Origin: Arthrobacter crystallopoietes
Lineage (GTDB): Bacteria > Actinomycetota > Actinomycetes > Actinomycetales > Micrococcaceae
Length of the DNA stretch: 64,000 bases
Direction of reading: 5' to 3'
NCBI RefSeq assembly: GCF_017603825.1
Contig: NZ_CP072014.1
Location: forward strand, 2,356,001-2,420,000
The notes beneath the pieces were generated by a model, which had not been told where the DNA came from, did no database searches, and saw only the letters and a program-made list of their open reading frames with translations. The position numbers were made by a program, and so were the translations under genes. This document shows, in pieces, positions 1 to 64,000 of this stretch (position 1 is its first letter; each line of letters opens with the position of its first letter).

Positions 1-171
1 GTCCGCAGGATGAGTCTCCTCGGGGCGGTGCCGCCAGAACTGGCCGCCGGGCTGGTCGTTTGCGTCAATGCAGACAACCCGCGCGCCGTGTTCTGCGGCG
101 GTAGCGGCCGCGGCCAGCCCTGCGGGACCAGCGCCGATGATAGCGACGTCGTAGTGTTCGATGCTGCTCAT
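1..171 (-). CDS. FAD-dependent oxidoreductase, dehydrogenase subunit (partial at window edge)
   Basis: Only the first 57 codons are present; the gene runs off the left edge. The N-terminus carries the Rossmann FAD-binding fingerprint GAGPAGLAAA followed by an acidic strand end (CIDAND). The start ATG at 171 overlaps the stop of the 2Fe-2S gene by 4 bases (ATGA), which implies translational coupling. With the ferredoxin-like subunit and the second FAD protein upstream in the operon, it fits the three-subunit D-hydroxyproline dehydrogenase family (HcnABC/opine oxidase-like), which oxidises cis-4-hydroxy-D-proline. Family assignment is firm; the substrate is inferred from neighbours. Confidence 0.75.
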   Translation of the reverse strand, partial: MSSIEHYDVAIIGAGPAGLAAAATAAEHGARVVCIDANDQPGGQFWRHRPEETHPAD

Positions 172-443
172 GCTTCCTTCTCCGCGGTATCGGTCACTGC
201 CCCGTTGACGCGCATGCCATCGGTGAGCCGCACCATGCAGGCGCGTTGGTTGGGCTCGCCGTCGACCTCCACCAGGCAGTCGAAGCAGACTCCGATGCCG
301 CAGAACAGGCCACGCGGCTTGCCCTCCTTGCGCGTGTTGCGCCATGAGGTGACCCCGTTGGCCATCAGGGCGGCGCCGACGGTGGTTCCGTCCTCGGCGG
401 TGAGCGGGCGGTTGTTGAAGGTTGCGTTGATTTTGTGACTCAT
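168..443 (-). CDS. (2Fe-2S)-binding protein, dehydrogenase small subunit
   Basis: A 91-residue ferredoxin-like protein. Four cysteines at about 48, 53, 56 and 69 (C-x4-C-x2-C-x12-C) match the plant-type 2Fe-2S loop found in the small subunit of HcnA/SoxA-like amino acid dehydrogenases. It lies between the two FAD subunits, overlapping both by 4 bases, so all three are very likely made as one complex that passes electrons from D-hydroxyproline to the respiratory chain. The complex assignment is inferred from operon structure; the iron-sulphur site is directly visible. Confidence 0.82.
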   Translation of the reverse strand: MSHKINATFNNRPLTAEDGTTVGAALMANGVTSWRNTRKEGKPRGLFCGIGVCFDCLVEVDGEPNQRACMVRLTDGMRVNGAVTDTAEKEA

Positions 444-1621
444 GCGCAGGCCTCCTGGATAGTCGTGGAGCCGGACTGGAAGCCGCCGAAACGGTGGGGT
501 GCGAACGGGGCCAAGGACAATTCGGGTTCCTTGCCGGCCAGGGCTTGGGCCATCAGTTTGCCCGTGCCTACGGAGAGCCCGATGCCGGCTCCTTCGTGGC
601 CGGAGGCGTGCCAGAGCCCGGGCGTCCGTTCGTCGTGGCCGATAACCGGAAGGTGATCCGGGCAGTACGGGCGGAAGCCGTGGTAGTGGCGCAGGATCTT
701 CACCTTGTTGAGGAAGGGGAACAGCGCGGTGGCGTTCTCTGCCATGGCCCGCAGCGCGGGTACGCTGACGGTGCTGTCGAATCCGACGCGTTCACGACTG
801 GAGCCGATCAGGATGCTGCCGGCGGGGGTTCCCTCTACCACTGGTGAAGACTGGAGGCCGGCGTCCGAGCTGCCCACGTTGTCGACGTACTCGGCGGCGT
901 AGACCTTGTGGTGGATCATCGGCGGTAGCGGTTCAGTGACCATGACAAAGCCGCGGCGCGGTTTGACCGGAACGTTCACGCCGGCCAGCGAGGCTAGGTC
1001 GGCAGCCCAGGTGCCCGTGGCATTGGCCACCGCGCCGGCGGCGAAGTTCCCGGCGCTTGTGCGCACTCCGGTGACCTTTCCGCCGTCGTTCAAGAAGCCG
1101 GTGACCTTGGTATTCGGGAAGAACCGGGCGCCGTTGGCCCGGGCCAGGCGCAGCAGGTGTGCGGCGGCGAGCATGGGCTGGACCTGGCTGTCCTCGGGAT
1201 AGTAGGCGGCGCCGAGGGCGCCGGGGGAGATGTTCGGCTCAAGGTCCCGCAACTGATCCGTGCTCAGTTCCCGGGCGTCGACTCCGTAGCTGCGCTGTGC
1301 GGCGGTGAGCCGGTTGAGCGAGGCCAGGCTGGATTCGCGGGAGGCGACGATGATGCCGCCCTTGCCCTCGAACTCCCAGAGGTCGGCGTGCTCGGCAAGG
1401 TCCTGCTTCCAGACTCCAAGCGAATACTTGGTCAGTTCAAGCTCCGGGCCGGGTTCCTTGTCCGAAACCAGGATGTTGCCTTCGCAGGCCGAGGAGGTGC
1501 CGCTGGCGGGGAGGCCCCGTTCAAGTACGGTGACGGACAGGCCTTCAAGGGTGGCGAAGTAGGCGATCGCGGAGCCGACAACGCCGGCGCCGACGACAAG
1601 GACGTCGCTGGCTGGATTCAT
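440..1621 (-). CDS. FAD-dependent oxidoreductase, DadA-like (D-hydroxyproline dehydrogenase catalytic subunit)
   Basis: A 393-residue DAO/DadA-family flavoenzyme. Residues about 7-35 hold the FAD Rossmann motif VVGAGVVGSAIAY with an LERG strand end; the C-terminal part carries GLWHASGHEGAGIGLS, typical of the FAD-contacting end of DadA, SoxB and HcnC proteins. It likely oxidises D-4-hydroxyproline to 1-pyrroline-4-hydroxy-2-carboxylate. It follows the GntR gene by 3 bases and overlaps the 2Fe-2S gene by 4. D-proline or another D-amino acid is a possible alternative substrate; the epimerase and deaminase nearby favour hydroxyproline. Confidence 0.78.
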   Translation of the reverse strand: MNPASDVLVVGAGVVGSAIAYFATLEGLSVTVLERGLPASGTSSACEGNILVSDKEPGPELELTKYSLGVWKQDLAEHADLWEFEGKGGIIVASRESSLASLNRLTAAQRSYGVDARELSTDQLRDLEPNISPGALGAAYYPEDSQVQPMLAAAHLLRLARANGARFFPNTKVTGFLNDGGKVTGVRTSAGNFAAGAVANATGTWAADLASLAGVNVPVKPRRGFVMVTEPLPPMIHHKVYAAEYVDNVGSSDAGLQSSPVVEGTPAGSILIGSSRERVGFDSTVSVPALRAMAENATALFPFLNKVKILRHYHGFRPYCPDHLPVIGHDERTPGLWHASGHEGAGIGLSVGTGKLMAQALAGKEPELSLAPFAPHRFGGFQSGSTTIQEACA

Positions 1622-1624
1622 GCG

Positions 1625-2323
1625 TTACTCGCTTCTGTGTGGTGGTTCTTCGTCGGTGCCGCGGGCCCAGAGGCCACGGGCATGGCCAATGTGCCGGTCC
1701 ATCAGGACACGGCTCGCTTCGGCGTCGCCGGCCCGCATCAACTCGAGCAGCTCATGGTGCTCCCGTGCCGAGTCAGCCAGCTTGTTTTCCCGCACCAGCG
1801 CCTGCAGCCCGTACATCCGCGTGCGGCGGCGCAGGGAGGTGGCCAGCTCGGCCAGCTGGCGGTTTTCGGAGTAGGCGAGGATCAGGGCGTGGAACTCCCG
1901 GTCCTTGGCCAGGTAGCCGTTGAGATCCTCAGCCTTCGCGGCCGCCAGGCATTCATCCGCCAGCCGTTGCAGCTCGGTGAATCCCTGCTCCGGGACCGAG
2001 CCCACTACACGTGCCACGGTGGGCGGCTCGATCAGCAGGCGGATTTCGGTGATGTCGTCGAGTTCCTTGTCGGTAACGGCGGTAACCCGGAAGCCCTTGT
2101 TCTTGACTGTCTCGACCAGTCCCTCGCGGGCCAGATCCATCATTGCTTCCCGCACCGGTGTGGCGGACACGCCCAGGGCAACGCCCAAGACAGGGGCGGA
2201 GACGACTTCGCCCTCCGCCAACTCGCCGGTGATGATGGCGGTCCGTAGTTTCTCCGTGACGGATTCGCGCAGGTTCAGGGTGCGGGAGAGCGGGGCAAGG
2301 GCGGAGCGGGCAGTGGCGTCCAT
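1625..2323 (-). CDS. GntR-family transcriptional regulator, FCD subfamily
   Basis: A 232-residue regulator with an N-terminal winged helix (residues about 15-75, including SATPVREAMMDLAREGLV) and a C-terminal all-helical FCD ligand domain whose REFHAL and REHHELL...DRHIGHAR segments supply the usual metal-binding histidines. ATG 2323 is chosen because GGAGGA lies 7 bases upstream; an ATG at 2362 would overlap the previous gene and lacks such a site. It lies inside the operon and probably represses it until a hydroxyproline-derived ligand binds. A palindrome found in both cluster promoters (see 5401 and 8465) is the likely operator; that link is inference. Confidence 0.85.
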   Translation of the reverse strand: MDATARSALAPLSRTLNLRESVTEKLRTAIITGELAEGEVVSAPVLGVALGVSATPVREAMMDLAREGLVETVKNKGFRVTAVTDKELDDITEIRLLIEPPTVARVVGSVPEQGFTELQRLADECLAAAKAEDLNGYLAKDREFHALILAYSENRQLAELATSLRRRTRMYGLQALVRENKLADSAREHHELLELMRAGDAEASRVLMDRHIGHARGLWARGTDEEPPHRSE

Positions 2324-2352
2324 GACGGTTCCTCCAAGGGCAGCGGCGGTGC

Positions 2353-3321
2353 CTAGCGGCATGACTTACTGCCTTCTTCATACACCACCGCGGCCGTAAC
2401 CAAGTCCTCCCAAGCCATCCCCACGCCTGTGTAGAGGCAGCAAGTGCCGGGGCGCCGGACCAGTTTTCCGCGGATCAGATCGCGCAGATTGGGCGGTCCT
2501 ATCCGCTGCCATTCCGCCACGCTCCGGGCAGGGATGAGATCGCCGCTCTCGCGCCACGAGGATGCGCGGCCCTCCACCACGATGTCGCTGCGGAGCACCA
2601 GCGCGGCGTCGACTTCCCGGGCATCCAGCCCGTGCTGGCCCACCGAGGCGATGATTGCGCCGTCGCGTGGCAACCGGCCGTCGAAAAGCGGTTCGGGCGA
2701 GGATGTGACACAAAGTACGATGTCGGCGCCGGCCACTGCTGCCTGCGGGTCACCGGAAGCGTCCGAGACACTGATTCCTTCGGCCGCGAGCGTTGCTACC
2801 AGCTCCGCCACCCGCTGCGGACGTTTGCCGACGACCGCGAAGGTTGCGTCCGCGAAGACGGCGCGGGCCGCCCGAATGTGGTTCAGCGCCTGGACACCGG
2901 CGCCGAAGACCGCTATTTGCGGTGCGGTGCCGAAGCCTTCGCCGGCGGGTGCTGCTGCGGCAATGTGCTTGACCGCGGCCAGCGTTGTGGCGGGAGTGCG
3001 GATGGCCGTCAGTTCGGCGCCGTCCATCATGGCTACCGGTGCCAGGGTTGCTGAGTCGAACAGGACGTAGACGCCCTGGATCTTCTCCAGCCCGCGTGCG
3101 GGATTGGCAGGCGCGATGGTTGCCACCTTGACACCGCTGAAGCGTCCGCCGCCTTCGGTGGGCATGATCAGGAATTCGCCGTCAGGAGCCGGGCTGAACA
3201 GGCGCTTGCTGTCCTGCTCCGGGTCCACGCCGTCCAGCAGTCCCTCCTCGATGGCCCGCACAGCCCGCTCGAAGGGAACTGCGGCGCGGACCGCTGCGGC
3301 GTCGAAATAAGGCAGGCTCAT
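2353..3321 (-). CDS. Ornithine cyclodeaminase / mu-crystallin family protein (possible pyrroline-2-carboxylate reductase)
   Basis: A 322-residue protein of the ornithine cyclodeaminase/mu-crystallin family: N-terminal FERAVRAIEEGLLDG, a central NAD(P) Rossmann fold with AVFGAGVQALNHIRA, and the later ASVGQHGLDAREVD motif. In imino-acid operons such proteins often reduce 1-pyrroline-2-carboxylate to L-proline (LhpI type) rather than cyclising ornithine, and the neighbours support that reading. ATG 3321 is chosen because it overlaps the stop of the upstream epimerase gene (ATGA) and begins the conserved domain; longer reading in this frame has no family resemblance. Confidence 0.8.
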   Translation of the reverse strand: MSLPYFDAAAVRAAVPFERAVRAIEEGLLDGVDPEQDSKRLFSPAPDGEFLIMPTEGGGRFSGVKVATIAPANPARGLEKIQGVYVLFDSATLAPVAMMDGAELTAIRTPATTLAAVKHIAAAAPAGEGFGTAPQIAVFGAGVQALNHIRAARAVFADATFAVVGKRPQRVAELVATLAAEGISVSDASGDPQAAVAGADIVLCVTSSPEPLFDGRLPRDGAIIASVGQHGLDAREVDAALVLRSDIVVEGRASSWRESGDLIPARSVAEWQRIGPPNLRDLIRGKLVRRPGTCCLYTGVGMAWEDLVTAAVVYEEGSKSCR

Positions 3322-4319
3322 AGCAGGAATCCTTCCGGGAACGGGTCGGTGGGGTCCAGGAAATACTGGGCGGTGCCGGTGATCCAGGCGCGGCCGGTCA
3401 CCGTGGGGACGACGGCGGGGCGTCCGCCCACGGTTGTTTCCTCCACCAGGCGTCCGATGAACCGGGATCCGATGTAGGACTCGTTGATGAAGTCGGTGTG
3501 CAGGTTCAGTTCGCCGCGGGCGTGGAGTTGTGCCATGCGGGCGCTGGTGCCGGTGCCGCAGGGGGAGCGGTCGAACCAACCTGGGTGGATGGCCATGGCA
3601 TGGCGGGAATGTTCGGCAGTGGACCCGGGTGCTTTGAGGTAAACGTGGTGACAGCCGCGAATATCCTGCCGTTCGGGGTGGACTGGCTCCGCCGTCGTGT
3701 TGATCGCATCCATGATCGCCAGACCGGCTTTGAGCAGGTCGTCTTTGCGTTCCCGTTCGAACGGCAGGCCGAGCTCCTCCAGATCGACGATGGCGTAGAA
3801 GTTGCCGCCGAAGGCAAGATCGTAGCCCACCATGCCGAAACCGGGAACTTCCACCTTGGCGTCCAACCGGTCCACGAAGGACGGAACATTACGGATAGTC
3901 ACCGATTCCGCCTGTCCGTCCTTGACAGCTACTTCCGCAATAACTAGGCCTGCCGGGGTGTCCAGCCGGACGGTGGTGACAGGTTCGACCACCTCGACCA
4001 TGCCCGTTTCCACCAAGACCGTTGCCACACCGATGGTTCCGTGTCCGCACATCGGCAGCAGTCCGGACACTTCTATGTAGAGGACACCGTAGTCCGCATC
4101 CGGACGGGTCGGCGGCTGCAGGATGGCCCCGCTCATGGACGCGTGCCCGCGCGGCTCGGTCATCAAAAGTGTCCGGATCCAGTCGGAGTTCTCCATAAAC
4201 CACAGCCGGCGTTCAGCCATCGTAGCGCCGGGAAGGGTGCCGATACCGCCGGTGATTACACGGGTTGGCATGCCCTCGGTGTGCGAGTCGACGGCGTGGA
4301 ACACGCGGTTTGTCCTCAT
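3318..4319 (-). CDS. 4-hydroxyproline 2-epimerase (proline racemase family)
   Basis: A 333-residue proline racemase-family enzyme. Both active-site cysteines are present: C91 in MCGHGTIG and C254 in RSPCGTGTSA. Having both indicates a racemase or epimerase; trans-3-hydroxyproline dehydratases carry Thr at the second position. It should invert C2 of trans-4-hydroxy-L-proline to give cis-4-hydroxy-D-proline, the substrate of the dehydrogenase encoded downstream. It overlaps the cyclodeaminase-family gene by 4 bases. Proline racemase activity is the main alternative; the context argues against it. Confidence 0.86.
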   Translation of the reverse strand: MRTNRVFHAVDSHTEGMPTRVITGGIGTLPGATMAERRLWFMENSDWIRTLLMTEPRGHASMSGAILQPPTRPDADYGVLYIEVSGLLPMCGHGTIGVATVLVETGMVEVVEPVTTVRLDTPAGLVIAEVAVKDGQAESVTIRNVPSFVDRLDAKVEVPGFGMVGYDLAFGGNFYAIVDLEELGLPFERERKDDLLKAGLAIMDAINTTAEPVHPERQDIRGCHHVYLKAPGSTAEHSRHAMAIHPGWFDRSPCGTGTSARMAQLHARGELNLHTDFINESYIGSRFIGRLVEETTVGGRPAVVPTVTGRAWITGTAQYFLDPTDPFPEGFLL

Positions 4320-4415
4320 GCTGGTTCGCTTTCTGATTGAGGTGGGTGGCGGAGCCTGAGATCCTCCGGAACACGCAGGTGCGGATGCTCCGGAGGACCC
4401 CTTACGCGGTGGAGT

Positions 4416-5321
4416 TTACTTGTAGCCCTTGGCCAGAACGTCCTTGGTGTCCTGGATGACCTGTTCGTGGTCAGCCGGGGTCAGCGGGCCGCGCGGGGGA
4501 CGGCAAGCGCCGCCCTTGAGCCCGACGACGTCCATGGATAGCTTGATGGACTGCACGAACTCGGTCTTGGTGTCCCAGCGCAGGAGCTTGTGCAGATCAA
4601 CGTAGATGTCGCGGGCGCGTTCCAGATCCGCAACGTTGCCCGAGGTGGAGAGCTTGTAGAGCTCAACCGTGGACTGCGGGATCGCGTTCGGGTACCCGGC
4701 TACCCAGCCGACCGCTCCGGCAATACCCATTTCCAGCACCGTGTCGTCGGTACCGATGAGCAGGTCCATCTCCGGAGCCAGCTCCTTGATTTCGTACGCG
4801 CGGCGCGGATCACCGGTGAACTCCTTGACGCCGACGATGAAGCCCTCGCCATGGAGGCGTGCGATCAGCCGTGGGGTCAGGTCCACCTTGGTGTCGATGG
4901 GGTTGTTGTAGGCGACGATCGGCAGCCCGACCTGGGCCACACGGCGGTAATGGTCGACTACCTCGTCCTCGGTGGCGCGGTAAGTGTTCGGCGGAAGGAG
5001 CATGAGCGACTGGGCGCCGGCCTCAGCTGCCTGTTCGGCCCAGCGCTGGGACTCAAGGGCTCCGTATGCGCCGACGCCGGCCATGACGGTGAAGCCCTCG
5101 GGGGCCGCTTCCACCGCGGTGGTGATGACGCGGGCCCGCTCCTCGGCAGTGAGGGTCTGGTACTCGCCCAGCGAACCGTTGGGCGCGATGCCGTCGCAGC
5201 CATTGTCGGCCAGGAACTTTACGTGTTCGGCGAAGGCATCGTAGTCAACGCTCAGGTCGTCCTTGAACTGCAGCGCAGAGGCGACGAGAACTCCGTGCCA
5301 GGGTTTTTTGGTCTCAGTCAT
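4416..5321 (-). CDS. Dihydrodipicolinate synthase family protein, probable 1-pyrroline-4-hydroxy-2-carboxylate deaminase
   Basis: A 301-residue DapA-family TIM barrel. The Schiff-base lysine is K166 in FIVGVKEFTGD and the catalytic tyrosine is Y138 in VAYNNP. Within a hydroxyproline cluster this family catalyses deamination and dehydration of 1-pyrroline-4-hydroxy-2-carboxylate to alpha-ketoglutarate semialdehyde. The start at 5321 has AAAGGA about 9 bases upstream and begins MTETKK; upstream codons show no family similarity. A good promoter lies at 5393-5421. The final semialdehyde dehydrogenase is not in the window and may lie beyond the left edge. Confidence 0.82.
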   Translation of the reverse strand: MTETKKPWHGVLVASALQFKDDLSVDYDAFAEHVKFLADNGCDGIAPNGSLGEYQTLTAEERARVITTAVEAAPEGFTVMAGVGAYGALESQRWAEQAAEAGAQSLMLLPPNTYRATEDEVVDHYRRVAQVGLPIVAYNNPIDTKVDLTPRLIARLHGEGFIVGVKEFTGDPRRAYEIKELAPEMDLLIGTDDTVLEMGIAGAVGWVAGYPNAIPQSTVELYKLSTSGNVADLERARDIYVDLHKLLRWDTKTEFVQSIKLSMDVVGLKGGACRPPRGPLTPADHEQVIQDTKDVLAKGYK

Positions 5322-5392
5322 GGTGGTTCCTTTCGAAGGGGAATGCGTTGTGGTCGTGAGGTAAGTGTGTGGATCCGTGATCCATGCCACTA

Positions 5393-5421
5393 ACTATAAC
5401 ATGTGACATTGCACTGTTCAA
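5393..5421 (-). promoter_or_regulatory. Promoter with embedded operator-like palindrome upstream of the DapA-like gene
   Basis: Reading the minus strand, TTGAAC (5416-5421) and TATAGT (5393-5398) are separated by exactly 17 bases, a good sigma-70-type promoter. The spacer holds ATGTCACAT (5401-5409), a palindrome around one central base. The same palindrome sits at the matching place in the promoter at 8458-8486. A repressor bound there would block RNA polymerase; the GntR protein encoded in the cluster is the obvious candidate. Confidence 0.6.
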
Positions 5422-5459
5422 TGCGCGCGGTCGTTTCCCTTGTAATCAAGGGGGTGGTG

Positions 5460-6965
5460 TCAGCGGCGACTGCTGTTTTCGACGCCGGCACCGGCATCGT
5501 CTCCCGCGGACCCGCTGGTTTCAGTCGAGGCGATAGGGGCGTGCGTGGCGGGCTCCCAGAATTCGGCGCCGGTGATGCCCAGCGGGCGGGGGTCGAACAC
5601 TGGGTCAAGGCCCAGCTTGCGCTGGCGGTCGTAGTCTTTGATGACCTTCCGGACCAATGGACTCAACATCAGGATGCAGGCCATGTTTACCCATCCAAGG
5701 GAGGCGTAACCGATATCGCCAATCGTCCACATAACCGAGGCGGATTCCACGGCCCCATAGAACGTGATGCCGATCATTCCCAGCTTGAGTGCCCAGCTCA
5801 GCGCGGGGCCGAGCTCTCGTCCGGCAAGAAAGACCAGGTTGGTGTGGGCAATGTAGAAGAACGCCACCAGCGTCGTGAAGGCAAAGAAGAAGAGGGCGAT
5901 GGCGACGAAGCCAGGGCCGAAGCCCGGCAGTACCGCGTTCACCGCCTCTTGCGTGTAGGCGGAGCCTGCCTCCACACCGGGCAGATTGGAGACAATCGAG
6001 TCCCCGTTGTCCGCGAACACGTTGTAGGAGCCGGTCATGACGATCATGATGCCGGTGGCAAAGCAGACGACTACGGTGTCGATGAAGATGGAGAAGGACT
6101 GGACGAGCCCCTGCTTGGCCGGGTGGCTGACGGATGCCGCCGCGGAGCCGTACGTGCCTTCGCCGACTCCGGCTACGTTGGAGAAGACTGCGCGCCGCAC
6201 GCCCCAGGCAACCGCGGCGCCGGCGATGCCGCCGAACACCTCGTTCATGCCGAAGGCACTGGAGACAATGAGTCCCAGAGTGGGGAGCAACTGATCGATG
6301 TTGAACAGGACCACGATGACCGCTGTGAGGATATAGCCGACGGCCATGATCGGGACCATGAACTGGGCTGCGCCGACCACGCGCTTGGTGCCGCCGATCA
6401 CCACGAACCCGAGCAGAACGCTGACGCCCACCGCCGTGATCCAGGTGGGGATGTTGAACGCGTGTTCCAGGCTGGAGGCGATGTTGTTGGACTGAACGCC
6501 TGGGAAAAGGAAGCCGTAACCGAGCATGGTCATGACGGCCAGCAACGCGGCCAGCCACTTGATGCGGAGCCCGTATCTAACGTAGAAGGGCATGCCGCCC
6601 CGGTGCTCGCCGTTGATTTTGCGTTTGAAGACCTGGGCGAGGGTGGACTCGGCGAATGCACTTGCCGAACCGAGCAGTGCGCACACCACCATCCACAGCA
6701 GAGCGCCCGGACCACCGGCAGCGACGGCGGTGCCAACACCGGCGATGTTGCCGACGCCCACCCTGCTCGAGATGGTCAAAAGCAGGGCTTGTAAAGGCGA
6801 GATGCCGCCGTCGTCGGCTTTTGGCTTGAATATCTGGCGCACCGTGTCAGGCAGCAGCCGGAACTGGGCGGCGTTGGTGATGACGGTGAAGAACAGGCCG
6901 ACGGCGAGCGCGAAGTAGGCCATGGGATTCCACAGTCCATCGCTAATGGCGACGAGGGTTTCCAT
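5460..6965 (-). CDS. Sodium:amino acid symporter, AGCS family
   Basis: A 501-residue multi-pass protein of the alanine/glycine:cation symporter family. It has the N-terminal LWNPMAYFALAVGLFFT helix, the RVGVGNIAGVGTAVAAGGPGALLWM signature region (about residues 68-92) and VGEGTYGSAAASVSHPAKQG in the middle, all typical of AGCS. The C-terminal ~40 residues are polar and cytoplasmic. It lies between the two transporter-associated promoters of the hydroxyproline cluster and probably imports hydroxyproline, proline or alanine with sodium; the substrate is inferred. Confidence 0.85.
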   Translation of the reverse strand: METLVAISDGLWNPMAYFALAVGLFFTVITNAAQFRLLPDTVRQIFKPKADDGGISPLQALLLTISSRVGVGNIAGVGTAVAAGGPGALLWMVVCALLGSASAFAESTLAQVFKRKINGEHRGGMPFYVRYGLRIKWLAALLAVMTMLGYGFLFPGVQSNNIASSLEHAFNIPTWITAVGVSVLLGFVVIGGTKRVVGAAQFMVPIMAVGYILTAVIVVLFNIDQLLPTLGLIVSSAFGMNEVFGGIAGAAVAWGVRRAVFSNVAGVGEGTYGSAAASVSHPAKQGLVQSFSIFIDTVVVCFATGIMIVMTGSYNVFADNGDSIVSNLPGVEAGSAYTQEAVNAVLPGFGPGFVAIALFFFAFTTLVAFFYIAHTNLVFLAGRELGPALSWALKLGMIGITFYGAVESASVMWTIGDIGYASLGWVNMACILMLSPLVRKVIKDYDRQRKLGLDPVFDPRPLGITGAEFWEPATHAPIASTETSGSAGDDAGAGVENSSRR

Positions 6966-6998
6966 ATGTTTCCTTTGATTGTTCGGGCAACTGCGTTG

Positions 6999-8396
6999 TT
7001 AGACGTTCTGTGTCCGTGCGGTGCGGGCTGCCGCCTCGGCATCGACGTCCCGCAGCGACTTGCCTCGTGTCTCCTTGGCGAAAGAAACAGCCACGATGGA
7101 TAACGCTGCGGCGGCAACCAGATACAAGGAGATCGGGATGGATGAGTCGAAGCGCTCCAGCAAGGTGATCGCGATCAGCGGGGCGAGGGAGCCTGCCAGA
7201 ATCGGGGCGAACTGATAGCAGAGCGAAAGCGCCGTATAGCGGACATTGGTAGGGAACATTTCCGCCATCAGTGCCGAGTACGGGGCGTAAGTGAGGGATT
7301 CGATTGCCAGCCCCATGCTGATGGCCAGCATGATGATCCAGGCATTGCCCGTATCCATCATGGGAAATCCGACGAACCCCCAGAAGGCGGTGAGGACCGC
7401 GCCGGTCAGGTAAACGGGTTTGCGTCCGATGAGGTCGGAGAGGTATCCGACGAGCGGAATCAGGAAGAAATGCAGCGCGTGCGCACCAAGCATGAGCAGC
7501 AGGATCTTGCTGGTATCCATCTCGACGACGAGCTTGAGGTAGGTGATCGAAAACGTGACGACGATGTAGTACAGAATGTTCTCGGCGAACCGGGCGCCGA
7601 TCCCGATCAGGACCGCCCGCCAGTGATAACGCAAGACATGGCCCACGCCCGGCTGGGATTCCTGCAGTTCTGCCTGGCGCGCCTGCGCCTCCTTGAAGAT
7701 GGGCGCGTCATCCACCTTGGTGCGGATCCAATATCCGATCAGGACTACGACGGCGGAGAACCAGAAGGCAACGCGCCAGCCCCAGGAGAGGAAGGCTTCC
7801 TCGGAGAGCCCGGTGGAGAGGCCCAGCAGGACCAGCGTCGCCACCAGGTTTCCTGCCGGTACGCCGGCCTGCGGCCAGCTGGCCCAGAAACCGCGACGGT
7901 TATCCGGGCTGTGCTCGCTCACCAGGATGATGGCTCCGCCCCACTCTCCGCCGAACGCAAAGCCTTGAATCAGACGGAGCGTGACCAGCAGGGTGGGCGC
8001 CCAGTAACCGATCACGTCGAAGGTGGGCAGGCAACCCATCAGGAAAGTGGTGACGCCGACGACGATGAGGCTTAGCTGCAGCAGTGCCTTCCGGCCAAGC
8101 CTGTCGCCGAAGTGGCCGAAGACCAGGCCGCCGATCGGCCGCGCTGCGAAACCAACGGCGTACAGTGCGAAGGCTGCGATGATGCCGTCCACTGGATTGC
8201 CCGTCTGGCGGAAGAAGTGGGTGCCGAATACAAGCGCGGACGCTGTGCCATAGAGGAAGAATTCGTACCATTCGGCAACAGTGCCGGCCATCGCGGCCGC
8301 TACCACTCGTTTAAGTCCTGACGGCGGGGCTGTCGGTGGTCGTTCCCTCACCGATACAGTGTCGAGGGTTTGGTCGGCGGGCGGAGGTAAGCTCAT
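6999..8396 (-). CDS. MFS transporter, metabolite:H+ symporter (ProP/ShiA-like) family
   Basis: A 465-residue twelve-helix permease. The stretch [21 protein letters not shown] near the N-terminus, the DRLGRK loop between helices 2 and 3 and the [15 protein letters not shown] segment identify the metabolite:H+ symporter branch that includes ProP and ShiA. The start at 8396 (MSLPPP) has AGGAG at proper spacing. It is the first gene after the promoter at 8458-8486 and may carry hydroxyproline, betaine or a related compound. With the AGCS symporter the cluster has two possible uptake routes. Confidence 0.83.
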
Positions 8397-8457
8397 GAAG
8401 GCTCCTGGGGGATGAAGGTAGTGGCAGTTGATTGTGTGCTGTCTCACTGTCTGTAAA

Positions 8458-8486
8458 ATGGTACATGTCACATATGGGTATGCCAA
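8458..8486 (-). promoter_or_regulatory. Promoter with the same operator-like palindrome, upstream of the MFS gene
   Basis: On the minus strand TTGGCA (8481-8486) and TACCAT (8458-8463) are 17 bases apart. The spacer contains ATGTGACAT (8465-8473), the same 9-base palindrome seen in the promoter at 5393-5421, with the central base swapped. The -10 is a weaker match than in the first promoter. This region is clearly more AT-rich than the flanking genes, as expected for a regulatory region. Confidence 0.52.
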
Positions 8487-8662
8487 CACTTTTGGAGCCT
8501 TCATTTCGGAAGCCCGCGGCGCTGCTTCCGGCCGCACGAGGGATGGGCCTGCCCCTGTCATTTAGTACCGGCTTGTATTTTTGTGCACGCCCTCGACGTC
8601 TACGCGTTCTCCGCGCCCGGGATCGTATTCTGGACCGTGAGGGGCTATGAGCGCGTCAGTAG

Positions 8663-10642
8663 TCAGCCGGCGTGGATGGCCGGACGGCGGTCCGGATCCG
8701 GCTCGTTCTCGCGGATGATCTCGCGCACCACCGGCGCCGTGTCGCCCTGTCCGAGCAGCAGGTAGCGCATCAAGTGGGTGAGCGGATTGCCTTCCGACCA
8801 CTCGAAGTAGGCGTGTGGCCGCACCCCGGTGGCATCGCGCAGGGCCAGCAGGATGGCGGCGATGGCATTGGGCGCGGCGGGGCTCTTCACGCGCAGGATG
8901 CGGTGGCCGCCGACATCGGCGCCCCTGACGTGGAGCGCGTCGCTGAAGGTTGACGGGTCGCTGACTTCGATCTCCAGGAACAGCACGTCCGCGCTTCCCG
9001 GCACCGGGTTGATGCTGCGCTGGGCGGCTTCCTTCATCGCGTACTCCTGCTCGGTGGCTACGTGCGGCTTGTGCGCGATCAGGTTCAGCCGGTTGTCGTG
9101 CGCCAGCGAATCCGTGATGAACCGCCGGGCCGTTTCATCGAACTCGATCCGGTCGGCGCGCAGCTCGGTGGTCCGGGTGACCCGGGAAACCAGCGACACC
9201 GCGATGATGCCGCCAATGAAGAACGCGGAGATCATCAGTCCGTCCGGCTTTTCAATAATGTTGGCGATCAGGGCATACAGCAGGACCGCGGACAGCACCG
9301 TGAAGGCCAGCCCCGCCCGTCTTTGGCGCCGTCGTACGGTGGAAATAGCGACGGCGACCGACGCCGAGACCATCATGGCCAGGATCCCCGTGGCGTAGGC
9401 GCCGGCCTGGGCATCGACGTCCGCGTTGAAAACGATGGTGATCAGGATGCTCACGCCCGTGTAGACCAGGACCACCGGCCGCACCGCGCGGCTCCACTCG
9501 GGGGCCATGCCGTAGGAGGGCAGATAGCGGGGGACGATATTGATCAGGCCGGCCATGGCCGAGGCGCCGGCGAACCACAGGATCAGGATGCTGCTGATGT
9601 CGTACGCGGTGCCGAAGCCGTCGCCGAACCGCTCGTGCGCCAGGTAGGCCAGGGCGCGGCCATTGGCCTCGCCACCCTCTGCGAAGGCGTCGGCGGGGAT
9701 CAGCAGAGTGGTGACGAAGCTGCTGCCCAGCAGGTACACGCTCATGATGACGGCGGCGGCCGTGAGGAGTTTCCGGGTATTGCGGACACGGGAGGCAAGC
9801 CGCTCCGCGGGTGTCCGGCCCTTCGCCGCGACCAGGGGCATCATGCTGACGCCGGTTTCGAAGCCGGAGAGCCCCAGGACCAGCAGCGGAAAGGCCAGCA
9901 GCGCCGGGAGCACCAGCCCGCCGAGGCCGCCCGGTGCCGTGGTAAGGGCATCCGTCCAGCCGGCGAGCACGCCCGGCGTCGTGAAGACCTCGATCACGCC
10001 GGCGCCGATAACGACGGCATTGAGCCCCAGGAAGACGGCCACCAGCGGGATGGCCACGGCCACGGCCTCGGTGAAGCCGAGCAGGAACACCCCGCCGAGG
10101 ATGAGCAGCAGGATAATCGTCACGGGGACAGGATGGCCGCGGATGGCATCGGGCGCGTAGGGGTTTTCCAGCAGGTGGACGGTCGCGTCGGCCGAGGAGA
10201 GCGTGATGGTGATGATCCACGAGGTGGCGACGAAGCCCAGCAGGATCAGCACAAAAATCTTGCCCCGCCAGAACGGTAGCAGGTGCTCGAGCATCGCCAC
10301 GGAACCCTGCCCGTGCGGGCTCGCCTTCGCCACCCGGCGGTACATCGGGAGCATGCCCAGCAGCGTCAGGGCCACGATCAGCAGCGTGGCCAGCGGCGAG
10401 AGCACGCCCGCGGCCAGGGCCGCGATCGCCGGCAGGTAGGACAGTGTGGAGAAGTAATCCACACCGGTCAGGCACATGACCTTCCACCACGGCTGCTGGG
10501 TACCGTGGGTCTCGCGGCCCGCCGGCCCGACCGGCTGGACAGCGTGCGCCGTCAGCCAGCGTGAGACGCCATGGGCCGGCTTGTGCTGCGAGCCCGGCCG
10601 GGGAACGCTTGCGGGGATGGAGTACTGAGTGGAGGTGGCCAC
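8663..10642 (-). CDS. APC-superfamily permease, KimA-like (probable K+ transporter)
   Basis: A 659-residue permease: about twelve membrane segments (residues ~55-500) followed by a ~150-residue soluble C-terminal domain, the layout of KimA (B. subtilis, 607 residues). The first helix contains DYFSTLSY, matching the spacing of the potassium-binding Asp and Tyr in KimA (D-x6-Y). GTG 10642 is chosen because AGAGG lies 7 bases upstream; an ATG 21 codons earlier lacks a ribosome site. It is divergent from a KdpD-like kinase gene. Potassium transport is inferred from family and context; an amino acid permease is the alternative. Confidence 0.72.
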
Positions 10643-10743
10643 CGTGATGCCTCTTTCTGGTCCGGATCCGGTGGGGATCCGGTGCAAAATCCTACAACTG
10701 TACAACGCCGAAAAGGCCGGAATCCGGCGTCCCAGGGCGTTAA

Positions 10744-10754
10744 GAAATCATCAA
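10744..10754. promoter_or_regulatory. Shared motif GAAATCATCAA in the permease/kdpD intergenic region
   Basis: GAAATCATCAA lies in an AT-rich patch of the 192-base region between the divergent permease and kinase genes. The identical 11 bases recur at 12845-12855, in front of the 34-residue peptide and the response regulator gene. An exact match in two regulatory regions of one module suggests a site for the KdpE-like regulator, but two copies are thin evidence. Confidence 0.35.
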
Positions 10755-10834
10755 AAATACGACGACGGCGCCGCGGGCTGTCCACGGATGAAGCCGCGTC
10801 GACGGCGCGCGGTCCGGTCGGGAAGAATGGGCGC

Positions 10835-12739
10835 ATGACGGACATGGTGCCGGAGCGCGAATGCGTGCTCGTCGGGCTCAGCGGCGGCCCCGAGGGGCAG
10901 GCCCTTCTCCACCGGGCGGCACGGATCGTGGCCGGAAGGGCAGGCGGCGAACTGCACGCCGTCCATGTCCGCACGACGGGCAGGGCGGGAACCGAATCGC
11001 CCAAGGAACTGGACCTGCAACGCAAGCTGGTCACCGAGCTCGGAGGCACCTACCACACGGTCGGCGGCGGCGATCCGGCGCAGACCTTGCTCGACTTTGC
11101 CCGCAGCATCAACGCCACCCAGATTGTGGTGGGGGTGCCGCGCGGGGGCGGGACCCGCGGAGTCGCCATGGCCAGCGTTTTCAACCGGGCCAATCTGTTC
11201 AATCGGGGCAGCAGGTTCAGCCGGGGGACCGGCGCCAGGCTCGTCCGGATTGCCGGGGACATCGACGTGCATCTGGTCGCGCAGGAACACGGCGGTAGCT
11301 ACAGGCCGGCCCGCCGACCGAATGATTTGGGCCGGCTGCGGCTGGTTGCCGGCTTCGTCCTGGCCGTGCTCCTGCCACCCGCCCTGCAGTACCTGCTGGG
11401 ACATTGGCCGCATGACCATTTCGCCACCGATCTGCTCATCCAGCTAACCGGCACCATCGCCGTCGCGCTGCTGGGTGGACTCTGGCCCGCCGTCATTACC
11501 GCGGTCCTGAGCAGCGTGATGGTGAACTACTTCGCCGTCCAACCCGTGGGCAGCATGGACATCCGGGACCCGGAGAACATTCTCACGCTGCTGGTCTTCC
11601 TCGCCGTTGCGGTGGCAGTGTCGCTCGTCGTCGGGCTTTCGGCGCGGCGCAGCCGGGAGGCGTCCGCGGCCGGGGCCGAGGCGGCGGCGCTGGGGGAGCT
11701 GAGCCGCAATGCGGTGGCCACCCAGGAGAGTGTGCCGGAATTCCTCGAACGGGTCCGCGAACATTTCCAGAGCGACGGCGCCGGGCTTTACATCCGCAAG
11801 GATAACGACGGCGAACCGGACGCCTGGCACCCGGTGCACAGTGCCGGCGCTGTGCCTTCGAAACTGCAGGACGCGGACAACCTGGAACGTATCGACGCCA
11901 CCCGGACCCTCGCGCTGACCGGGCGGATCCTGAACCAGCGGGAGCGGCGGCTGCTGACAGCGTTCGGCGCCCACCTGCTGGCCATGCTGCAACGCGACCA
12001 GCTGATGGCCAGCCGCCGTGACGTCCAGCGCCTCGCGGAGGGAAACCAGATGCGCACTTCCATCCTCCGGGCGGTCTCGCACGATCTGCGCACCCCGCTG
12101 GCGGGCATCAAGCTGGCGGTGAGCAGCCTGCGTCAGGACGCCGTCCAGTTCCCGCCCGAGGAGGAGGCGGAACTGCTCGCCACCATCGAGGACTACACGG
12201 ACCGGCTGGACTCGCTGGTGGGCAATCTGCTGGACATGTCGCGGATCACCGGAGACTCGATGGCGCCGCTGATCCGCCCGGTCCATTGGCAGGACGCCGT
12301 CGCCGACGCCCTGCGCGGACTGCCGGCCGAGCACGTGCTGGTCGACCTGCCGGACAACATGCCCCCGGTCGACGCGGACCAGGGCATGCTCGAGCGCGTC
12401 ATCGCCAACATCGTGGAAAACGCGCTCAAGTACGCCCGCGGCTCGGACGTGCGGATCACCGGCCTGATCGGCGGGATGGGCAGTGCCACCGTCGAGGGGC
12501 GCCCGGCCAGCGAACTGCGGATTATCGACGCCGGACAGGGCGTGCCGGCGGAACAAGTCATCAACATGTTCCGGCCGTTCCAACGGCTCGACGACGCACC
12601 CGCCGGCACCGGAATCGGGCTCGGCCTGGCCGTGGCCAAGGGCTTCACCGAGGCCATGGGCGGCAGGCTACTGGCCGAGAACACGCCAGGCGGCGGGCTG
12701 ACCATGGTCATCCAGCTGCCGCTCTCGACCGGGGTCTGA
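10835..12739 (+). CDS. KdpD-like sensor histidine kinase lacking the N-terminal KdpD domain
   Basis: A 634-residue kinase. Residues 1-130 form a universal-stress-protein-like domain (CVLVGLSGGPEG... ATQIVVGVPRGG); four membrane helices of DUF4118 type follow (about 165-275), then a GAF-like region, HisKA with H416 in SHDLRTPL, and an HATPase domain with NIVENALKYA and GIGLGLAV. E. coli KdpD is about 890 residues; the missing part is its N-terminal domain with the Walker-type ATP site. It should sense potassium or ionic stress and phosphorylate the regulator at 13177. The start is the first ATG before the conserved domain; its ribosome site is weak. Confidence 0.85.
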   Translation: MTDMVPERECVLVGLSGGPEGQALLHRAARIVAGRAGGELHAVHVRTTGRAGTESPKELDLQRKLVTELGGTYHTVGGGDPAQTLLDFARSINATQIVVGVPRGGGTRGVAMASVFNRANLFNRGSRFSRGTGARLVRIAGDIDVHLVAQEHGGSYRPARRPNDLGRLRLVAGFVLAVLLPPALQYLLGHWPHDHFATDLLIQLTGTIAVALLGGLWPAVITAVLSSVMVNYFAVQPVGSMDIRDPENILTLLVFLAVAVAVSLVVGLSARRSREASAAGAEAAALGELSRNAVATQESVPEFLERVREHFQSDGAGLYIRKDNDGEPDAWHPVHSAGAVPSKLQDADNLERIDATRTLALTGRILNQRERRLLTAFGAHLLAMLQRDQLMASRRDVQRLAEGNQMRTSILRAVSHDLRTPLAGIKLAVSSLRQDAVQFPPEEEAELLATIEDYTDRLDSLVGNLLDMSRITGDSMAPLIRPVHWQDAVADALRGLPAEHVLVDLPDNMPPVDADQGMLERVIANIVENALKYARGSDVRITGLIGGMGSATVEGRPASELRIIDAGQGVPAEQVINMFRPFQRLDDAPAGTGIGLGLAVAKGFTEAMGGRLLAENTPGGGLTMVIQLPLSTGV

Positions 12740-12844
12740 GGTTCGGGAATGCGGGGGCGGTGAGTACGCGACCTGCTCCCTGCCCACGTCGGCTACTGGC
12801 CACAGGCGTTGGAAATACGTAAAGAACCGACCCTGTGCCGTGAG

Positions 12845-12855
12845 GAAATCATCAA
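12845..12855. promoter_or_regulatory. Second copy of motif GAAATCATCAA
   Basis: Identical to the 11 bases at 10744-10754. It sits in the 229-base gap between the kinase gene and the 34-residue peptide, upstream of the hairpin at 12894-12949. The position would suit autoregulation of the response-regulator transcript. Confidence 0.33.
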
Positions 12856-12893
12856 CATTAGCTTCAGGCAGTGGACCTGAGCGTTGACTTGAA

Positions 12894-12949
12894 GGGACGG
12901 GACATGCGCACGGCGGGGAACTACCGCTTCCGGTGAGGCAGCCCGTCCC
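12894..12949 (+). promoter_or_regulatory. Long hairpin in the leader of the micropeptide and kdpE transcript
   Basis: GGGACGGG (12894-12901) pairs perfectly with CCCGTCCC (12942-12949); an inner GCGG/CCGC stem (12913-12916 with 12924-12927) lies in the loop. The structure ends just before the ribosome site GGAG of the 34-residue peptide, so it could control its translation. It lacks the conserved core I would expect of a ydaO-type c-di-AMP riboswitch, so no known class is assigned. Confidence 0.4.
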
Positions 12950-12968
12950 AACAGATGGAGTTCCCGTG

Positions 12969-13073
12969 ATGGAAGTGGAATTGTGGCAGATCCTGCTGGT
13001 GGTAGCCGTGGGTGGCAGCATGCTGGCGTTCCTGATCCGTTCATTGATCCGGTCCCGCACATGGTGGCACTGA
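12969..13073 (+). CDS. 34-residue single-pass membrane peptide
   Basis: ATG 12969 is preceded by GGAG with an 8-base spacer and opens a 34-codon frame ending in TGA at 13071. The product is a short acidic start, one hydrophobic helix (QILLVVAVGGSMLAFLI) and a basic, Trp-rich tail (RSRTWWH): a typical inner-membrane micropeptide with N-out/C-in charge. It is close in size to KdpF (about 29 residues), although no KdpABC genes are here. Between kdpD and kdpE it may modulate the kinase or the permease. The reading frame and signals are seen; the function is unknown. Confidence 0.55.
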   Translation: MEVELWQILLVVAVGGSMLAFLIRSLIRSRTWWH

Positions 13074-13176
13074 GCACCCAGTTGGGCTGAGGAACTGGCG
13101 GCAGGGCGGCACAACCGGGTCTTCCTGACAGAATGGGCCCAGCACAGCGCCCGGCCGGCACGGCAGAAGGAGCCCC

Positions 13177-13860
13177 ATGACCAACGTGCTCATCGTCGAC
13201 GACGAGCCGCAGATCCTTCGCGCCCTGCAGATCAACCTCAACGCCCGGGGGTATCAGACACTCCCGGCGGCGGACGGCGCCTCCGCGCTGGACCAGGCAG
13301 CCAAGCATGCTGTCGACGTCGTTATTTTGGATCTGGGTCTGCCGGACATGGACGGCATCGACGTCATCCGTGGCCTGCGCGGCTGGACGGACGTACCGAT
13401 CATCATTCTTTCCGCGCGGCATGCATCGGACGAGAAGGTGGACGCGCTGGACGCCGGGGCCGACGATTACGTCACCAAACCCTTCGACCTGAACGAGCTG
13501 CTGGCGCGCGTCCGTGCGGCTACGCGCCGGGTGGGAGGGGCACCGGAGAGCCCCACCGTGGAAACCGCGGACTTCGAGATCAGCCTGATCGACAAGCGCG
13601 TTACCCGCAACGGCGAGGCGGTCCGGCTGACGCCGATCGAGTGGAACATTCTGGAACTGCTGGCGCGCAATCCCGGCAGGCTGATCTCCCAGCAGCAGGT
13701 CCTGACCCATGTGTGGGGACCCGCCTACACGAAGGAAACACAGTATCTGCGGGTTTACATCGCGCAATTGCGCCGCAAGCTTGAACCGGACCCGGCGAGA
13801 CCGCGCTACCTGCTCACCGAGGCAGGGATGGGCTACCGGTTCGAACCGGGAACTAGCTGA
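13177..13860 (+). CDS. KdpE-like response regulator, OmpR/PhoB family
   Basis: A 227-residue regulator with an N-terminal receiver domain (acidic pair DD at 8-9, phospho-acceptor D52 in ILDLGLPDMDG, conserved Lys in VTKPFD) and a C-terminal OmpR-type winged helix (about 130-225, ending YLLTEAGMGYRFEPG). It is the partner of the kinase at 10835. AGGAGC precedes the start. Target genes are likely the divergent permease and perhaps itself, since no kdpFABC is present. Confidence 0.87.
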   Translation: MTNVLIVDDEPQILRALQINLNARGYQTLPAADGASALDQAAKHAVDVVILDLGLPDMDGIDVIRGLRGWTDVPIIILSARHASDEKVDALDAGADDYVTKPFDLNELLARVRAATRRVGGAPESPTVETADFEISLIDKRVTRNGEAVRLTPIEWNILELLARNPGRLISQQQVLTHVWGPAYTKETQYLRVYIAQLRRKLEPDPARPRYLLTEAGMGYRFEPGTS

Positions 13861-13875
13861 TCCGGCGGCCGGTTT

Positions 13876-14094
13876 CTACGCGCCGCCGCCGCCAGAGTCG
13901 CAGCCGGCGCTGCCGCCGGAGTCGATATGTCCTCCGAAGGTTCCTGCTGTATACGCTCCGGGCCCGACCCAGCCGGCATCGGCGCGGCGGCCCCGCCGGA
14001 CACGCTTGGCTGCCCGGCCGTTTGCACGGGTTGCCAGTAGCAACCACACGACAGCGGCCACTACGAGGATGATCATGACAATGGCGAACTCCAT
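13876..14094 (-). CDS. Small membrane protein with glycine/serine-rich tail, unknown function
   Basis: A 72-residue protein converging on the response regulator gene with 15 bases between stops. It has one N-terminal hydrophobic helix (IVMIILVVAAVVWLLLA), a basic patch (NGRAAKRVRRGRR) and a Gly/Ser-rich tail ending in a repeat of glycines with one cysteine, much like other short membrane proteins with a CxxSGGGGG-type end. AGGAG lies 6 bases before ATG 14094. I do not recognise a named family. Confidence 0.6.
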   Translation of the reverse strand: MEFAIVMIILVVAAVVWLLLATRANGRAAKRVRRGRRADAGWVGPGAYTAGTFGGHIDSGGSAGCDSGGGGA

Positions 14095-14183
14095 GTGAAC
14101 TCCTGTCGTTGGCTTCAGCGTAGGGGCGGAGAGACGGACAGACAATAGCCAGCCCGCGCAGAAGCCGGCGGTAGACTGCGTCC

Positions 14184-14519
14184 GTGCCAGGAGGAGTGCT
14201 GGACTCGAACACGCGGCGCACCCGGATCATCTCCGCGGTGCTGGCCGTGCTGCTCGGCTGGCTCATCGTCGGCTACCCGGCCGCCATTCTGGCATTCATC
14301 GCGATGGTCAGTTTCAGCGGCTGCTTCCTGGAATGTTCGGAGCCGGATCCGCTCGGCGGAGTCCTCACACTCAGTGCAGCGCTGATCCTGGTTGCCGCAC
14401 CGTTGCTGGTCGCCTGGAGCATCCTGAAACCCGGCTCGCGGGCATGGAAGTTCGGCGCCGGCGCCGTCGCAGTTCTGGCCGCGGTCTTCCTGTACGGACA
14501 GCTGGCCGGAGCGCTCTGA
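14184..14519 (+). CDS. Small multi-pass membrane protein, unknown function
   Basis: A 111-residue protein with three likely membrane segments: SAVLAVLLGWLIVGYPAAIL, LTLSAALILVAAPLLVAW and GAGAVAVLAAVFLYG, separated by a short loop with a CFLEC pair. The GTG start at 14184 is uncertain, because the best Shine-Dalgarno-like run (AGGAGG) lies just after it, next to another in-frame GTG at 14196. It has no recognised domain and its neighbours give no clear role. Confidence 0.55.
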   Translation: MPGGVLDSNTRRTRIISAVLAVLLGWLIVGYPAAILAFIAMVSFSGCFLECSEPDPLGGVLTLSAALILVAAPLLVAWSILKPGSRAWKFGAGAVAVLAAVFLYGQLAGAL

Positions 14520-14579
14520 CGGAATCGGACGCCCAGGAGCGTGCACCGTGCCTCCAAGTTGGCGCCGTGTCCCTCAGCC

Positions 14580-15104
14580 TCAGGCCCTGCTGCGCAGGGC
14601 GGACCAGGTGTCCAGGGCGTAATAGGTCTGCCGCTGGTAGACCAGCGGCTGGGCGATCGAGCCGCCGTCGAGAATCTGCAGCACCTGAGCAGCGAGGACA
14701 ATGCCGGTTCCGGCCGGCATCCGGTCAAGGGGCTTGCAGCGGAGCACCGTGCCGACGCCGCGGATGATCGGTTCGCCCGTCGGCGCGGTGTACCAGTCCA
14801 TGTTGAACCCGAAACGGTGGGAACCCGGACGGGCGAAAAGTTCGGCAAGCCTGCGGTTGGCGGTAGTGAGCAGGTGGACGGCAAGCGTTTCGGCTGCCAG
14901 CAGGGCGGCTCCGGATTCGCTGCTTGGCATGATGGAAAGCGCAAGCACCGGAGGTTCCGCAGACACGGAAATCACAGAGGACGCGGTAATTCCTGCCGGC
15001 CCATCTGGTCCGGCAGCGGTGACAATTGCTACACCTGCGGGATGGGCGGCGAATGCGGCGCGGAAGGCGGCGGCGAGGCCTGGAGTCTGGGCGTCCTGCG
15101 GCAT
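14580..15104 (-). CDS. Flavin reductase-like domain protein
   Basis: A 174-residue protein of the flavin reductase-like (DIM6/NtaB) family: PAGVAIVTAAGPDGPAGITASS near residue 22, followed by PPVLALSIM and AVHLLTTANRRLAELFA, all typical of the split-barrel FMN-binding fold. Such proteins reduce FMN with NAD(P)H for partner monooxygenases. No monooxygenase lies nearby, so the partner is unknown. The start overlaps the stop of the upstream lipoprotein gene (TAATG), suggesting co-expression. Confidence 0.82.
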   Translation of the reverse strand: MPQDAQTPGLAAAFRAAFAAHPAGVAIVTAAGPDGPAGITASSVISVSAEPPVLALSIMPSSESGAALLAAETLAVHLLTTANRRLAELFARPGSHRFGFNMDWYTAPTGEPIIRGVGTVLRCKPLDRMPAGTGIVLAAQVLQILDGGSIAQPLVYQRQTYYALDTWSALRSRA

Positions 15105-15325
15105 TAGGGCGTTTCCTGCTCGTCACCGGGCAGGACCGGAGCGGGTGATCCACCCGGCATGGCGGGATCCGTGGGTCCGCTGGGGATACCTGGCGCAGGA
15201 GACTCAGTGGTTTCCACTACGTCCTGCGGTGTTTCCTCTTGGTCCGTGTCGTCGCACCCCACGAGGAAAAGCGCGCTCAAGGCCACGACCGCCGAAAACT
15301 TCTTCGCTGTTTCCTTGGCGTCCAT
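15104..15325 (-). CDS. Small putative lipoprotein, Pro/Thr/acidic-rich
   Basis: A 73-residue protein with an N-terminal signal (KKFSAVVALSALFLVG) ending in a lipobox LVGC at about residue 24, then an acidic Pro/Gly/Thr-rich tail with no folded domain in sight. It is probably anchored in the membrane by its lipidated cysteine. It overlaps the flavin reductase gene by one base. Function is unknown. Confidence 0.55.
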   Translation of the reverse strand: MDAKETAKKFSAVVALSALFLVGCDDTDQEETPQDVVETTESPAPGIPSGPTDPAMPGGSPAPVLPGDEQETP

Positions 15326-15443
15326 GTTCTGCTCCTGCGATGGATCCTGTTTCGCTTAGCCCGTATACAACAGGGTGGCAGTCCTGTTCATCGTTCACAA
15401 GGGGCACGAGCGAGTGGCCCCGGAGAAGCTGCGGCGGAATGCT

Positions 15444-16016
15444 TCAGGCGCGGCGTCTCGCTAAGGCCCTGAACGCGACGGCGGCGATGGCGGCTGCTGC
15501 GGCCCAAGGGGCGCCCACGATGATTGGGTCCAGCCACTCATGGTTTACATCCGCGCGTTTTCTCCCGAACCGTGAGGACAATCCCCGGTGCGTGAATTCG
15601 CTGCGCACGCCGGTTTCGGTGATCGGATTATCCGGACGCAAGCTGGCGAAGGATCGCAGGTGGCTCTCCCACGCATCGACCCGGTCGGCGGCGAGCAGGA
15701 GCAGCCAATGCGCCGCGCGTCCCTCGCTGTACTTTTTGTAGGAGTATTTGCGCATCGCGCCTGAGAGCCCCTTGGGGGGTGCAGAGGTCCCGAAGACAGG
15801 CGTGAGGAACTGGTGCTCGATGGAGCGCTCCCGCGGCCACTTCTCCTCCTGGCGTTCCGGGAAGTCCCAGCGTGCTCCGGTGGCGCCCGGGTCAAACCGC
15901 TCCTTGGGCACTGCCGGGCGGTCCTTGGGATCCAAGTCCGCGCCCCATCCGGGGATTCGTGCCCGGAGATCGTTGCTGGACAGCCGGCGCTCCGGCTTCT
16001 CTGCTCTGTACGGCAT
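15444..16016 (-). CDS. Hypothetical protein, 190 residues
   Basis: A basic, charged protein whose N-terminal half is rich in Arg, Glu and Pro (SNDLRARIPGWGADLDPKDRP). A hydrophobic segment near the C-terminus (APWAAAAAIAAVAFRALA) ends in ARRRA, so it may be tail-anchored. It is followed closely by nothing else on the strand and preceded by the alcohol dehydrogenase 14 bases away, so the two are probably one transcript. I do not recognise the family. Confidence 0.6.
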   Translation of the reverse strand: MPYRAEKPERRLSSNDLRARIPGWGADLDPKDRPAVPKERFDPGATGARWDFPERQEEKWPRERSIEHQFLTPVFGTSAPPKGLSGAMRKYSYKKYSEGRAAHWLLLLAADRVDAWESHLRSFASLRPDNPITETGVRSEFTHRGLSSRFGRKRADVNHEWLDPIIVGAPWAAAAAIAAVAFRALARRRA

Positions 16017-16030
16017 TTCCTGGCCCTTCC

Positions 16031-17179
16031 TCAGCTTGCGTCCGGGACGATGACCGGCTTGATGCAGTCATCGAGCTTCGCGGAGAAGATGTGATATCCC
16101 TCCGCTATGTGCTCCAGCGGAATGCGGTGAGTGATAATGTCGCTGGGTTTGAGGTAGCCGTTCTTGATGTGCTCGAACAGCCGCGGCCACTGGCGTTTTA
16201 CCGGACACTGGTTCATCCGCAGGGTCAAGCCCTTGTTCAGTGCGTCGCCGAACTTCACGGCGCTGAACATCGGGCCATACGCACCCATCACCGAAATAGT
16301 CCCGCCCTTGCGCACAGAATCGATCGCCCAATTCAGTGCCACGGGGGAGCCGCCCTGCAGTTTGAACTTCGCGGCGGTGACATGCTGGGTGAAGTTACCG
16401 TCTGCTTCGGCGCCAACGGCATCGATCGCCACGTCAGCGCCGAGATAATCGGTAATTTTCTTCATTTGGACCACGATGTCGTTGTACTCGGCGAAGTTGT
16501 AGGTCTCGGCGTGGGCGAAGGTGCGAGCCTTTTCCAGCCGGTAGTCCAGATGATCGATGACGATCACGCGCCCCGCCCCCATCAGCCATGACGACTTCGC
16601 CGCGAACAGTCCAACCGGACCCGCTCCGAACACCACCACCGTGTCGCCTTCGACGATGTCCCCGAGCTGGGCACCGAAATAACCGGTGGCGAGGGCATCG
16701 GTCAGCAGCAGTGCGTCCTCCGGATCCATCCACTCCGGCATGATGGAAGGCCCGACGTCGGCAAAGGGCACCCGCACGAACTCCGCCTGGCCGCCGTCGT
16801 AACCACCGCAGGTGTGGGAGTAGCCATAGATAGCGCCTACCGCCGTCGCATTGGGGTTGACGTTGTGGCAGTTGGAATACAGGCCCCGCGCACAGAAGTA
16901 GCAGGACCCGCAGTAGACGTTGAACGGCACCATCACCCTGTCGCCGCGCTTGAGGTTCTGCACCGATGGGCCGACCTCCTCGACGACGCCGATAAACTCG
17001 TGGCCAAAGGTCATGCCTACCCGCGTGTCCGGCATCATGCCGTGGTAGAGATGCAGGTCGGATCCGCAGATGGCCGCGTGCGTTACCCGTACAATCGCGT
17101 CGTTCGGGTGCTCGATCGGGGGTATGTCCTTCTCTTCAACGCGGACCTTGTATGGACCGCGGTACACCATTGCTCTCAT
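16031..17179 (-). CDS. Zinc-dependent alcohol dehydrogenase, formaldehyde dehydrogenase-like
   Basis: A 382-residue medium-chain dehydrogenase. The catalytic zinc ligands are C38 (AAICGSD) and H60-E61 (FGHEF); structural-zinc cysteines are C90, C93, C96 and C104. The NAD-binding motif is VVFGAGPVGLFAA. The length and the GLYSNCHNVNP segment match the glutathione-independent formaldehyde dehydrogenase-like group. The true substrate cannot be read from sequence. It heads a transcript that continues into the 190-residue hypothetical gene. Confidence 0.85.
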   Translation of the reverse strand: MRAMVYRGPYKVRVEEKDIPPIEHPNDAIVRVTHAAICGSDLHLYHGMMPDTRVGMTFGHEFIGVVEEVGPSVQNLKRGDRVMVPFNVYCGSCYFCARGLYSNCHNVNPNATAVGAIYGYSHTCGGYDGGQAEFVRVPFADVGPSIMPEWMDPEDALLLTDALATGYFGAQLGDIVEGDTVVVFGAGPVGLFAAKSSWLMGAGRVIVIDHLDYRLEKARTFAHAETYNFAEYNDIVVQMKKITDYLGADVAIDAVGAEADGNFTQHVTAAKFKLQGGSPVALNWAIDSVRKGGTISVMGAYGPMFSAVKFGDALNKGLTLRMNQCPVKRQWPRLFEHIKNGYLKPSDIITHRIPLEHIAEGYHIFSAKLDDCIKPVIVPDAS

Positions 17180-17438
17180 GAGTGCCGCCTCGGAAGGATG
17201 GTTGGATTGCCGCCAGCTTCACAGGCCGCACCGGCCCGGTCAAGGACTTTGCCCAGGTTGGCCATCAGCCGGCCTCTACATGCTTCCGCACACCCTATGT
17301 CCGGCTGGGCTTAACAGTGACGAGGCAGGGGTGGAGTAGGGGAAACTTGAGGGGACTGTTGCCGACGGAATGCGGGTTCAGTATTCTTCTAGGAAGGTCC
17401 GGCAGTGGGCTGGAACGAACTATCCTGCCGGAGCTGCC

Positions 17439-17795
17439 ATGGCCCACAAACTGCGCCTGCTGGTCAAAATTGACACCAACCCCTCCACTGCCACGTTGGC
17501 CGTGACAGGCTGCCTGACGGAAGAGAATTGTTTGGCGCTGCTGCCGATCATCCGCCGGCTCCGAGCGCTGGTCGACGGTATGGGCGTCACCGTGGATCTG
17601 AGCACCGCCAAACACATCGACGCTTCCGCTGTCCGCACGGTAGAGCAAGCTGGGCCGGCCGAGGCCCGTGGTGATCAGGATGAGGGAGAAATATGCATTA
17701 TTCTGCCTGCTGACCTTCCCTCCTGCCCGGCGCTGACCTGGGACGGGTCAGCCCAGGGCCAGCTGCGCCAGCGCAGCCGCCTTGAAAGCCCATGA
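17439..17795 (+). CDS. STAS-like domain protein
   Basis: A 118-residue protein. The central segment (TLAVTGCLTEENCLALLPIIRR, then GVTVDLSTAKHIDASAVRTVE) has the strand-helix pattern of STAS proteins, with IDASAVR in place of the usual phospho-serine loop DSSGL. It may be an anti-sigma-factor antagonist or a related stress signalling protein. ATG 17439 is preceded by GGAG at 6 bases; a longer frame upstream lacks similarity. No anti-sigma or sigma gene lies nearby. Confidence 0.6.
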   Translation: MAHKLRLLVKIDTNPSTATLAVTGCLTEENCLALLPIIRRLRALVDGMGVTVDLSTAKHIDASAVRTVEQAGPAEARGDQDEGEICIILPADLPSCPALTWDGSAQGQLRQRSRLESP

Positions 17796-17848
17796 CGCTT
17801 TCGTGATGAAAACTCCCGCTGTACCGGAATTGGGTTGGTGCCGGCATG

Positions 17849-17878
17849 GGAAGGGTGCCGCGATGGCGGCACCCTTCC
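17849..17878. terminator. Hairpin between converging STAS and hsp20 genes
   Basis: A perfect 13-base stem (17849-17861 with 17866-17878) around a GATG loop sits between convergent stops. It could stop transcription from both sides; the following T tract is poor, so it may act as a weak or Rho-assisted terminator. Confidence 0.55.
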
Positions 17879-17912
17879 TTCCTGTCTGCTCCGCGATTGC
17901 GGGGTGTTCGTC

Positions 17913-18368
17913 TTAGGTTTCGGACTTCTCCTGTTTACCCGACTCCTCGATGGCTTCCTGCCGGTGACTTCCGGCGATTTCGATCTTGCGGCGTTTGGTT
18001 GCTTCGCTGACCGGGATGGTCACGCTCAGTACCCCGTTGTCGTAATGCGCGGCAATGCCGTCGATGTCGATGTCCTGGCCCAGCGTGAGCTGGCGCAGGA
18101 AGGAACCGCCCTGGCGTTCCTTGAGCATCCATTGCGTGTCGCCGCTGTCCTTTAGCGTGCGCTGGGCGCGGATGCTCAGCAGCTGCCCGTCGACGTCGAC
18201 ATCGACCGAGTTCGGGTCGATGCCCGGCATGTCGGCGTTGAGGACGTAGTGGTCGCCTTCGCGGTACAGGTCCATCGGCATCATCTGCGGGCCCTGCCGG
18301 TTGCCGAACAGTGCCTGGGACAGGCGGTCCATTTCCTGGAACGGATCAAACCTGGCCATTGTCACCAA
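17913..18368 (-). CDS. Hsp20/alpha-crystallin small heat shock protein
   Basis: A 151-residue chaperone. The alpha-crystallin domain spans about residues 35-135, with ADMPGIDPNSVDVDV, the LKERQGGSFLRQLTL stretch and the GVLSVTIP strand that closes the domain. The tail is charged (EEGKQEKSET-type) as usual for secreted-free cytosolic small heat shock proteins. The start is MVTMAR at 18368; the internal ATG 3 codons later is also possible. A perfect inverted repeat upstream (18387-18423) points to heat-shock control by HspR. Confidence 0.88.
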   Translation of the reverse strand: MVTMARFDPFQEMDRLSQALFGNRQGPQMMPMDLYREGDHYVLNADMPGIDPNSVDVDVDGQLLSIRAQRTLKDSGDTQWMLKERQGGSFLRQLTLGQDIDIDGIAAHYDNGVLSVTIPVSEATKRRKIEIAGSHRQEAIEESGKQEKSET

Positions 18369-18386
18369 CTCCTTTTACTCACTCCC

Positions 18387-18423
18387 TACCAATAGTTGAG
18401 TCAGATGCGCTCAACTATTGGTA
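18387..18423 (-). promoter_or_regulatory. HAIR-like inverted repeat (probable HspR operator)
   Basis: Perfect 14-base arms (taccaatagttgag at 18387-18400 and its complement at 18410-18423) flank a 9-base spacer. The inner part, GTTGAGT-N7-GCTCAAC, matches the HAIR consensus CTTGAGT-N7-ACTCAAG apart from the outermost base of each arm and one inner position. HAIR elements bind HspR in actinobacteria. It lies 18 bases before the hsp20 start. Confidence 0.65.
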
Positions 18424-18591
18424 TTTTAACGCGGAGTTTTTCTGCTGTGTAGCCCTGCTTGCTTCTGAACGGGAATCTTTTCCGGGGACACCCGTTGGAC
18501 GGTTTCTAATTGAAGGGCAGAAGAGTCAGCCGAAGCTCCGGCCTGCGCGTCCGAGGGCGGCACAGCCAACAGCGCCGGCGGAATTGGACAC

Positions 18592-18720
18592 GTGAACGAA
18601 GCAGACCAGCAGGTCCTGACCGCTGCCGTGCTGTCCGAATTGGGCTCAGGTGTCTCGATGCTCTGGATCCATTAGCTGAGTATCGGCGGAACTGCATCCG
18701 AAGATGTTCTGCAGCTATCA
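18592..18720 (+). pseudogene. Remnant of a small hypothetical gene
   Basis: From GTG 18592 a frame reads MNEADQQVLTAAVLSELG and then a GVSMLWIH segment, stopped by TAG at 18673. The same frame continues sensibly beyond the stop (LSIGGTASEDVLQL), as if a Tyr codon had become TAG. This looks like a decayed small protein gene. The remaining 18424-18591 stretch holds nothing I can support. Confidence 0.3.
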
Positions 18721-19161
18721 CAACCTACGGAACCGTCCGCCCCTTGGCAGAGCAGCGTCGAGGCGGACGGCAGCAACAAAGCCGGAGGACGGGGAACCTG
18801 AACCAGGGTGCTGGGCCCGCAGCGCCAGGGTTCTGATTCCTGCCGGTGCGGCCGGGGCAAAGGTCAACAATGCGCTACGGCCAACCGTGTCTTTCGAAGC
18901 GCATTGGTAACAGGTGCCGGCATTGTCCTCCAGCATGATGCCGGACAGAGCCGCGGCTTCCTTCGCCGTCGGGCAATGGACGTGAACGATGACGCTGTCG
19001 TCCCAAAGCTCCATCGAGGTCACCAGGAAACGCCCATGGACATCGAAGTGCTGGTACGTGCAGGACTGCGGAATTACGACGGCGAGTGGCCCGCCGCTGT
19101 GTGACAGGTTTGTCCCCGGGGCCGACCGGTGGTCGGTTCGAACTTCTTCTCCGATGGTCAT
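18718..19161 (-). CDS. Hypothetical protein, 147 residues
   Basis: The start ATG at 19161 overlaps the stop of the zinc-ribbon gene upstream (ATGA), arguing for a two-gene operon. The N-terminal half is plausible coding sequence (GPLAVVIPQSCTYQHFDVHG, then FLVTSMELWDDSVIVHVHC) with a cysteine pair CYQC near residue 85. The last 40 residues are Ala/Arg/Gly-rich and less convincing. No family is recognised. Confidence 0.5.
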   Translation of the reverse strand: MTIGEEVRTDHRSAPGTNLSHSGGPLAVVIPQSCTYQHFDVHGRFLVTSMELWDDSVIVHVHCPTAKEAAALSGIMLEDNAGTCYQCASKDTVGRSALLTFAPAAPAGIRTLALRAQHPGSGSPSSGFVAAVRLDAALPRGGRFRRL

Positions 19162-19391
19162 GACGCATACCGGTTTGACGCAGAATATTCCATCGCGCGC
19201 TGCATTTCCGGTTTCGTGAGGTTTTGCGATGCCCCGCATCCGGCGCAGACCAGGGCGCCGGACTTACCGCCCCTGGCCGCCCGAAGAGTGGAGGGCTCCA
19301 GCAGCAGATGTTGGCTGGTGTTGTCGCAGGCGGGGCAATGGATTTCAAAGGTTGTCAGGAGGCGCGAAGCCGAGTAGCTTGGCTGGATCAT
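19158..19391 (-). CDS. Small zinc-ribbon-like protein
   Basis: A 77-residue protein with two CxxC knuckles (HCPACDN near residue 19 and VCAGCGAS near residue 49), spaced as in zinc ribbons. AGGA precedes ATG 19391. Coupled by overlap to the hypothetical gene downstream. Zinc binding is likely; any nucleic-acid role would be a guess. Confidence 0.55.
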   Translation of the reverse strand: MIQPSYSASRLLTTFEIHCPACDNTSQHLLLEPSTLRAARGGKSGALVCAGCGASQNLTKPEMQRAMEYSASNRYAS

Positions 19392-19542
19392 GATGATTCC
19401 TCGATGCTGACCTGAGCGGCGTTGAACAATCGTTGCCGTGTGGGGCCGCTGCAGGAGGGGTGCCGTGGCAGTTGCTTAGCCGCTAGCGGAGGTTCATTTA
19501 TTTCACGCCCAAATCATGAAACGGTCAAGACATCCGCGCGCA

Positions 19543-19732
19543 TTAATTCCAATAGTCACCCGGAGCGGCGATTGTCCCTACGACCGATGAGACGTTCACA
19601 ATGACGCCGGACCCTTGCGCCTGCGTCGGTTCCATCAACTTTTGCGCCCTTGCCGGCGAAGCGGAGAGCCGTGGCACGCCCTATTCCAGAGGAAGCTCCG
19701 GTAATAACGACAACGGAATTTCTCGCCCGCAC
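19543..19732 (-). pseudogene. Short-chain dehydrogenase remnant
   Basis: GTG 19732 follows GAGGAG and starts a clear SDR N-terminus (NSVVVITGASSGIGRATALRF). After about 37 residues the frame is lost, and in a shifted frame GVIVNVSSVVGTIAAPGD appears, the catalytic-serine region normally about 100 residues further on. A complete SDR is ~250 residues, so this is an internally deleted, frameshifted relic. Confidence 0.7.
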
Positions 19733-19760
19733 GGTGGCTCCTCGCAATTGAGGACGGCCC

Positions 19761-20060
19761 CTAAACACGGGTCTTTTGGCCTGGCGACGGCCAGTGTGGA
19801 CTGAAGCTGTCGAGGAAGATGTATGCACCCGCCCCTGAGGCCAAGAACCCCATGACACCTACTATCGTGAGCTGCAGGCTGATACCTAGGATGACCAAAG
19901 CAAGACCGGCGATTGTGACCAGCAGACCGTAAACCCTTCGCGCGCCCGATCTGTTGGATAGTCCCGGGGTACCCAGCTTTTGGGCCAGATGCGGGTCTTG
20001 CGCTGCGAGCTCTTCTTCGAGCTCGCGGAGACGCTTGCGCTCATCGTCCGATAACGGCAT
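19761..20060 (-). CDS. DUF3040 family membrane protein
   Basis: A 99-residue protein beginning MPLSDDERKRLRELEEELAA, the hallmark of the DUF3040 family, which is common in actinobacteria. Two hydrophobic stretches follow (YGLLVTIAGLALVILGI and TIVGVMGFLASGAGAYIFL). AGGAAG lies before ATG 20060. The role of this family is not known. Confidence 0.75.
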   Translation of the reverse strand: MPLSDDERKRLRELEEELAAQDPHLAQKLGTPGLSNRSGARRVYGLLVTIAGLALVILGISLQLTIVGVMGFLASGAGAYIFLDSFSPHWPSPGQKTRV

Positions 20061-20200
20061 CGAACTCTTCTTCCTTGGCGTGGTCCGGGTGTTCAGCACC
20101 TGGCCGCGGGTTGTGCTTTTTCCTCACATTATGGGCACTTTCCCGGTTACTCTCCAGAGTCGGCGGCCGGATCTTTTCCGGGCTATTGCGTAGACGCAGG

Positions 20201-21337
20201 TCAGAGATAAGCGACAGGCAGATGTGTGCGTCGGACGGCGTCAAAGACGACGTCGGTGAGCTTGCTGTGGCGGGCGAAGACAGCCCGCTGGCGGTCTGCG
20301 CCTGTTCCGGTGCGGACAATCCGGCTGGCCATATGCTTGACCGGTTCCAGGTCTCCGGTTTCGGCCAAGACCGGTCCCACGTACTTGAGCAAAGCGCCGA
20401 CGGCGGCTCGTGCAGGGCAGCGCCCGTTCCTTAGCGGATGGATCAGATCGTCGGCGACGGCGGACTTGCTTGCCCGCCATGACGCGAGCCGCAGCAGTTC
20501 TGTCGGAACGGCCAGCGGTGGCCGGCCGTCAAGCCACTCCCGTGCCGCCGTCTCGACAAGGGCCCGGCATATGCCGGCCAGCGCCGCGGCGTGGTCTGCT
20601 TCGAGGCAGACGTCGGCGACGCGAATTTCCACGGTGGGCTGGCGTCTGCTGAGGCGGGCATCGAAGTAGACCATTCCCTCGTCGAGCAGTACATCGCAGT
20701 CCAGGAGAACCCGCACAAGGCTGTGGTAGGCGGACGCAGACCCGAAAAGTTCCGTGGGGCCAGCGGTGGGCCAGCGTTTCCAGACCTGGTACCGGAAGCT
20801 GGCGTAGCCGCTGTCGGCGCCCTGCCAGTATGGGGAGTTTCCGCTCAGGGCAAGCAGGACGGGTAGCCAGACCCGGATCCGGTCAAGAACCGCAACGGCT
20901 TCGTCGTCGGACGCGACGCCAACGTGGATATGGAAACCGCAGGTGAGCTGCTCGCGCAGGGTCATCCCATAGCGGCCTTCCATCGCTTGATAGCGCGGAC
21001 GGCGCACCAGCTGGGTGGAAGCCTGCAGTGGATAGGTACCGAGTGCAACAGCCCGGGCGCCGAACCGTTTGGCCTGCCGATCGGCCTCCGCCCTGCCTGC
21101 CCTCAGGCCTGCCGCCAGCTTCCTCAGGTCCTTGTACGGTGCCGACACGGCTTCAAGCTGTTCCTGCTTCAGTTCCGGGGCAAGCGCGCCGGTGTAGGCA
21201 ATCGGCGAATCCGCCGTCCCTGGCATGGATGGACCCGCTTGGTGATTGTCCCCGAGCAATTGCTCGGAGACAGGGGCGAGCGCTCCGGTCTTTGCGTCCA
21301 CCAGAAGCAGCTCTTCCTCGACACCAAAGCTGCGCAT
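20201..21337 (-). CDS. Carboxylate-amine ligase, YbdK family (GCS2-like), copy 1
   Basis: A 378-residue ATP-grasp-related ligase of the glutamate-cysteine ligase 2 family. It begins MRSFGVEEELLLVD, contains TCGFHIHVGVASDDEAVAVLDRIR and the RLSRRQPTVEIRVADVC segment with the metal/ATP-binding His and Arg residues. E. coli YbdK has weak glutamate-cysteine ligase activity; the in vivo product in actinobacteria is uncertain. A tandem GTG-GTG start at 21355 is possible. A paralogue lies at 44622. Confidence 0.8.
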   Translation of the reverse strand: MRSFGVEEELLLVDAKTGALAPVSEQLLGDNHQAGPSMPGTADSPIAYTGALAPELKQEQLEAVSAPYKDLRKLAAGLRAGRAEADRQAKRFGARAVALGTYPLQASTQLVRRPRYQAMEGRYGMTLREQLTCGFHIHVGVASDDEAVAVLDRIRVWLPVLLALSGNSPYWQGADSGYASFRYQVWKRWPTAGPTELFGSASAYHSLVRVLLDCDVLLDEGMVYFDARLSRRQPTVEIRVADVCLEADHAAALAGICRALVETAAREWLDGRPPLAVPTELLRLASWRASKSAVADDLIHPLRNGRCPARAAVGALLKYVGPVLAETGDLEPVKHMASRIVRTGTGADRQRAVFARHSKLTDVVFDAVRRTHLPVAYL

Positions 21338-21355
21338 ATCTTTAGTCTTCACCAC

Positions 21356-21739
21356 AGGGGCAACGTTCGGAACGGCTAGCTCGAAAAATGGACCACGGGG
21401 CAGACAGGAGCTGCATCATTACCTTGAATTCACGGCGCAACATGGCCCATTGACAGCACTGGACGACGGCGTGACAATATTTCCACGGAGCCCCTCGACG
21501 GGATTCCGGAGGCAAGGCTGATGCGCTTTCGCACCTTACCGTTCATCGAAACGGATTTGCGACCTCCCGAATCCCTTCCGGGGGCTTCGTTGTGCTTCCG
21601 GCCTCTCGTGCAGCGCTCGCCGGATTTCCACCAATCCGGGTCCAGGCCTTGAAAACGGTCCCTCCAGCATGGAACGTAGTAAGCACACTTAGCATCTCTG
21701 GGGTTTCCAATCGAGTTTTGCCAGAGAAGGAGCGGAACA
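21356..21739 (+). other. Intergenic region with a GTAAGC-type element
   Basis: This gap between divergent genes holds no convincing gene. The only feature I can support is the 16-base element GTAAGCACACTTAGCA at 21679-21694, 45 bases before the next start codon. The same 16 bases recur at 24200-24215. Confidence 0.45.
21679..21694 (+). promoter_or_regulatory. GTAAGC-family element, site A
   Basis: GTAAGCACACTTAGCA is an imperfect member of the GTAAGC-N2-GCTTAC palindromes found at 37287, 37318 and 38258, and is identical to site B at 24200. In both A and B it lies 41-45 bases upstream of the start codon of related genes, so a conserved promoter or operator role is likely. Confidence 0.5.
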
Positions 21740-22015
21740 GTGTCACCCACACCAAAACAACCCATCACCGATGACAGCATCAGGGTTCGCCAGCTCAGCC
21801 ACTACCAGTTCACCTGGGTGGCCGGCGACCCGGGCAATCCCGGCACCTGGACCCTGCAGCTTGTTCTGGATGAGGGTGCCTGGGAAGAAGTGTTGACCAT
21901 CGACGCCGACGACGCCGACAACCTGCAGGATCTGCTTTCAACTGCAGAGACCGTGTACTACGACATCGGCCGGCGCACGCTGATGTTCGGTACCACCAAG
22001 GCCGGCCACCACTAA
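21740..22015 (+). CDS. Hypothetical protein, 91 residues, with a degenerate paralogue at 26.6 kb
   Basis: GTG 21740 follows GAAGGAG. The 91-residue product has a beta-rich centre (QFTWVAGDPGNPGTWTLQLV) and the C-terminal block DADDADNLQDLLSTAETVYY followed by RTLMFGTTKAG. The same block, about 90% identical in DNA over its last ~110 bases, occurs at 26614-26727. Function is unknown. The upstream element at 21679 suggests it belongs to the same regulon as the genes at 36.9 and 37.4 kb. Confidence 0.65.
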   Translation: MSPTPKQPITDDSIRVRQLSHYQFTWVAGDPGNPGTWTLQLVLDEGAWEEVLTIDADDADNLQDLLSTAETVYYDIGRRTLMFGTTKAGHH

Positions 22016-22053
22016 CCCAGCCACGTCCAGCCACACCCATAGGAGCCCAAATC

Positions 22054-22593
22054 ATGTCCGGAAATCTCTTTGCACGATCGGTCCACGATCTCACCGCAGC
22101 CACTTGGTTCGGAGGATCCCTGATGGGGGCCATCGGACTCAACGGAGCTACAGCCAAAGCACAAAACCCTGCCGAGCGGACCCGCCTGTCCAGCCTTGGC
22201 TGGAAGAAGTGGGCGCCGGTGCAGACTGCCGCATTTGCCTCCCACCTCATGGCGGGATTGCCGCTGATGTGGGAGAACAAGGGACGTATGGCCAAACAGG
22301 AAGGCGCCACCCGGCTCACGGTGGTCAAGACCGCTGTCACACTGCTCGGCGCCGTGGTAACGCTTTATGCCGGCATTCTTGGCAAGAAGGTCGAGCAGCT
22401 GGCAGGCGAAGGGGCCGAAGGCGCAACAGAGCCGGCACCCACGGCCTCAGCTGAGCTGAAGGCCGCCCAGAAGCAGCTGAAGGCGCTTCAGTGGACCATC
22501 CCGGTCTTCGCCGGAACTGTTATCGTCCTCGGGGCGAAGCACGGGGAAATGCAGCGGCCCAAGCGCATCTTCGAGGGGCTGCTCAAGCACTGA
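22054..22593 (+). CDS. Hypothetical membrane protein, 179 residues
   Basis: AGGAG precedes ATG 22054. The product opens with LTAATWFGGSLMGAIGLNGA and has further hydrophobic stretches at about 90-112 (VVKTAVTLLGAVVTLYAGIL) and 150-165 (WTIPVFAGTVIVLGA), separated by an Ala/Glu/Lys-rich loop. It lies 38 bases after the 91-residue gene, so co-transcription is likely. No named family is recognised. Confidence 0.65.
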   Translation: MSGNLFARSVHDLTAATWFGGSLMGAIGLNGATAKAQNPAERTRLSSLGWKKWAPVQTAAFASHLMAGLPLMWENKGRMAKQEGATRLTVVKTAVTLLGAVVTLYAGILGKKVEQLAGEGAEGATEPAPTASAELKAAQKQLKALQWTIPVFAGTVIVLGAKHGEMQRPKRIFEGLLKH

Positions 22594-22649
22594 AAAACCG
22601 GAACCAAACGCGCGGAAACACGCCATAGAGCCGAAGGTATTCTGGATAG

Positions 22650-24113
22650 ATGAGTGTCGAAGCCCAGTCAAATGTCACCTTTGACGGCCAGTTCGCCCGC
22701 GAGTTCGCGGAGCTGGCCGTTCCTTGGCAGGCGGAGGAAGTTCCCGACCCGCAGTTGCTCGTGCTCAACGAGCCGCTGGCCGCGGAGCTGGGCTTCGACC
22801 CTGCATCCTTGCGGAACGCCGAGGGCCTGCGCCTGCTGATCGGCAACACAGTCCCGGAGGGTGCCACCCCGGTGGCGCAGGGCTACGCCGGCCACCAGTT
22901 CGGCTTCTACTCGCCGCGTCTGGGCGACGGACGCGCCCTCCTGCTCGGTGAGATCGCCGACGCCGACGGAGGCCTTCGGGACATCCACCTCAAAGGCTCC
23001 GGACGCACGCCGTTCGCCCGCGGTGGCGACGGCCTGGCCGCGGTCGGTCCAATGCTGCGCGAGTACGTGGTCAGCGAGGCGATGCACGCCCTCGGTATCC
23101 CCACCACCCGGTCCCTCGCCGTGGTCTCGACGGGGCGCCCGGTGCGCCGGGAGACCCTGCTGCAGGGAGCCGTGCTCACCCGCGTGGCAAGCAGCCACCT
23201 GCGCGTGGGCAACTTCCAATACGTTCGGGCAATGAACGACGACGACCTGCTGCGCCGTCTGGCCGATCATGCGATCGCACGCCACCATCCCGCTGCAGCA
23301 GAGGCCGAGAACCCCTACCTCGCCCTGTTCCAAGCAGTCGTGGCTGCCCAGGCGTCGCTGGTGGCCCGATGGATGCTGGTTGGTTTCATCCACGGTGTCA
23401 TGAATACGGACAACATGACCATCTCGGGGGAGACCATCGACTACGGGCCGTGTGCCTTCATGGACGCTTTCGACCCGGCCACGGTTTACAGCTCGATCGA
23501 CGAAACCGGGCGCTACGCCTACGGCAACCAGCCGCTGGTGGCGGAGTGGAACTTAGCCCGCCTCGCAGAGGTTCTCCTGCCGCTCCTCCACGAGGACCAG
23601 GAGCAGGCCGTCGCCCTCGCACAGGAATCGCTTGGCGCCTTCCACGGTCAGTACAGCGCCGCCTGGTTGACCGGCATGAAAGCCAAACTCGGTCTGCCCG
23701 ACAGTCTCGACGATGAAGCCGCCTCGTCCCTTACAAACGAGCTCTTCGTCCTGCTGCAGGAAGCCCAGGTGGACTATACGTCCTTCTTCCGGAGCCTCGC
23801 AAAGGCGGCCCGCGGCGACGACGGGCCCGCGCGCTCCATGTTATTGAGTCCGGCAGCGTTGGATGCCTGGACCAAGCGTTGGCGCGCCCTCGACCCGGAC
23901 GCAGATCTCATGGACCGGACCAACCCGGTCTACATTCCCCGCAACCACCTCGTCGAGGAGGCCCTTGCCGCCGCTGGCGACGGCGACATGGAGCCGTTCA
24001 GCCAGCTCCTGGCCGCGGTGTCCGCGCCTTTCGAGGAGCGCCCTGGCCTCGAGCGTTACGCCTCCGCCGCGCCGGAGAGCTTCGGCCCCTACCGGACCTT
24101 CTGCGGAACCTAA
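22650..24113 (+). CDS. selO: Protein adenylyltransferase SelO (YdiU/UPF0061 family)
   Basis: A 487-residue pseudokinase-fold AMPylator. Family blocks seen: [61 protein letters not shown] and [20 protein letters not shown] with the Asn/Asp metal ligands. SelO transfers AMP to Ser, Thr or Tyr of target proteins, with a role in redox stress in E. coli. The length is typical and the end ([10 protein letters not shown]) keeps the conserved terminal cysteine region. It closes the forward-strand run that starts at 21740. Confidence 0.92.
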
Positions 24114-24199
24114 AGCTGGGCCGGGGAGCCCGGCACGATCAAGCTGCACGAAGACGCGCGGGACGAGGCTTGAAAGCGGCTGGCCGATGATGGAAACTG

Positions 24200-24215
24200 G
24201 TAAGCACACTTAGCA
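24200..24215 (+). promoter_or_regulatory. GTAAGC-family element, site B
   Basis: Identical in 16 of 16 bases to site A (21679-21694). It lies 41 bases before ATG 24257, which begins the truncated gene next to the transposable element. Confidence 0.5.
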
Positions 24216-24256
24216 CCTTGGGGGACCGTCCGGAACTCAGCCTAAGGAGCAGGACC

Positions 24257-24305
24257 ATGACAGTTCGTGAATTCATGGAACCCTCTCCACGTTTTCACGT
24301 ATTCG
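24257..24305 (+). pseudogene. 5' fragment of a gene cut by the IS607-type element
   Basis: AAGGAGCAGGACC precedes ATG 24257, and a frame reads MTVREFMEPSPRFHVF before running into the end of the mobile element. It shares its upstream element with the gene at 21740. I take it as the start of a paralogue whose 3' part is at about 26520-26727. The junction with the element is only placed to within some 10 bases. Confidence 0.5.
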
Positions 24306-24480
24306 CACTAGCCCCTAGGAAGGGGCCGTGGCTAGCCGCACTGCGGAGCGGCGTCGGGAACCGGGAATCCGGCTCCCCGTCGAGCCTGCGGTAGGCGGCG
24401 CGCAACCCCAACGGGCTTCAAACGCACCGTCCAGCCTTCGGCGGACAGTCCCACGCTGTGACTTGGTCTTCGCGTCGCCC
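24305..24480 (-). ncRNA. Putative omega RNA (reRNA) overlapping the 3' end of tnpB
   Basis: The last ~60 codons of tnpB and the element end read as a chain of GC-rich stem-loops (for example GTCC-GCCGAAGGCT-GGAC and the CCCC/GGGG stem at 24312-24325) and give a low-complexity Arg/Gly-rich protein tail. TnpB guide RNAs are known to be encoded at just this place, with the guide drawn from flanking DNA. The exact limits are inferred. Confidence 0.5.
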
Positions 24481-25862
24481 TGAACCTGCCAAGAACGTCT
24501 TGACAAAACGACCCGTGCACCGTCGATGTCGGCGTGTGTTTTCCTGCCGCAGAAGCGGCAATGAAACTTCAGTCCACTGCGGTTCCCGTCGTGGACGAGA
24601 CCGCAGGAGGAACATTCCTTCGAGGTGTACGCGGCGTTGACCTCAACTACGTCGAGACCCGTGTCCTCGGTCAAAGTTGCGAGCTTTTTCTTGACGGCGG
24701 CGCGGCCGAAGCGGGTGATGAGACGGTTCATGTCCCGGCTCATGCCGCCGTCCATGGCGTCGAGTTTCTCCACGACCAAGCCTTGAATGTCGTCTTTGGC
24801 GAGCTTGTTCAGGATGCGGTTGACCTCGTTGGTGATGTATTCGCGCATACGTTGCTGGAGATTCCGGTACCGGCGATTCGTCTTGAGGCGGATTCCCTGC
24901 CCCTGAAGGCTCTTGGCGAGTTCCAGCGCCTGCCGGTCCAGCTCCCTGAGATGCGGCATGGCGCCGACGCCGAATAGGCGGCCGTCGCTGGTCGCGAACA
25001 AGCTCTTCATGCCCCAGTCGAGGCCGAGGTGGACGCCGTGCGGGCGCGGCTGCGCGACCGGAGACTTCTTCTGAAGGACGAACTGAAGGGAGCCGTCCTT
25101 GCGGACGTTGAGCTGCACAAAGTCGGACACCTCGCCCGGTGCGTGATGGAAATGCCGGTGGGCTCTGAGCGGTATGCGGGCGACGTCGCCCTTCTTCATC
25201 GTGGAGATGCGGAGCCAGTAATCGAATGAGCTGTCCTTCGAGGACTCCACCTGGGCTATGGTGCCGTCCATGAGCATCGTGTTCACCCGGGACAGGTTCG
25301 GCAACGAAACAGCATGCTTGCTGACCTGCTTGACCATATGGCGGGAGAGCTTGAGTAGTTCGGCAGGCACCGGAAGTTCCGCCGCGGCCCAGCCTCTGCC
25401 GGGCTTGCCGTCACTGTGCCGGATTTCGCCCGTTTCGGTGTTGACCAGTATCGGGAGGCTGAGCTCCTTCGTGAACCATGCCGTGCGGGCGTTCACCCGG
25501 TAGAGCACGGTCTGCGTCTCGTCGTCGAGTCGGGAGCCGCTGATGAGCTCGCGGACGGCGTTCTTAACGAGGCCGGTCCACGAGTTCATTGCCTGAAAGG
25601 TCTGGTTGTATATGGACTTGACCTGCCGGGCCGAAAGTTCCGTCGTGAAGCTCAGGTCCGTAACTTTCGTCGGCATCCGTTTCATCAAGGGTTTGCCGTC
25701 GAGGAGTTGCCGGTATAGCTGGGACTGCATGCCTCCGAGAGCGAGCCGCCACGGTCCCAGCAGCGCGTGGACGCGTGAGAGTTTGCCGGCGTTGGCAAAC
25801 GCTTGGAGCGGATAAGCCCGCACCTTCGTGGCTTCCCTGGGCAGGTCAGTCGCTTCGGTCAT
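24315..25862 (-). CDS. tnpB: TnpB, RNA-guided nuclease of the IS607-type element
   Basis: A 515-residue TnpB. The RuvC-like triad appears complete: D282 in LGLDWGMKS, E365 in LVVEKLDAM and D445 in HADIDGARVV. The zinc-finger cysteines CSSCGLVHDG and FHCRFCGRKT lie between E and the last D. It is thus likely active as an omega-RNA-guided DNA endonuclease that maintains the element at its site. The tail after residue 455 is low-complexity because it overlaps the presumed guide RNA. The start at 25862 overlaps tnpA by 4 bases. Confidence 0.88.
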   Translation of the reverse strand: MTEATDLPREATKVRAYPLQAFANAGKLSRVHALLGPWRLALGGMQSQLYRQLLDGKPLMKRMPTKVTDLSFTTELSARQVKSIYNQTFQAMNSWTGLVKNAVRELISGSRLDDETQTVLYRVNARTAWFTKELSLPILVNTETGEIRHSDGKPGRGWAAAELPVPAELLKLSRHMVKQVSKHAVSLPNLSRVNTMLMDGTIAQVESSKDSSFDYWLRISTMKKGDVARIPLRAHRHFHHAPGEVSDFVQLNVRKDGSLQFVLQKKSPVAQPRPHGVHLGLDWGMKSLFATSDGRLFGVGAMPHLRELDRQALELAKSLQGQGIRLKTNRRYRNLQQRMREYITNEVNRILNKLAKDDIQGLVVEKLDAMDGGMSRDMNRLITRFGRAAVKKKLATLTEDTGLDVVEVNAAYTSKECSSCGLVHDGNRSGLKFHCRFCGRKTHADIDGARVVLSRRSWQVQGDAKTKSQRGTVRRRLDGAFEARWGCAPPTAGSTGSRIPGSRRRSAVRLATAPS

Positions 25863-26446
25863 TTGCCGGCACCCTCGTCTTCGAGCGCGGCCATCAGCTT
25901 CGTGCTGCGGTTCCTGGCCCCGCGAAGCCCGTACAGGCGTGCGGTGAAGGAGTAGATGATGGACAAGAAGCCGTCCATCAGGTCTGAGGTCTGCTCCTGC
26001 GCGAGATTTGCAACGTCGATGCGGCGCCCCTGCTGGGAGCGGAGAACTTCAAACCAATTGAACCCGATACGCGTGAGCCGGTCCCGGTGCTCGACAACGA
26101 GGGTGCCCCAATCGTCAGATGTTAGGAGCTTCGCCAGTTTGGGGCGGGAGTCGTTGACACCGCTCGCCACTTCCTTTGTCACCGAGACCACCTGAAGCCC
26201 ACGTGCCGGCGCGTAGTAGGTCATGCGCTGCGCCTGCCGCTCCAAGTCCGCTTTCCGGGTGTGTGAAGAGAACCGTGCGTAGACGGCGGCTTTAGGGGCA
26301 AGGGATGACGCGGGATCGGGAACGTGGATGGTTCCGTGCTCGTCCTGCCAGGCGCCCTCGATCCGCCCCGCTTTGTATCGGTTCCACGCAGCACGATAGC
26401 CAATCCCAACCTTCTTCGCGTACTGCGCTAGCTTCATGTCAGCCAC
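25859..26446 (-). CDS. tnpA: IS607-family serine recombinase transposase
   Basis: A 195-residue protein with an N-terminal MerR-like helix-turn-helix (KLAQYAKKVGIGYRAAWNRY) and a serine resolvase domain. The nucleophile is S60 in VYARFSSHTRK; the DRLTRIGFNWFEVL block and the C-terminal FTARLYGLRGARNRS helix are family features. It should move the element by a resolvase-type mechanism. It is intact and followed directly by tnpB. Confidence 0.87.
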   Translation of the reverse strand: MADMKLAQYAKKVGIGYRAAWNRYKAGRIEGAWQDEHGTIHVPDPASSLAPKAAVYARFSSHTRKADLERQAQRMTYYAPARGLQVVSVTKEVASGVNDSRPKLAKLLTSDDWGTLVVEHRDRLTRIGFNWFEVLRSQQGRRIDVANLAQEQTSDLMDGFLSIIYSFTARLYGLRGARNRSTKLMAALEDEGAGK

Positions 26447-26519
26447 AAAATCATCCCTGCAGTTCTATCTATACATGGTCCATATTTGCTGAAACTATTT
26501 TCGACACTAGTTTCCGGGT

Positions 26520-26727
26520 CTGACAGTTTGTGCTTGAGGATTCAGCTCCTCCTCTATTCACCGTGGCCGGTTCATGGCAAAGTGGCGCCATGAGCGAAGA
26601 TCTGCGGATGCCTGATGCCGACGACGCCGACAACCTGCAGGATCTCCTCTCCACTGCGGAGACCGTGTACTACGACATCGGCCGTCAGACCCTCATGTTC
26701 GGCACCACCAAGGCCGGCCACAACTAG
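26520..26727 (+). pseudogene. 3' fragment of a paralogue of the gene at 21740
   Basis: The last ~110 bases (26614-26727) encode DADDADNLQDLLSTAETVYY and the end of the 91-residue protein at 21740, with about 90% DNA identity. Upstream, FTVAG recalls FTWVAG of the intact copy, but the segment between is shortened and unrelated. A 47-codon frame from ATG 26590 survives; it lacks a ribosome site. It is best seen as the stranded 3' part of a gene split by the IS607-type element and then decayed. Confidence 0.6.
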
Positions 26728-26742
26728 GAACAACCGAATCCC

Positions 26743-27393
26743 TTGCAAGCTTCAACCGGCCACGTGGTGCTGCTCGGCGACTCCATCTTGGACAACAAGG
26801 CATATGTCGGCGGCGGTCCCGACGTCGTTCATCAACTCCGCGGGGAACTTCCGCCAGCGTGGAAGGCCACACTCCTGGCAATCGATGGGGACGTCATCGC
26901 AGGCGTGCCGCGGCAGCTTCGTTCCCTGCCGCGCGACGCGACCCATCTCGTGATCAGTGCCGGCGGAAACGACGCGCTGGGCTTTGCCTACCTGCTGCAG
27001 TCTCCTGCGAGTTCTGTCGCGGAAGTTCTTCGATGGTTCGGTGATGCGCAGGACCGGTTCGCCTCGGATTACGAGGCCATGGCGGAAGCAGTCGCGGCTA
27101 CCGGGCTGCCCGCTGCGGTCTGCACCATCTATGACACTCCCGCCTCGGGGCCCGATTACCGGATCATCAGGACGGCCGCGGCCTTCTTCAACGACTGCAT
27201 CACGCGGGCAGCTTTCGCCCGCGGACTGTCACTGATTGACCTCCGCCTGATTTGCAATCAGGACGGGGACTACGCCAACCCCATAGAGCCGTCGGTCCAG
27301 GGCGGCGCCAAGATTGCCCGCGCTATTGCCGCCGTCGTGGATTGTCGTGATGTTCGCCGTACTTCCACCGTTATCGCGGGGACTGCAGAGTAA
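26743..27393 (+). CDS. SGNH/GDSL-hydrolase-like protein with incomplete active site
   Basis: A 216-residue protein with GDSILDN near the N-terminus (block I, nucleophile Ser) and GGNDALG (block III, oxyanion Asn), both typical of SGNH hydrolases. The C-terminal block, where D-x-x-H is expected, reads NPIEPSVQGGAKIA, with neither the Asp nor the His. It may be a non-catalytic relative or use another base. The TTG start at 26743 is uncertain because no strong ribosome site precedes it. Confidence 0.68.
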   Translation: MQASTGHVVLLGDSILDNKAYVGGGPDVVHQLRGELPPAWKATLLAIDGDVIAGVPRQLRSLPRDATHLVISAGGNDALGFAYLLQSPASSVAEVLRWFGDAQDRFASDYEAMAEAVAATGLPAAVCTIYDTPASGPDYRIIRTAAAFFNDCITRAAFARGLSLIDLRLICNQDGDYANPIEPSVQGGAKIARAIAAVVDCRDVRRTSTVIAGTAE

Positions 27394-28031
27394 AGCACCT
27401 CAACGGATGCCACGATGCACCCCAGTAATCGATGACTGGGGCATGGTTGCTGTGGTGCTCCTCCACGGGGGGAGGCCAGAATGGTTACGTCGGAAGCGGC
27501 CGGGAGAGCGGTCCGGTTCCGTCGGCAGCGTCTTCCTTGGGGGCGGCCGTACACGCGGCCGGGGTGGGAACACCCGAGATCCGCGGCAGAAATGGCTTGA
27601 AGCGAGTTGGCTTGGGGAGGCCTGGCTTCAGGCCATTTCGCGTGTCCGGGAAAAGACACCGCCAGAGGCCCGTTGCTTGCCTGGTTCCCTGCAAAAAGTG
27701 CGCTCCCAAAGCTGTGATTTCGATAGGGCCAAGGTGCCAGCGCCTGCGAATCACCCCATTGGAAAATCGGAATAGACGTCCAAGGCGGCGCGGGCCCCTC
27801 TTCCAGTTCAAAGGGCACGCCGAGGACGCAGAAAATGCCGATGGCGGCAGCCGCAGTCTTGTACTCGGGCCGCCTCGTCTCCAGCCGCATGTCGGGAACA
27901 TGGACGGGCCGGTGTTCGCGGGCCGCAGTGCGGCACGGTCCGCGCGGAGGCGTGGGGTGGTGGAGTAACGGTTAAATAACGCGGATGACGTTACTACGGA
28001 TGGACATCACGCGCCAAAGGGGAGGCACACC
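27394..28031. other. 638-base region without a supported gene
   Basis: Reading frames exist on both strands, but none shows a ribosome site and a recognisable protein. A weak hairpin (CCCCAG...CTGGGG around 27421-27442) may end the SGNH transcript. An AT-rich patch at about 27970-28000 (TTAAATAACG, TGACGTTACT) could hold a promoter for the next genes. Confidence 0.4.
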
Positions 28032-28082
28032 ATGAGGGGATGCATGCAGAACGATACTGTCGCTGGGGAGCGGTCGTGTTAG
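28032..28082 (+). CDS. 16-residue leader peptide, possibly coupled to the next frame
   Basis: A strong ribosome site (AAGGGGAGG, 6-base spacer) precedes ATG 28032, which opens a frame of only 16 codons ending TGT-TAG. The stop overlaps an in-frame GTG (28076) of the following membrane-protein frame (GTGTTAG). Either it is a coupled leader peptide, or a frameshift has separated the natural start from the gene. Confidence 0.35.
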   Translation: MRGCMQNDTVAGERSC

Positions 28083-28336
28083 GGGCAGTGGCGGCCATGC
28101 CAGGCTGGGCCTGGTGGGGTGTGGCCTTTGTCCTGTTCGCGGTCTTCGCAGTATGGCGTGCACGCCGTCGACTGCGGGCAGGAGTCGACGGGTATTCAGG
28201 AGAATCAGGCGGCGGCTGGGGAGCACCTGACCAGGTGGCCATGGGTGGAGTGTGGTTGAGCCTTCTCCTGCTGCTGATCGGTGCCGTTCTTGACCTGGGC
28301 GACATCGACCTCGGGCGGAGCCTGGGCGGCCCCTAA
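28076..28336 (+). CDS. Small membrane protein, unknown function
   Basis: From GTG 28076 an 86-residue frame gives two hydrophobic segments (VLGAVAAMPGWAWWGVAFVL and GGVWLSLLLLLIGAVLDL) joined by a basic, Gly-rich loop. An alternative ATG at 28040 lacks its own ribosome site. The start is chosen for its overlap with the leader frame at 28032. Composition is plausible, but no family is recognised. Confidence 0.45.
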   Translation: MLGAVAAMPGWAWWGVAFVLFAVFAVWRARRRLRAGVDGYSGESGGGWGAPDQVAMGGVWLSLLLLLIGAVLDLGDIDLGRSLGGP

Positions 28337-28754
28337 GACCCTCGTAGCCGGGAGTACCAGAATTGATTCCCCGGTCCCTGAGTGTCCTCGTGTTGAAGAG
28401 GAATACCTGCGCCTTCGAATCTGGGACTCCGCCAAGTTATCGAGCCGCGCTCTAGTCTGCCAAGATCCAGCGGCCGAATGCTGACTCTGGAGGAACCCAA
28501 GCGGAATAAGGGCCGAAGTCCGGCGGGGTTGGGGGCTCGTTCCACCGGACTCCGGAGTCTTGACCACCTCGGTACCAGAGTGGCTGGTCCTCAGCGCCGA
28601 CGGGACGCCTCCCCACGGATCCGTGAAACCGGCCGCTGCCTCCTGATGTTTTTCCAAGCCCCTGTCGATACGTTTTTCCGTATCTGGCGACTTTCGTCGC
28701 TTCGGATATGTCTCCTCCAGCAGCCGGGGGGCCGGTGCTTATTACTGAGGGGAC
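28337..28754. other. 418-base region without a supported gene
   Basis: No frame with a ribosome site and recognisable product is seen on either strand. A stretch near 28410 (CCTTCGAATCTGG) recalls a tRNA T-arm, but no acceptor stem or anticodon arm pairs around it. Confidence 0.35.
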
Positions 28755-28757
28755 GTG

Positions 28758-29456
28758 ATGGACGAAAACACATGGAGGCTGCAGCTCATCGACGGGTGGC
28801 GGCTGCACCGCGGCGACCTGGACCTCAAGATGGGCCTGCGCCAGCAGCGGCTGATAGCGGCATTGGCCCTGCTCGGGCCACGGCCCCGACCGTACCTGGC
28901 CGGCACCCTGTGGCCGGACAGCGCCGATACCCAGGCATCGGGAAACCTGCGCGAAACGATCTGGACCATTTCCCGCCAACTGCCTGGCCTGCTCACCCGG
29001 GACAACGGTCGGCTCGAACTCACTGAGGATCTGCACATCGATGTGCAGGAACTGCGCCGCGCTATGTCCGGTACTACCGCAGCAGGTGGTCGGTGCCGGG
29101 TGGAGCTGCTGGCCCGGGGTGAACTGCTGCCGGGGTGGTACGACGATTGGGTCCTTTACGAGCAGGAACAGTGGCGCCGCCAGCGCCTGGCAGCGTTGGA
29201 AACCGTGGCCGAAGACATGCTCTCACGCGGCGATGCGCCCGGCACCATGGAAGCGGCCCATGCAGCGCTGCGGATAGAGCCCCTGCACGCGAATGCGATC
29301 CGGCTGGTCCTGCGCGCCCATCTGGAAGAAGGCAACCACGCCGGCGCCCTGGGCGCCTACCGTGAATTCAGCTCCCGCATGCGGACCGAGTTCGGTGCCG
29401 CCCTTCCCTCGGACGTCACCGGGCTCATCCGGCCGCTGCTCATTAGATCCGGATAA
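28758..29456 (+). CDS. SARP-like transcriptional regulator with bacterial transcriptional activation domain
   Basis: A 232-residue protein. The N-terminal part (LQLIDGWRLHRGD, then LRQQRLIAALALLG and SGNLRETIWTISRQL) matches the OmpR-like DNA-binding domain of SARP/AfsR regulators; the C-terminal half (ARGELLPGWYDDWVLYEQEQ, later ALRIEPLHANAIRLVLRAHL) is the helical BTAD domain. Such proteins are activators. The adjacent NCS1 permease gene 257 bases downstream is a possible target. ATG 28758 is preceded by AGGGG at 5 bases. Confidence 0.78.
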   Translation: MDENTWRLQLIDGWRLHRGDLDLKMGLRQQRLIAALALLGPRPRPYLAGTLWPDSADTQASGNLRETIWTISRQLPGLLTRDNGRLELTEDLHIDVQELRRAMSGTTAAGGRCRVELLARGELLPGWYDDWVLYEQEQWRRQRLAALETVAEDMLSRGDAPGTMEAAHAALRIEPLHANAIRLVLRAHLEEGNHAGALGAYREFSSRMRTEFGAALPSDVTGLIRPLLIRSG

Positions 29457-29613
29457 CAGGAAGCCGGACAGGTTCTTGTCGCGCACTGCTCAGGCCGGGG
29501 TGTGCTGCCAGGAGCCCGGCGGTATAGCCGCGCGCTTCTAGACCGTCTTGATGAGGGCCTCAAATCTGGCGCCAGGGTCATCCATGCCTTTCCGAAAACG
29601 CGCGGTTCCACCA

Positions 29614-29641
29614 TTGACGAAAGTGTGATGCAGGTCATAAA
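29614..29641 (+). promoter_or_regulatory. Possible promoter of the NCS1 permease gene
   Basis: TTGACG (29614-29619) and CATAAA (29636-29641) are 16 bases apart in an AT-rich stretch before the permease gene. The rest of 29457-29713 shows nothing else. Confidence 0.4.
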
Positions 29642-29713
29642 GTTTCTTTTTACGGAAATAGATTTCCACGATACGGTTTACGTCTCGGTTCCCGGGGCGG
29701 GGAAGTGATAGCC

Positions 29714-31204
29714 ATGAGTGCTTGGAACAACGACTTGGGCGATTCCGATCTGGCGGTCCGCAACGCCGATCCTTCCCTGTACAACGAGGATCTTGCCCCG
29801 CTGCCGGCATCGCAGCGAACCTGGGGCTGGTTTGCCATCTTCAATGTCTGGTCCAACGACATCCAAAGCCTTGCCGGGTACACCTTGGCCGCAAGCCTGT
29901 TTATTACCGCGGGCATCAATGGCTGGTTTGTCTTTGCTGCCATCCTCCTTGCCGGTTTCATCGTGAAGCTCCTCGTCGATCTCAGCGGACGGCCCAGCGT
30001 CAAATACGGCTTTCCTTATCCTGTCCTCGCGCGCGCCTCCATGGGCGTGCGAGGCGCGCAGTTCCCGGCGATCATCAGGGCAGTTGTCGCTGTGTTCTGG
30101 TACGGGGCGCAAACCTACTTCGCGTCCACCGCCATCGCCTTGGCGCTTAATGCCATCCTGGGCAGCCCTGGAGGCGCAGAGTTTCTGGGCATGAATTGGG
30201 TCGCCTGGGCGTCCTACGTGCTCGCCTCCGTGCTGCAGGTTGCACTCTTCCTGGGCGGCATCGACCGGATTGCAAATTTCCTCAACATTGTCGGCCCAGG
30301 TGTCTACGTGGTGATGATCGCACTGCTGGTTGCGATCTGGGTGCAGGTTGGGTCCGGTCTGCCGCAAGCTGTGGGCACACTCTTTTCCAACGACGATGTG
30401 ACCGGGTGGGCAGCCGTGGCCGCGTTCGCAGGAGTGGTGGGCACGATGATTGCCTACTTCGCCGCCGTCGTCATTAACTTCGGTGACTTCGCGCGCAACG
30501 TCCGCAACGAACGGGCCATGCGGTTTGGCAACTTCACCGGCCTGCCGCTGAGCTTGGCGCTCTTCACCTTCCTGTCGGTGTTCATTACAGCCGGCGCCTA
30601 CCTCCTCTACCAGGACGGCGAGGGCAACCCGCTGACCAATCCTGCCGACATCGTCGGGCTCGTGGACAACGTCCCGTTGACGGTTTTGGCGGCGGTGACC
30701 TTCCTCCTCGCGACGCTGGGCATCAATGTCGTCGCAAACTTCATTCCGCCGTCATACTCGCTGTCCAACATCAACCCAGCCAAGATCTCGTTCCGTACGG
30801 CAGGCATGATCACCGCGGCTGCTGGCTTTGTCATAGGTGCGCTCTGGGTGGCCGTCATCGCGAACATCGGCCTGCCGCGGTTTGTTGACACACTGGGAGC
30901 GGTGCTCGCACCGCTCTACGGCATCATCATCGCCGACTACTACATAGTGCGGAAGCAACGGTTGAACCTGAACGACCTTTACTCCGCGGACCCGAAGGGG
31001 ATCTACCACTTCACCCGCGGCTGGAACCGGCGGGCAGTGGTGGCCTTCGCCATCGCCGGCGTCTTCTCCATCCTGACGGTATGGCTGCCGCAACTGGCGC
31101 AGCTTAGCGGTTTTGCCTGGGTTTTCGGCGCGGTCCTTGGCGGGCTCTTCCATTGGCTGGCCATGCGCGGCCACGTGGTCATAACGTCTGCCGACGACCG
31201 CTGA
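29714..31204 (+). CDS. NCS1-family permease (cytosine, purine, allantoin or hydantoin)
   Basis: A 496-residue twelve-helix transporter. IFNVWSNDIQSLAGY in the first helices and LARASMGVRGAQFPAIIRA are NCS1 signatures. Members import nucleobases, allantoin or hydantoins with Na+ or H+. A hydantoin racemase-like gene at 32911 suggests hydantoin or allantoin uptake. ATG 29714 is chosen over GTG 29705 because GGAAG lies before it. Confidence 0.85.
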   Translation: MSAWNNDLGDSDLAVRNADPSLYNEDLAPLPASQRTWGWFAIFNVWSNDIQSLAGYTLAASLFITAGINGWFVFAAILLAGFIVKLLVDLSGRPSVKYGFPYPVLARASMGVRGAQFPAIIRAVVAVFWYGAQTYFASTAIALALNAILGSPGGAEFLGMNWVAWASYVLASVLQVALFLGGIDRIANFLNIVGPGVYVVMIALLVAIWVQVGSGLPQAVGTLFSNDDVTGWAAVAAFAGVVGTMIAYFAAVVINFGDFARNVRNERAMRFGNFTGLPLSLALFTFLSVFITAGAYLLYQDGEGNPLTNPADIVGLVDNVPLTVLAAVTFLLATLGINVVANFIPPSYSLSNINPAKISFRTAGMITAAAGFVIGALWVAVIANIGLPRFVDTLGAVLAPLYGIIIADYYIVRKQRLNLNDLYSADPKGIYHFTRGWNRRAVVAFAIAGVFSILTVWLPQLAQLSGFAWVFGAVLGGLFHWLAMRGHVVITSADDR

Positions 31205-31240
31205 CAGATACCTGACAAACGGGCCACTGACACCCTGCAG

Positions 31241-31927
31241 TCATTGGTCCTCCGCGAGCGACGCGTAGACCACGTAGTTGTCTTCGAAGATGCCGGTGTC
31301 CGGGTTGTAGCCGTCGCAGGTGATCAGTCGCAGTTCCGGTCCCTCCGTGTTGCCGTAGACCTCGAGCGTAGGGAACTGGTTCTTCTGGTACTGCTCGCCG
31401 CGGTCCACGGTGAAGACAACGCTGGTGCCGTCTTCGCGCTCGACGCGGATGCTGTCGCCCTTGGCCAGTTCCGGCAGCCGGGCGAAGACACCCGCGGTCT
31501 GGCTAAGCGAGTTCACGTGGCCCAGCAGCACGGCAGGTCCGGGGTCCCCGGGGGCGGGGGAGCCGTTGTACCAGCCGGCCGGAGCGCCGGCATCCTCCGG
31601 CGGAACTTCCAGCGTTCCATTCTCTTGCAAACCCAGGTGCAGCAGTTCCGAGAAGACACCGATCTTCCCGATCTCCATCGAAACCGGCGCGGCTGCGGGC
31701 TCGGGTGCGGCCGCGCTTGTCTCCGCACGGGGAACAGGGGTGGAGGTGGAGCTGGAACCAGGCAAAGTACCGGAGGCAGCGGCGGAACTGGGGGAGGGCG
31801 CCGCCGTCGTTGTTTGGGTTGTTGGTGTTGGGCTGGAGGGCGGCGAGGTGCCGCAGGCGGTCAGGAGCAGGGCGGCCGCCGCGGCCAGCAGTGCTGGTCC
31901 GCGGCGGCCTGTTCTACCAATCGTCAT
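31241..31927 (-). CDS. Class F sortase, lipoprotein-like N-terminus
   Basis: A 228-residue protein with a signal peptide ending in a lipobox (LLLTACG), a Ser/Thr/Pro-rich linker (about 30-85) and a sortase domain. The catalytic residues are visible: His in VLLGHVNS and Cys in LRLITCDGYN, with the usual YxPN-like tail (GIFEDNYVVYA). Class F sortases of actinobacteria often act on a single neighbour; the CHRD protein 24 bases upstream, with an APDTG motif, is the likely substrate. The lipid anchor is unusual for sortases, which are mostly anchored by a helix. Confidence 0.85.
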   Translation of the reverse strand: MTIGRTGRRGPALLAAAAALLLTACGTSPPSSPTPTTQTTTAAPSPSSAAASGTLPGSSSTSTPVPRAETSAAAPEPAAAPVSMEIGKIGVFSELLHLGLQENGTLEVPPEDAGAPAGWYNGSPAPGDPGPAVLLGHVNSLSQTAGVFARLPELAKGDSIRVEREDGTSVVFTVDRGEQYQKNQFPTLEVYGNTEGPELRLITCDGYNPDTGIFEDNYVVYASLAEDQ

Positions 31928-31951
31928 GGCTGGGTTGCTGTCCTGCCGTGC

Positions 31952-32725
31952 CTAGGACTTGGCCATGCTGCGGCGGACAATCCACGTTCCGCCCGCCGCC
32001 GCGGCCAGAACCAGGCCGCCGCCGAGGGCGAGCATTTCGGTGGTGTTGTTCTCGGTGACTTCCACGCCCGTGTCCGGGGCGCCGTCGGGCATTGCGCCCA
32101 TCTGGGAGGCAGCGAGCGTGCCGCAGGCTGCCGGCGAAGTCGCGGCCAATGGCAGCCCGGGAACGAGGTCGCTCATCTTCTCCTGCGCCTCCGCGCTCAG
32201 GGTTGCCGGATCCAGGCCATGGACAACGACGACGGCGGTGCCCGCCTCAAGCGCGGCGATGGTGTCCGCGTTGAGTTCGAACGTGCGGTCGTAGGTGTAG
32301 GCGCCGCCCTGGCCGCCGACCTCCAGGGTCAGCCCGGCGTCGGGGCTGGTGTCGCCCGAGGTGGCCAGCGTGGTTCCAATGTGGCCGTAAAACGGGTGGC
32401 CTTCGGTGGTGGAGACCACGCCGTCGCCGTCGGTGTCTGCTTCCGGGCCGGGGCAGGTGCCCTGGGCGGCGATGTGGATGTGCTGGACGTGCGGGTAGGG
32501 GGCGTCGTTGAAGGTTTCGGCCAATCCGGAAACGTCCATCTTGACGTGGGCCTGGTTGCCGGTGACGTCGACCATGACGCTGCCGGTGGCGCTGCTGCCG
32601 TTGAGGGAGCCGAGGTTGGCCTGGTAATGGTCGGAATCGCCGTGGGCCATGGCGGGGGAGCCGGCCAGGGCGACGGCGCCGAGGGCCAGGGCGGGAATGG
32701 TCATCAAACGCATCTTCTTGTTCAC
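31952..32725 (-). CDS. CHRD-domain surface protein, probable sortase cargo
   Basis: A 257-residue secreted protein: signal peptide (residues 1-27, ending SPAMA), a CHRD domain (HYQANLGSLNGSSATGSVMV, later HVQHIHIAAQGTCP and HPFYGHIG with its conserved His), then a C-terminal APDTG motif, a hydrophobic helix (LALGGGLVLAAAAGGTWIV) and RRSMAKS. That tail is a sorting signal with Ala in the place of Leu of LPXTG. GTG 32725 is chosen because AGGA lies 7 bases upstream. The gene directly precedes the sortase gene, so they form one operon. Confidence 0.82.
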   Translation of the reverse strand: MNKKMRLMTIPALALGAVALAGSPAMAHGDSDHYQANLGSLNGSSATGSVMVDVTGNQAHVKMDVSGLAETFNDAPYPHVQHIHIAAQGTCPGPEADTDGDGVVSTTEGHPFYGHIGTTLATSGDTSPDAGLTLEVGGQGGAYTYDRTFELNADTIAALEAGTAVVVVHGLDPATLSAEAQEKMSDLVPGLPLAATSPAACGTLAASQMGAMPDGAPDTGVEVTENNTTEMLALGGGLVLAAAAGGTWIVRRSMAKS

Positions 32726-32910
32726 GAAAGGATCCTCCAGAATGCGGGTTGCAACGCTCCCGTTGTGGAGCGCATACATGGTCTTCGGAGTGACCCGCAC
32801 CACGGATTGGATTTTTCTGAAGAACGTGAAAAATTACCTCGGCGAAATGTCGCGGCAACGTCCAGCGGGCAGCATGGCAAGTGACAAGCAACCGGGGACA
32901 GGGAGTCAGA

Positions 32911-33585
32911 ATGAAACGTGTTGGATTGATTCGCACTTTATCCACCGATGCTCGGCGGCTGCTTCAGATCCACGGCCAGATCCTGCAATCGGCCTTTCCC
33001 TTTGCCGTGGTCTCCCGCGCCGTCCCGTTCCAGCCCGAGGCGGTGCACGACGCCGAATCCTGCGTCCGCGCCGCCCCCAAAGTGGTTGCCTTGGCCAGGG
33101 AGCTTGCTCCCGAGGTCGACGGCATAATTATCAGCTGTGCTGCAGACCCTGGCCTGGCGGAAGCTCGGCTGGCGGTGGACGTGCCGGTAGTTGGAGCCGG
33201 GGCAGCGGGTGCCGCGGCGGCAATGGCCCTGGGCGCTCGCATTGGCGTCCTCGGTATAACCCTGGAGGCGCCCGAAGCCGTGGCCTCCGTCCTGGGCTCC
33301 CGCCTCATCGCGGTTGAATCACCGCAGAGCGTCAACTTCAGTACAGAGCTGCTAACGCCGACCGGAGTTTTCGAAAGTCTCGACGCCGGCCGCAGGCTGG
33401 CGGATGCCGGGGCGGATGTGATTCTGCTGGCCTGTACCGGATTCACGAGTATGGGCATCGGAAAGGAACTGAACCGGCGGCTAGGCCTTCCCGTAGTCGA
33501 CTGTGTCCTGGCCGCCGGGGCAGCCCTCGCTGCTGCCGACTCCGGACGCGCGATGCCGCCGGCTTCGGTAGGCGCGGCTGCCTAG
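32911..33585 (+). CDS. Asp/Glu/hydantoin racemase family protein
   Basis: A 224-residue protein. Both catalytic cysteines of the family are present: ISCAAD at about residue 75 and LLACTGF at about 177. The length and the EARLAVDVPVVGAGAAGAAA segment fit hydantoin racemase (HyuE-like) better than glutamate racemase. It would convert D- and L-hydantoins or related compounds. GGGAG precedes ATG 32911. The permease at 29714 could supply the substrate; that is inferred. Confidence 0.76.
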   Translation: MKRVGLIRTLSTDARRLLQIHGQILQSAFPFAVVSRAVPFQPEAVHDAESCVRAAPKVVALARELAPEVDGIIISCAADPGLAEARLAVDVPVVGAGAAGAAAAMALGARIGVLGITLEAPEAVASVLGSRLIAVESPQSVNFSTELLTPTGVFESLDAGRRLADAGADVILLACTGFTSMGIGKELNRRLGLPVVDCVLAAGAALAAADSGRAMPPASVGAAA

Positions 33586-33608
33586 CAGAGACCGGGCAAT
33601 GGAGACGC

Positions 33609-33824
33609 TCACAGCGGATTCTGCAGGGTGGTCAGCCATTCGCGGGCCAACTTCATTACCTGCTCCGGATCGGTGGTTGTTTCGACCGCAGGACGGCGGG
33701 CCCGGCGTGGGCCACGGATAACGCGCGCCCGGAAACCGTTGTGGCCGGTTTCCTGCCAGGCCCGGATGACGAGTGTAACGGGAACCGCGTTCCTGCGGGT
33801 GCCTTCGTCTGCTGTGCTGGTCAT
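33609..33824 (-). CDS. Small hypothetical protein, 71 residues
   Basis: A short protein with a beta-strand-like middle (VPVTLVIRAWQETGHNGFRA) flanked by basic residues and an amphipathic end (DPEQVMKLAREWLTTL). GGAG precedes ATG 33824. It has no recognised family. Confidence 0.5.
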   Translation of the reverse strand: MTSTADEGTRRNAVPVTLVIRAWQETGHNGFRARVIRGPRRARRPAVETTTDPEQVMKLAREWLTTLQNPL

Positions 33825-33950
33825 GATCAGCCACTCCCTCGATGCGTTGTGTGCTCTTGGGATCCACAGTAGGAAGCGGAGCTATGTTTCAGCTATGAAG
33901 GGGCCCTGCCCCGGATATGAGTGGTGGGCTAAGCGCTCGCGGTTCGCGAC

Positions 33951-34247
33951 TCAGAGATCGGCGTCGAGGGTGAAACCGCAGCTGCAACGGTAGGTGCGGA
34001 ATGTTGTTGCACTGGGCTCCGGCAGCACCGTGTCGGCGGTTAGCACCATGAGCGGGGCCGTGATCGGCAGATCTGCCGCGCTGACCAACTTCATCGGTTC
34101 CCCGCAGTGGACGTGCTCGGCAATGGTCCGTGCCAGCGCGTCGTCCTCCGAGGCGGCTGCTGACGCTTCCCGGGCGGCTGGCGTGGAGCTTCCGGCGCAG
34201 CCGAGCCAGCGCAGGTGTTCTGACGGGAACGCTTCTACTGCTGTCAT
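33951..34247 (-). CDS. Small hypothetical protein, 98 residues, with C-terminal cysteines
   Basis: AGGA precedes ATG 34247. The protein has an acidic Ala-rich N-terminal half, a central HCGEPMKL and ends in YRCSCGFTL, so three cysteines and a His could bind zinc. Sequence upstream in the same frame is low in coding character. The function is unknown. Confidence 0.55.
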   Translation of the reverse strand: MTAVEAFPSEHLRWLGCAGSSTPAAREASAAASEDDALARTIAEHVHCGEPMKLVSAADLPITAPLMVLTADTVLPEPSATTFRTYRCSCGFTLDADL

Positions 34248-34494
34248 ACCGATTGTCCTTGGAATGTTGGCAGGCCAAAGCCTCGACGCATTTGGATGGC
34301 TCCTTTCGGGCGGCTTCGTTGCCGACAACAACAACAATCTTACGGCTGGTGGATCCTGGGTGACAGGGGCACTTGGGACCTGCAACCCTTCCGTAATCCG
34401 CGAATTCCTGTCCGTAACGGAATCACAACGGAGCGCTCCGGTTGCAGGCTTCAGGGTGTGAAATCATGCAACTGGGCGAGCGAAGGGAGAGTTC

Positions 34495-34938
34495 ATGCAA
34501 TGGTGGGAAGTCCTGGTAGGAATCGTCGGGGGAGTCCTACTGGTCTACGTCGCCTTGCTGTTCCTGCTGTGGAGATATGCGCGGCGAAACCCGGAAACGG
34601 TGGCCCTGCGGGACGCACTGCGGTTGCTTCCTGATCTGCTCCGACTCGTTCACGGGCTGGCCAAGGACCGCACCCTGCCGGCTGGCGTAAGGCTGCGCCT
34701 CTTGCTGCTGCTGCTGTATCTGGCTTCCCCGATCGACATCGTCCCCGACTTCATCCCGGTCCTAGGCTACGCAGATGACGTCGTCGTGGTTGGCCTTGTG
34801 CTGCGTTCGGTCATCCGTGCTGCGGGGTCGGAGCCGTTGGGCAGGCATTGGCCGGGAAGCGACGCCGGCCTGCAGATCATCCGCAAGCTCGCCGGCCTTC
34901 CGCCGGTGCTGGCCGGCGAAGAACCTGAAGGCGGCTGA
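34495..34938 (+). CDS. DUF1232 domain membrane protein
   Basis: A 147-residue protein. After an N-terminal helix (LVGIVGGVLLVYVALLFLLW) it has the DUF1232 core, RLRLLLLLLYLASPIDIVPD followed by FIPVLGYADDVVVVG, which is highly conserved across bacteria and some plants. Its function is unknown. The end region converges with the ZIP transporter gene. Confidence 0.8.
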   Translation: MQWWEVLVGIVGGVLLVYVALLFLLWRYARRNPETVALRDALRLLPDLLRLVHGLAKDRTLPAGVRLRLLLLLLYLASPIDIVPDFIPVLGYADDVVVVGLVLRSVIRAAGSEPLGRHWPGSDAGLQIIRKLAGLPPVLAGEEPEGG

Positions 34939-34960
34939 TAAGGACTGCGCCGCTGCGCCC

Positions 34961-35719
34961 TCAGCCTCCCGCGCTGTGGATGGCGAAGGCGATGACAAAG
35001 CCGAACGACGCCGTGAGACCGGTCAGGATGTGGTGCTGCTCGAAGGCCTCGGGAATCATCGTGTCGGCGATCATCGCCAGGATCGCCCCGGCCGCCAGCG
35101 CGGTGATGAAAGCGATCAGTTCCTCGGGCGCCCCCTGCAGCAACGCGAACCCCAGCAGCGAAGCCACCCCGCACAGGAGGGCGATGCCGCCCCAGACCCC
35201 GAAGACGTAGCCTGCGCTGCGACCGGCCTTCTTCATGCCGGCCGAGCTGGAGAGGCCTTCGGGCACGTTGGAGATGAAGACCGCGGCCAGCATGGCAGGG
35301 CTGACGGATCCCGCGGCCACCATGCCCAGCCCGAGGACCAGGGATTCGGGGATCCCGTCCAGCAGGGCGCCGACGGCGATGGCCGTGCCGCTGCCGGGCT
35401 TTTCGCCTTCGTTGGGCTGCTGGCCGCCGGAGCGTTTGCGGTGTTTGGCGCCCCGGCGCGCCAGCAGCAGGTTGGCGGCCGCGAACAGCACCGCCCCTGC
35501 GAGGAACCCGCCAACAGTGGGCCAGAGGCCGCCCGTCTCGGCAGCCTCGTCCACAAGCTCAAAGGCCAGCGCGGCAATCAGTACTCCCGCGCCGAAGGCC
35601 ATAATGGTGGACACGACCTTGTCCGGAATCCGCCACTTCCAGGAAATCGCGGAGCCAACCACCAAGGCGGCCCCGCCGACCGTTCCCCAAACTAGCGCCT
35701 GCAGCCACACCGGGATCAC
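34961..35719 (-). CDS. ZIP-family metal transporter
   Basis: A 252-residue, about eight-helix protein of the ZIP type. Helix 4 carries GALLDGIPESLVLGLGMV with the metal-binding DGIPE, and helix 5 has FISNVPEGLSSSAGMKKAG (NVPEG). Length and helix layout match bacterial ZIP (ZupT/ZIPB-like) transporters, which move zinc or other divalent metals. A polar loop (RRGAKHRKRSGGQQP) separates the first and second halves. It overlaps the AI-2E gene by 4 bases. Confidence 0.85.
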   Translation of the reverse strand: MIPVWLQALVWGTVGGAALVVGSAISWKWRIPDKVVSTIMAFGAGVLIAALAFELVDEAAETGGLWPTVGGFLAGAVLFAAANLLLARRGAKHRKRSGGQQPNEGEKPGSGTAIAVGALLDGIPESLVLGLGMVAAGSVSPAMLAAVFISNVPEGLSSSAGMKKAGRSAGYVFGVWGGIALLCGVASLLGFALLQGAPEELIAFITALAAGAILAMIADTMIPEAFEQHHILTGLTASFGFVIAFAIHSAGG

Positions 35720-36843
35720 GTCGGTTCAGACCCCGCGGGCGGAAGATCTGGATTCAGGTCTTCAAGACGCGGGTCCTCCGCAGTCCAGACCTGCAGGATG
35801 GCCCAGATGACGGCGGCCAGCGGCACCGATAGCACCGCGCCGACAATACCCGCGAGAATGGTGCCGGCGGTCAGCGCGAACAGGATGACCAGCGCGTGCA
35901 GCTTCAGGGCGTTGCCCATCACGATCGGCTGCAGCAGGTCGCCCTCCAGTTGGTTCACCGCCACCACAATGATGACGACGATCAGCGCCACTACCGGCCC
36001 ATTGGCCACCAGTGCCACCAGGGCGGCGAGGATCCCGGCAACCGTTGCACCCACCAACGGGATGAACGCGCCCAGGAAGACAATCATGGCCAACGGTATG
36101 GCCAGCGGCACTTGCAGGATGAGCAGGGCTACGCCGATGGCCGTTGCATCAACCAGCGCGATGATGGCCGTGCCGCGGACATAGCCGCCCAAGACCTCTA
36201 GGGTGCGGGAGCCAGCCCGGCGCAGCTTGGCAGCACGTCGGCCGCTGAACGGACGCAGGAAGAAGTTCCAGATCTTCTGCCCGTCCTTGAGGAAGAAGAA
36301 CAGCACCACCACCATCAGCGTGGCGCCCGCGATAAATTCGGTGACCGCCGAGATGCCAGTTAGGGCGCCGGAGCGGACCTGCTGGCTGGTGGCAAAATCG
36401 ATCAGCGCCTCGCGTGCGTCATTGATCTGGGCCTGGTCGATGGGCAGCGGTCCGGTCAGCAGGAAGGCCTGCAGTTCGTCGAGACCGGTCGTGGTGGCGA
36501 CCACGAGTTCGTCCCATTCGCTCCGGACCGCAACGACGATCACGGTGGTCGTTGCGGCCAGCAGCACCAGCAGGCTCAGGAAGGCGATCGCCGTGGCCAG
36601 TGCTCCCGGCACACCCTTCCGGCGCAGGAAATTCACAAACGGGCCGATGGCTGCTGCGAGGATCAGCGCGATCATTATCGGGATGACCAGCAGCCGGATC
36701 TGCAGCAGCCCGTAGATGGAGACGGACACCAACGTCAGGATCAGCAGGATCTGGGCGCAGCGGCTTCCCGTGCGCCCCAATCCGTCCTGCCACACACGTC
36801 GTCCTGGGGAAGTTTCGTCCTGCCTGCTGACGTGGCTGCTCAT
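35716..36843 (-). CDS. AI-2E family transporter
   Basis: A 375-residue protein with about eight membrane segments and the family blocks LIPIMIALILAAAIGPFVNF near the N-terminus and AFIPLVGATVAGILAALVAL toward the end. The name covers autoinducer-2 exporters such as TqsA and various Na+/H+ antiporters, so the substrate is open. It overlaps the ZIP gene by 4 bases and follows the acetyltransferase-like gene by 8. Confidence 0.82.
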   Translation of the reverse strand: MSSHVSRQDETSPGRRVWQDGLGRTGSRCAQILLILTLVSVSIYGLLQIRLLVIPIMIALILAAAIGPFVNFLRRKGVPGALATAIAFLSLLVLLAATTTVIVVAVRSEWDELVVATTTGLDELQAFLLTGPLPIDQAQINDAREALIDFATSQQVRSGALTGISAVTEFIAGATLMVVVLFFFLKDGQKIWNFFLRPFSGRRAAKLRRAGSRTLEVLGGYVRGTAIIALVDATAIGVALLILQVPLAIPLAMIVFLGAFIPLVGATVAGILAALVALVANGPVVALIVVIIVVAVNQLEGDLLQPIVMGNALKLHALVILFALTAGTILAGIVGAVLSVPLAAVIWAILQVWTAEDPRLEDLNPDLPPAGSEPT

Positions 36844-36851
36844 GCAGTTCC

Positions 36852-37268
36852 TCAGGCAGCAGCCGGCTGGTGTTCCCGGACTGCCCGGCGGCGCGCGTTC
36901 CGCTGTTCCTGTACGCGTGCCAGCTGCTGCTGGCGTTCGGCTTCCTGCTTGTCTGCGATGAGGGACGAGTGCAGGCGCAGCCGTTCCTCATGGGGGACCA
37001 GCATCAGGTAGTTCGGCAGCGTGGCGATCATATGCCGGACCTTGGGGCAGAACGGCCGGACCGCCAGGCGCCTGCGCTGGGCGTCGGATAGTGCCGTGGT
37101 GATCAGGCTGGAGGCCAAGGACTTACCGATCCGTCCGCCGGGCACGTCGGTAAAGAGCAACCAGATCTCGCCGTCCTGGATCTGGTAATGCAGAGACGCC
37201 ACCACGACGCCGTCAATGTAGGCATCGAACTGTGAGGCGCCGAAATTGTCCCGTACTACAGGCTTCAT
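36852..37268 (-). CDS. YjdJ-type GNAT N-acetyltransferase-like protein
   Basis: A 138-residue protein. The core (RFDAY-like SQFDAYIDGVVVASLHYQ, then VPGGRIGKSLASSLITTALS and RRLAVRPFCPKVRHMIA) matches the small GNAT_SF_1 group, where G-R-I-G-K replaces the usual G-x-G-x-G/A acetyl-CoA loop. The last 40 residues are Glu/Gln/Arg-rich and helical. Two palindromes 19-63 bases upstream (37287 and 37318) form its control region. Confidence 0.72.
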   Translation of the reverse strand: MKPVVRDNFGASQFDAYIDGVVVASLHYQIQDGEIWLLFTDVPGGRIGKSLASSLITTALSDAQRRRLAVRPFCPKVRHMIATLPNYLMLVPHEERLRLHSSLIADKQEAERQQQLARVQEQRNARRRAVREHQPAAA

Positions 37269-37286
37269 GGGGGAATCGCCTTTCTC

Positions 37287-37300
37287 GTAAGCATGCTTTC
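37287..37300. promoter_or_regulatory. GTAAGC-family element, site C1
   Basis: GTAAGCATGCTTTC, a near-perfect palindrome, forms with site C2 a larger inverted repeat (12-base arms 37287-37298 and 37320-37331). It lies 19 bases before the start of the acetyltransferase-like gene, where a bound repressor would block transcription. Confidence 0.6.
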
Positions 37301-37317
37301 TATTTCGTACTTCGAAG

Positions 37318-37331
37318 CAAAGCATGCTTAC
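37318..37331. promoter_or_regulatory. GTAAGC-family element, site C2
   Basis: CAAAGCATGCTTAC carries the same core as C1 in the opposite orientation, about 31 bases away (three helical turns), a spacing that favours cooperative binding on one face of DNA. Confidence 0.6.
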
Positions 37332-37372
37332 TAACCTGAATGCAAGACAGTTCGGTCTCTTTTTTGGGTTTG

Positions 37373-38212
37373 CTACAGTATGGGTCGTCCGCCGGTGACC
37401 GCAATGCGGGCGCCGGAGATGTAGCTGCCGTCGTCGGATGCCAGCAGTACGTAGGTCGGTGCCAGTTCGGCCGGTTGGCCCGCCCGGCCTAGCGGGGTGT
37501 TGCTCCCGAAGGACTCCACCTTCTCCGGCGGCATGGTGGACGGGATCAGTGGAGTCCAGATCGGTCCGGGAGCAACGCTGTTGACCCGGATGCCCTTCTC
37601 GCCGAGCAGCTGTGCCAGACTGGCGGAGAAGTTGGCGATCGCCGCCTTGGTGGCGGCATAGGGTGCCAGCGTGGGATTCGGCATGTCCGAGTTGACCGAG
37701 GAACTGCCGATGATCGAGGAGCCTGGGCCCATGTGGGGGAGTGCCGCCTTGACCAGGTAGAACATCGCATTGATGTTCACCTTGAAGGTGTGCTCCCATT
37801 CCTCGTCGCTGATCTCCTCGATCGTCTCGTGTGTCATCTGGTAAGCGGCGTTGTTGACCAGGATGTCGATTTTGCCGAACTCCTGTACGGCGGTGTCGAT
37901 GATTTTGCGGCAGTGCTCCGCGGTGTCCAGGTCGCCGGGCACCAGGACTGCCTTGCGGCCGGCTTCCTCCACCAGCCGGGCGGTGTCTCGGGCGTCCTCG
38001 TCCTCGCTGAGGTAGGAAATCAGCACGTCCGCACCTTCCCGGGCGAAGGCGATGGCCACAGCCCGGCCAATCCCGCTGTCGCCGCCCGTGATCACCGCGG
38101 CTTTGCCCTTAAGTTTGTCCATCCCGCGGTAGCTTTCTTCGCCGCAGTCGGGCACTGGCGTCATCTTGGACTGGATCCCGGGCACATCCTGCTGCTGCTT
38201 CGGCTGGTTCAT
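37373..38212 (-). CDS. Short-chain dehydrogenase/reductase, YghA/general-stress type
   Basis: A 279-residue SDR with a long N-terminal extension (QPKQQQDVPGIQSKMTPVPD) typical of the YghA/YdaD general-stress group. The cofactor motif is ITGGDSGIGRAVAIAFAREG, and the catalytic Ser and Tyr/Lys lie in SIIGSSSVNS and YAATKAA. It probably reduces aldehydes or alcohols with NADP(H). ATG 38212 has AGGAGG upstream. Site D (38258) lies just upstream and overlaps a TATTAT -10-like sequence. Confidence 0.85.
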   Translation of the reverse strand: MNQPKQQQDVPGIQSKMTPVPDCGEESYRGMDKLKGKAAVITGGDSGIGRAVAIAFAREGADVLISYLSEDEDARDTARLVEEAGRKAVLVPGDLDTAEHCRKIIDTAVQEFGKIDILVNNAAYQMTHETIEEISDEEWEHTFKVNINAMFYLVKAALPHMGPGSSIIGSSSVNSDMPNPTLAPYAATKAAIANFSASLAQLLGEKGIRVNSVAPGPIWTPLIPSTMPPEKVESFGSNTPLGRAGQPAELAPTYVLLASDDGSYISGARIAVTGGRPIL

Positions 38213-38257
38213 GTCGGCCTCCTGCTGGTGGTGGTTCAATCTGGCAAATCAATAATA

Positions 38258-38271
38258 GTAAGCAAGCTTAC
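38258..38271. promoter_or_regulatory. GTAAGC-family element, site D
   Basis: GTAAGCAAGCTTAC is a perfect GTAAGC-N2-GCTTAC palindrome, 46 bases before the SDR start. On the minus strand it is followed at once by TATTAT, so it probably overlaps the promoter. Confidence 0.62.
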
Positions 38272-38485
38272 AGCCGGGCGCAGGCAAGCGAAACTAAGTG
38301 CACTTGCGGTTGGATTGAGGAAAACTTGAGCAGCGTCAAAGTCTTGAGCAAACCCTGCACGGATGTTGCGTGAAGCTCCGCTTATTCCTTGAGGTCCGCC
38401 CGCCAGAGTAATCAATGTCAGCCAGCGGGGCTGAGACAACTTTGGCAGGACCTGGACGGTCCGGATTACGAAATGGGAAAACACC

Positions 38486-39088
38486 ATGGGCATCAGCATG
38501 AAGACCACCTCCGGCAAGCTCCTCGCCTCCGCAGCCCTCGTCGCCACGGCGGCGGGAGTCGCCGGCCTCGGCACCTACGGCGCGTTCACCAGCTCCACGG
38601 CAGCTGATCAGCAGGTCACAGCCGGCACGGTGAAGGTCAATCTCACCGAAGGCGCCACCGGTGGCCTGATCGTTCCGGCCAGCGACATTCTCCCCGGAGA
38701 CACCATCGAGCGGGTCGTCACCCTGAAGAACACCGGTTCGTCCCAGCTGGGCGGCGTCATGCTGACCACTTCAACGTCCACGCCGACGGATCTGACCAGC
38801 AATGCTGCAACCGGTCTGCAGCTGAGGATCGAACGCTGCCCCGCAGGCTGGGCCGGCGCTCCCGGTGCATACACCTGCGGCAGCACTGCTGAAACCGTTT
38901 TGGCCAGCACTTCCGTCATCGGGGTAGACCGTCAGCTGGCTCAGCTGACGTCGCTGACTGCCGGTCAGAGCGACAGTCTGAAGATCCAGCTGGTCCTGCC
39001 CGCCGCGGCCAACGATGACTTCCAGGGTGACCAGAGCAAGGTGGCGTTCTCCTTCAATGCCACCGGCCGCAACGCGCAAACCAAGTAA
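38486..39088 (+). CDS. TasA/camelysin-like SipW-dependent matrix protein
   Basis: A 200-residue secreted protein with an N-terminal signal (LLASAALVATAAGVAGLGTYGAF) followed by TSSTAADQQVTAGTV and a jelly-roll-like domain with VPASDILPGDTIERVVTLKN, features of TasA and CalY. These proteins form fibres of biofilm matrix and are cut by a dedicated SipW signal peptidase; one is encoded next. Start: ATG 38486 is used; ATG 38498 (MKTTS) is also possible. Confidence 0.8.
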   Translation: MGISMKTTSGKLLASAALVATAAGVAGLGTYGAFTSSTAADQQVTAGTVKVNLTEGATGGLIVPASDILPGDTIERVVTLKNTGSSQLGGVMLTTSTSTPTDLTSNAATGLQLRIERCPAGWAGAPGAYTCGSTAETVLASTSVIGVDRQLAQLTSLTAGQSDSLKIQLVLPAAANDDFQGDQSKVAFSFNATGRNAQTK

Positions 39089-39107
39089 GCCTGACTGCAC
39101 CTAACGT

Positions 39108-39144
39108 GGTTGATCCGCCCTTCTTGGGGGAGGGCGGATCAACC
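39108..39144 (+). promoter_or_regulatory. 13-base perfect hairpin between tasA-like and sipW-like genes
   Basis: GGTTGATCCGCCC (39108-39120) pairs with its complement at 39132-39144 over an 11-base loop. There is no T tract. Such a hairpin could stabilise the upstream message or partly stop transcription, so that matrix protein is made in excess over its peptidase. Confidence 0.5.
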
Positions 39145-39202
39145 GGTCATACCCGGCCCGCATCAGATCCTCAGCACGCGAAAACAAAGGGAAAGCGCGA
39201 CA

Positions 39203-39832
39203 ATGAGCACCGTCTCGGTACCACCCGCCCAGCAAGCCCACAGCACTGAACCTCATACGAGTCGCGCCCGCCGCATACTGAACCGGATCCTGACTGTCAT
39301 CACCACCCTGCTCCTCGTCCTGGCTGCCGCAGTCTTCCTGCTGCTGGCCGTCGGGCCCCGAGTGTTCGGCTACCAGACAGCCACCATGCTGACCGGTTCA
39401 ATGTCGCCGCTGATCAATCCGGGCGACGTCGTCGTCACGGCTCCCGTTGATGTGGCGGACCTGGCCGTCGGCGACATCATCACCTACCACATTCCCATCG
39501 AGGACCACCGGGTAGAGACGCACCGGATCGTCGAGATCACCACCGACGGCGGCGCCACGGCGGTACGCACCAAGGGCGACGCCAACAACGGCGTGGATCC
39601 GTGGACGGCCACCCTGCAGGGCGAGCAGGTCTACCGCCACGCCTTCACGGTTCCCTATCTGGGCACGGCCATCCGCACCCTGCGCGAGCCGGTAGTCCTG
39701 AACACGCTGATGTACGGCGCTCCCGCAGTGCTGGTCATCGGCGCCCTGGCCGCTATCTGGCGCAAAGATCCGGAAGCAGAAACGAATACGAATAACGACG
39801 CCGGTGCTCACCCCGGCGGGATGCCCGCCTAA
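39203..39832 (+). CDS. SipW-like signal peptidase I
   Basis: A 209-residue ER-type signal peptidase. The N-terminal helix (ILTVITTLLLVLAAAVFLLL) precedes the nucleophile Ser in LTGSMSPLINPGDVV; the general base is His in VETHRIVEI, as in SipW and archaeal/eukaryotic types, rather than Lys. TKGDANNGVDPW is a further family block. A second membrane helix (APAVLVIGALAAIW) lies near the end. It likely matures the TasA-like protein. Confidence 0.87.
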   Translation: MSTVSVPPAQQAHSTEPHTSRARRILNRILTVITTLLLVLAAAVFLLLAVGPRVFGYQTATMLTGSMSPLINPGDVVVTAPVDVADLAVGDIITYHIPIEDHRVETHRIVEITTDGGATAVRTKGDANNGVDPWTATLQGEQVYRHAFTVPYLGTAIRTLREPVVLNTLMYGAPAVLVIGALAAIWRKDPEAETNTNNDAGAHPGGMPA

Positions 39833-39838
39833 GCAGCG

Positions 39839-39874
39839 AAAAGGGGCGCAGCCGAAGTGGCCACACCCCTTTTT
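39839..39874. terminator. Bidirectional terminator between sipW-like and csbD genes
   Basis: AAAAGGGG (39839-39846) and CCCCTTTTT (39866-39874) form a stem with T tracts on both strands, between convergent genes. Confidence 0.6.
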
Positions 39875-39887
39875 CGCAGTAAATTAA

Positions 39888-40064
39888 TCAGTCTTTCTTG
39901 AAAGCGTCTTTGATCTTTTCGCCGGCGCCCTTGAGGTCTGCCTTGGTCTGGTCCGTCTGGCCCTCGGCCCGCAGGCTCTCGTCGTCAGTAGCGTTTCCGG
40001 CTGCTTCCTTGGCCTTGCCGCCTGCCTTTTCTGCGGCGTTGCCGATCTTGTCATCCAAACCCAT
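39888..40064 (-). CDS. CsbD-like stress protein
   Basis: A 58-residue hydrophilic protein of the CsbD family: repeated Ala/Lys/Glu helices (GNAAEKAGGKAKEAAG, then AEGQTDQTKADLKGAGEK). B. subtilis CsbD belongs to the SigB general stress regulon. AAGGAG lies before ATG 40064. Its presence beside the SDR and acetyltransferase genes is in keeping with a stress region. Confidence 0.85.
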   Translation of the reverse strand: MGLDDKIGNAAEKAGGKAKEAAGNATDDESLRAEGQTDQTKADLKGAGEKIKDAFKKD

Positions 40065-40276
40065 GGTGTTTCTCCTTCGGTCGGTGGTTGCTGCCGATAT
40101 TTCGTCGGCAGGCCGGACATTCCTAACCCTACTTACTATGGCCGTTGTTCGCCACCACGCAGGAACTTTGAGCCATTCCTGAGCCTCAACACGGGCGGTT
40201 GAGGTCCGGCAGCCAGACTTGAAGCACACGATCATTTTCCGGCCGAAGGGCCCGCTCGACATGCGAGAGGCAGGAC

Positions 40277-40765
40277 ATGGAACCGAGCACCAGCAGGAAA
40301 GGCGCGGCGGTTCTGTGGCGCCGGCTCATCGCTGTCTTGCTGCTTGTTCCCAGCCTCCTCGGCATTCCCGCGATCGCCCAGGCTGCCTTCACCGGCCAGG
40401 CCTACGGTGCGCTCACCGTCAGCGCCGCCAAACTCATCGCGCCGGCTGCCAGCGCCACGACTATTACGGCCACATGCGAGAGATACCAGCAGGCATCTCG
40501 CCAGCTGGTTATCACTGCCACCAGCTACGGCAAGGTCCTCCACGCCAATGTCCATGAATTCACCGTCATCAATCCAAGCGGGATCATCGTCCACAACGGT
40601 GACCCTGCCACCCCGATAGGCCGGCAATACTCGCAGATCGGGGATAAGAACCTTATGTCGGGCACATGGCGGTGGGAGCTCCGCGGCAAGTACCAGGTCC
40701 CCGGCAGTACCAACGTCTGGACCGGCCAGCCGCTCACCGGCCAGCTGAACATCGTCTGCAACTGA
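40277..40765 (+). CDS. Secreted hypothetical protein, 162 residues
   Basis: The protein opens with a basic stretch and signal helix (WRRLIAVLLLVPSLLGIPAIAQA, cleavage after AQA) and continues as a beta-rich domain containing two cysteines (TCERY near 67 and the final VCN) that could pair. Its place between the TasA/SipW pair and the large surface protein suggests a role in the same envelope structure. No family is recognised. Confidence 0.62.
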   Translation: MEPSTSRKGAAVLWRRLIAVLLLVPSLLGIPAIAQAAFTGQAYGALTVSAAKLIAPAASATTITATCERYQQASRQLVITATSYGKVLHANVHEFTVINPSGIIVHNGDPATPIGRQYSQIGDKNLMSGTWRWELRGKYQVPGSTNVWTGQPLTGQLNIVCN

Positions 40766-40897
40766 TCGCGCCAGCGGGAAACGGCGACCCAGCTGCCACT
40801 GATCCGGTGCGCCGTGACCCTTCGTAAAACGCATCGTATAACCAGTTTTTCCGCGTGTTTACGCGGCACAGTCGGGTAACGACTATGGTTTTTACAA

Positions 40898-41158
40898 GTG
40901 GCGATTGGTAGCTTGGACGTATTGGAAAGGGTCCTGCTGGGGAGCAGGACACTCGCACGCGGTGCTCGGGGCGGCACCAGTTGGCGTGATGCGGGAACGC
41001 GCACCGTACCGCATCACCATCCGCTGCGGCCCTTCGTGGGGGAGGACCAAGGCACCATACCCCGCGGTTTCGCGGGGCATATGAGGTAGAGGTTTGACGT
41101 CGAACCGGTAGGCAGCGAAGCCGCCCGGTGTGACTGCGACAACCGCTTGGGGGAGTTC
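40898..41158 (+). promoter_or_regulatory. Structured 5' leader RNA upstream of the large surface protein gene
   Basis: About 240 bases contain at least five clear hairpins in a row: GTCCTGCT/AGCAGGAC (40931-40950), GGTGC/GCACC (40961-40978), a 9-base perfect stem (40986-40994 with 41009-41017), CCCCGCG/CGCGGGG (41060-41077), and GGTT/AACC leading into ACCGG/CCGGT (41091-41130). The density is far above what neighbouring gaps show. It ends just before the ribosome site, so it may be a riboswitch or another cis-acting RNA. No known class fits. Confidence 0.5.
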
Positions 41159-44100
41159 ATGAGGTATTTCCCTCTCCGGGGAACCGGAGGTGAGAGGTCC
41201 AGTTCCGCTGTGCCCCGGCACCACCGGCGCGCAGCAGCCAGAAGCCGCGGAAGTGTCCGCGCGAAATCCGGCCGGCATACCGTGCTCACGATAATGCGCA
41301 CCGCCCTGGCCACGGCACTAATGTTCGCCATGCTCGTGCTCGGCTGGCCTGCCGCCGCGATGGCCACACCAACGGCAACGCCATCGCCCACCGCCACCGC
41401 TTCGGCAACAGCTCCGGCCGATGACAATGGAGCCGCCAGGACGGTCAAGGAACCCACGGACGATTCCACCACCCGCGAGCTGAGCACTCAGGCGCCGGAG
41501 CTCTCCGGCATCTCGCCATCGCCCACGCCGCAGACCTCGCCCACCGCTCCAGACACAACGGCCCCGGCAGAGACAACCACGCCCAACCCGGGCCCGGCTC
41601 CGGCAGGCACCACGCCCCCGACAACCCCACCACCAACGACGACGACGCCGGTAGAGGTCGTCCCGACCACACCTCCGCCCACCACCACGCCGCCGGTCGT
41701 CACCCCGCCGCCCACTTCGGTCACCCCGCCGGCCACGGTGGACCCGCCGGCCACCGGCGGAACCACCACGCCCCCGCCCGCCACGGACGGCGGCAACGTC
41801 GACATTCCCGTTCCGCCGCCGGTCGACAATATCGATCCGGGCACGCCCACGGAACCCGAGGCCCCGCCCGCGGACAACGGCGAAGGCAGCCAGGACAACC
41901 CGGACAACACCGGCGCCGAAGCCGTCCCGGAAACCCCCGGCAGCCCGGACGGCGCAGAGCCCGTCGCGGTCGCCCCGAACGTCACCGTCGTCGAAGGCAA
42001 GCCCACGCCCAAGCAGGACGCCAACGGCAACAGCCTCGAAAAGCCCGAGCCCCGGGGCGATGACGATGACAATGACGGCATCAAGAACGCGGACGTCCTG
42101 GTCAACGTCAACTGGCAGGTCAACGGCCGGTCCGCCAGCCACGAGGAGGTCTCCAGCCTCGGCGTCAACGCCCACCTGCTGCTGGCCCCCGCCTCCACCA
42201 ACGGCGCGCATTTCGGCGTCCCCGCCATCGGTTTCGAGGACGGTGGCCGCGTCACCATCAAAGAGGGCTTCTCGCCCGGCCAGCAGTGCCGCCTGCTCTC
42301 CCGCTCCCTCGCCGGCAAGGCGCTCTCGGACAGCGGCGCCACCGTTGCACTCAAAGCCGGCGTGAACTCGTTCACCATCACCAACGCGCTGGACTGCAGC
42401 AACCAGGAGGGTGACCTGCAGCTGCTGAAGACCGCGGGCACTCCGGTTCCGGGCGAGGCCGGCAGCTGGAGCATTGGCTACGACATCACCGTCACCAACA
42501 CCTCCCGCAGTGCGGACAACACCTACAGCCTCTCGGACACGCTCAGCTTCGGCCCCGGTGTCACCATCAAGTCCGCCACCTGGACCCGCACCGGTGGCGC
42601 CCCGGCGTCGGGATCCTGGGCCAGCCCCGATGCCAACCGGACCACCGTCCTCGCCCCGGCCGGCACGGTGATCGGCCATAGCCCGGACGGCGACACCGTC
42701 CACACCTACAGCGTGCGCGCCGTGGTCGGCGTGCCCGCCGGTACCCGCGCCGCCCACCTGGACTGCCGGATCGACAGCGGCAGCGGCACCGGGCTGACCA
42801 GCTCCGTGCAGCTGAACGGGCTCAGCGCCAAGGCTTGCCAGCCGCTGCCCGTGACGCTCAAGGCCACCAACAGCTGGAACATCAACGGCAACGTGTACGC
42901 CGGTGGCAGCCAGCCCGATGGCTTCGCGGCCGAGCTGGTCCTGCCGGACGGCGAGGGAGAGCCGGCTCCGGGCAAGTGGGGCACCGTGTATGCGTACGAC
43001 GCCGGCACCCGCCTTGCGCTCGGAGCCAACCTCACGCTGCCGACCGGCTGTGCGGTTGCCGAATCGGAGGGCCTGGGCAAGATCACCAAGCTGATGGTCG
43101 CCAACGAGGTCGCCGTCACCAACACCATCGACTGCCAGCAGCAGCTCACCTTGATCAAGGCCGTCGGCCCGCAGCCGCCGACCGGCATCAGCCCGGCTGA
43201 CTGGAAGCTCTCCGCCACCCCGGCCGGAGGCGAAGCCGCCGCCGTCGCCGGCGCCACCGGAATCGTCGGCAGCGTGGCCGCCGGCACCGCCTATGATCTC
43301 TCCGAAACGGCCGGGTTCATCGGCGGCACGGAGTTCCTCGCCAGCGAGTGGTCCTGCGAACTGGCCAGCGGCAGCGGCACCTTGTACCAGGAAGGAACCG
43401 TCGTGGTCCCGTCCTACGGGCAGAGCATCGTTTGCTCCATTGTCAGCAGCTGGGAAGCGCCGGCCCTGAACGTCACCAAGTCCGCCCGCGAGCCGGTCAA
43501 GGTTACCGGCGCCGGGGAAGGCGTCTGGGATGTGGTGTACGAGGTCTCCGTGGAGAACCCCTCCGTCGTTGCCGGCACCATCTACAACCTGACCGACACC
43601 CTTGATTTCGGCGACGGCGTGGACATCCTGAAGGCGCGCTGGATGCTCTTGGGAACGTCCGAGAGCGGCGAATGGCCGAATCCCGAAGCGGATCCTGCCG
43701 CTGTGCTCGCCACCGACCGCAGCCTGGAACTTTTGGACAGCCACCTCTACCTGGTCAATGTGCGGATCCAGCTGGATCCGAACATTCCGGCTGAGCATCT
43801 GGACTGCGTGGCGGACGCTGCGTTCGGAACCGGGCTGAGGAACACCGTGCAGCTCGACGAAGAGGGCGCCGGCAGCATCTGCATTCCCGCGCCCGGCGGG
43901 GAGCCGGTCTTCACCGCAGCACCTGGAGCCGGCCAGTCGGGAGCCAGCGCACCTGATATCGAACGTGCGGAAACGGACCTCATGCCGGTTCCGCCGCTCG
44001 GCGGCCTGCCCGAAACTCCCGAGGCGACGAAGGCCACTGAGGACCAGCAGCCCGCCGGCCCGGGGGAGTCACAGGCGGAGGCAGAGCCGTCACTGGCAGC

Positions 44101-44245
44101 AGACGGTACGATCCGGCCGCAACTGCTCCGCCTGGATCCCGCATTCGCACTGTCTCAAGCGGGAACCCTCTCCGCTCTCGCCGCGGCGATGCTCCTGATC
44201 GGCGCGTATGGCGCAGTGCTCTTCGCAGCCCGCAAACGCTCCTGA
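41159..44245 (+). CDS. Large repetitive surface protein (about 1000 residues)
   Basis: From ATG 41159 the product is 1028 residues. It has a long basic leader before a signal helix (residues ~46-65, ending AAAMA), a Pro/Thr/Asp-rich stalk (about 65-300), and an array of beta-rich repeats: two DUF11-like modules (about 430-565 and 785-930) and two related modules with TNALDC/TNTIDC ends. A linker, a C-terminal helix and ARKRS follow, but no LPXTG-type motif. ATG 41294 would give a standard signal peptide and is an alternative start. It is likely a cell-surface adhesin or matrix scaffold. Confidence 0.78.
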   Translation: MRYFPLRGTGGERSSSAVPRHHRRAAARSRGSVRAKSGRHTVLTIMRTALATALMFAMLVLGWPAAAMATPTATPSPTATASATAPADDNGAARTVKEPTDDSTTRELSTQAPELSGISPSPTPQTSPTAPDTTAPAETTTPNPGPAPAGTTPPTTPPPTTTTPVEVVPTTPPPTTTPPVVTPPPTSVTPPATVDPPATGGTTTPPPATDGGNVDIPVPPPVDNIDPGTPTEPEAPPADNGEGSQDNPDNTGAEAVPETPGSPDGAEPVAVAPNVTVVEGKPTPKQDANGNSLEKPEPRGDDDDNDGIKNADVLVNVNWQVNGRSASHEEVSSLGVNAHLLLAPASTNGAHFGVPAIGFEDGGRVTIKEGFSPGQQCRLLSRSLAGKALSDSGATVALKAGVNSFTITNALDCSNQEGDLQLLKTAGTPVPGEAGSWSIGYDITVTNTSRSADNTYSLSDTLSFGPGVTIKSATWTRTGGAPASGSWASPDANRTTVLAPAGTVIGHSPDGDTVHTYSVRAVVGVPAGTRAAHLDCRIDSGSGTGLTSSVQLNGLSAKACQPLPVTLKATNSWNINGNVYAGGSQPDGFAAELVLPDGEGEPAPGKWGTVYAYDAGTRLALGANLTLPTGCAVAESEGLGKITKLMVANEVAVTNTIDCQQQLTLIKAVGPQPPTGISPADWKLSATPAGGEAAAVAGATGIVGSVAAGTAYDLSETAGFIGGTEFLASEWSCELASGSGTLYQEGTVVVPSYGQSIVCSIVSSWEAPALNVTKSAREPVKVTGAGEGVWDVVYEVSVENPSVVAGTIYNLTDTLDFGDGVDILKARWMLLGTSESGEWPNPEADPAAVLATDRSLELLDSHLYLVNVRIQLDPNIPAEHLDCVADAAFGTGLRNTVQLDEEGAGSICIPAPGGEPVFTAAPGAGQSGASAPDIERAETDLMPVPPLGGLPETPEATKATEDQQPAGPGESQAEAEPSLAADGTIRPQLLRLDPAFALSQAGTLSALAAAMLLIGAYGAVLFAARKRS

Positions 44246-44386
44246 ACCCGGCCGTGGGCAGGTAGTTCACCTGCTGCTCGCTTTCCCGCAATCTTGATGC
44301 TAGGCAGCAAGCCGAGCAGTGGCGTAGGGTGGATTCACCCTCGCAGGGGGCGCACTCCGGGGACGCATCGAGCATAAGGAGCAGGA

Positions 44387-44599
44387 ATGTCAGGCAAGCC
44401 CTACCTTTCGCCGAAGGAAGCCTTCCCGGCGCACCTGGAGACCCTCTCCCGCGAGGAGCTGGATCTGCTGGCGCAGCAGTTGCAGGAGGAAGTCTTCCGG
44501 GAGTGCAACGCGGGGGCGGGTGAAGCCAACCCGGAAACCCTTCTGCGGCAGTCGCTCGTGGAGCTTGAACTCGCCGCCCGGGACAGCGACGGCGAGTAG
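44387..44599 (+). CDS. Small hypothetical protein, 70 residues
   Basis: AAGGAG lies 6 bases before ATG 44387. The product is acidic and helical (SREELDLLAQQLQEEVFREC), with no membrane segment or known domain. It is followed by the convergent YbdK gene 22 bases away. Confidence 0.55.
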   Translation: MSGKPYLSPKEAFPAHLETLSREELDLLAQQLQEEVFRECNAGAGEANPETLLRQSLVELELAARDSDGE

Positions 44600-44621
44600 C
44601 CCCCGCCCCGAAGCGGCACCG

Positions 44622-45836
44622 TCACACGGTTGCGGTCGGCCCCACCTCTGCACTCATGACATCAACGCTTGGCGTATGCGTGCGGCGGATCGCTTCCGTA
44701 ACAACACCCTCCAGAGAACCCGTCCGCTCCAGCGCATCACGCTGCTGCCGCGCCCCGGTTCCCCTGCCACGCAACTGCCCAAACAGCCGCTGTACCTGCG
44801 CCTCATCCCCGCTCTCGGAAAGCGCCTCGCCAACGTGCTCCAGCAGCAAGTCGATTACATCGAAGGCGTTGCAGGGCCTGGCCGTCACGGGGTGCAGTAG
44901 ATCGCCTTCGATTCCCCACCGGCTCGCTTGCCAGGCCGCGAGCCGTAGGATGGCAACGGGTACGGGTTCCGGAGCCTTTCCGGACCGCCAGTCCCGGGCA
45001 GCCGTTTCTACAAGGGCCCGGGTGAGGGCGGCGATCAACACGGTATCGTCGGCGTCCAAGCAGACGTCGTTGACCCGGATTTCCACCGTCGGGTAGTTGG
45101 TGGACAGCCGGGCGTCAAAGTACAGCATCGCTTTGTCCAGCACGACGCCGGTTGCGAGCATCTGCTCTATAGTGCGGTAATAGGCAGCCGCCGAGCCGAA
45201 GATTTCCAGCGGCCCGGTGGACGGCCAACGCGACCAGGCTTGGCCGCGGAAGCTGGCATAGCCGGTATCGATGCCCTGCGAGAATGGGGAATTGCTGGCC
45301 AGAGCCCCCAGGACGGGGAGCCAAATCCGGATGCGGTCCAGGACGGCCACGCCTTCTTCATCCGATTCCACACTGACGTGGACGTGGCATCCGGACGTCA
45401 ACTGCTCCCGCGCCGTCAGGCCATAACGCGCGATCATGATGCCTACACGTTCATCAGGTGCGGGGTGGGGGACCGTGGGCAGGGGAGCCATTGCCAGGGC
45501 AGCCGTGCGGGCCCCAACCTCCTTGGCGCACTCATCGGCCAAAGCTCTTCCCGCCCGGATATCCGCGGCCAGCTCCGCGAGGGAGCTGTGCGGCCTGCTG
45601 ATGATCTCGATCTGCTCCTGCTGGAATTCCGTTGCCAGCTGTGAGCCTTTGAACTCCGGAAGTGGCGGGTCAGCGGAATTATTCCGCACAAGCTCCGGCA
45701 GCAGTTGCCGGTAGCAGTCCATCAGCGCCAGAGCGCGCGGCACAGCCTGTCCACTGTCGGGATCCACCAACAACAGTTCCTCTTCGACTCCGAAGGTACG
45801 CATGCAGCCCGGCCGTTCTCGTAATTGATGGATCAT
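44622..45836 (-). CDS. Carboxylate-amine ligase, YbdK family, copy 2
   Basis: A 404-residue paralogue of the protein at 20201. It shares MRTFGVEEELLLVDPDSGQ, TSGCHVHVSVESDEEGVAVL and the ARLSTNYPTVEIRVNDVC blocks, and ends like copy 1 with VVTEAIRRTHTPSVDV. Identity by eye is roughly half, so it is an old duplication. ATG 45836 or 45803 may be the start; the conserved domain begins near the second. Confidence 0.8.
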   Translation of the reverse strand: MIHQLRERPGCMRTFGVEEELLLVDPDSGQAVPRALALMDCYRQLLPELVRNNSADPPLPEFKGSQLATEFQQEQIEIISRPHSSLAELAADIRAGRALADECAKEVGARTAALAMAPLPTVPHPAPDERVGIMIARYGLTAREQLTSGCHVHVSVESDEEGVAVLDRIRIWLPVLGALASNSPFSQGIDTGYASFRGQAWSRWPSTGPLEIFGSAAAYYRTIEQMLATGVVLDKAMLYFDARLSTNYPTVEIRVNDVCLDADDTVLIAALTRALVETAARDWRSGKAPEPVPVAILRLAAWQASRWGIEGDLLHPVTARPCNAFDVIDLLLEHVGEALSESGDEAQVQRLFGQLRGRGTGARQQRDALERTGSLEGVVTEAIRRTHTPSVDVMSAEVGPTATV

Positions 45837-45993
45837 GACTCGGTCTTCAACATTATGAGCCCAGCATGACCGCGACAATATGCACCGGTCGATTGGCTGA
45901 ATGGCCGGGGAGCGGCGGACTCCAAGGTTTCGCCAACCACCCGTTGCTAAAACTAAAGCATCTCGTCACCATCCAGAGAGGTCCGGTGTGCAC

Positions 45994-46470
45994 ATGGTTA
46001 CTGTCCCCATCACCAAGTCCGTCCGCCGGCACCTGAGCACCGGCTCTGTTCTGCGGATGTCCGACGCCATCGCCATCACTGTCTCGGTTGCTGTCGGCCT
46101 GTTCCTAGTGCCCGTGTCCGAGGTTGGAGCCGACGGCGGGTCCGGTTGGGCCGCCTTCGTTCTCGGCTTCGCGTGGTTTTGCGCACTGGTCCTGACCTAC
46201 CGGAGCGACATCCTGTTTCCACGCCGGGCAATGGCGGAGTGCTGGAGTGCAGCCAAGGCAACGTTCTGGGCCTTCAGTTTCTTCGCCGCGTGGGTGCTGC
46301 TGGTCGAGATCGACGTTGCTCCTGGCCTTTTCCTGATCGCCCTGCCGCTCGGCGGCGCGTTCCTGATGACTGTCCGCTACCTGCTGCTACGCGAAAAGTC
46401 GCGGGACTTGGACTGGGTTGATCGTGCTCTCGCCCAGGCGAACATGAAGGCGCCCGGCGACTCGGAATGA
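45994..46470 (+). CDS. Stand-alone membrane domain related to polyprenyl glycosylphosphotransferases
   Basis: A 158-residue membrane protein with about four helices. Its layout and local sequence (AKATFWAFSFFAAWVLLVEI then PGLFLIALPLGGAFLMTVRY) resemble the N-terminal membrane half of the initiating transferase at 47186 (TIGTFGAFAIAAMLL, GYLAIALPVGLGLLLL), but it stops before the catalytic domain. It may assist polymer initiation. AGAGG precedes ATG 45994. It lies 32 bases before the phosphatase gene. Confidence 0.62.
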   Translation: MVTVPITKSVRRHLSTGSVLRMSDAIAITVSVAVGLFLVPVSEVGADGGSGWAAFVLGFAWFCALVLTYRSDILFPRRAMAECWSAAKATFWAFSFFAAWVLLVEIDVAPGLFLIALPLGGAFLMTVRYLLLREKSRDLDWVDRALAQANMKAPGDSE

Positions 46471-46502
46471 CCGCAGGCGGAGCCAGCCGCTAGAGTGCTG
46501 GA

Positions 46503-47105
46503 ATGATCCGCATTCTGACCATTTGCACCGGGAATGTTTGCCGCTCTCCAATGGCGGAGCGGTTGCTGCAGCAAAAACTGGACCAGATCCGCCCCGGCGT
46601 CTTCGACGTCCGAAGCGCCGGGATCCAGGCCCTCGTCAATTCGCCTATGGATACCCGTGCCGCAGGGCTGCTTCATGTCCTCGGTGGATCATCGGACGGG
46701 TTCGCCGCCAGGCAGCTCCATGAATCCCATTTGGCAGACGTGGATCTGGTGCTGGCTATGAGCATCGAGCACCGGGACCGGATCCTCAACCTGATGCCCC
46801 GCCTGCTGAAGCGGACCTTCACGGTACGTGAACTCGCCCGGATGATCGACGCCCTCGAAGCAGACCCGGACACCGAGATCCCCGGCGGCACGTCGGACGA
46901 AGAAGTCGAATACCGCTGGAAGCGGCTCCCTCATCTGGCTGCGCTGAAGCGCTATCAGGCTCGCGCAGCAGCCCAAAGCGAGGACGAAATCGTGGATCCG
47001 TACCGCCGCGACGACTCCGTGTACCAGCAGATGGTGAGGGACCTCGTACCTGCGGTGGAACGATTAGTCGAATTTGAAGCGAGAATTACTCCCGACCTTA
47101 GATAA
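46503..47105 (+). CDS. Low-molecular-weight protein-tyrosine phosphatase (Wzb-like)
   Basis: A 200-residue phosphatase. The catalytic loop CTGNVCRS near residue 9 (C-x5-R-S) and the general acid Asp in DPYRRDDSVYQQM define the family; typical members are about 150-160 residues, so this one has an insert around residues 105-140. With the tyrosine kinase at 49056 it probably sets the phosphorylation state that controls polysaccharide chain growth. Confidence 0.85.
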   Translation: MIRILTICTGNVCRSPMAERLLQQKLDQIRPGVFDVRSAGIQALVNSPMDTRAAGLLHVLGGSSDGFAARQLHESHLADVDLVLAMSIEHRDRILNLMPRLLKRTFTVRELARMIDALEADPDTEIPGGTSDEEVEYRWKRLPHLAALKRYQARAAAQSEDEIVDPYRRDDSVYQQMVRDLVPAVERLVEFEARITPDLR

Positions 47106-47185
47106 ACCCTTTGATCGCCCGTATACTTCACTACGGGAATGGCCTGTCGGGGAAAGGCAGGCATCGTAGGGGGAGCTTCAATTTA

Positions 47186-48736
47186 ATGCGTACAACCGTC
47201 GAGGAACCGAGTCACGACATCAGGGAACACATTCGCACCGTGGAACCAGAACAGAAAACGGTCGGTCCACTGCCGGCCCCATCGCCAATGTCTGCAGGTT
47301 CTGTTGGCCAGGACCGAAGTTGGGGTAGATCCCTAAAGAACAGACTGGTTCTGACTGACACGCTCGTCGTCGCGGCTTCTCTGTTCCTCGCCCAGCTCCT
47401 GCGATTTGGCGTCACTGAGCAGGAACTCCAGTTGGCTGGGGCCGCCCAGACATACTCGATGGTTTCGGTGGTTCTCGGGCTCATGTGGCTCGTGGCCCTC
47501 ATGATTACCCAAAGCCGCGCGCTGCCGGTCCTCGGAGTGGGAAATGACGAGTACCGCCGCGTAATTAACGCAACTATCGGAACCTTCGGCGCTTTCGCCA
47601 TCGCGGCCATGCTGCTGAAGTACGACGTCGCACGAGGCTACCTCGCCATCGCCTTGCCCGTAGGCCTCGGTCTGCTCCTCCTATCCCGGCATGCTTGGCG
47701 CTTGTGGCTAGGTCGGCAGCGTGCAAAGGGGAACTACACAGACCGCGCCATCATCGTCGGCTCGGTCTCGGACGTTACTTTCGTGGGCGACAAAATTTTC
47801 AAGTCCCCGCAGACGGGCTACCGGCTGCTGGGCGCAGCCATTCGCGGAACTGAGCAATCCGAGGTCACGCTTGCGACAGGCCACAGGATTCCCGTCATCA
47901 GCTCTCCGGAATCCGTAGTGCAGGCGGTCAAGGACAATAACTTTGACACTGTAATCGTCGCCGGCACAGCACAGAACGGCCAGCGCTACCTCAAGGAACT
48001 GAGCTGGGAGCTCGAGGGGACCAACACCTCGCTCGTTGTAGCCAGCAAGCTGGTCGACGTTGCTGGTCCGCGAATTCACTGGCGGCCGGTCGAAGGCCTT
48101 CCGTTGATGAATGTTGAGATGCCGCAGTACGACGGCGCCAAGTTCACCTGGAAGCGCTCCCTCGACGTTGTCGCCTCTGCCTTCGGCCTTATTGTTCTTT
48201 CGCCCGTCATTCTGGCCATCGCCATCGCGATCAAGCTAGACAATCCAGGCCCGGTGTTTTTCCGTCAGGAGCGCGTAGGCATCCAGGGCAGCCGGTTCCA
48301 CATGATGAAGTTTCGCTCCATGGTCGTCGACGCCGAGGCGCGGCTGAAGGAATTGTCGGAGCACAACGAGGGCAACGGCACCTTGTTCAAGATGAAGCGT
48401 GATCCGCGGGTAACCCGCGTCGGTGCTTTCATCCGTAAGTACTCCTTGGATGAAGTCCCGCAGCTCTGGAACGTCCTGATTGGGGATATGAGCCTCGTGG
48501 GCCCGCGCCCCCCACTCGAGCGGGAAGTCGCCGTGTATGAGCAGCACACGCACCGCCGTCTGCTGGTCCGTCCCGGAATCACCGGCTTGTGGCAGGTCAG
48601 CGGCCGCTCGGACCTCTCCTGGGAAGAGAGCGTCCGCCTCGACCTCTACTACGTTGAAAACTGGTCTCTCGCCGGCGACCTGACCATCATCATCCGCACC
48701 ATCAAGGCAGTCGTCGCCAAAGACGGAGCCTACTAA
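47186..48736 (+). CDS. Exopolysaccharide polyprenyl glycosylphosphotransferase (initiating sugar transferase)
   Basis: A 516-residue enzyme: four or five N-terminal helices (about 55-170), a CoA-binding-like Rossmann region (RAIIVGSVSDVTFVG), and a C-terminal bacterial sugar transferase domain starting KRSLDVVASAFGLIVLSP and including FFRQERVG, LDEVPQLWNVLIGDMSLVGP and the RPGITGLWQVSGRS block. It transfers a sugar-1-phosphate to the lipid carrier, beginning the repeat unit. ATG 47186 lies about 11 bases after GGGGAG. Confidence 0.9.
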   Translation: MRTTVEEPSHDIREHIRTVEPEQKTVGPLPAPSPMSAGSVGQDRSWGRSLKNRLVLTDTLVVAASLFLAQLLRFGVTEQELQLAGAAQTYSMVSVVLGLMWLVALMITQSRALPVLGVGNDEYRRVINATIGTFGAFAIAAMLLKYDVARGYLAIALPVGLGLLLLSRHAWRLWLGRQRAKGNYTDRAIIVGSVSDVTFVGDKIFKSPQTGYRLLGAAIRGTEQSEVTLATGHRIPVISSPESVVQAVKDNNFDTVIVAGTAQNGQRYLKELSWELEGTNTSLVVASKLVDVAGPRIHWRPVEGLPLMNVEMPQYDGAKFTWKRSLDVVASAFGLIVLSPVILAIAIAIKLDNPGPVFFRQERVGIQGSRFHMMKFRSMVVDAEARLKELSEHNEGNGTLFKMKRDPRVTRVGAFIRKYSLDEVPQLWNVLIGDMSLVGPRPPLEREVAVYEQHTHRRLLVRPGITGLWQVSGRSDLSWEESVRLDLYYVENWSLAGDLTIIIRTIKAVVAKDGAY

Positions 48737-48798
48737 TATAACGACGGCGGTAGACAGCTCAGCAACGCTGTTACCTTCATCGGTACCGGGAGCGCGAA

Positions 48799-48840
48799 GG
48801 CTCCGGTTCTCTGAACGCAGAGAACCGGAGCCTTTTTCTT
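48799..48840 (+). terminator. Rho-independent terminator of the transferase gene
   Basis: A perfect 14-base stem (48799-48812 with 48819-48832) with loop GAACGC is followed by TTTTTCTT. The 48841-49000 stretch after it holds no gene I can support. Confidence 0.88.
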
Positions 48841-48996
48841 ATGCCCGCATTCGACGACGTAATGCTGGAAGCGGTAGCGGATTAGATAGCGGAACGCATC
48901 TGGTCCCGGACGGCGCAGAAGACAGCCACCCCGGTAAATACTAGCTGGCACCAAATTGCCACGCAGAAGCCGATTTTGCGGCGCAAGACCTCGTCG

Positions 48997-49040
48997 TGAA
49001 AAACAGTTCGCCCCCGGCATCTGAGGATACCGGGGGCGAA
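48997..49040 (-). terminator. Rho-independent terminator of the tyrosine kinase gene
   Basis: On the minus strand TTCGCCCCCGG and its complement (49007-49040) form a strong stem, followed by CTGTTTTTC. It lies 16 bases after the kinase stop. Confidence 0.85.
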
Positions 49041-49055
49041 TGTTATGGGAAACAA

Positions 49056-50657
49056 CTAGCGTCGAGTCTGGGGAGCGCGCCGAGCCTGCATCGGCTGGCC
49101 GCTTAGCAGCGCCGTGAACTCCTCTTCGGACTCTGAAGCGAAGCTGGGACTTGGGGCGGGAGCAGAATCCGGAGCAGCAGGGCGACGCGATTGCTTCAAC
49201 TTGCGGCGACCGCCTTTGTTCGGAACCTCTTCTTCGTCCTGCTGGTAGTACTGGCCGTAATAACCGTACTGGGCCGCGTCCGCGCCCTGGGTTGGGACCC
49301 GGTTGAGGATGGCTCCCAGAACGTGTGCATCCACTCTCGCGAGGTTCCCCAACGCCTTGTCGAAGGCGTCCACGGTCGTTTTGCCAGCGTTGAGGACCAC
49401 CATGGCGCCGTCTGCAACCTTGGAGAGGATAGCGGCGTCGGTGACGGGCAGCAACGGGGGAGCGTCGATCAGGACCGTGGCATGGGCCGCGAGCTGCTCA
49501 AGCATGTCGGCCATGGCGCGGGAGCCAAGCAGTTCGCTGGGATTCGGCGGTACGCGGCCGGCTCCCAAGACTGCCAAGTTCGGTACTTGACCCCATACCT
49601 GTAGCACGTCTTCGAGGTCCGCCTGGCCGCTGAGCACGTCGGTGACGCCAGCGCCGGGAACCAGATCGAACATGCTGGTTACAACCGGCCGGCGCAGGTC
49701 GCCGTCCACGACAACCACGCGCTTGCCCGCGGCAGCGATCGTGACAGCGAGGTTGGCGGTGACGGTGGATTTGCCTTCGCCGGGGATGGAGCTGGTAACG
49801 ACAATGATCCGTGGCGGATTATCTACATCAACAAAACTAAGGTTCGTGCGAAGTTCACGCAGAGCTTCCGACATCGCGTGACTTGCGCGATCGCTCTGGA
49901 ACTCGACGGTTCCCGTTTCGACGACTTTGCGGCGGTCCTGCATTCTCTTGTCCATCGGTATGGTGCCGATGACGGGTACACCGAACTGCTTTTCGATCAT
50001 TTCTGCCGAGCGGATCCGCCGGTCCAAATGGTTGCGAATTAGTGCGTAGGCAAGGCCGAGCATCAGACCAATGACAGCCCCGATGGCCAGGGTGAGCTTC
50101 ATGTTGGGCGATACGGGGGATGTGGGCAAAGTGGCGTTCGCCATTGGGACGACCTGAACTGCAGCTTCGGAAGCCCCGGCACCGGAAGTCTCAAATTTTT
50201 CTACTTGCTCCGCCAAAGCAGTAACCCATGCATCCGCCATATTTCGTGCCTCAGCCGGATCGCCGGAGGAAACCGTGATGTGAAGCTCTGCCGTATCGAG
50301 CGGCGTTTCAACCTGGACCTGTCCGAGAAGTTCCATTGCCGTCGTGTTGAGTTCTAGTTCATCAACTACTGCTTGGGCTACCGGGCGCGATGTCGCCATG
50401 CTGGCATAAGCCGTCGCCTTCGATTTTGCCAGGTTATCCGCCGCGAGGACTTCGTTGATATCAGATCCGCCGCCTGCCGAAACCATGCCGGTCGACTGCG
50501 CCTCATAGACCGGCTTCTGAAGGAACGTCCAGCCGAAAGCCAGGAGGGTCACCAAGAGAGTGATGGCAACAATGCCGCGCCAGTATGTGTGTAGGACCCT
50601 AAGATAGTCCCGGAGTTCCAGCCCTTGTGGCTGCTCTTCGGTTTGGTTCAATTCCAC
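49056..50657 (-). CDS. Polysaccharide copolymerase / tyrosine autokinase (Wzz-BY-kinase fusion)
   Basis: A 533-residue protein joining a Wzz-like membrane module (first helix IVAITLLVTLLAFGWTFL, second near residue 180) to a BY-kinase: Walker A SSIPGEGKSTVTANLA, Walker A' VVVDGDLRRP and Walker B VLIDAPPLLP. A tyrosine cluster (YGYYGQYYQQ) near residue 470 is the likely autophosphorylation site. It controls chain length and export of exopolysaccharide. GTG 50657 is favoured over a TTG 14 codons earlier. Confidence 0.88.
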   Translation of the reverse strand: MELNQTEEQPQGLELRDYLRVLHTYWRGIVAITLLVTLLAFGWTFLQKPVYEAQSTGMVSAGGGSDINEVLAADNLAKSKATAYASMATSRPVAQAVVDELELNTTAMELLGQVQVETPLDTAELHITVSSGDPAEARNMADAWVTALAEQVEKFETSGAGASEAAVQVVPMANATLPTSPVSPNMKLTLAIGAVIGLMLGLAYALIRNHLDRRIRSAEMIEKQFGVPVIGTIPMDKRMQDRRKVVETGTVEFQSDRASHAMSEALRELRTNLSFVDVDNPPRIIVVTSSIPGEGKSTVTANLAVTIAAAGKRVVVVDGDLRRPVVTSMFDLVPGAGVTDVLSGQADLEDVLQVWGQVPNLAVLGAGRVPPNPSELLGSRAMADMLEQLAAHATVLIDAPPLLPVTDAAILSKVADGAMVVLNAGKTTVDAFDKALGNLARVDAHVLGAILNRVPTQGADAAQYGYYGQYYQQDEEEVPNKGGRRKLKQSRRPAAPDSAPAPSPSFASESEEEFTALLSGQPMQARRAPQTRR

Positions 50658-50980
50658 GAGACTCTTGCAGTCCTTCCAATGGCGGTCATCTGGCCCCAAG
50701 TCAGCCTAAAGTCTAACGCAGGTTACATGAACCGAAGGTAACCAGATCTCGCTTAGCCCGATACGAGTTAAAGATTTCATTCCCTGCAGTGCAGGACATG
50801 GATTCGGTTGCGGGGCAACGCCGCTGATAGACTGTGCAGCGATGCCTAGGCGAGGGAACGCCACAGTTCTTGTGGAGTGTCCGTTATCGACGGTGGCTAG
50901 ATGAGATCTTTCTAGACATTTTCCTGTAGCTCCGGCCATTGCACCGTTGAGAATCCTATTACTTTCAAGAGGAGACAGAT
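50658..50980. other. Divergent control region between the kinase and rplY
   Basis: No gene is seen. The part near 50845-50860 (TGATAGACTG) could be a -10 for rplY, but the matching -35 is unclear. GAGGAG at 50970-50975 is the rplY ribosome site. Confidence 0.35.
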
Positions 50981-51583
50981 ATGTCTGATCAGAAGCTGGC
51001 TGCCGAAGTCCGCAGCGAATTCGGCAAGGGCGCTGCGCGCCGTGCCCGCCGCAACGAACAGATCCCCGCAGTGATCTACGGCCACGGTGCCGAGCCGATG
51101 CACATCCTGCTGCCGGCCAAGGCCACCACCCTTGCGCTGCGTACCTCCAACGCGTTGCTGACCTTGGACGTGGATGGTGAACAGCACCTTGCGCTCGCCA
51201 AGGACATCCAGCGCGACCCGCTCCTGCAGATCATCGAGCACGTTGACCTGCTCACCGTCCGCAAGGGCGAAAAGGTTCACGTCGACGTCAACATCCACAT
51301 CGAAGGCGAAGTTGCCCCCGGCGCCATCCTCGATCTGGAAGAGTTCACCGTTGCTGTTGAAGCAGATGCCACGGCCCTGCCGGAGACGCTGACCATCAAC
51401 GTTGAGGGACGTCAGGTCGGCGAGCACATCTATGCTCGCGACATCGAGTTGCCGCAGGGCACCACGCTGTTGATCGAGGGCGACACCCTCATTGCTGCTG
51501 TCTCGGCTCCGGCTGTCGCAGCCGAGGCCGAAGAGGGCGCTGGCGAGACTGCTGCTGCTCCGGCTGAAGAATCCGCTGAGTAA
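50981..51583 (+). CDS. rplY: Ribosomal protein L25/Ctc
   Basis: A 200-residue protein of the long CTC form of L25: an N-terminal 5S-rRNA-binding domain (KLAAEVRSEFGKGAARRARR, then VIYGHG) and a C-terminal beta domain (about 95-185) with an acidic Ala/Glu tail. It precedes pth by 9 bases, the usual actinobacterial order. Confidence 0.93.
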   Translation: MSDQKLAAEVRSEFGKGAARRARRNEQIPAVIYGHGAEPMHILLPAKATTLALRTSNALLTLDVDGEQHLALAKDIQRDPLLQIIEHVDLLTVRKGEKVHVDVNIHIEGEVAPGAILDLEEFTVAVEADATALPETLTINVEGRQVGEHIYARDIELPQGTTLLIEGDTLIAAVSAPAVAAEAEEGAGETAAAPAEESAE

Positions 51584-51592
51584 TCCTTTTCA

Positions 51593-52180
51593 GTGAATAG
51601 CAACACCTGGCTTGTAGTCGGGCTCGGGAATCCCGGGCCCGGCTACAGCCGTAACCGGCACAATATCGGTCAGATGGTGCTTGACGAGCTCGCCTCGAGA
51701 GTTGGCGGATCGTTCAAGTCCCACAAGGCCCATGCCCAGGTCCTCGAAGGCAGGCTCCGCCTAGGTGGCCCCAAAGTCGTTCTGGCCAAACCGCTCACCT
51801 TCATGAATTTGTCCGGTGGTCCGGTGTCGGCGTTATCGAAGTTTTTCGACATTACGCCCGACCACGTCGTAGCTGTGCATGACGAGATCGATATCCCCTT
51901 CAACACCCTCAAGCTCAAGATCGGTGGAGGAGAAGGAGGCCACAACGGCCTGCGCGACATGTCCAAAGCCCTCGGAACCAAGGATTATTATCGGATCCGT
52001 GTTGGTGTAGGTCGCCCACCTGGCACGATGGATACGGCAGACTATGTCCTCCGGGATTTTGGCACAGCGGAGAAGAAGGAACTGCCGTTCCTGCTCGACT
52101 ACGCCGCTGATGCGGTCGAATTGCTGGTGGACGAGGGGCTGCTGGCAGCGCAGCAGCAGTTCCATGCGAAGATCAGCTAG
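51593..52180 (+). CDS. pth: Peptidyl-tRNA hydrolase
   Basis: A 195-residue Pth. The key motifs are [20 protein letters not shown] with the catalytic His, [11 protein letters not shown] with its Asn, and [20 protein letters not shown] with the catalytic Asp. It recycles peptidyl-tRNA. The start is GTG 51593, right after rplY. Confidence 0.94.
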
Positions 52181-52280
52181 ACGAAACTAACTTGAACGTC
52201 TAAGATCAATTGTCGGGAGTGCGAAAGCCATCCTGCCGAGCGCGTCTGTCGCTCATAGCCTTAGTGGCTCCGAAAGCGGG

Positions 52281-52340
52281 GGCCGACGATGGGCGGCCTC
52301 TGAGACTGGGCCACCCCCATCCCATCGTCGGTCCCTTTTT
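52281..52340 (+). terminator. Rho-independent terminator after pth
   Basis: GGCCGACGATGGG (52281-52293) pairs with CCCATCGTCGGTCC (52321-52334), with one bulge, and TTTTT follows at 52336. The remaining gap up to the sufS start shows only its ribosome site AAGGAG. Confidence 0.8.
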
Positions 52341-52482
52341 CATGACCGGATTCAATTCATCCCGGAGCAGATTAGGCGCCACTCACATGACCTCTGCGGG
52401 CCGAGCATGGGAAGATTAGGACAGGGTTGTCTTGCGTATTGCGGACAGCTGATTCTGCCCAGTCAAACAAGGAGCACCCGCA

Positions 52483-53799
52483 GTGCCTGTGGTTTCCACT
52501 CCATCAACGCTGAAGCACTCCGTCGGCGCCATCGACAACACGGAAGTGCTGCGTATCCGCAATGACTTCCCCATCCTGAACCGGGAAGTCAACGGACGCC
52601 CGCTGGTCTACCTCGACTCCGGAGCCACTTCGCAGAACCCGCTGAGTGTTATTGAAGCCGAGCAGGAGTACTACGAGCAGCGTAACGCCGCCGTGCACCG
52701 CGGTGCGCACAGTCTTGCGGTCGAAGCCACCGACGTCTATGAGGCGGCGCGGGAAACGGTCGCCGGCTTCATCGGCGCCCGTTTCAACGAACTGGTCTGG
52801 ACCTCCAATGCCACAGAGGCCATCAACCTCATCACCTATGCCTTTTCCAACGCCACCGCGGGTCGCGGAGGAGAGGAAGCCGAGCCCTTCGTACTGAAGC
52901 AGGGGGACGAAATCGTCGTGACCGAGATGGAACACCACGCCAATCTGATCCCCTGGCAGGAACTGGCATTCCGCACTGGCGCTACGTTGCGCTACCTGCC
53001 GGTGGACGACGACGGTGCCCTGCACCTTGAGCGCGCCAATACCGTGATTACGCCACAGACGAAGATCCTGGCCTTCACGCACGCCTCCAACGTTCTGGGC
53101 ACAATCAACCCGGTCGAAACGCTAGTTGCCATGGCCCGGGAAGTAGGTGCCTTCGTGGTGCTCGATGCCTGCCAATCCGTGCCGCACCTCCCTGTGGACG
53201 TAAAGGCGCTCGACGTCGATTTCGCAGTGTTCTCTGGCCACAAGATGCTCGCCCCCACCGGTATCGGTGCACTCTACGGCAAGGCAGAGCTGCTCAATGC
53301 GATGCCGCCGTTCCTGACCGGCGGCTCCATGATCACTACAGTCACCATGGAGCACGCAGCCTACCTTCCCTCACCTACACGTTTCGAAGCCGGAACACAG
53401 CGCATCTCGCAGGCTGTGGCACTGGCGGCCGCTGTGAACTACCTACAGGAAACCGGTATGGACCGTATCCACGCGTGGGAAGTTGAGCTCGGGCAGCGAC
53501 TCGTAACTGGTCTGGAGCAGATCGTAGGTATCCGTGTCCTCGGGCCGGCCGCAGGCTTTGAGAGGATCGGCCTGGCAGCCTTCGATGTCGACGGCGTCCA
53601 TGCCCATGACGTCGGCCAATTCCTGGATGACAAGGGCATTGCCGTACGTGTAGGCCACCACTGTGCGCAGCCACTGCACCGCCGGCTCGGACTGATAGCC
53701 ACCACCCGGGCCAGCACTTATCTGTACAACACCACGGACGACGTCGATGCCTTCCTGGAAGCCGTCGCCGGAGTCCGCCCGTTCTTTGGAGTGAAGTAA
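52483..53799 (+). CDS. sufS: Cysteine desulfurase, SufS type
   Basis: A 438-residue class V aminotransferase. The PLP lysine lies in FSGHKMLAPTGIG, the catalytic cysteine in RVGHHCAQPL, and EMEHHANLIPWQELA is a SufS landmark. It takes sulphur from cysteine for iron-sulphur cluster assembly and hands it to SufU, encoded next with no gap. GTG 52483 has AAGGAG before it. Confidence 0.93.
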   Translation: MPVVSTPSTLKHSVGAIDNTEVLRIRNDFPILNREVNGRPLVYLDSGATSQNPLSVIEAEQEYYEQRNAAVHRGAHSLAVEATDVYEAARETVAGFIGARFNELVWTSNATEAINLITYAFSNATAGRGGEEAEPFVLKQGDEIVVTEMEHHANLIPWQELAFRTGATLRYLPVDDDGALHLERANTVITPQTKILAFTHASNVLGTINPVETLVAMAREVGAFVVLDACQSVPHLPVDVKALDVDFAVFSGHKMLAPTGIGALYGKAELLNAMPPFLTGGSMITTVTMEHAAYLPSPTRFEAGTQRISQAVALAAAVNYLQETGMDRIHAWEVELGQRLVTGLEQIVGIRVLGPAAGFERIGLAAFDVDGVHAHDVGQFLDDKGIAVRVGHHCAQPLHRRLGLIATTRASTYLYNTTDDVDAFLEAVAGVRPFFGVK

Positions 53800-54261
53800 G
53801 TGAGTTCCGAGCTAGAGCAGCTGTACCAGCAGATCATCCTGGAGCACGCGAAGCTTAGGCACGGAGCTGGCCTCGCAGAGCCGCCTGAGGGTGACAATGT
53901 GGGGGAGTCCCACATGCTCAACCCCACTTGTGGCGATGAAATCACCCTGCGGGCGTCTGTGCATGCCGAGGGGGATGAGCGCATGCTCTCGAGCATTAGC
54001 TGGGACGGACAAGGTTGTTCCATCTCTATGGCTTCTGCATCCGTACTCTCGGACATGGCGCTGTCCATGGAAAGAAGTGAGCTGATCAAGCTCATAGACC
54101 AGTTCCGCGAAGTGATGCGGTCCCGTGGCAGCATTGCGGTGGACGAAGAGATTCTCGGTGACGCAGCAGCATTCTCAGGAGTTTCGAAGTACCCGGCCCG
54201 GGTAAAATGCGCCATGCTCGCCTGGGTGGCACTGGAAGAGGCACTTCTCGCCGCAAACTAA
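53800..54261 (+). CDS. sufU: Iron-sulphur assembly protein SufU
   Basis: A 153-residue NifU-like protein with the three zinc cysteines and Asp expected of SufU: NPTCGDE, GQGCSIS and RVKCAMLAW. SufU is the sulphur acceptor and relay from SufS in Gram-positive bacteria. Its GTG follows the sufS stop directly, so the two are translationally coupled. The rest of the suf operon (SufBCD) is not in this window. Confidence 0.92.
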   Translation: MSSELEQLYQQIILEHAKLRHGAGLAEPPEGDNVGESHMLNPTCGDEITLRASVHAEGDERMLSSISWDGQGCSISMASASVLSDMALSMERSELIKLIDQFREVMRSRGSIAVDEEILGDAAAFSGVSKYPARVKCAMLAWVALEEALLAAN

Positions 54262-54274
54262 GATCTACAACAAA

Positions 54275-54309
54275 AGAATGCCCGGAACCGTTTGGTTCCG
54301 GGCATTCTT
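54275..54309. terminator. Bidirectional terminator between sufU and the LADTG protein
   Basis: AAGAATGCCCGGAACC and its complement form a long perfect stem around GTTT (54275-54309), between convergent genes. T-rich sequence on both sides is short. Confidence 0.78.
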
Positions 54310-54325
54310 GCTAATTCAGGTTTGA

Positions 54326-54952
54326 CTAGGCATTCTTGCGGCGGGAAACTACCACTGCGGTAGCACCTGCGCCGAGGGCGAGTACGCCGGCGCCGCCCCA
54401 GAGGAGCGCGCTGGAGTCCAGGCCGGTGTCAGCCAAGCGGTCGCCATTGGCAACAGCGTCATCGTTTGCAGCATTGTCAGCGCCGCCACCGATACCGCCG
54501 GCAGCACCGTCTACGTCGCCCTCAACCACTACGGTTGCCTCAACGGTAACGGGATCGCCGTTCACATCAACGCCGGTAGCGGTCAGCGTGTAGGTGCCGG
54601 TTTCGTTGAAGGTGACGGGCACAGAGAATGCGCCCTCTGCGTCAGCCGTGGTGGAGTCTTCCTGAACTTCGGCGAAGATGATGGGACCGCTCACTGCTGC
54701 CGAGGCACCACCCGGGCCGAAGCTTGCGCCCGCACCATTCCGCGCCTCATTGGAAACGAGGATGCCGATACGTGAACCGGGAGCGAAGCCGGTTCCCTGG
54801 AAGAGAATGGTGGCCCCGATGCCAACGCGGCCTTCACTGACGGTGGCCGAAACGGGCGGCTGCGGGTAGGCGGCGTCGCGGGCCTGTGCAGCGCCGGCGC
54901 CCAGGAAGGTCAGCGATCCGGCGATGGCCAATGCGGTCAAGGTCTTTTTCAT
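54326..54952 (-). CDS. Cell-wall-anchored surface protein with LADTG sorting signal
   Basis: A 208-residue protein: signal peptide (MKKTLTALAIAGSLTFLGAG, cut after AQA), a beta-sandwich domain (ATVSEGRVGIGATILFQGTG and a later GTYTLTATGVDVNGDP), an Asn/Asp/Gly-rich linker, then LADTG, a hydrophobic helix and SRRKNA. This is a classic sortase signal of LPXTG type. The enzyme that anchors it, perhaps a housekeeping sortase elsewhere, is not in the window. Confidence 0.83.
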   Translation of the reverse strand: MKKTLTALAIAGSLTFLGAGAAQARDAAYPQPPVSATVSEGRVGIGATILFQGTGFAPGSRIGILVSNEARNGAGASFGPGGASAAVSGPIIFAEVQEDSTTADAEGAFSVPVTFNETGTYTLTATGVDVNGDPVTVEATVVVEGDVDGAAGGIGGGADNAANDDAVANGDRLADTGLDSSALLWGGAGVLALGAGATAVVVSRRKNA

Positions 54953-55090
54953 ATGTGATCCCCCGTGGGTCAGATGTATAGGTGCATGCGTGAAGACAAC
55001 TTACTTAGTTCATTTTTGACGGTACATCGATGAAACGTTTGAAGCAAGCTGGCATTGGCGTTCCAATCAACGTTTAACCTCATGTTAACA

Positions 55091-56974
55091 CTAGGAAGAG
55101 CAATCCGGGCCCGATTGCTCCGGAATCACTACTTCAGATCTAGCCTGAACAGTAGGTGTAACACGCAGTTGGGGCTCGACCGTTTCGTACAAAGATGAGA
55201 ATTCGAACTCAACAGTAGTCGATTCTCCAGGCTTGAGCGCGACAGTCTGTCCAGCCACCGGGCTATCGCCGTGACGGTAGGAGCCGAATGGTGCTTTTTC
55301 GCCGTCGACACTTGCTGACTCGAGCAGCCAATCTGAGGGACCATAGGCATAAATGTTTGTCCTAACCGTTCCTGGACTCACGCCGAAATACCCTCCCCCT
55401 GTTACATATTCAGGGAGAGCCTCCGCTGCGTCCTCCGGCGCATTATTGGTCAATGTCGCCCGGACTGCATACCGGTAGTACCCGTCCGGTTCGCATCGCT
55501 CAATGAGTTGTACCTCGCGTGCTACGTAGTAATCCATTTTGGCGCCGGTGCCGTCGTTGAAGTACACGCCTACAGTCGGCTCTTCGGTCACGATGGAACC
55601 ACCAAGAGACGAAGCACTTATGACTGTCTGCTCATGTTTGTGCCCAGACCACGCGAACAAGCGCTGATCCTCCGCGCTCTTCCGCACTGCATTGAGCATC
55701 TCTACGGGGTCAGTGCTGCCTTCGGTGACAGCAGCAAAAATGTCGCTTGCTACCGCAGCAAAATAAGCGTCCTGCATCTGCGGCTCTTCGATTTCCCGAT
55801 AGACATCTGAGATCAGGGTCTGGACCACATTCGCACTGTCGAGCGTTGTGGGCAGTTCCCCAGTATCTACAGGTAGGGAACCGAGTGAACTCAGCTCCAC
55901 CGGGCCAGTTGCAACCAAGAGATGCGACAAGACAACGGCGTCTAATGCAACCACACCGTCAATCTTGCTCTTCGGGTTCTCCTTCTCCCACATAGCTTGG
56001 GCAGTAGAGGCTGCGGTAGGGAAGTCTGGGGTGAGGTTGACGTTCTGCATATACCCCCCAAGGCGCGTGGTGTAGATGCGTTCCTGTTGTTCATCCACTT
56101 CCAGCGGCGGCTTGAATCTGCCCAAAGCTGAGGCGCTGCCATGGTCGGTGAACTCGATTTGACCGTTGCTTGTCTTGAGTACAACCAGGGCCCCCGGGAT
56201 GCCACCCGTTGCACGGATCTCAGCGTTGTTCTGTACCAGAACCAGATAGTTCCGATCACCTGCGCCTCCAAGCATTGCCGGGAGGATGTCCGCCGCTGAG
56301 GCCGCGCCGCTGAGGGTGCTTTGGACGCCCTCGAGCGCTAACGTGGCTTGGCTAAGGGGCTCTGACAGCTGCGGAAGGAGCTGTTCCTGATCGATCTGGT
56401 CGAGGCTCTCGTGTGCGGCGTCCACGGTAGCTGATGCGCGCATCAGTTTCGGTGAAAGCTCCTGAAGGGGCTGCAGCTCAATCTTCCCGTCTTTCGGGAC
56501 AAAGACTTCAAGGACTCCTGGCCCGAGGGACCCCATCAGGGGAGCAGCAGCGCTAACAACGACGTCGGCCGCAACTGTGATGTCGGTAACTGCGGAGAAG
56601 TTTTGACCAAACCACGGCAACGCGCCGGCTGCGCGCCAAAGCGGGTCGGTCCCGGCACCCCGTGCTTCGGCTGTGTGCGTTTCTATCTGATCCAGATACG
56701 CAGCCGCTTCTTTGATATTGCCCTCAGCGATAGCGGATTGCATGGCGGGTACGAGTTGGGTGGTAGCTTCCAAATTGTCTTTGACCTGCATTGCACGGAA
56801 GGCCAACCACCCTACGGCCAAGAGGAGTAGTAGCGCTAGCGCCGTGAGCGGAAGAACCACGCGAAACATCCGTTGTCGCGACCGTTTGCGCCCATACCCT
56901 GACCGCCGCCTTTTCACTGTCACCACAGAGCTTCCTTGACGTGCTTCCGTGGTGGCATCTGCGGCGCCTGGCAT
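55091..56974 (-). CDS. DUF4012 domain protein, membrane-anchored
   Basis: A 627-residue protein with a basic N-terminal segment (VKRRRSGYGRKRSRQR), one membrane helix (LPLTALALLLLLAVGWLAF) and a long extracellular part. The block DRNYLVLVQNNAEIRATGGI marks the DUF4012 family, common in actinobacterial exopolysaccharide loci. ATG 56974 has AGGA at 5 bases; the frame upstream is less likely. The molecular role is not known. Confidence 0.82.
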   Translation of the reverse strand: MPGAADATTEARQGSSVVTVKRRRSGYGRKRSRQRMFRVVLPLTALALLLLLAVGWLAFRAMQVKDNLEATTQLVPAMQSAIAEGNIKEAAAYLDQIETHTAEARGAGTDPLWRAAGALPWFGQNFSAVTDITVAADVVVSAAAPLMGSLGPGVLEVFVPKDGKIELQPLQELSPKLMRASATVDAAHESLDQIDQEQLLPQLSEPLSQATLALEGVQSTLSGAASAADILPAMLGGAGDRNYLVLVQNNAEIRATGGIPGALVVLKTSNGQIEFTDHGSASALGRFKPPLEVDEQQERIYTTRLGGYMQNVNLTPDFPTAASTAQAMWEKENPKSKIDGVVALDAVVLSHLLVATGPVELSSLGSLPVDTGELPTTLDSANVVQTLISDVYREIEEPQMQDAYFAAVASDIFAAVTEGSTDPVEMLNAVRKSAEDQRLFAWSGHKHEQTVISASSLGGSIVTEEPTVGVYFNDGTGAKMDYYVAREVQLIERCEPDGYYRYAVRATLTNNAPEDAAEALPEYVTGGGYFGVSPGTVRTNIYAYGPSDWLLESASVDGEKAPFGSYRHGDSPVAGQTVALKPGESTTVEFEFSSLYETVEPQLRVTPTVQARSEVVIPEQSGPDCSS

Positions 56975-57057
56975 AAACGTCCTTTGTGAAAGCGTGAGTG
57001 AGACCTCGACAATGGTACCCATCCGGGATGCCGCACCCCAATTGGAGAGGTAAACGT

Positions 57058-58119
57058 TTAGAGGACGTCGGTGTCGCCGCTGGCGCGGAGTGATTCGACG
57101 GCCTTCTTGACCTGCTGGGCGTGTTCCTTGGTAGTGATCAGCAGCGCGTCTGGGGTGTCCACGACAACGACGTCGTCAATGCCGATCAGCGCGATCACGC
57201 GCTTGGTATCGGAGACCACCATCCCGGTGGAGTTCTCCGCATACACCCGTGCGCCCTCGCCGAGCACGGTCAGGTTGTTCGTCTCGGACGCGGCGTTCAA
57301 CCGGCCGATCGCGGCGAAGTCCCCCACGTCGTCCCAGGAGAAGTCGCCCGGAATCATCGCCACGTCCCCGGCCGCGGCCGCCGGCTCCGCCACCGCGTAA
57401 TCGATCGCGGTCTTCGGCAGTCCGGGCCAGACCCGGCGGACCACGTCGCGGCGCTTGGAGGTGTCCCAGGCCGCGGCGATCTCCATCAGCCCGGCGTAGA
57501 GCAGCGGCTCGTTCGTCTCCAGGTGCTTGAGCAGCAGCTGGACCGGGGCCACGAACATGCCCGCGTTCCACGAGTACCCGCCCTCGGCCAGGTACGCCTG
57601 CGCGGTCTCGGCGTCGGGCTTCTCCACGAACTCGGTCACCCCGAGCGCGTTCGGCGCCGAGCCGATGCCCAGGTTCCCGTTGGTGCGGATGTACCCGAAC
57701 CCGGTCGAGGGGTGGGTGGGGGTGATCCCGATCGTGACGATGTAGCCCTCGGCCGCGGTATGGATCGCCTCGCGCACCGCGTCCTGGAACTTCTCCACCG
57801 GGTTGATCACCTGGTCCGCGGCGAAGGAACCCATGATGATCCGCGGATCCCGGTGGTACAGGATCGCCGCGGCCAAACCGATCGCGGCCGCCGAGTCCTT
57901 CGGCTCGGACTCCAGCACCAGGTTGTTCTTCGTCAGCTCCGGCAGCTGCGCCAGCACCGCCTTGCGGTGCGCGGTACCGGTGACCACCATGGTCCGGTCC
58001 CCGCACAACGGCTCCAGACGCGAATACGTCGCCCGGATCAGCGTGGACCCGGACCCAGTCAGGTCATGCAGGAACTTCGGCGCCGCCGCCCGCGAGAGCG
58101 GCCACAACCGGGTCCCCAC
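57058..58119 (-). CDS. manC: Mannose-1-phosphate guanylyltransferase, start disrupted by an apparent frameshift
   Basis: The frame covers most of a GDP-mannose pyrophosphorylase: GTRLWPLSRAAAPKFL, FVEKPDAETAQAYL and WNAGMFV are signatures. GTG 58119 would drop the first part of the nucleotide loop. In the same frame upstream the DNA still encodes LFYGVIPAGGVGTR, but no proper start occurs before a stop at 58186-58188. ATG 58189, with AGGGA before it, leads into this frame only if one base is removed about 10 bases later. Either a real frameshift or a sequencing error is present. If active, it makes GDP-mannose from mannose-1-phosphate. Confidence 0.72.
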   Translation of the reverse strand: MGTRLWPLSRAAAPKFLHDLTGSGSTLIRATYSRLEPLCGDRTMVVTGTAHRKAVLAQLPELTKNNLVLESEPKDSAAAIGLAAAILYHRDPRIIMGSFAADQVINPVEKFQDAVREAIHTAAEGYIVTIGITPTHPSTGFGYIRTNGNLGIGSAPNALGVTEFVEKPDAETAQAYLAEGGYSWNAGMFVAPVQLLLKHLETNEPLLYAGLMEIAAAWDTSKRRDVVRRVWPGLPKTAIDYAVAEPAAAAGDVAMIPGDFSWDDVGDFAAIGRLNAASETNNLTVLGEGARVYAENSTGMVVSDTKRVIALIGIDDVVVVDTPDALLITTKEHAQQVKKAVESLRASGDTDVL

Positions 58120-58193
58120 CCCGCCGGCCGGAATAACACCGTAAAACAGGTCAAGTGCACTCGACTTATCGGCACCGATTGTTGTTCATGTAG

Positions 58194-58790
58194 TTATTCC
58201 CTTACCAGTCCCAGGACGGTGTCCCGGACCTCGTCCAGTGTTGCGGTGTCGATGGCTTCTGCGTTCAGGCGTAGGAAGGGTTCGGTGATGGACTGGCGCA
58301 GGTTGACTCACCACGAACCATCGCGGAGCGGGTTGGCTGCCTGGTCGGCAAGAACGTCCTGTGCGCTGAGGGGGCCGGGGCCGGACGCGGGGATTCTCCG
58401 GCGATATAGCGGGCGGCGGTGTCACGGATCCCGAAGACGCCTGTGCTGGAGGAGACCAGGACCGGCCGGGCCATATTCATGCCCTTGTGTTCGGCCGGGC
58501 CGTGCGAGGCGGTAAAGACGACCGGCCGCGGCCAGTACGCCACAGGCGAAGTAAAGATGGTCAGTAGAGATCAGGCGCGGCATCTTGGGGTTCGTTCCGA
58601 GGGCCGCGGTACCCGGGGGTGGAGGCCTGTACGAACTCGGTGGAGGGCGGGCACATGTCCCCGACAACCAGGCCGGCCTGCCTGGCCAGTTTCAAGACGT
58701 GCACAAACACCCTTTCCGGTGGCCTCCACCGTGCCGCAGCAATCGTGTCGCCCACGATGCCGCCCATCTCGTACGCGTTGAAGGACTTAT
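58194..58790 (-). pseudogene. Decayed phosphomannomutase (manB) remnant
   Basis: Pieces of a ManB appear in order on the minus strand but in different frames: FNAYEMGGIVGD (near 58780), LISTDHLYFACGVLAAAG, the active-site region VFTASHGPAEHKGM, GVFGIRDTAARY, then, after a large deletion, DGSW-stop-VNLRQSITEPFLRL and the end at 58194. A full ManB is ~470 residues; only ~600 bases remain. It cannot make an active enzyme. manC begins 5 bases downstream. Confidence 0.82.
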
Positions 58791-58845
58791 GGGGAGAGAC
58801 ACTAAGATCGAGACTCGTTACATTTATTTATTTCCCGGTGGTGCT

Positions 58846-58889
58846 TATTAGGGCACGTGGAGGCCGTAACTGCACATGCCCTAATAAGA
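58846..58889 (-). repeat. Inverted repeat after the fucose synthase gene
   Basis: CTTATTAGGGCA (58846-58857) and TGCCCTAATAAG (58878-58889) form a 12-base perfect inverted repeat with a 20-base loop, ending at the stop of the fcl gene. It may be a terminator without a T tract, or the scar of the event that broke manB. Confidence 0.5.
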
Positions 58890-59894
58890 TTATCTTCGGA
58901 TATTGTCGACGTTCGCTCGATACCACTTCACGGTATCGGCGATGCCTTCAACGAGACTGATTTGTGCTTCCCAACCAGCGGCCGCAAGTTTAGAAACGTC
59001 CAATAACTTCTGGGGTGTGCCATCCGGTTTGGAGATATCCCACTCAATCCTGCCATCGAAACCCACGGTTTTTGCCACGATTTCAGCTAGCTCTCGTATA
59101 GTGACGTCTCTTCCCGTGCCCACATTGACTTGATCCGGCCCATCGTAGTTTTCCAGCAGATGGAGGCATGCAGCTGCCATGTCGTCAACATGAAGAAATT
59201 CTCGCCGTGGAGAACCTGTTCCCCAATTGGTTACTGTTGCTTGCCCAGACTTGACCGCTTCGTCATAACGACGGATCAAAGCAGGCAATACGTGAGATCC
59301 TTCCGGAGAGAAGTTATCTCCCGGTCCATACAGATTGGTAGGCATCGCAGAAATCCAGGGCAGACCGTACTGCCGGCGGAGAGCCTGAATTTGCTTTATA
59401 CCCGCTATTTTGGCTATAGCATAGGCGTCGTTGGTGGGTTCAAGGTGGCCCGTGAGTAGGTATTCCTCCTTAATCGGCTGCTCAGCGAACTTCGGGTAGA
59501 TGCATGACGAGCCTAAGAACAGGAGACGTTCCACGCCATGTTCTCGGGAAGCGTCCAGAACATTGACCTGTATCCGCAAGTTGTCGCTGAGGAAGTCAAC
59601 TGGGTAGGTGTCGTTCGCGAGGATCCCCCCAACCTTAGCTGCAGCCAGAACAACGTAGCGTGGTTTCGTCGCCGCAAAAAAAGCGAAGACTGCGTCACGA
59701 TCCTTGAGATCCAGTTCGGCCGATGTTCGACCGACTAAATTGCCGAATCCTTCGGATACAAGTTTTCTCCAGATGGCGGAACCCACTAGCCCACGATGGC
59801 CCGCGACGAAGAAAGTTGCCTCACGGTCCAGGGGCGCCGGCGCGAAGTTGACGTTATCACCCGCACTGGTGACGCTGGCGTTCTTGACTGCCAC
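58890..59894 (-). CDS. fcl: GDP-L-fucose synthase
   Basis: A 334-residue SDR-superfamily epimerase-reductase. [17 protein letters not shown] is the NADP motif, SSCIYP and YAIAKIAG hold the catalytic Ser and Tyr/Lys, and NLYGPGDNF is conserved. It turns GDP-4-keto-6-deoxy-mannose, made by the neighbour Gmd, into GDP-L-fucose. It starts 2 bases after the gmd stop. The N-terminal ~25 residues are a non-conserved extension. Confidence 0.91.
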
Positions 59895-59896
59895 GC

Positions 59897-60925
59897 CTAG
59901 GCCCCCCAGCTTCCGAGCTTCACGTCATCGATCCAATGATTACCCACGTGCTTCAGAGCCTCTATGTCGGCATCGACCATGATCCGCGCTAGTTCCGGAG
60001 TTTCAACTGTAGCCTTCCAACCCAACTTTTCGTGGGCCTTAGTAGCATCGCCAATGAGAGCATCGACCTCAGTGGGGCGCAAGTAACGCTCGTCGAACTT
60101 CACATGGTCTTCCCAGCTCAATCCTGCATGCTCGAAGGAAACCTGTAAGAAATCGCGGACTGTGTAGCCTACGCCCGTCGCCAGCACAAAGTCATCCGGT
60201 TCGTCCACCTGAAGCATCCTCCACATTCCTTCTACATACTCAGCGGCGTAGCCCCAGTCTCGGACAGCATCCAAGTTGCCCATAAACAGGTGTTCTTGCT
60301 TCCCTGCCTTGATGGCCGCTACTGCACGTGTGATCTTGCGGGTGACGAATGTTTCCCCGCGCCGTGGAGATTCATGGTTGAAGAGTATTCCGTTGACTGC
60401 AAACATGCCATAAGCCTCACGGTAATTCTTCGTCACCCAGTAGCTGTATACCTTGGCAGCACCATAGGGGGAGCGCGGATAAAACGGGGTGTCTTCGTCT
60501 TGCGGCGGGGGAGTGGCACCGAACATTTCAGATGAGGACGCCTGATAGAAGCGTGTCTCGATGCCAGCCATGCGAACGGCCTCCAAAAGACGGATGGACC
60601 CCATGCCTGTGGTATTTCCTGTGTGTTCAGGCTCGTCAAAAGAAACTCGAACATGAGACTGTGCCGCAAGGTTGTAGACCTCGTCCGGACGAATCTGAGC
60701 CAGAAGGGTGACTAGGCGCGCACCGTCACTTAAGTCTCCGTAATGTAGAAACAGTTTAGCTCCAGACTCATGCGGATCGACATAAAGGTGGTCAACACGA
60801 GCAGTATTAAAAGTGGATGCACGCCTAATTAGTCCATGGACCTCGTATCCCTTTTTCAGGAGCAGCTCTGCTAAGTAAGACCCGTCTTGCCCCGTTATTC
60901 CTGTGATTAAAGCACGTTTCGTCAA
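59897..60925 (-). CDS. gmd: GDP-mannose 4,6-dehydratase
   Basis: A 342-residue Gmd. [20 protein letters not shown] begins the Rossmann fold, with the [11 protein letters not shown], the [11 protein letters not shown] and [11 protein letters not shown] (Tyr/Lys) blocks all in place. It makes GDP-4-keto-6-deoxy-D-mannose. The gene pairs with fcl. It depends on GDP-mannose, whose local genes appear damaged (manB, manC). Confidence 0.93.
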
Positions 60926-60954
60926 CGTGGACCCCCTAAATCGTTTGTTCTGTA

Positions 60955-62238
60955 TTATTTGTCAGCGTCTTTGACAGTGCTTCCAGCAATTGTCATCTCC
61001 TCTAGCCAGCGACTGTACTTGACTATAGCTACCTGTTGCGAAAGGCTTTCCTTGGCAAAGCGAAGACCTGACTGCCCCAATTCGTCAGCGAACTCTTGGT
61101 CTGTCCCAAGTCGTTCTGCCGCTGCAAGTAACTCCCGCGCCGAGTCTGGCTTGACACAGATTCCCCCATGAGAGATCTGAATTTCCTCAGCCGTCGTACT
61201 CTGCGCGTCCGTAGCAGCAATTACCGGGAGACCAGAGGAGAAATACGAAGTTAATTTGCTAGGAACGGCCATTTCTCTTAGCCCAGGCTTTTCATTGACC
61301 AGAAGTATATCGGCGGACCGAAGTACATCCATAAACTGTTGGTCTGGCAAAGGTGGGATGAACTGGATACGCTCGAGGCCAATCGAAGACTTCTGGATGC
61401 GATCGCGTTGGTTTCCATCTCCGAGTAGTACGAAACGAACCCTGGAACTGCTCCGGTCAGCAAGGCGTGCTGCTTCAACCACATTCTCGAGTCCTTGTTT
61501 TACACCCATGTTGCCCGCATGAAGAACAACAATGTCGTTCTCCTTCCACCCAAATTGAGCTCTGGTGCTTTTGCGGTCAACCGTTGGCTGCTGCTTTAGA
61601 TGAGTCCAATTTCGGATGACTGCAACGTCTTCATGCGGCACGCCAAGAGAGTCCGTTATATAAGACCGGAAGCGCTCGTGGATGACAGTCACTCTTGAAG
61701 CACTTCGGAGAATCATGCCCTCCACTTTCCTCATCACAACAACTGCCATTGAACCGGCGGTTCCGGTTTCCTCAAGACCACGACTGTAGATGTCCTGCAC
61801 CCAAACCCCCGCGGGTACCTGGTGGCGGCCATATCGTGCCCGTAATAGTGCAATACCTGTGGAAAATAATGATGGAGTGACCAATAACACTATGTCTGGT
61901 GCCCCCCAACGAGCGAAAAAAATCCTAAGCCCGAAGCTGAGTTCCATATGGATGCGTTGAAGACTCCTAACTCGTTTGGGGACGTAATGGCGGAGTCTCG
62001 TAACTCGGACGCCGTTGATGGTTTCGTGCTTCCGCCAGCCGGAGTATCCCTCCATCAACTTCCACTCAGGATAATGTGGAAAACCGGTAAGGACTTGAAC
62101 ATTATGGCCCTCTGCGGCCAGTTGCTCAGCAAGCTTCGTTGTGTAGGGGGCGATGCCTGTCGGTTCGGGTGTGTAGTTCAGTCCCAGAACCGTGATGCGG
62201 AGTTTCTTCGTGATCACACATGCAAGAATAGACTCCAT
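60955..62238 (-). CDS. Glycosyltransferase, WbuB-like GT4 family
   Basis: A 427-residue GT-B transferase. The N-terminal [20 protein letters not shown] is characteristic of WbuB/WcaI-type (fucosyl or N-acetyl-fucosaminyl) transferases. The donor-site region carries [20 protein letters not shown] and a GT4-like E-x7-E near [13 protein letters not shown]. It would add a sugar, perhaps fucose, to the lipid-linked repeat unit. Its GC looks lower than in the left half of the window. Confidence 0.84.
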
Positions 62239-62261
62239 GAGGACGGCTCGAGGGACAACTG

Positions 62262-62894
62262 GTGGATATGAGCGAGATTGAAGGGATGAATGATAGCCCT
62301 GGTCGGCCGCGGATTATAGATCTATCCAAGGCGCCCGGTGAGCATGTTGCTTGGGATCGTTCAAAGATTGTCATCTATCTGTGGCCTATTTTCGAGCTCA
62401 TCTTTGTAACCAACCCGATACAAATCAGCTCAGCACTACGTGTACGAATATTGCGTCTATTCGGTGCCGAGATCGGTGAAGGCGTTATATTCCGTCCCAG
62501 GACCCGGGTCAAGTTTCCTTGGAAATTGCATATAGGTAACAGATGCTGGATCGGTGAAGGTGCTTGGATCCACAATCAAGATCACGTATATCTCAGCGAC
62601 GACGTAGTAATCTCTCAGGAAGCTTTCATCACCACCGGAAGTCATGCGCATCGTCGCGACATGGCCCTAATCACTAGGCCAATATTCATCGAAGCTGGGG
62701 CGTGGGTCACGTCGCGTTGCATGGTGACTGGCGGAGCACGAATAGGTAGTTCCGCAGTCATCGCTCCCATGACCGTCGTGTCGGGGGCCGTCGAACCTGG
62801 AGTGTTGTACGGGGGACCGCCACCCGGACCGCTAGGTACAAGATTTTCAGACGAACCTAGAACTCGTTCAGACTCGGAAAGAAAAGACCGTTGA
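62262..62894 (+). CDS. WcaF-like acyltransferase (hexapeptide repeat)
   Basis: A 210-residue left-handed beta-helix acetyltransferase. The first half (WPIFELIFVTNPIQISSALR, then LRLFGAEIGEGVIFRPRTRV) matches the putative colanic acid acetyltransferase WcaF group; the second half has the hexapeptide pattern and catalytic His in ITTGSHAHRRDM. It likely acetylates a sugar of the polymer. GTG 62262 has GAGGGA at 6 bases. It is divergent from the glycosyltransferase gene. Confidence 0.83.
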   Translation: MDMSEIEGMNDSPGRPRIIDLSKAPGEHVAWDRSKIVIYLWPIFELIFVTNPIQISSALRVRILRLFGAEIGEGVIFRPRTRVKFPWKLHIGNRCWIGEGAWIHNQDHVYLSDDVVISQEAFITTGSHAHRRDMALITRPIFIEAGAWVTSRCMVTGGARIGSSAVIAPMTVVSGAVEPGVLYGGPPPGPLGTRFSDEPRTRSDSERKDR

Positions 62895-63733
62895 CAAAAA
62901 AGTTACCAATTTCCGTCTTAGTTCAAACAAAGAATGAAGAGCGCGGCATTGCTGATTGCCTTTCAGGCCTTTCCGATTTCGCTGAAATAATAGTTGTGGA
63001 CTCAAACAGCACCGATAACACGGTTGGAATAGTTCGCGAGCTAGGCTTTGCAGTAGAGAATTTTGACTGGGATGGAAGGTATCCAAAGAAGAAACAGTGG
63101 CAGCTAGACAACCTCGTCACTAAGTACAAATGGATTCTTTTTATTGATGCCGACGAAACGCCGACCAATGAGCTGGTGTCGGAGTTGTGGAAAAGGTGCG
63201 ACGAACTTGAAAGTGGTCGGTTTTCTGCCTACGACATCGAATTAGATTATGTCTTTGCCGGTAAACAGCTTCAATATGGTCATCGGGTTGTCAAAAGAGC
63301 GCTAGTACAACGTGGTGAAGTTAGTTTCCCTGTGATCAATGATTTAAATGCTCCGGGCATGGGCGAGCTCGAAGGGCATTATCAGCCTGTTTCGAAGGGG
63401 GATGTAGCCGCGCTCAAGGGAAGGATACGGCATGACGATAAGGACCCCGTCCACACTTGGTTCGAGAGACACAATAAGTACTCCGAGTGGGAAGCATATC
63501 TCCGAACCCATCCGTCGGTGAAAAAAGATGCCGCGGCTCGCAGGAGCGTTCAAGGCCGGCTTTTTGACAAGGTCCCACTTAAGCCTCTCGTGTTTTTCCT
63601 CTACGCATACTTAATTCGTGGAGGATTTCGTGACGGACGCGCCGGCTTCGACTACGCCTTCGCGTTGAGTTCGTATTATTGGCAAATCGGAATGAAGGTG
63701 CGCGAACTCGAGAGGCAGAACGCAGTAAATTGA
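62891..63733 (+). CDS. Glycosyltransferase, GT2 family
   Basis: A 280-residue GT-A enzyme. It starts ISVLVQTKNEERGIADCLSG, carries VVDSNSTDN, and has the metal-binding FIDADETPTNE (DxD type). The C-terminal part with RIRHDDKDPVHTWFERHNKY is typical of WaaE/KdtX-like GT2 proteins. It begins with TTG 62891, whose TTGA overlaps the upstream stop. The substrate is not readable from sequence. Confidence 0.84.
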   Translation: MTKKLPISVLVQTKNEERGIADCLSGLSDFAEIIVVDSNSTDNTVGIVRELGFAVENFDWDGRYPKKKQWQLDNLVTKYKWILFIDADETPTNELVSELWKRCDELESGRFSAYDIELDYVFAGKQLQYGHRVVKRALVQRGEVSFPVINDLNAPGMGELEGHYQPVSKGDVAALKGRIRHDDKDPVHTWFERHNKYSEWEAYLRTHPSVKKDAAARRSVQGRLFDKVPLKPLVFFLYAYLIRGGFRDGRAGFDYAFALSSYYWQIGMKVRELERQNAVN

Positions 63734-63750
63734 GTGAGGCAGAATCTAAA

Positions 63751-64000
63751 ATGGACAACCGACCGCTTGTAATCCAGGTAGCTCAGCGAATATCTGTTTC
63801 TGATGGGGGACCAGCAAAAAACGCGGTCGATCTTGATAACGCTTTACAAACGTATGGCAACGTCGATTCGAGGTTGTTTTGGTTGTCAGGTACCGACGAA
63901 GAGACTGTGATCGCTCGCGGGGTTTCCCCCCTTGCCCCACAGCGACCTCTAAGGCTTAGATTGGCTGGAAAGTCGAAATCCACGAGGTGCAGCCTTATTC
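63751..64000 (+). CDS. Probable glycosyltransferase, N-terminal part (cut by window edge)
   Basis: A frame open to the end of the window gives 83 residues beginning MDNRPLVIQVAQRISVSDGG and continuing PAKNAVDLDNAL, which looks like the N-terminal strand and glycine-rich loop of a GT4-type enzyme (compare GGP-x-x-x-V). An in-frame TTG at 63730, overlapping the previous stop as TTGA, is an alternative start. The gene fits as the next enzyme of the polysaccharide cluster. Confidence 0.55.
   Translation, partial: MDNRPLVIQVAQRISVSDGGPAKNAVDLDNALQTYGNVDSRLFWLSGTDEETVIARGVSPLAPQRPLRLRLAGKSKSTRCSLI

Follow-up and report, generated by a model that had tools for sequence, protein, structure and literature searches.

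The 261 bases that immediately precede a gene for a surface-type protein in Arthrobacter crystallopoietes (positions 40898-41158 of the window, i.e. of the entire 64,000-nucleotide stretch of DNA analyzed here) raise the question of whether they specify a cis-acting RNA and, if so, how such an RNA might act. The host genome is a single contig of 4.38 Mb, and the features described below lie on the forward strand of the window unless stated otherwise. The initial annotation had described tandem stems of 8, 9 and 7 bp followed by an ACCGG/CCGGT arm before the ribosome site, and these are indeed present: the 8-bp hairpin P1 with a GGGG loop (40931..40950; arms 40931-40938/40943-40950), the 9-bp hairpin P3 (40986..41017; arms 40986-40994/41009-41017), the 7-bp hairpin P5 (41060..41077; arms 41060-41066/41071-41077) and the hairpin P6 (41104..41129), in which the ACCGG/CCGGT arms (41104-41108/41125-41129) enclose an inner GGC-AGCGAA-GCC, are all recovered in the minimum-energy fold, from which a further stem, P2 (GGTGC/GCACC), is absent. 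The energy of this fold is -119.1 kcal/mol versus -109.7 +/- 5.0 for shuffled sequences (z -1.90) and is equalled by 7 of 200 shuffles, so that by energy alone the leader is mildly unusual. Across the full leaders of nine genomes of the genus the folding z ranges from -2.35 to -0.10, and by energy the full leaders separate weakly from shuffled sequences; the leader rises above chance because of its conservation and the changes found on both sides of its base pairs.

The genus was sampled with ten genomes, of which G000 (the window's own), G001, G003 and G007 constitute a set of four close genomes. A DNA search recovered the leader in seven of the ten (94-100% identity in four of them; 73-79%, across a shorter stretch, in the other three), while homologues of the downstream protein (query residues 301-1028) are present in nine. 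The genomes G006 and G004, whose proteins show 43% and 42% identity respectively, gave no DNA match, yet the leader is found upstream of the gene in both. It thus accompanies the gene in 9/9 genomes that possess it, and the tenth genome, G008, lacks both. Scanning of genome contigs with the exact core pattern retrieved six records, belonging to Arthrobacter crystallopoietes, A. mangrovi, A. mobilis, A. hankyongi, sp. SF27 and sp. VKM Ac-2550; in the NCBI taxonomy Crystallibacter crystallopoietes is placed in the family Micrococcaceae. A covariance model built solely from the four near-identical close leaders recovered those of G009, G002 and G005 at 62-64 bits, that of G006 at 42.7 bits and that of G004 at 35.4 bits in a search of 61,750 bases, which returned 14 matches in all, i.e. 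ten leaders (one locus being represented twice) and four weak matches of at most 14.7 bits. Comparison of seven leader pairs with shuffled sequences localized the conservation. Over the 60 bases before the TATGG motif, six pairs do not rise above shuffles (z -1.8 to +1.0), and the sister pair G006-G004 reaches z 3.1. The element running from CTCG to GGC shows 72-86% identity between lineages and 94% between G006 and G004 (z 4.6 to 9.1). Identity over the whole core is 54-74%, the weakest comparisons being those with G004 (58% with G000, z 3.2; 54% with G009, z 1.6). The 3' part is at shuffle level when the G000 and G005 groups are compared with G006 and G004 (z -1.3 to 1.1), and the G000 and G005 groups can be aligned with each other over it at 62-63% identity (z 5.3-5.9), indicating that conservation between them extends beyond the core. 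The sample comprises only about four independent lineages, namely the G000-like genomes, G005/G002/G009, G006 and G004. As for the dense structure that had been proposed over about 240 bases, its stems are real, and the conservation is concentrated mainly in 40884-41017 rather than in the whole stretch.

This interval of the window (40884-41017) contains the entire series of conserved motifs, which occur in the same order in 9/9 leaders: TATGG, TTG[AG]TA, TT(T)[GT]G, a P1 segment of variable length, CTCGCACG, 1-2 bases, GGTG[CT], 1-2 bases, GGGG, 2 bases, GCACC, [AT]G[TC]TG and then P3, beginning with GTG. The first of these, conserved as TATGG in all nine leaders, is part of a putative -10 element (TATGGT, 40884..40889), and the distance from its first base to TTG[AG]TA is exactly 21 bases in 9/9 leaders, even though the search pattern permitted variable spacing. 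Since the region 40700-41300 contains no sigma-70 consensus promoter, the element remains putative; it would place the transcript start at about 40896. A start downstream of about 41080 had been named as damaging to the idea of a leader RNA, and the conserved -10-like element instead lies upstream of 40898. A terminator-like stem with a T-rich tail (40870-40884) precedes the leader and overlaps with the -10-like element; it is the one such site in 40700-41300 (shuffle mean 0.5), and may mark the end of the upstream gene or be due to chance. Downstream of the predicted start lies the conserved core, which spans about 113 bases (40905-41017) and reads, as RNA, UUGRUA..UUKG, hairpin P1, CUCGCACG, hairpin P2 with GGGG in its loop, GUUGG and hairpin P3. 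Its 5' motif, TTGRTA-NN-TT(T)KG(A) (40905..40918), is found in 9/9 leaders at what would be the 5' end of the transcript. P1 varies between lineages in length and sequence, with the hairpin retained. It is followed by the strand b (CTCGCACG, 40952..40959), which is invariant in 9/9 leaders and complementary to the strand c (GGTGC..GGG), and by P2 (40961..40978), comprising strand c GGTGC, the GGGG loop and strand d GCACC, with both stem and loop present in 9/9 leaders and with a geometry that excludes the b-c hairpin. In the more variable 3' part, P5 occurs in the close clade only, and P6 in the four close genomes. The ribosome-binding site is TTGGGGGAG (41147..41155, with TTGGGGGA at 41147-41154), and TTGGGGG precedes the ATG in 9/9 leaders.

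The stems were evaluated on an alignment of seven distinct rows fitted to the covariance model. As this alignment favors structure and sets the 5' end of G004 in the wrong place, P1 in G004 and G006 is best judged from the arms of the individual lineages, and for both P1 and P3 these arms were taken from the folds of the individual leaders. On the fitted alignment, with its bias towards structure, 97.2% of the cells are paired, whereas sliding the partners gives 30-56% and shuffling 81.8%, and 11 of the 22 pairs, distributed over P1 and P3, are changed on both sides; the observed pairing values were reached by 0/500 shuffles on four measures and by 1/500 on the fifth. P3 by itself has 98.3% of its cells paired on this alignment and three doubly changed pairs. 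Its arms are GTGATGCGG/CCGCATCAC in the window, GTGCAGCGG/CCGCTGCAC in G006 and GTGCAGC/GCTGCAC in G004; in G005, G002 and G009 the stem is of a CCGG/CCGG type, interrupted by a mismatch in G002 and by a bulge in the other two. P1 similarly uses other letters in each lineage with retention of pairing, and P5 shows a compensatory C-G to T-A change within the close clade (CCCCGCG/CGCGGGG in G000 and G007; CCCTGCG/CGCAGGG in G001 and G003). RNAalifold applied to the fitted alignment returns P1, P2 and P3. The stem letters of P2 hardly vary, so that it is upheld by conservation alone and has no covariation support; the b-c pairing, whose letters are nearly unchanged, is likewise without covariation. 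Against shuffles, the core stands out in the four close genomes, with folding z values of -3.6 to -3.1, and less so in the remaining five (-0.7 to -1.8); the P1 segment gives -3.9 to -4.5 in the close genomes, with G004 at -2.3, G009 at -2.1, G002 at -1.4, G005 at -1.0 and G006 at -0.3, and P3 gives -3.4 to -3.9 in five leaders and -1.3 to -1.9 in four. At the level of sequence, then, the secondary structure is preserved by changes on both sides of P1 and P3, which is the outcome that the initial annotation had looked for in relatives.

Searches for known families support the description of the leader as unclassified. No Rfam family, and no riboswitch family in particular, overlaps the window leader in a search of 39500-42500 at E up to 10. 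At four related loci (L006, L027, L028 and L007), searched at E up to 5, nine matches were obtained, every one of them scoring under the gathering threshold and lying outside the leader; one of these sub-gathering matches, to Guanidine-III, lies at L028:4136-4192, on the other strand and upstream of the L028 leader. The 6C sRNA (RF01066) gave no match in the window's own genome, with the control matching in 1/14 genomes only and below the family cut-off. Beyond the genus, a family-wide search (395 genomes, E up to 0.1) yielded matches in 38 genomes, 29 of them outside the genus, with a best score of 33.5 bits for a match that is antisense to a coding frame. Matches of at least 70 bits are confined to the genus across the 395 family genomes and 396 order genomes, which are overlapping sets. 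By eye, 19 of the 21 non-genus loci inspected (L061 and L066 being left out) resemble coding or unrelated DNA and were rejected as copies of the leader, among them L046, which is antisense to a 224-aa frame; eight further matches came without a locus. L048 (G256), from another genus, has a seemingly intergenic match of 23.1 bits (1501-1620, minus strand) with CCGCACCGGTGC..GTGCCAGACCAGTTGGCGG and with three mismatched pairs in P3, and may be a chance match or a distant relative. The order-wide search (396 genomes, E up to 0.001) gave four matches, namely the own genome, L046, L127 (28.4 bits) and L128 (27.1 bits), the last two known from their alignment alone. The DNA matches L012-L019 were judged by eye to be chance, and neither a plasmid search nor a search of IMG/VR with the exact pattern gave any match. 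Since the model was calibrated on random sequence, its E-values in GC-rich DNA look too optimistic. The family thus appears undescribed as far as Rfam 15 and open-access papers reach, although a structured 5' leader as such is already a known kind of element.

The gene downstream of the leader (41159..44245) encodes a protein of 1,028 aa, for which the epithet 'giant' in the initial annotation was an overstatement. By eye, it has a signal-like N-terminus and a C-terminal membrane segment, along with a Thr/Pro-rich stretch; its DUF11-like match is weak (E 0.018, 15.8 bits) and below the Pfam cut-off. As the next frame (44622-45878), of the GCS2 family, is on the opposite strand, the leader probably serves this single gene. 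Upstream of the surface gene are a TasA/camelysin-like gene, a gene for a SipW-like signal peptidase and a 162-aa frame. The wider surroundings (38486-39832 and 47111-48736) have a matrix-like character, with the TasA/camelysin-like and SipW-like genes and, further on, a bacterial sugar transferase. Between the TasA-like and SipW-like genes there is a perfect 11-bp inverted repeat (TTGATCCGCCC/GGGCGGATCAA with the loop TTCTTGGGGGA, 39110-39142), which is followed by no T-tract. Six genomes of the genus contain a paralogous DUF11-like surface gene, which is likewise preceded by a conserved leader rich in hairpins (L031:561-850 in the own genome, C1 about 2330138-2330427; also L029, L030, L032, L033 and L074), typified by a CCCG-TTGGGGA-CGGG hairpin in the close genomes, GCAGCGT and [CT]TCGCACCTG; YTCGCAC and G-rich loops are common to this leader and the one studied here. 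Among 197 genomes, domain-level homologues of the protein were detected in nine genomes of other genera, some in frames of 3,500-3,850 aa, and these nine gave no confident match to the RNA (G115 and G143 match weakly, at 16.8 bits).

These observations are best accommodated by a lineage-specific, cis-acting 5'-UTR leader RNA of about 260 bases that adjusts the surface protein via translation or mRNA stability, a reading to which we assign a probability of roughly 0.6. That the element is a conserved structured leader RNA is highly likely, and that it acts on its own mRNA is likely. It would be transcribed as the 5' leader of the gene and affect translation initiation and/or the mRNA lifetime of one protein, and thereby probably tunes the amount of surface protein that is made. 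In the proposed arrangement the core would start about 10 bases past the transcript start, with P1, P2 and P3 joined by invariant stretches, and the faster-evolving 3' part would lead into the ribosome site. The initial proposal of a new cis-regulatory RNA accordingly survives as far as a conserved, structured and unclassified leader before a surface-protein gene is concerned, and finds no support in its second-messenger component: the CGGTAGGCAGCGAAGCC arm on which that hint depended is part of the 3' hairpin in the four closest genomes, and the other five leaders lack it (the aligned P6 stretch differs in G005, G002 and G009 and is missing from the shorter leaders of G006 and G004), and no riboswitch match was obtained.

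Leaders with stabilizing 5' hairpins have been described for some S-layer mRNAs, and the present leader might similarly be a constitutive device, whose 5' hairpins would guard an abundant surface-protein mRNA against decay and preserve its translatability, with no sensing involved. This alternative deserves to be entertained as a possibility, if not as our preferred one, given that the core sits at the predicted 5' end, that there is apparently one target gene, for a surface-type protein, and that much of the 3' part is free to vary; however, a mere stabilizer has no obvious need for the CUCGCACG stretch and GGGG loop that are invariant in 9/9 leaders.

These invariant elements could find an explanation in a competition between strands. 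The likeliest working part of the leader would be the trio CUCGCAC (b), GGUGC..GGGG (c) and GCACC (d): b is complementary to GUGC..GGG of c, as seen in predicted duplexes from six leaders, and the GGUGC of c to the GCACC of d, and the two pairings are mutually exclusive. In the proposed mechanism c would pair with b or d, never with both, and the balance might be tipped by a bound protein, a metabolite, temperature or co-transcriptional folding. Folded in isolation, the b..d segment forms c-d in G006, G004 and the four close genomes, whereas G005, G002 and G009 prefer b-c. The energy minima of the b..c and c..d segments (-5.8/-7.8 kcal/mol in G000, -10.4/-9.8 in G005, -9.0/-6.6 in both G002 and G009, -6.1/-7.3 in G006 and -4.7/-8.4 in G004) differ by 0.6 to 3.7 kcal/mol. 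In the models, such competition would account for the invariance of b, the GGGG loop and d; alternatively, an internal-loop arrangement fits as well, with some bases of b pairing beside P2 with the GC that follows GUUG. Folding the isolated b..c segment of the four close genomes gives as its minimum a weak hairpin other than b-c, which makes switching less probable, and the full-length window leader folds with neither P2 nor b-c. Regulated switching, as opposed to constitutive stabilization, is hence regarded as less likely than not. A more elaborate version, in which the three-strand module flips upon binding of a ligand or protein as a bistable RNA class controlling the DUF11-like protein, and forms a shared regulon with the leader of the paralogue, we consider rather improbable.

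A further way in which such a leader might act is through access to the ribosome site. The predicted probability that this site is unpaired is 0.02-0.08 in the four close genomes, where it can be engaged by a hairpin with codons 4-6 (GGGGGAG/TTCCCTC, 41149..41174, in the window) that is not conserved, and 0.16-0.60 in the other five; at 14 other TTGGGGGA sites, besides those of the gene and its paralogue, it is 0.10-0.81. Strong pairing being restricted to the four close genomes, sequestering of the ribosome site was rejected as the conserved mechanism, and translational repression via such a helix would at best be a feature of that clade. The TTGGGGGA sequence was also considered as a signal specific to surface genes and discarded: TTGGGGGA-N(2-8)-ATG occurs at 16 sites in the own genome (versus one for the reversed pattern), which precede many kinds of frames, four of them shorter than 30 codons, and it looks like a general G-rich ribosome site of this genome. 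Similarly, a conserved long-range helix between the 5' motif and GCACC[AT]GUUGG was rejected, different bases being used among the six leaders compared (G000 -13.4, G004 -13.9, G006 -10.2, G009 -7.9, G002 -5.3 and G005 -3.2).

A metabolite riboswitch, with the core as its aptamer and the variable 3' part as its expression platform, is unlikely. The layout, in which a core with invariant stretches is succeeded by a variable part reaching to the ribosome site, and the competing b-c and c-d pairings are both in keeping with such a device, but the occurrence in one genus before one gene only, a target gene that suggests no ligand, and a window leader with neither a terminator nor a conserved helix sequestering the ribosome site all speak against it. 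That the conservation reflects a promoter or operator in the DNA, or a leader peptide, in place of RNA folding is very unlikely. Here the core does adjoin the -10-like element, and eight of the nine leaders have open frames of more than 50 codons that begin in the 5' part and run across the core; however, P1 and P3 have changed in both of their arms with pairing retained, and the nine leaders share no conserved reading frame across the core, which answers the concern that the region might encode a conserved protein. The distance from TTGRTA to CTCGCACG is 47, 43, 42 or 62 bases, so that the frame reads the motif in all three phases among the relatives, and in G004 the frame from the TTGRTA start closes after 15 codons. 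Finally, an ANTAR protein could bind paired hexaloop hairpins and free or block the ribosome site, and although such proteins occur in 10/10 genomes of the genus (four matches in the own genome; 0/14 control genomes) and a strict rule (two A1..G4 hexaloop hairpins with a linker of 2-25) finds pairs in 4/9 leaders, just before the ribosome site in G001, G003 and G007 and near the 5' end in G006, the likelihood of this is slight, as the window leader has one such hairpin and no pair, G005, G002, G009 and G004 also lack a pair, 41/500 shuffles contain one by chance, and A1/G4 hexaloop hairpins are absent from the window core, those of the P1 segment occurring in G006 and G004 only.

Among known systems, S-layer mRNAs have long structured 5' UTRs; the leader described here likewise stands before a surface-protein gene with hairpins near its predicted 5' end, and is distinguished by a different gene family and by invariant motifs between the hairpins. 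To our knowledge, post-transcriptional control of surface or matrix proteins has been little explored in the relatives of Arthrobacter. The resemblance to the c-di-GMP-I (GEMM) riboswitch, pointed out in the initial annotation, consists of a short stretch of P6 that recalls one arm, but no match to that family is found at E up to 10, and the arm is present in four close genomes only. The ANTAR-target RNAs of Actinobacteria (PMC8164766) are comparable in their tandem hairpins before the ribosome site, with ANTAR proteins encoded in all ten genomes of the genus, and differ in their dual A1/G4 hexaloops, which the window leader does not have. The structured leaders and orphan riboswitch candidates uncovered by comparative genomics (e.g. 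PMC2864571, PMC6429828, PMC11109978 and PMC8632094) share with the present leader conserved hairpins, paired changes and invariant stretches, whereas here there is one genus, one gene family and no Rfam overlap in the leaders searched; in the main text of PMC11109978 and PMC8632094 the terms Arthrobacter, Micrococc-, Actinobacteria and Actinomycet- have 0 occurrences. With paired changes, one target gene and a core spanning about 113 bases, the system is small enough for direct testing in a soil bacterium, and, if the switching holds true, it would add a class of regulatory RNA and might reveal the signal that governs the cell surface in this genus.
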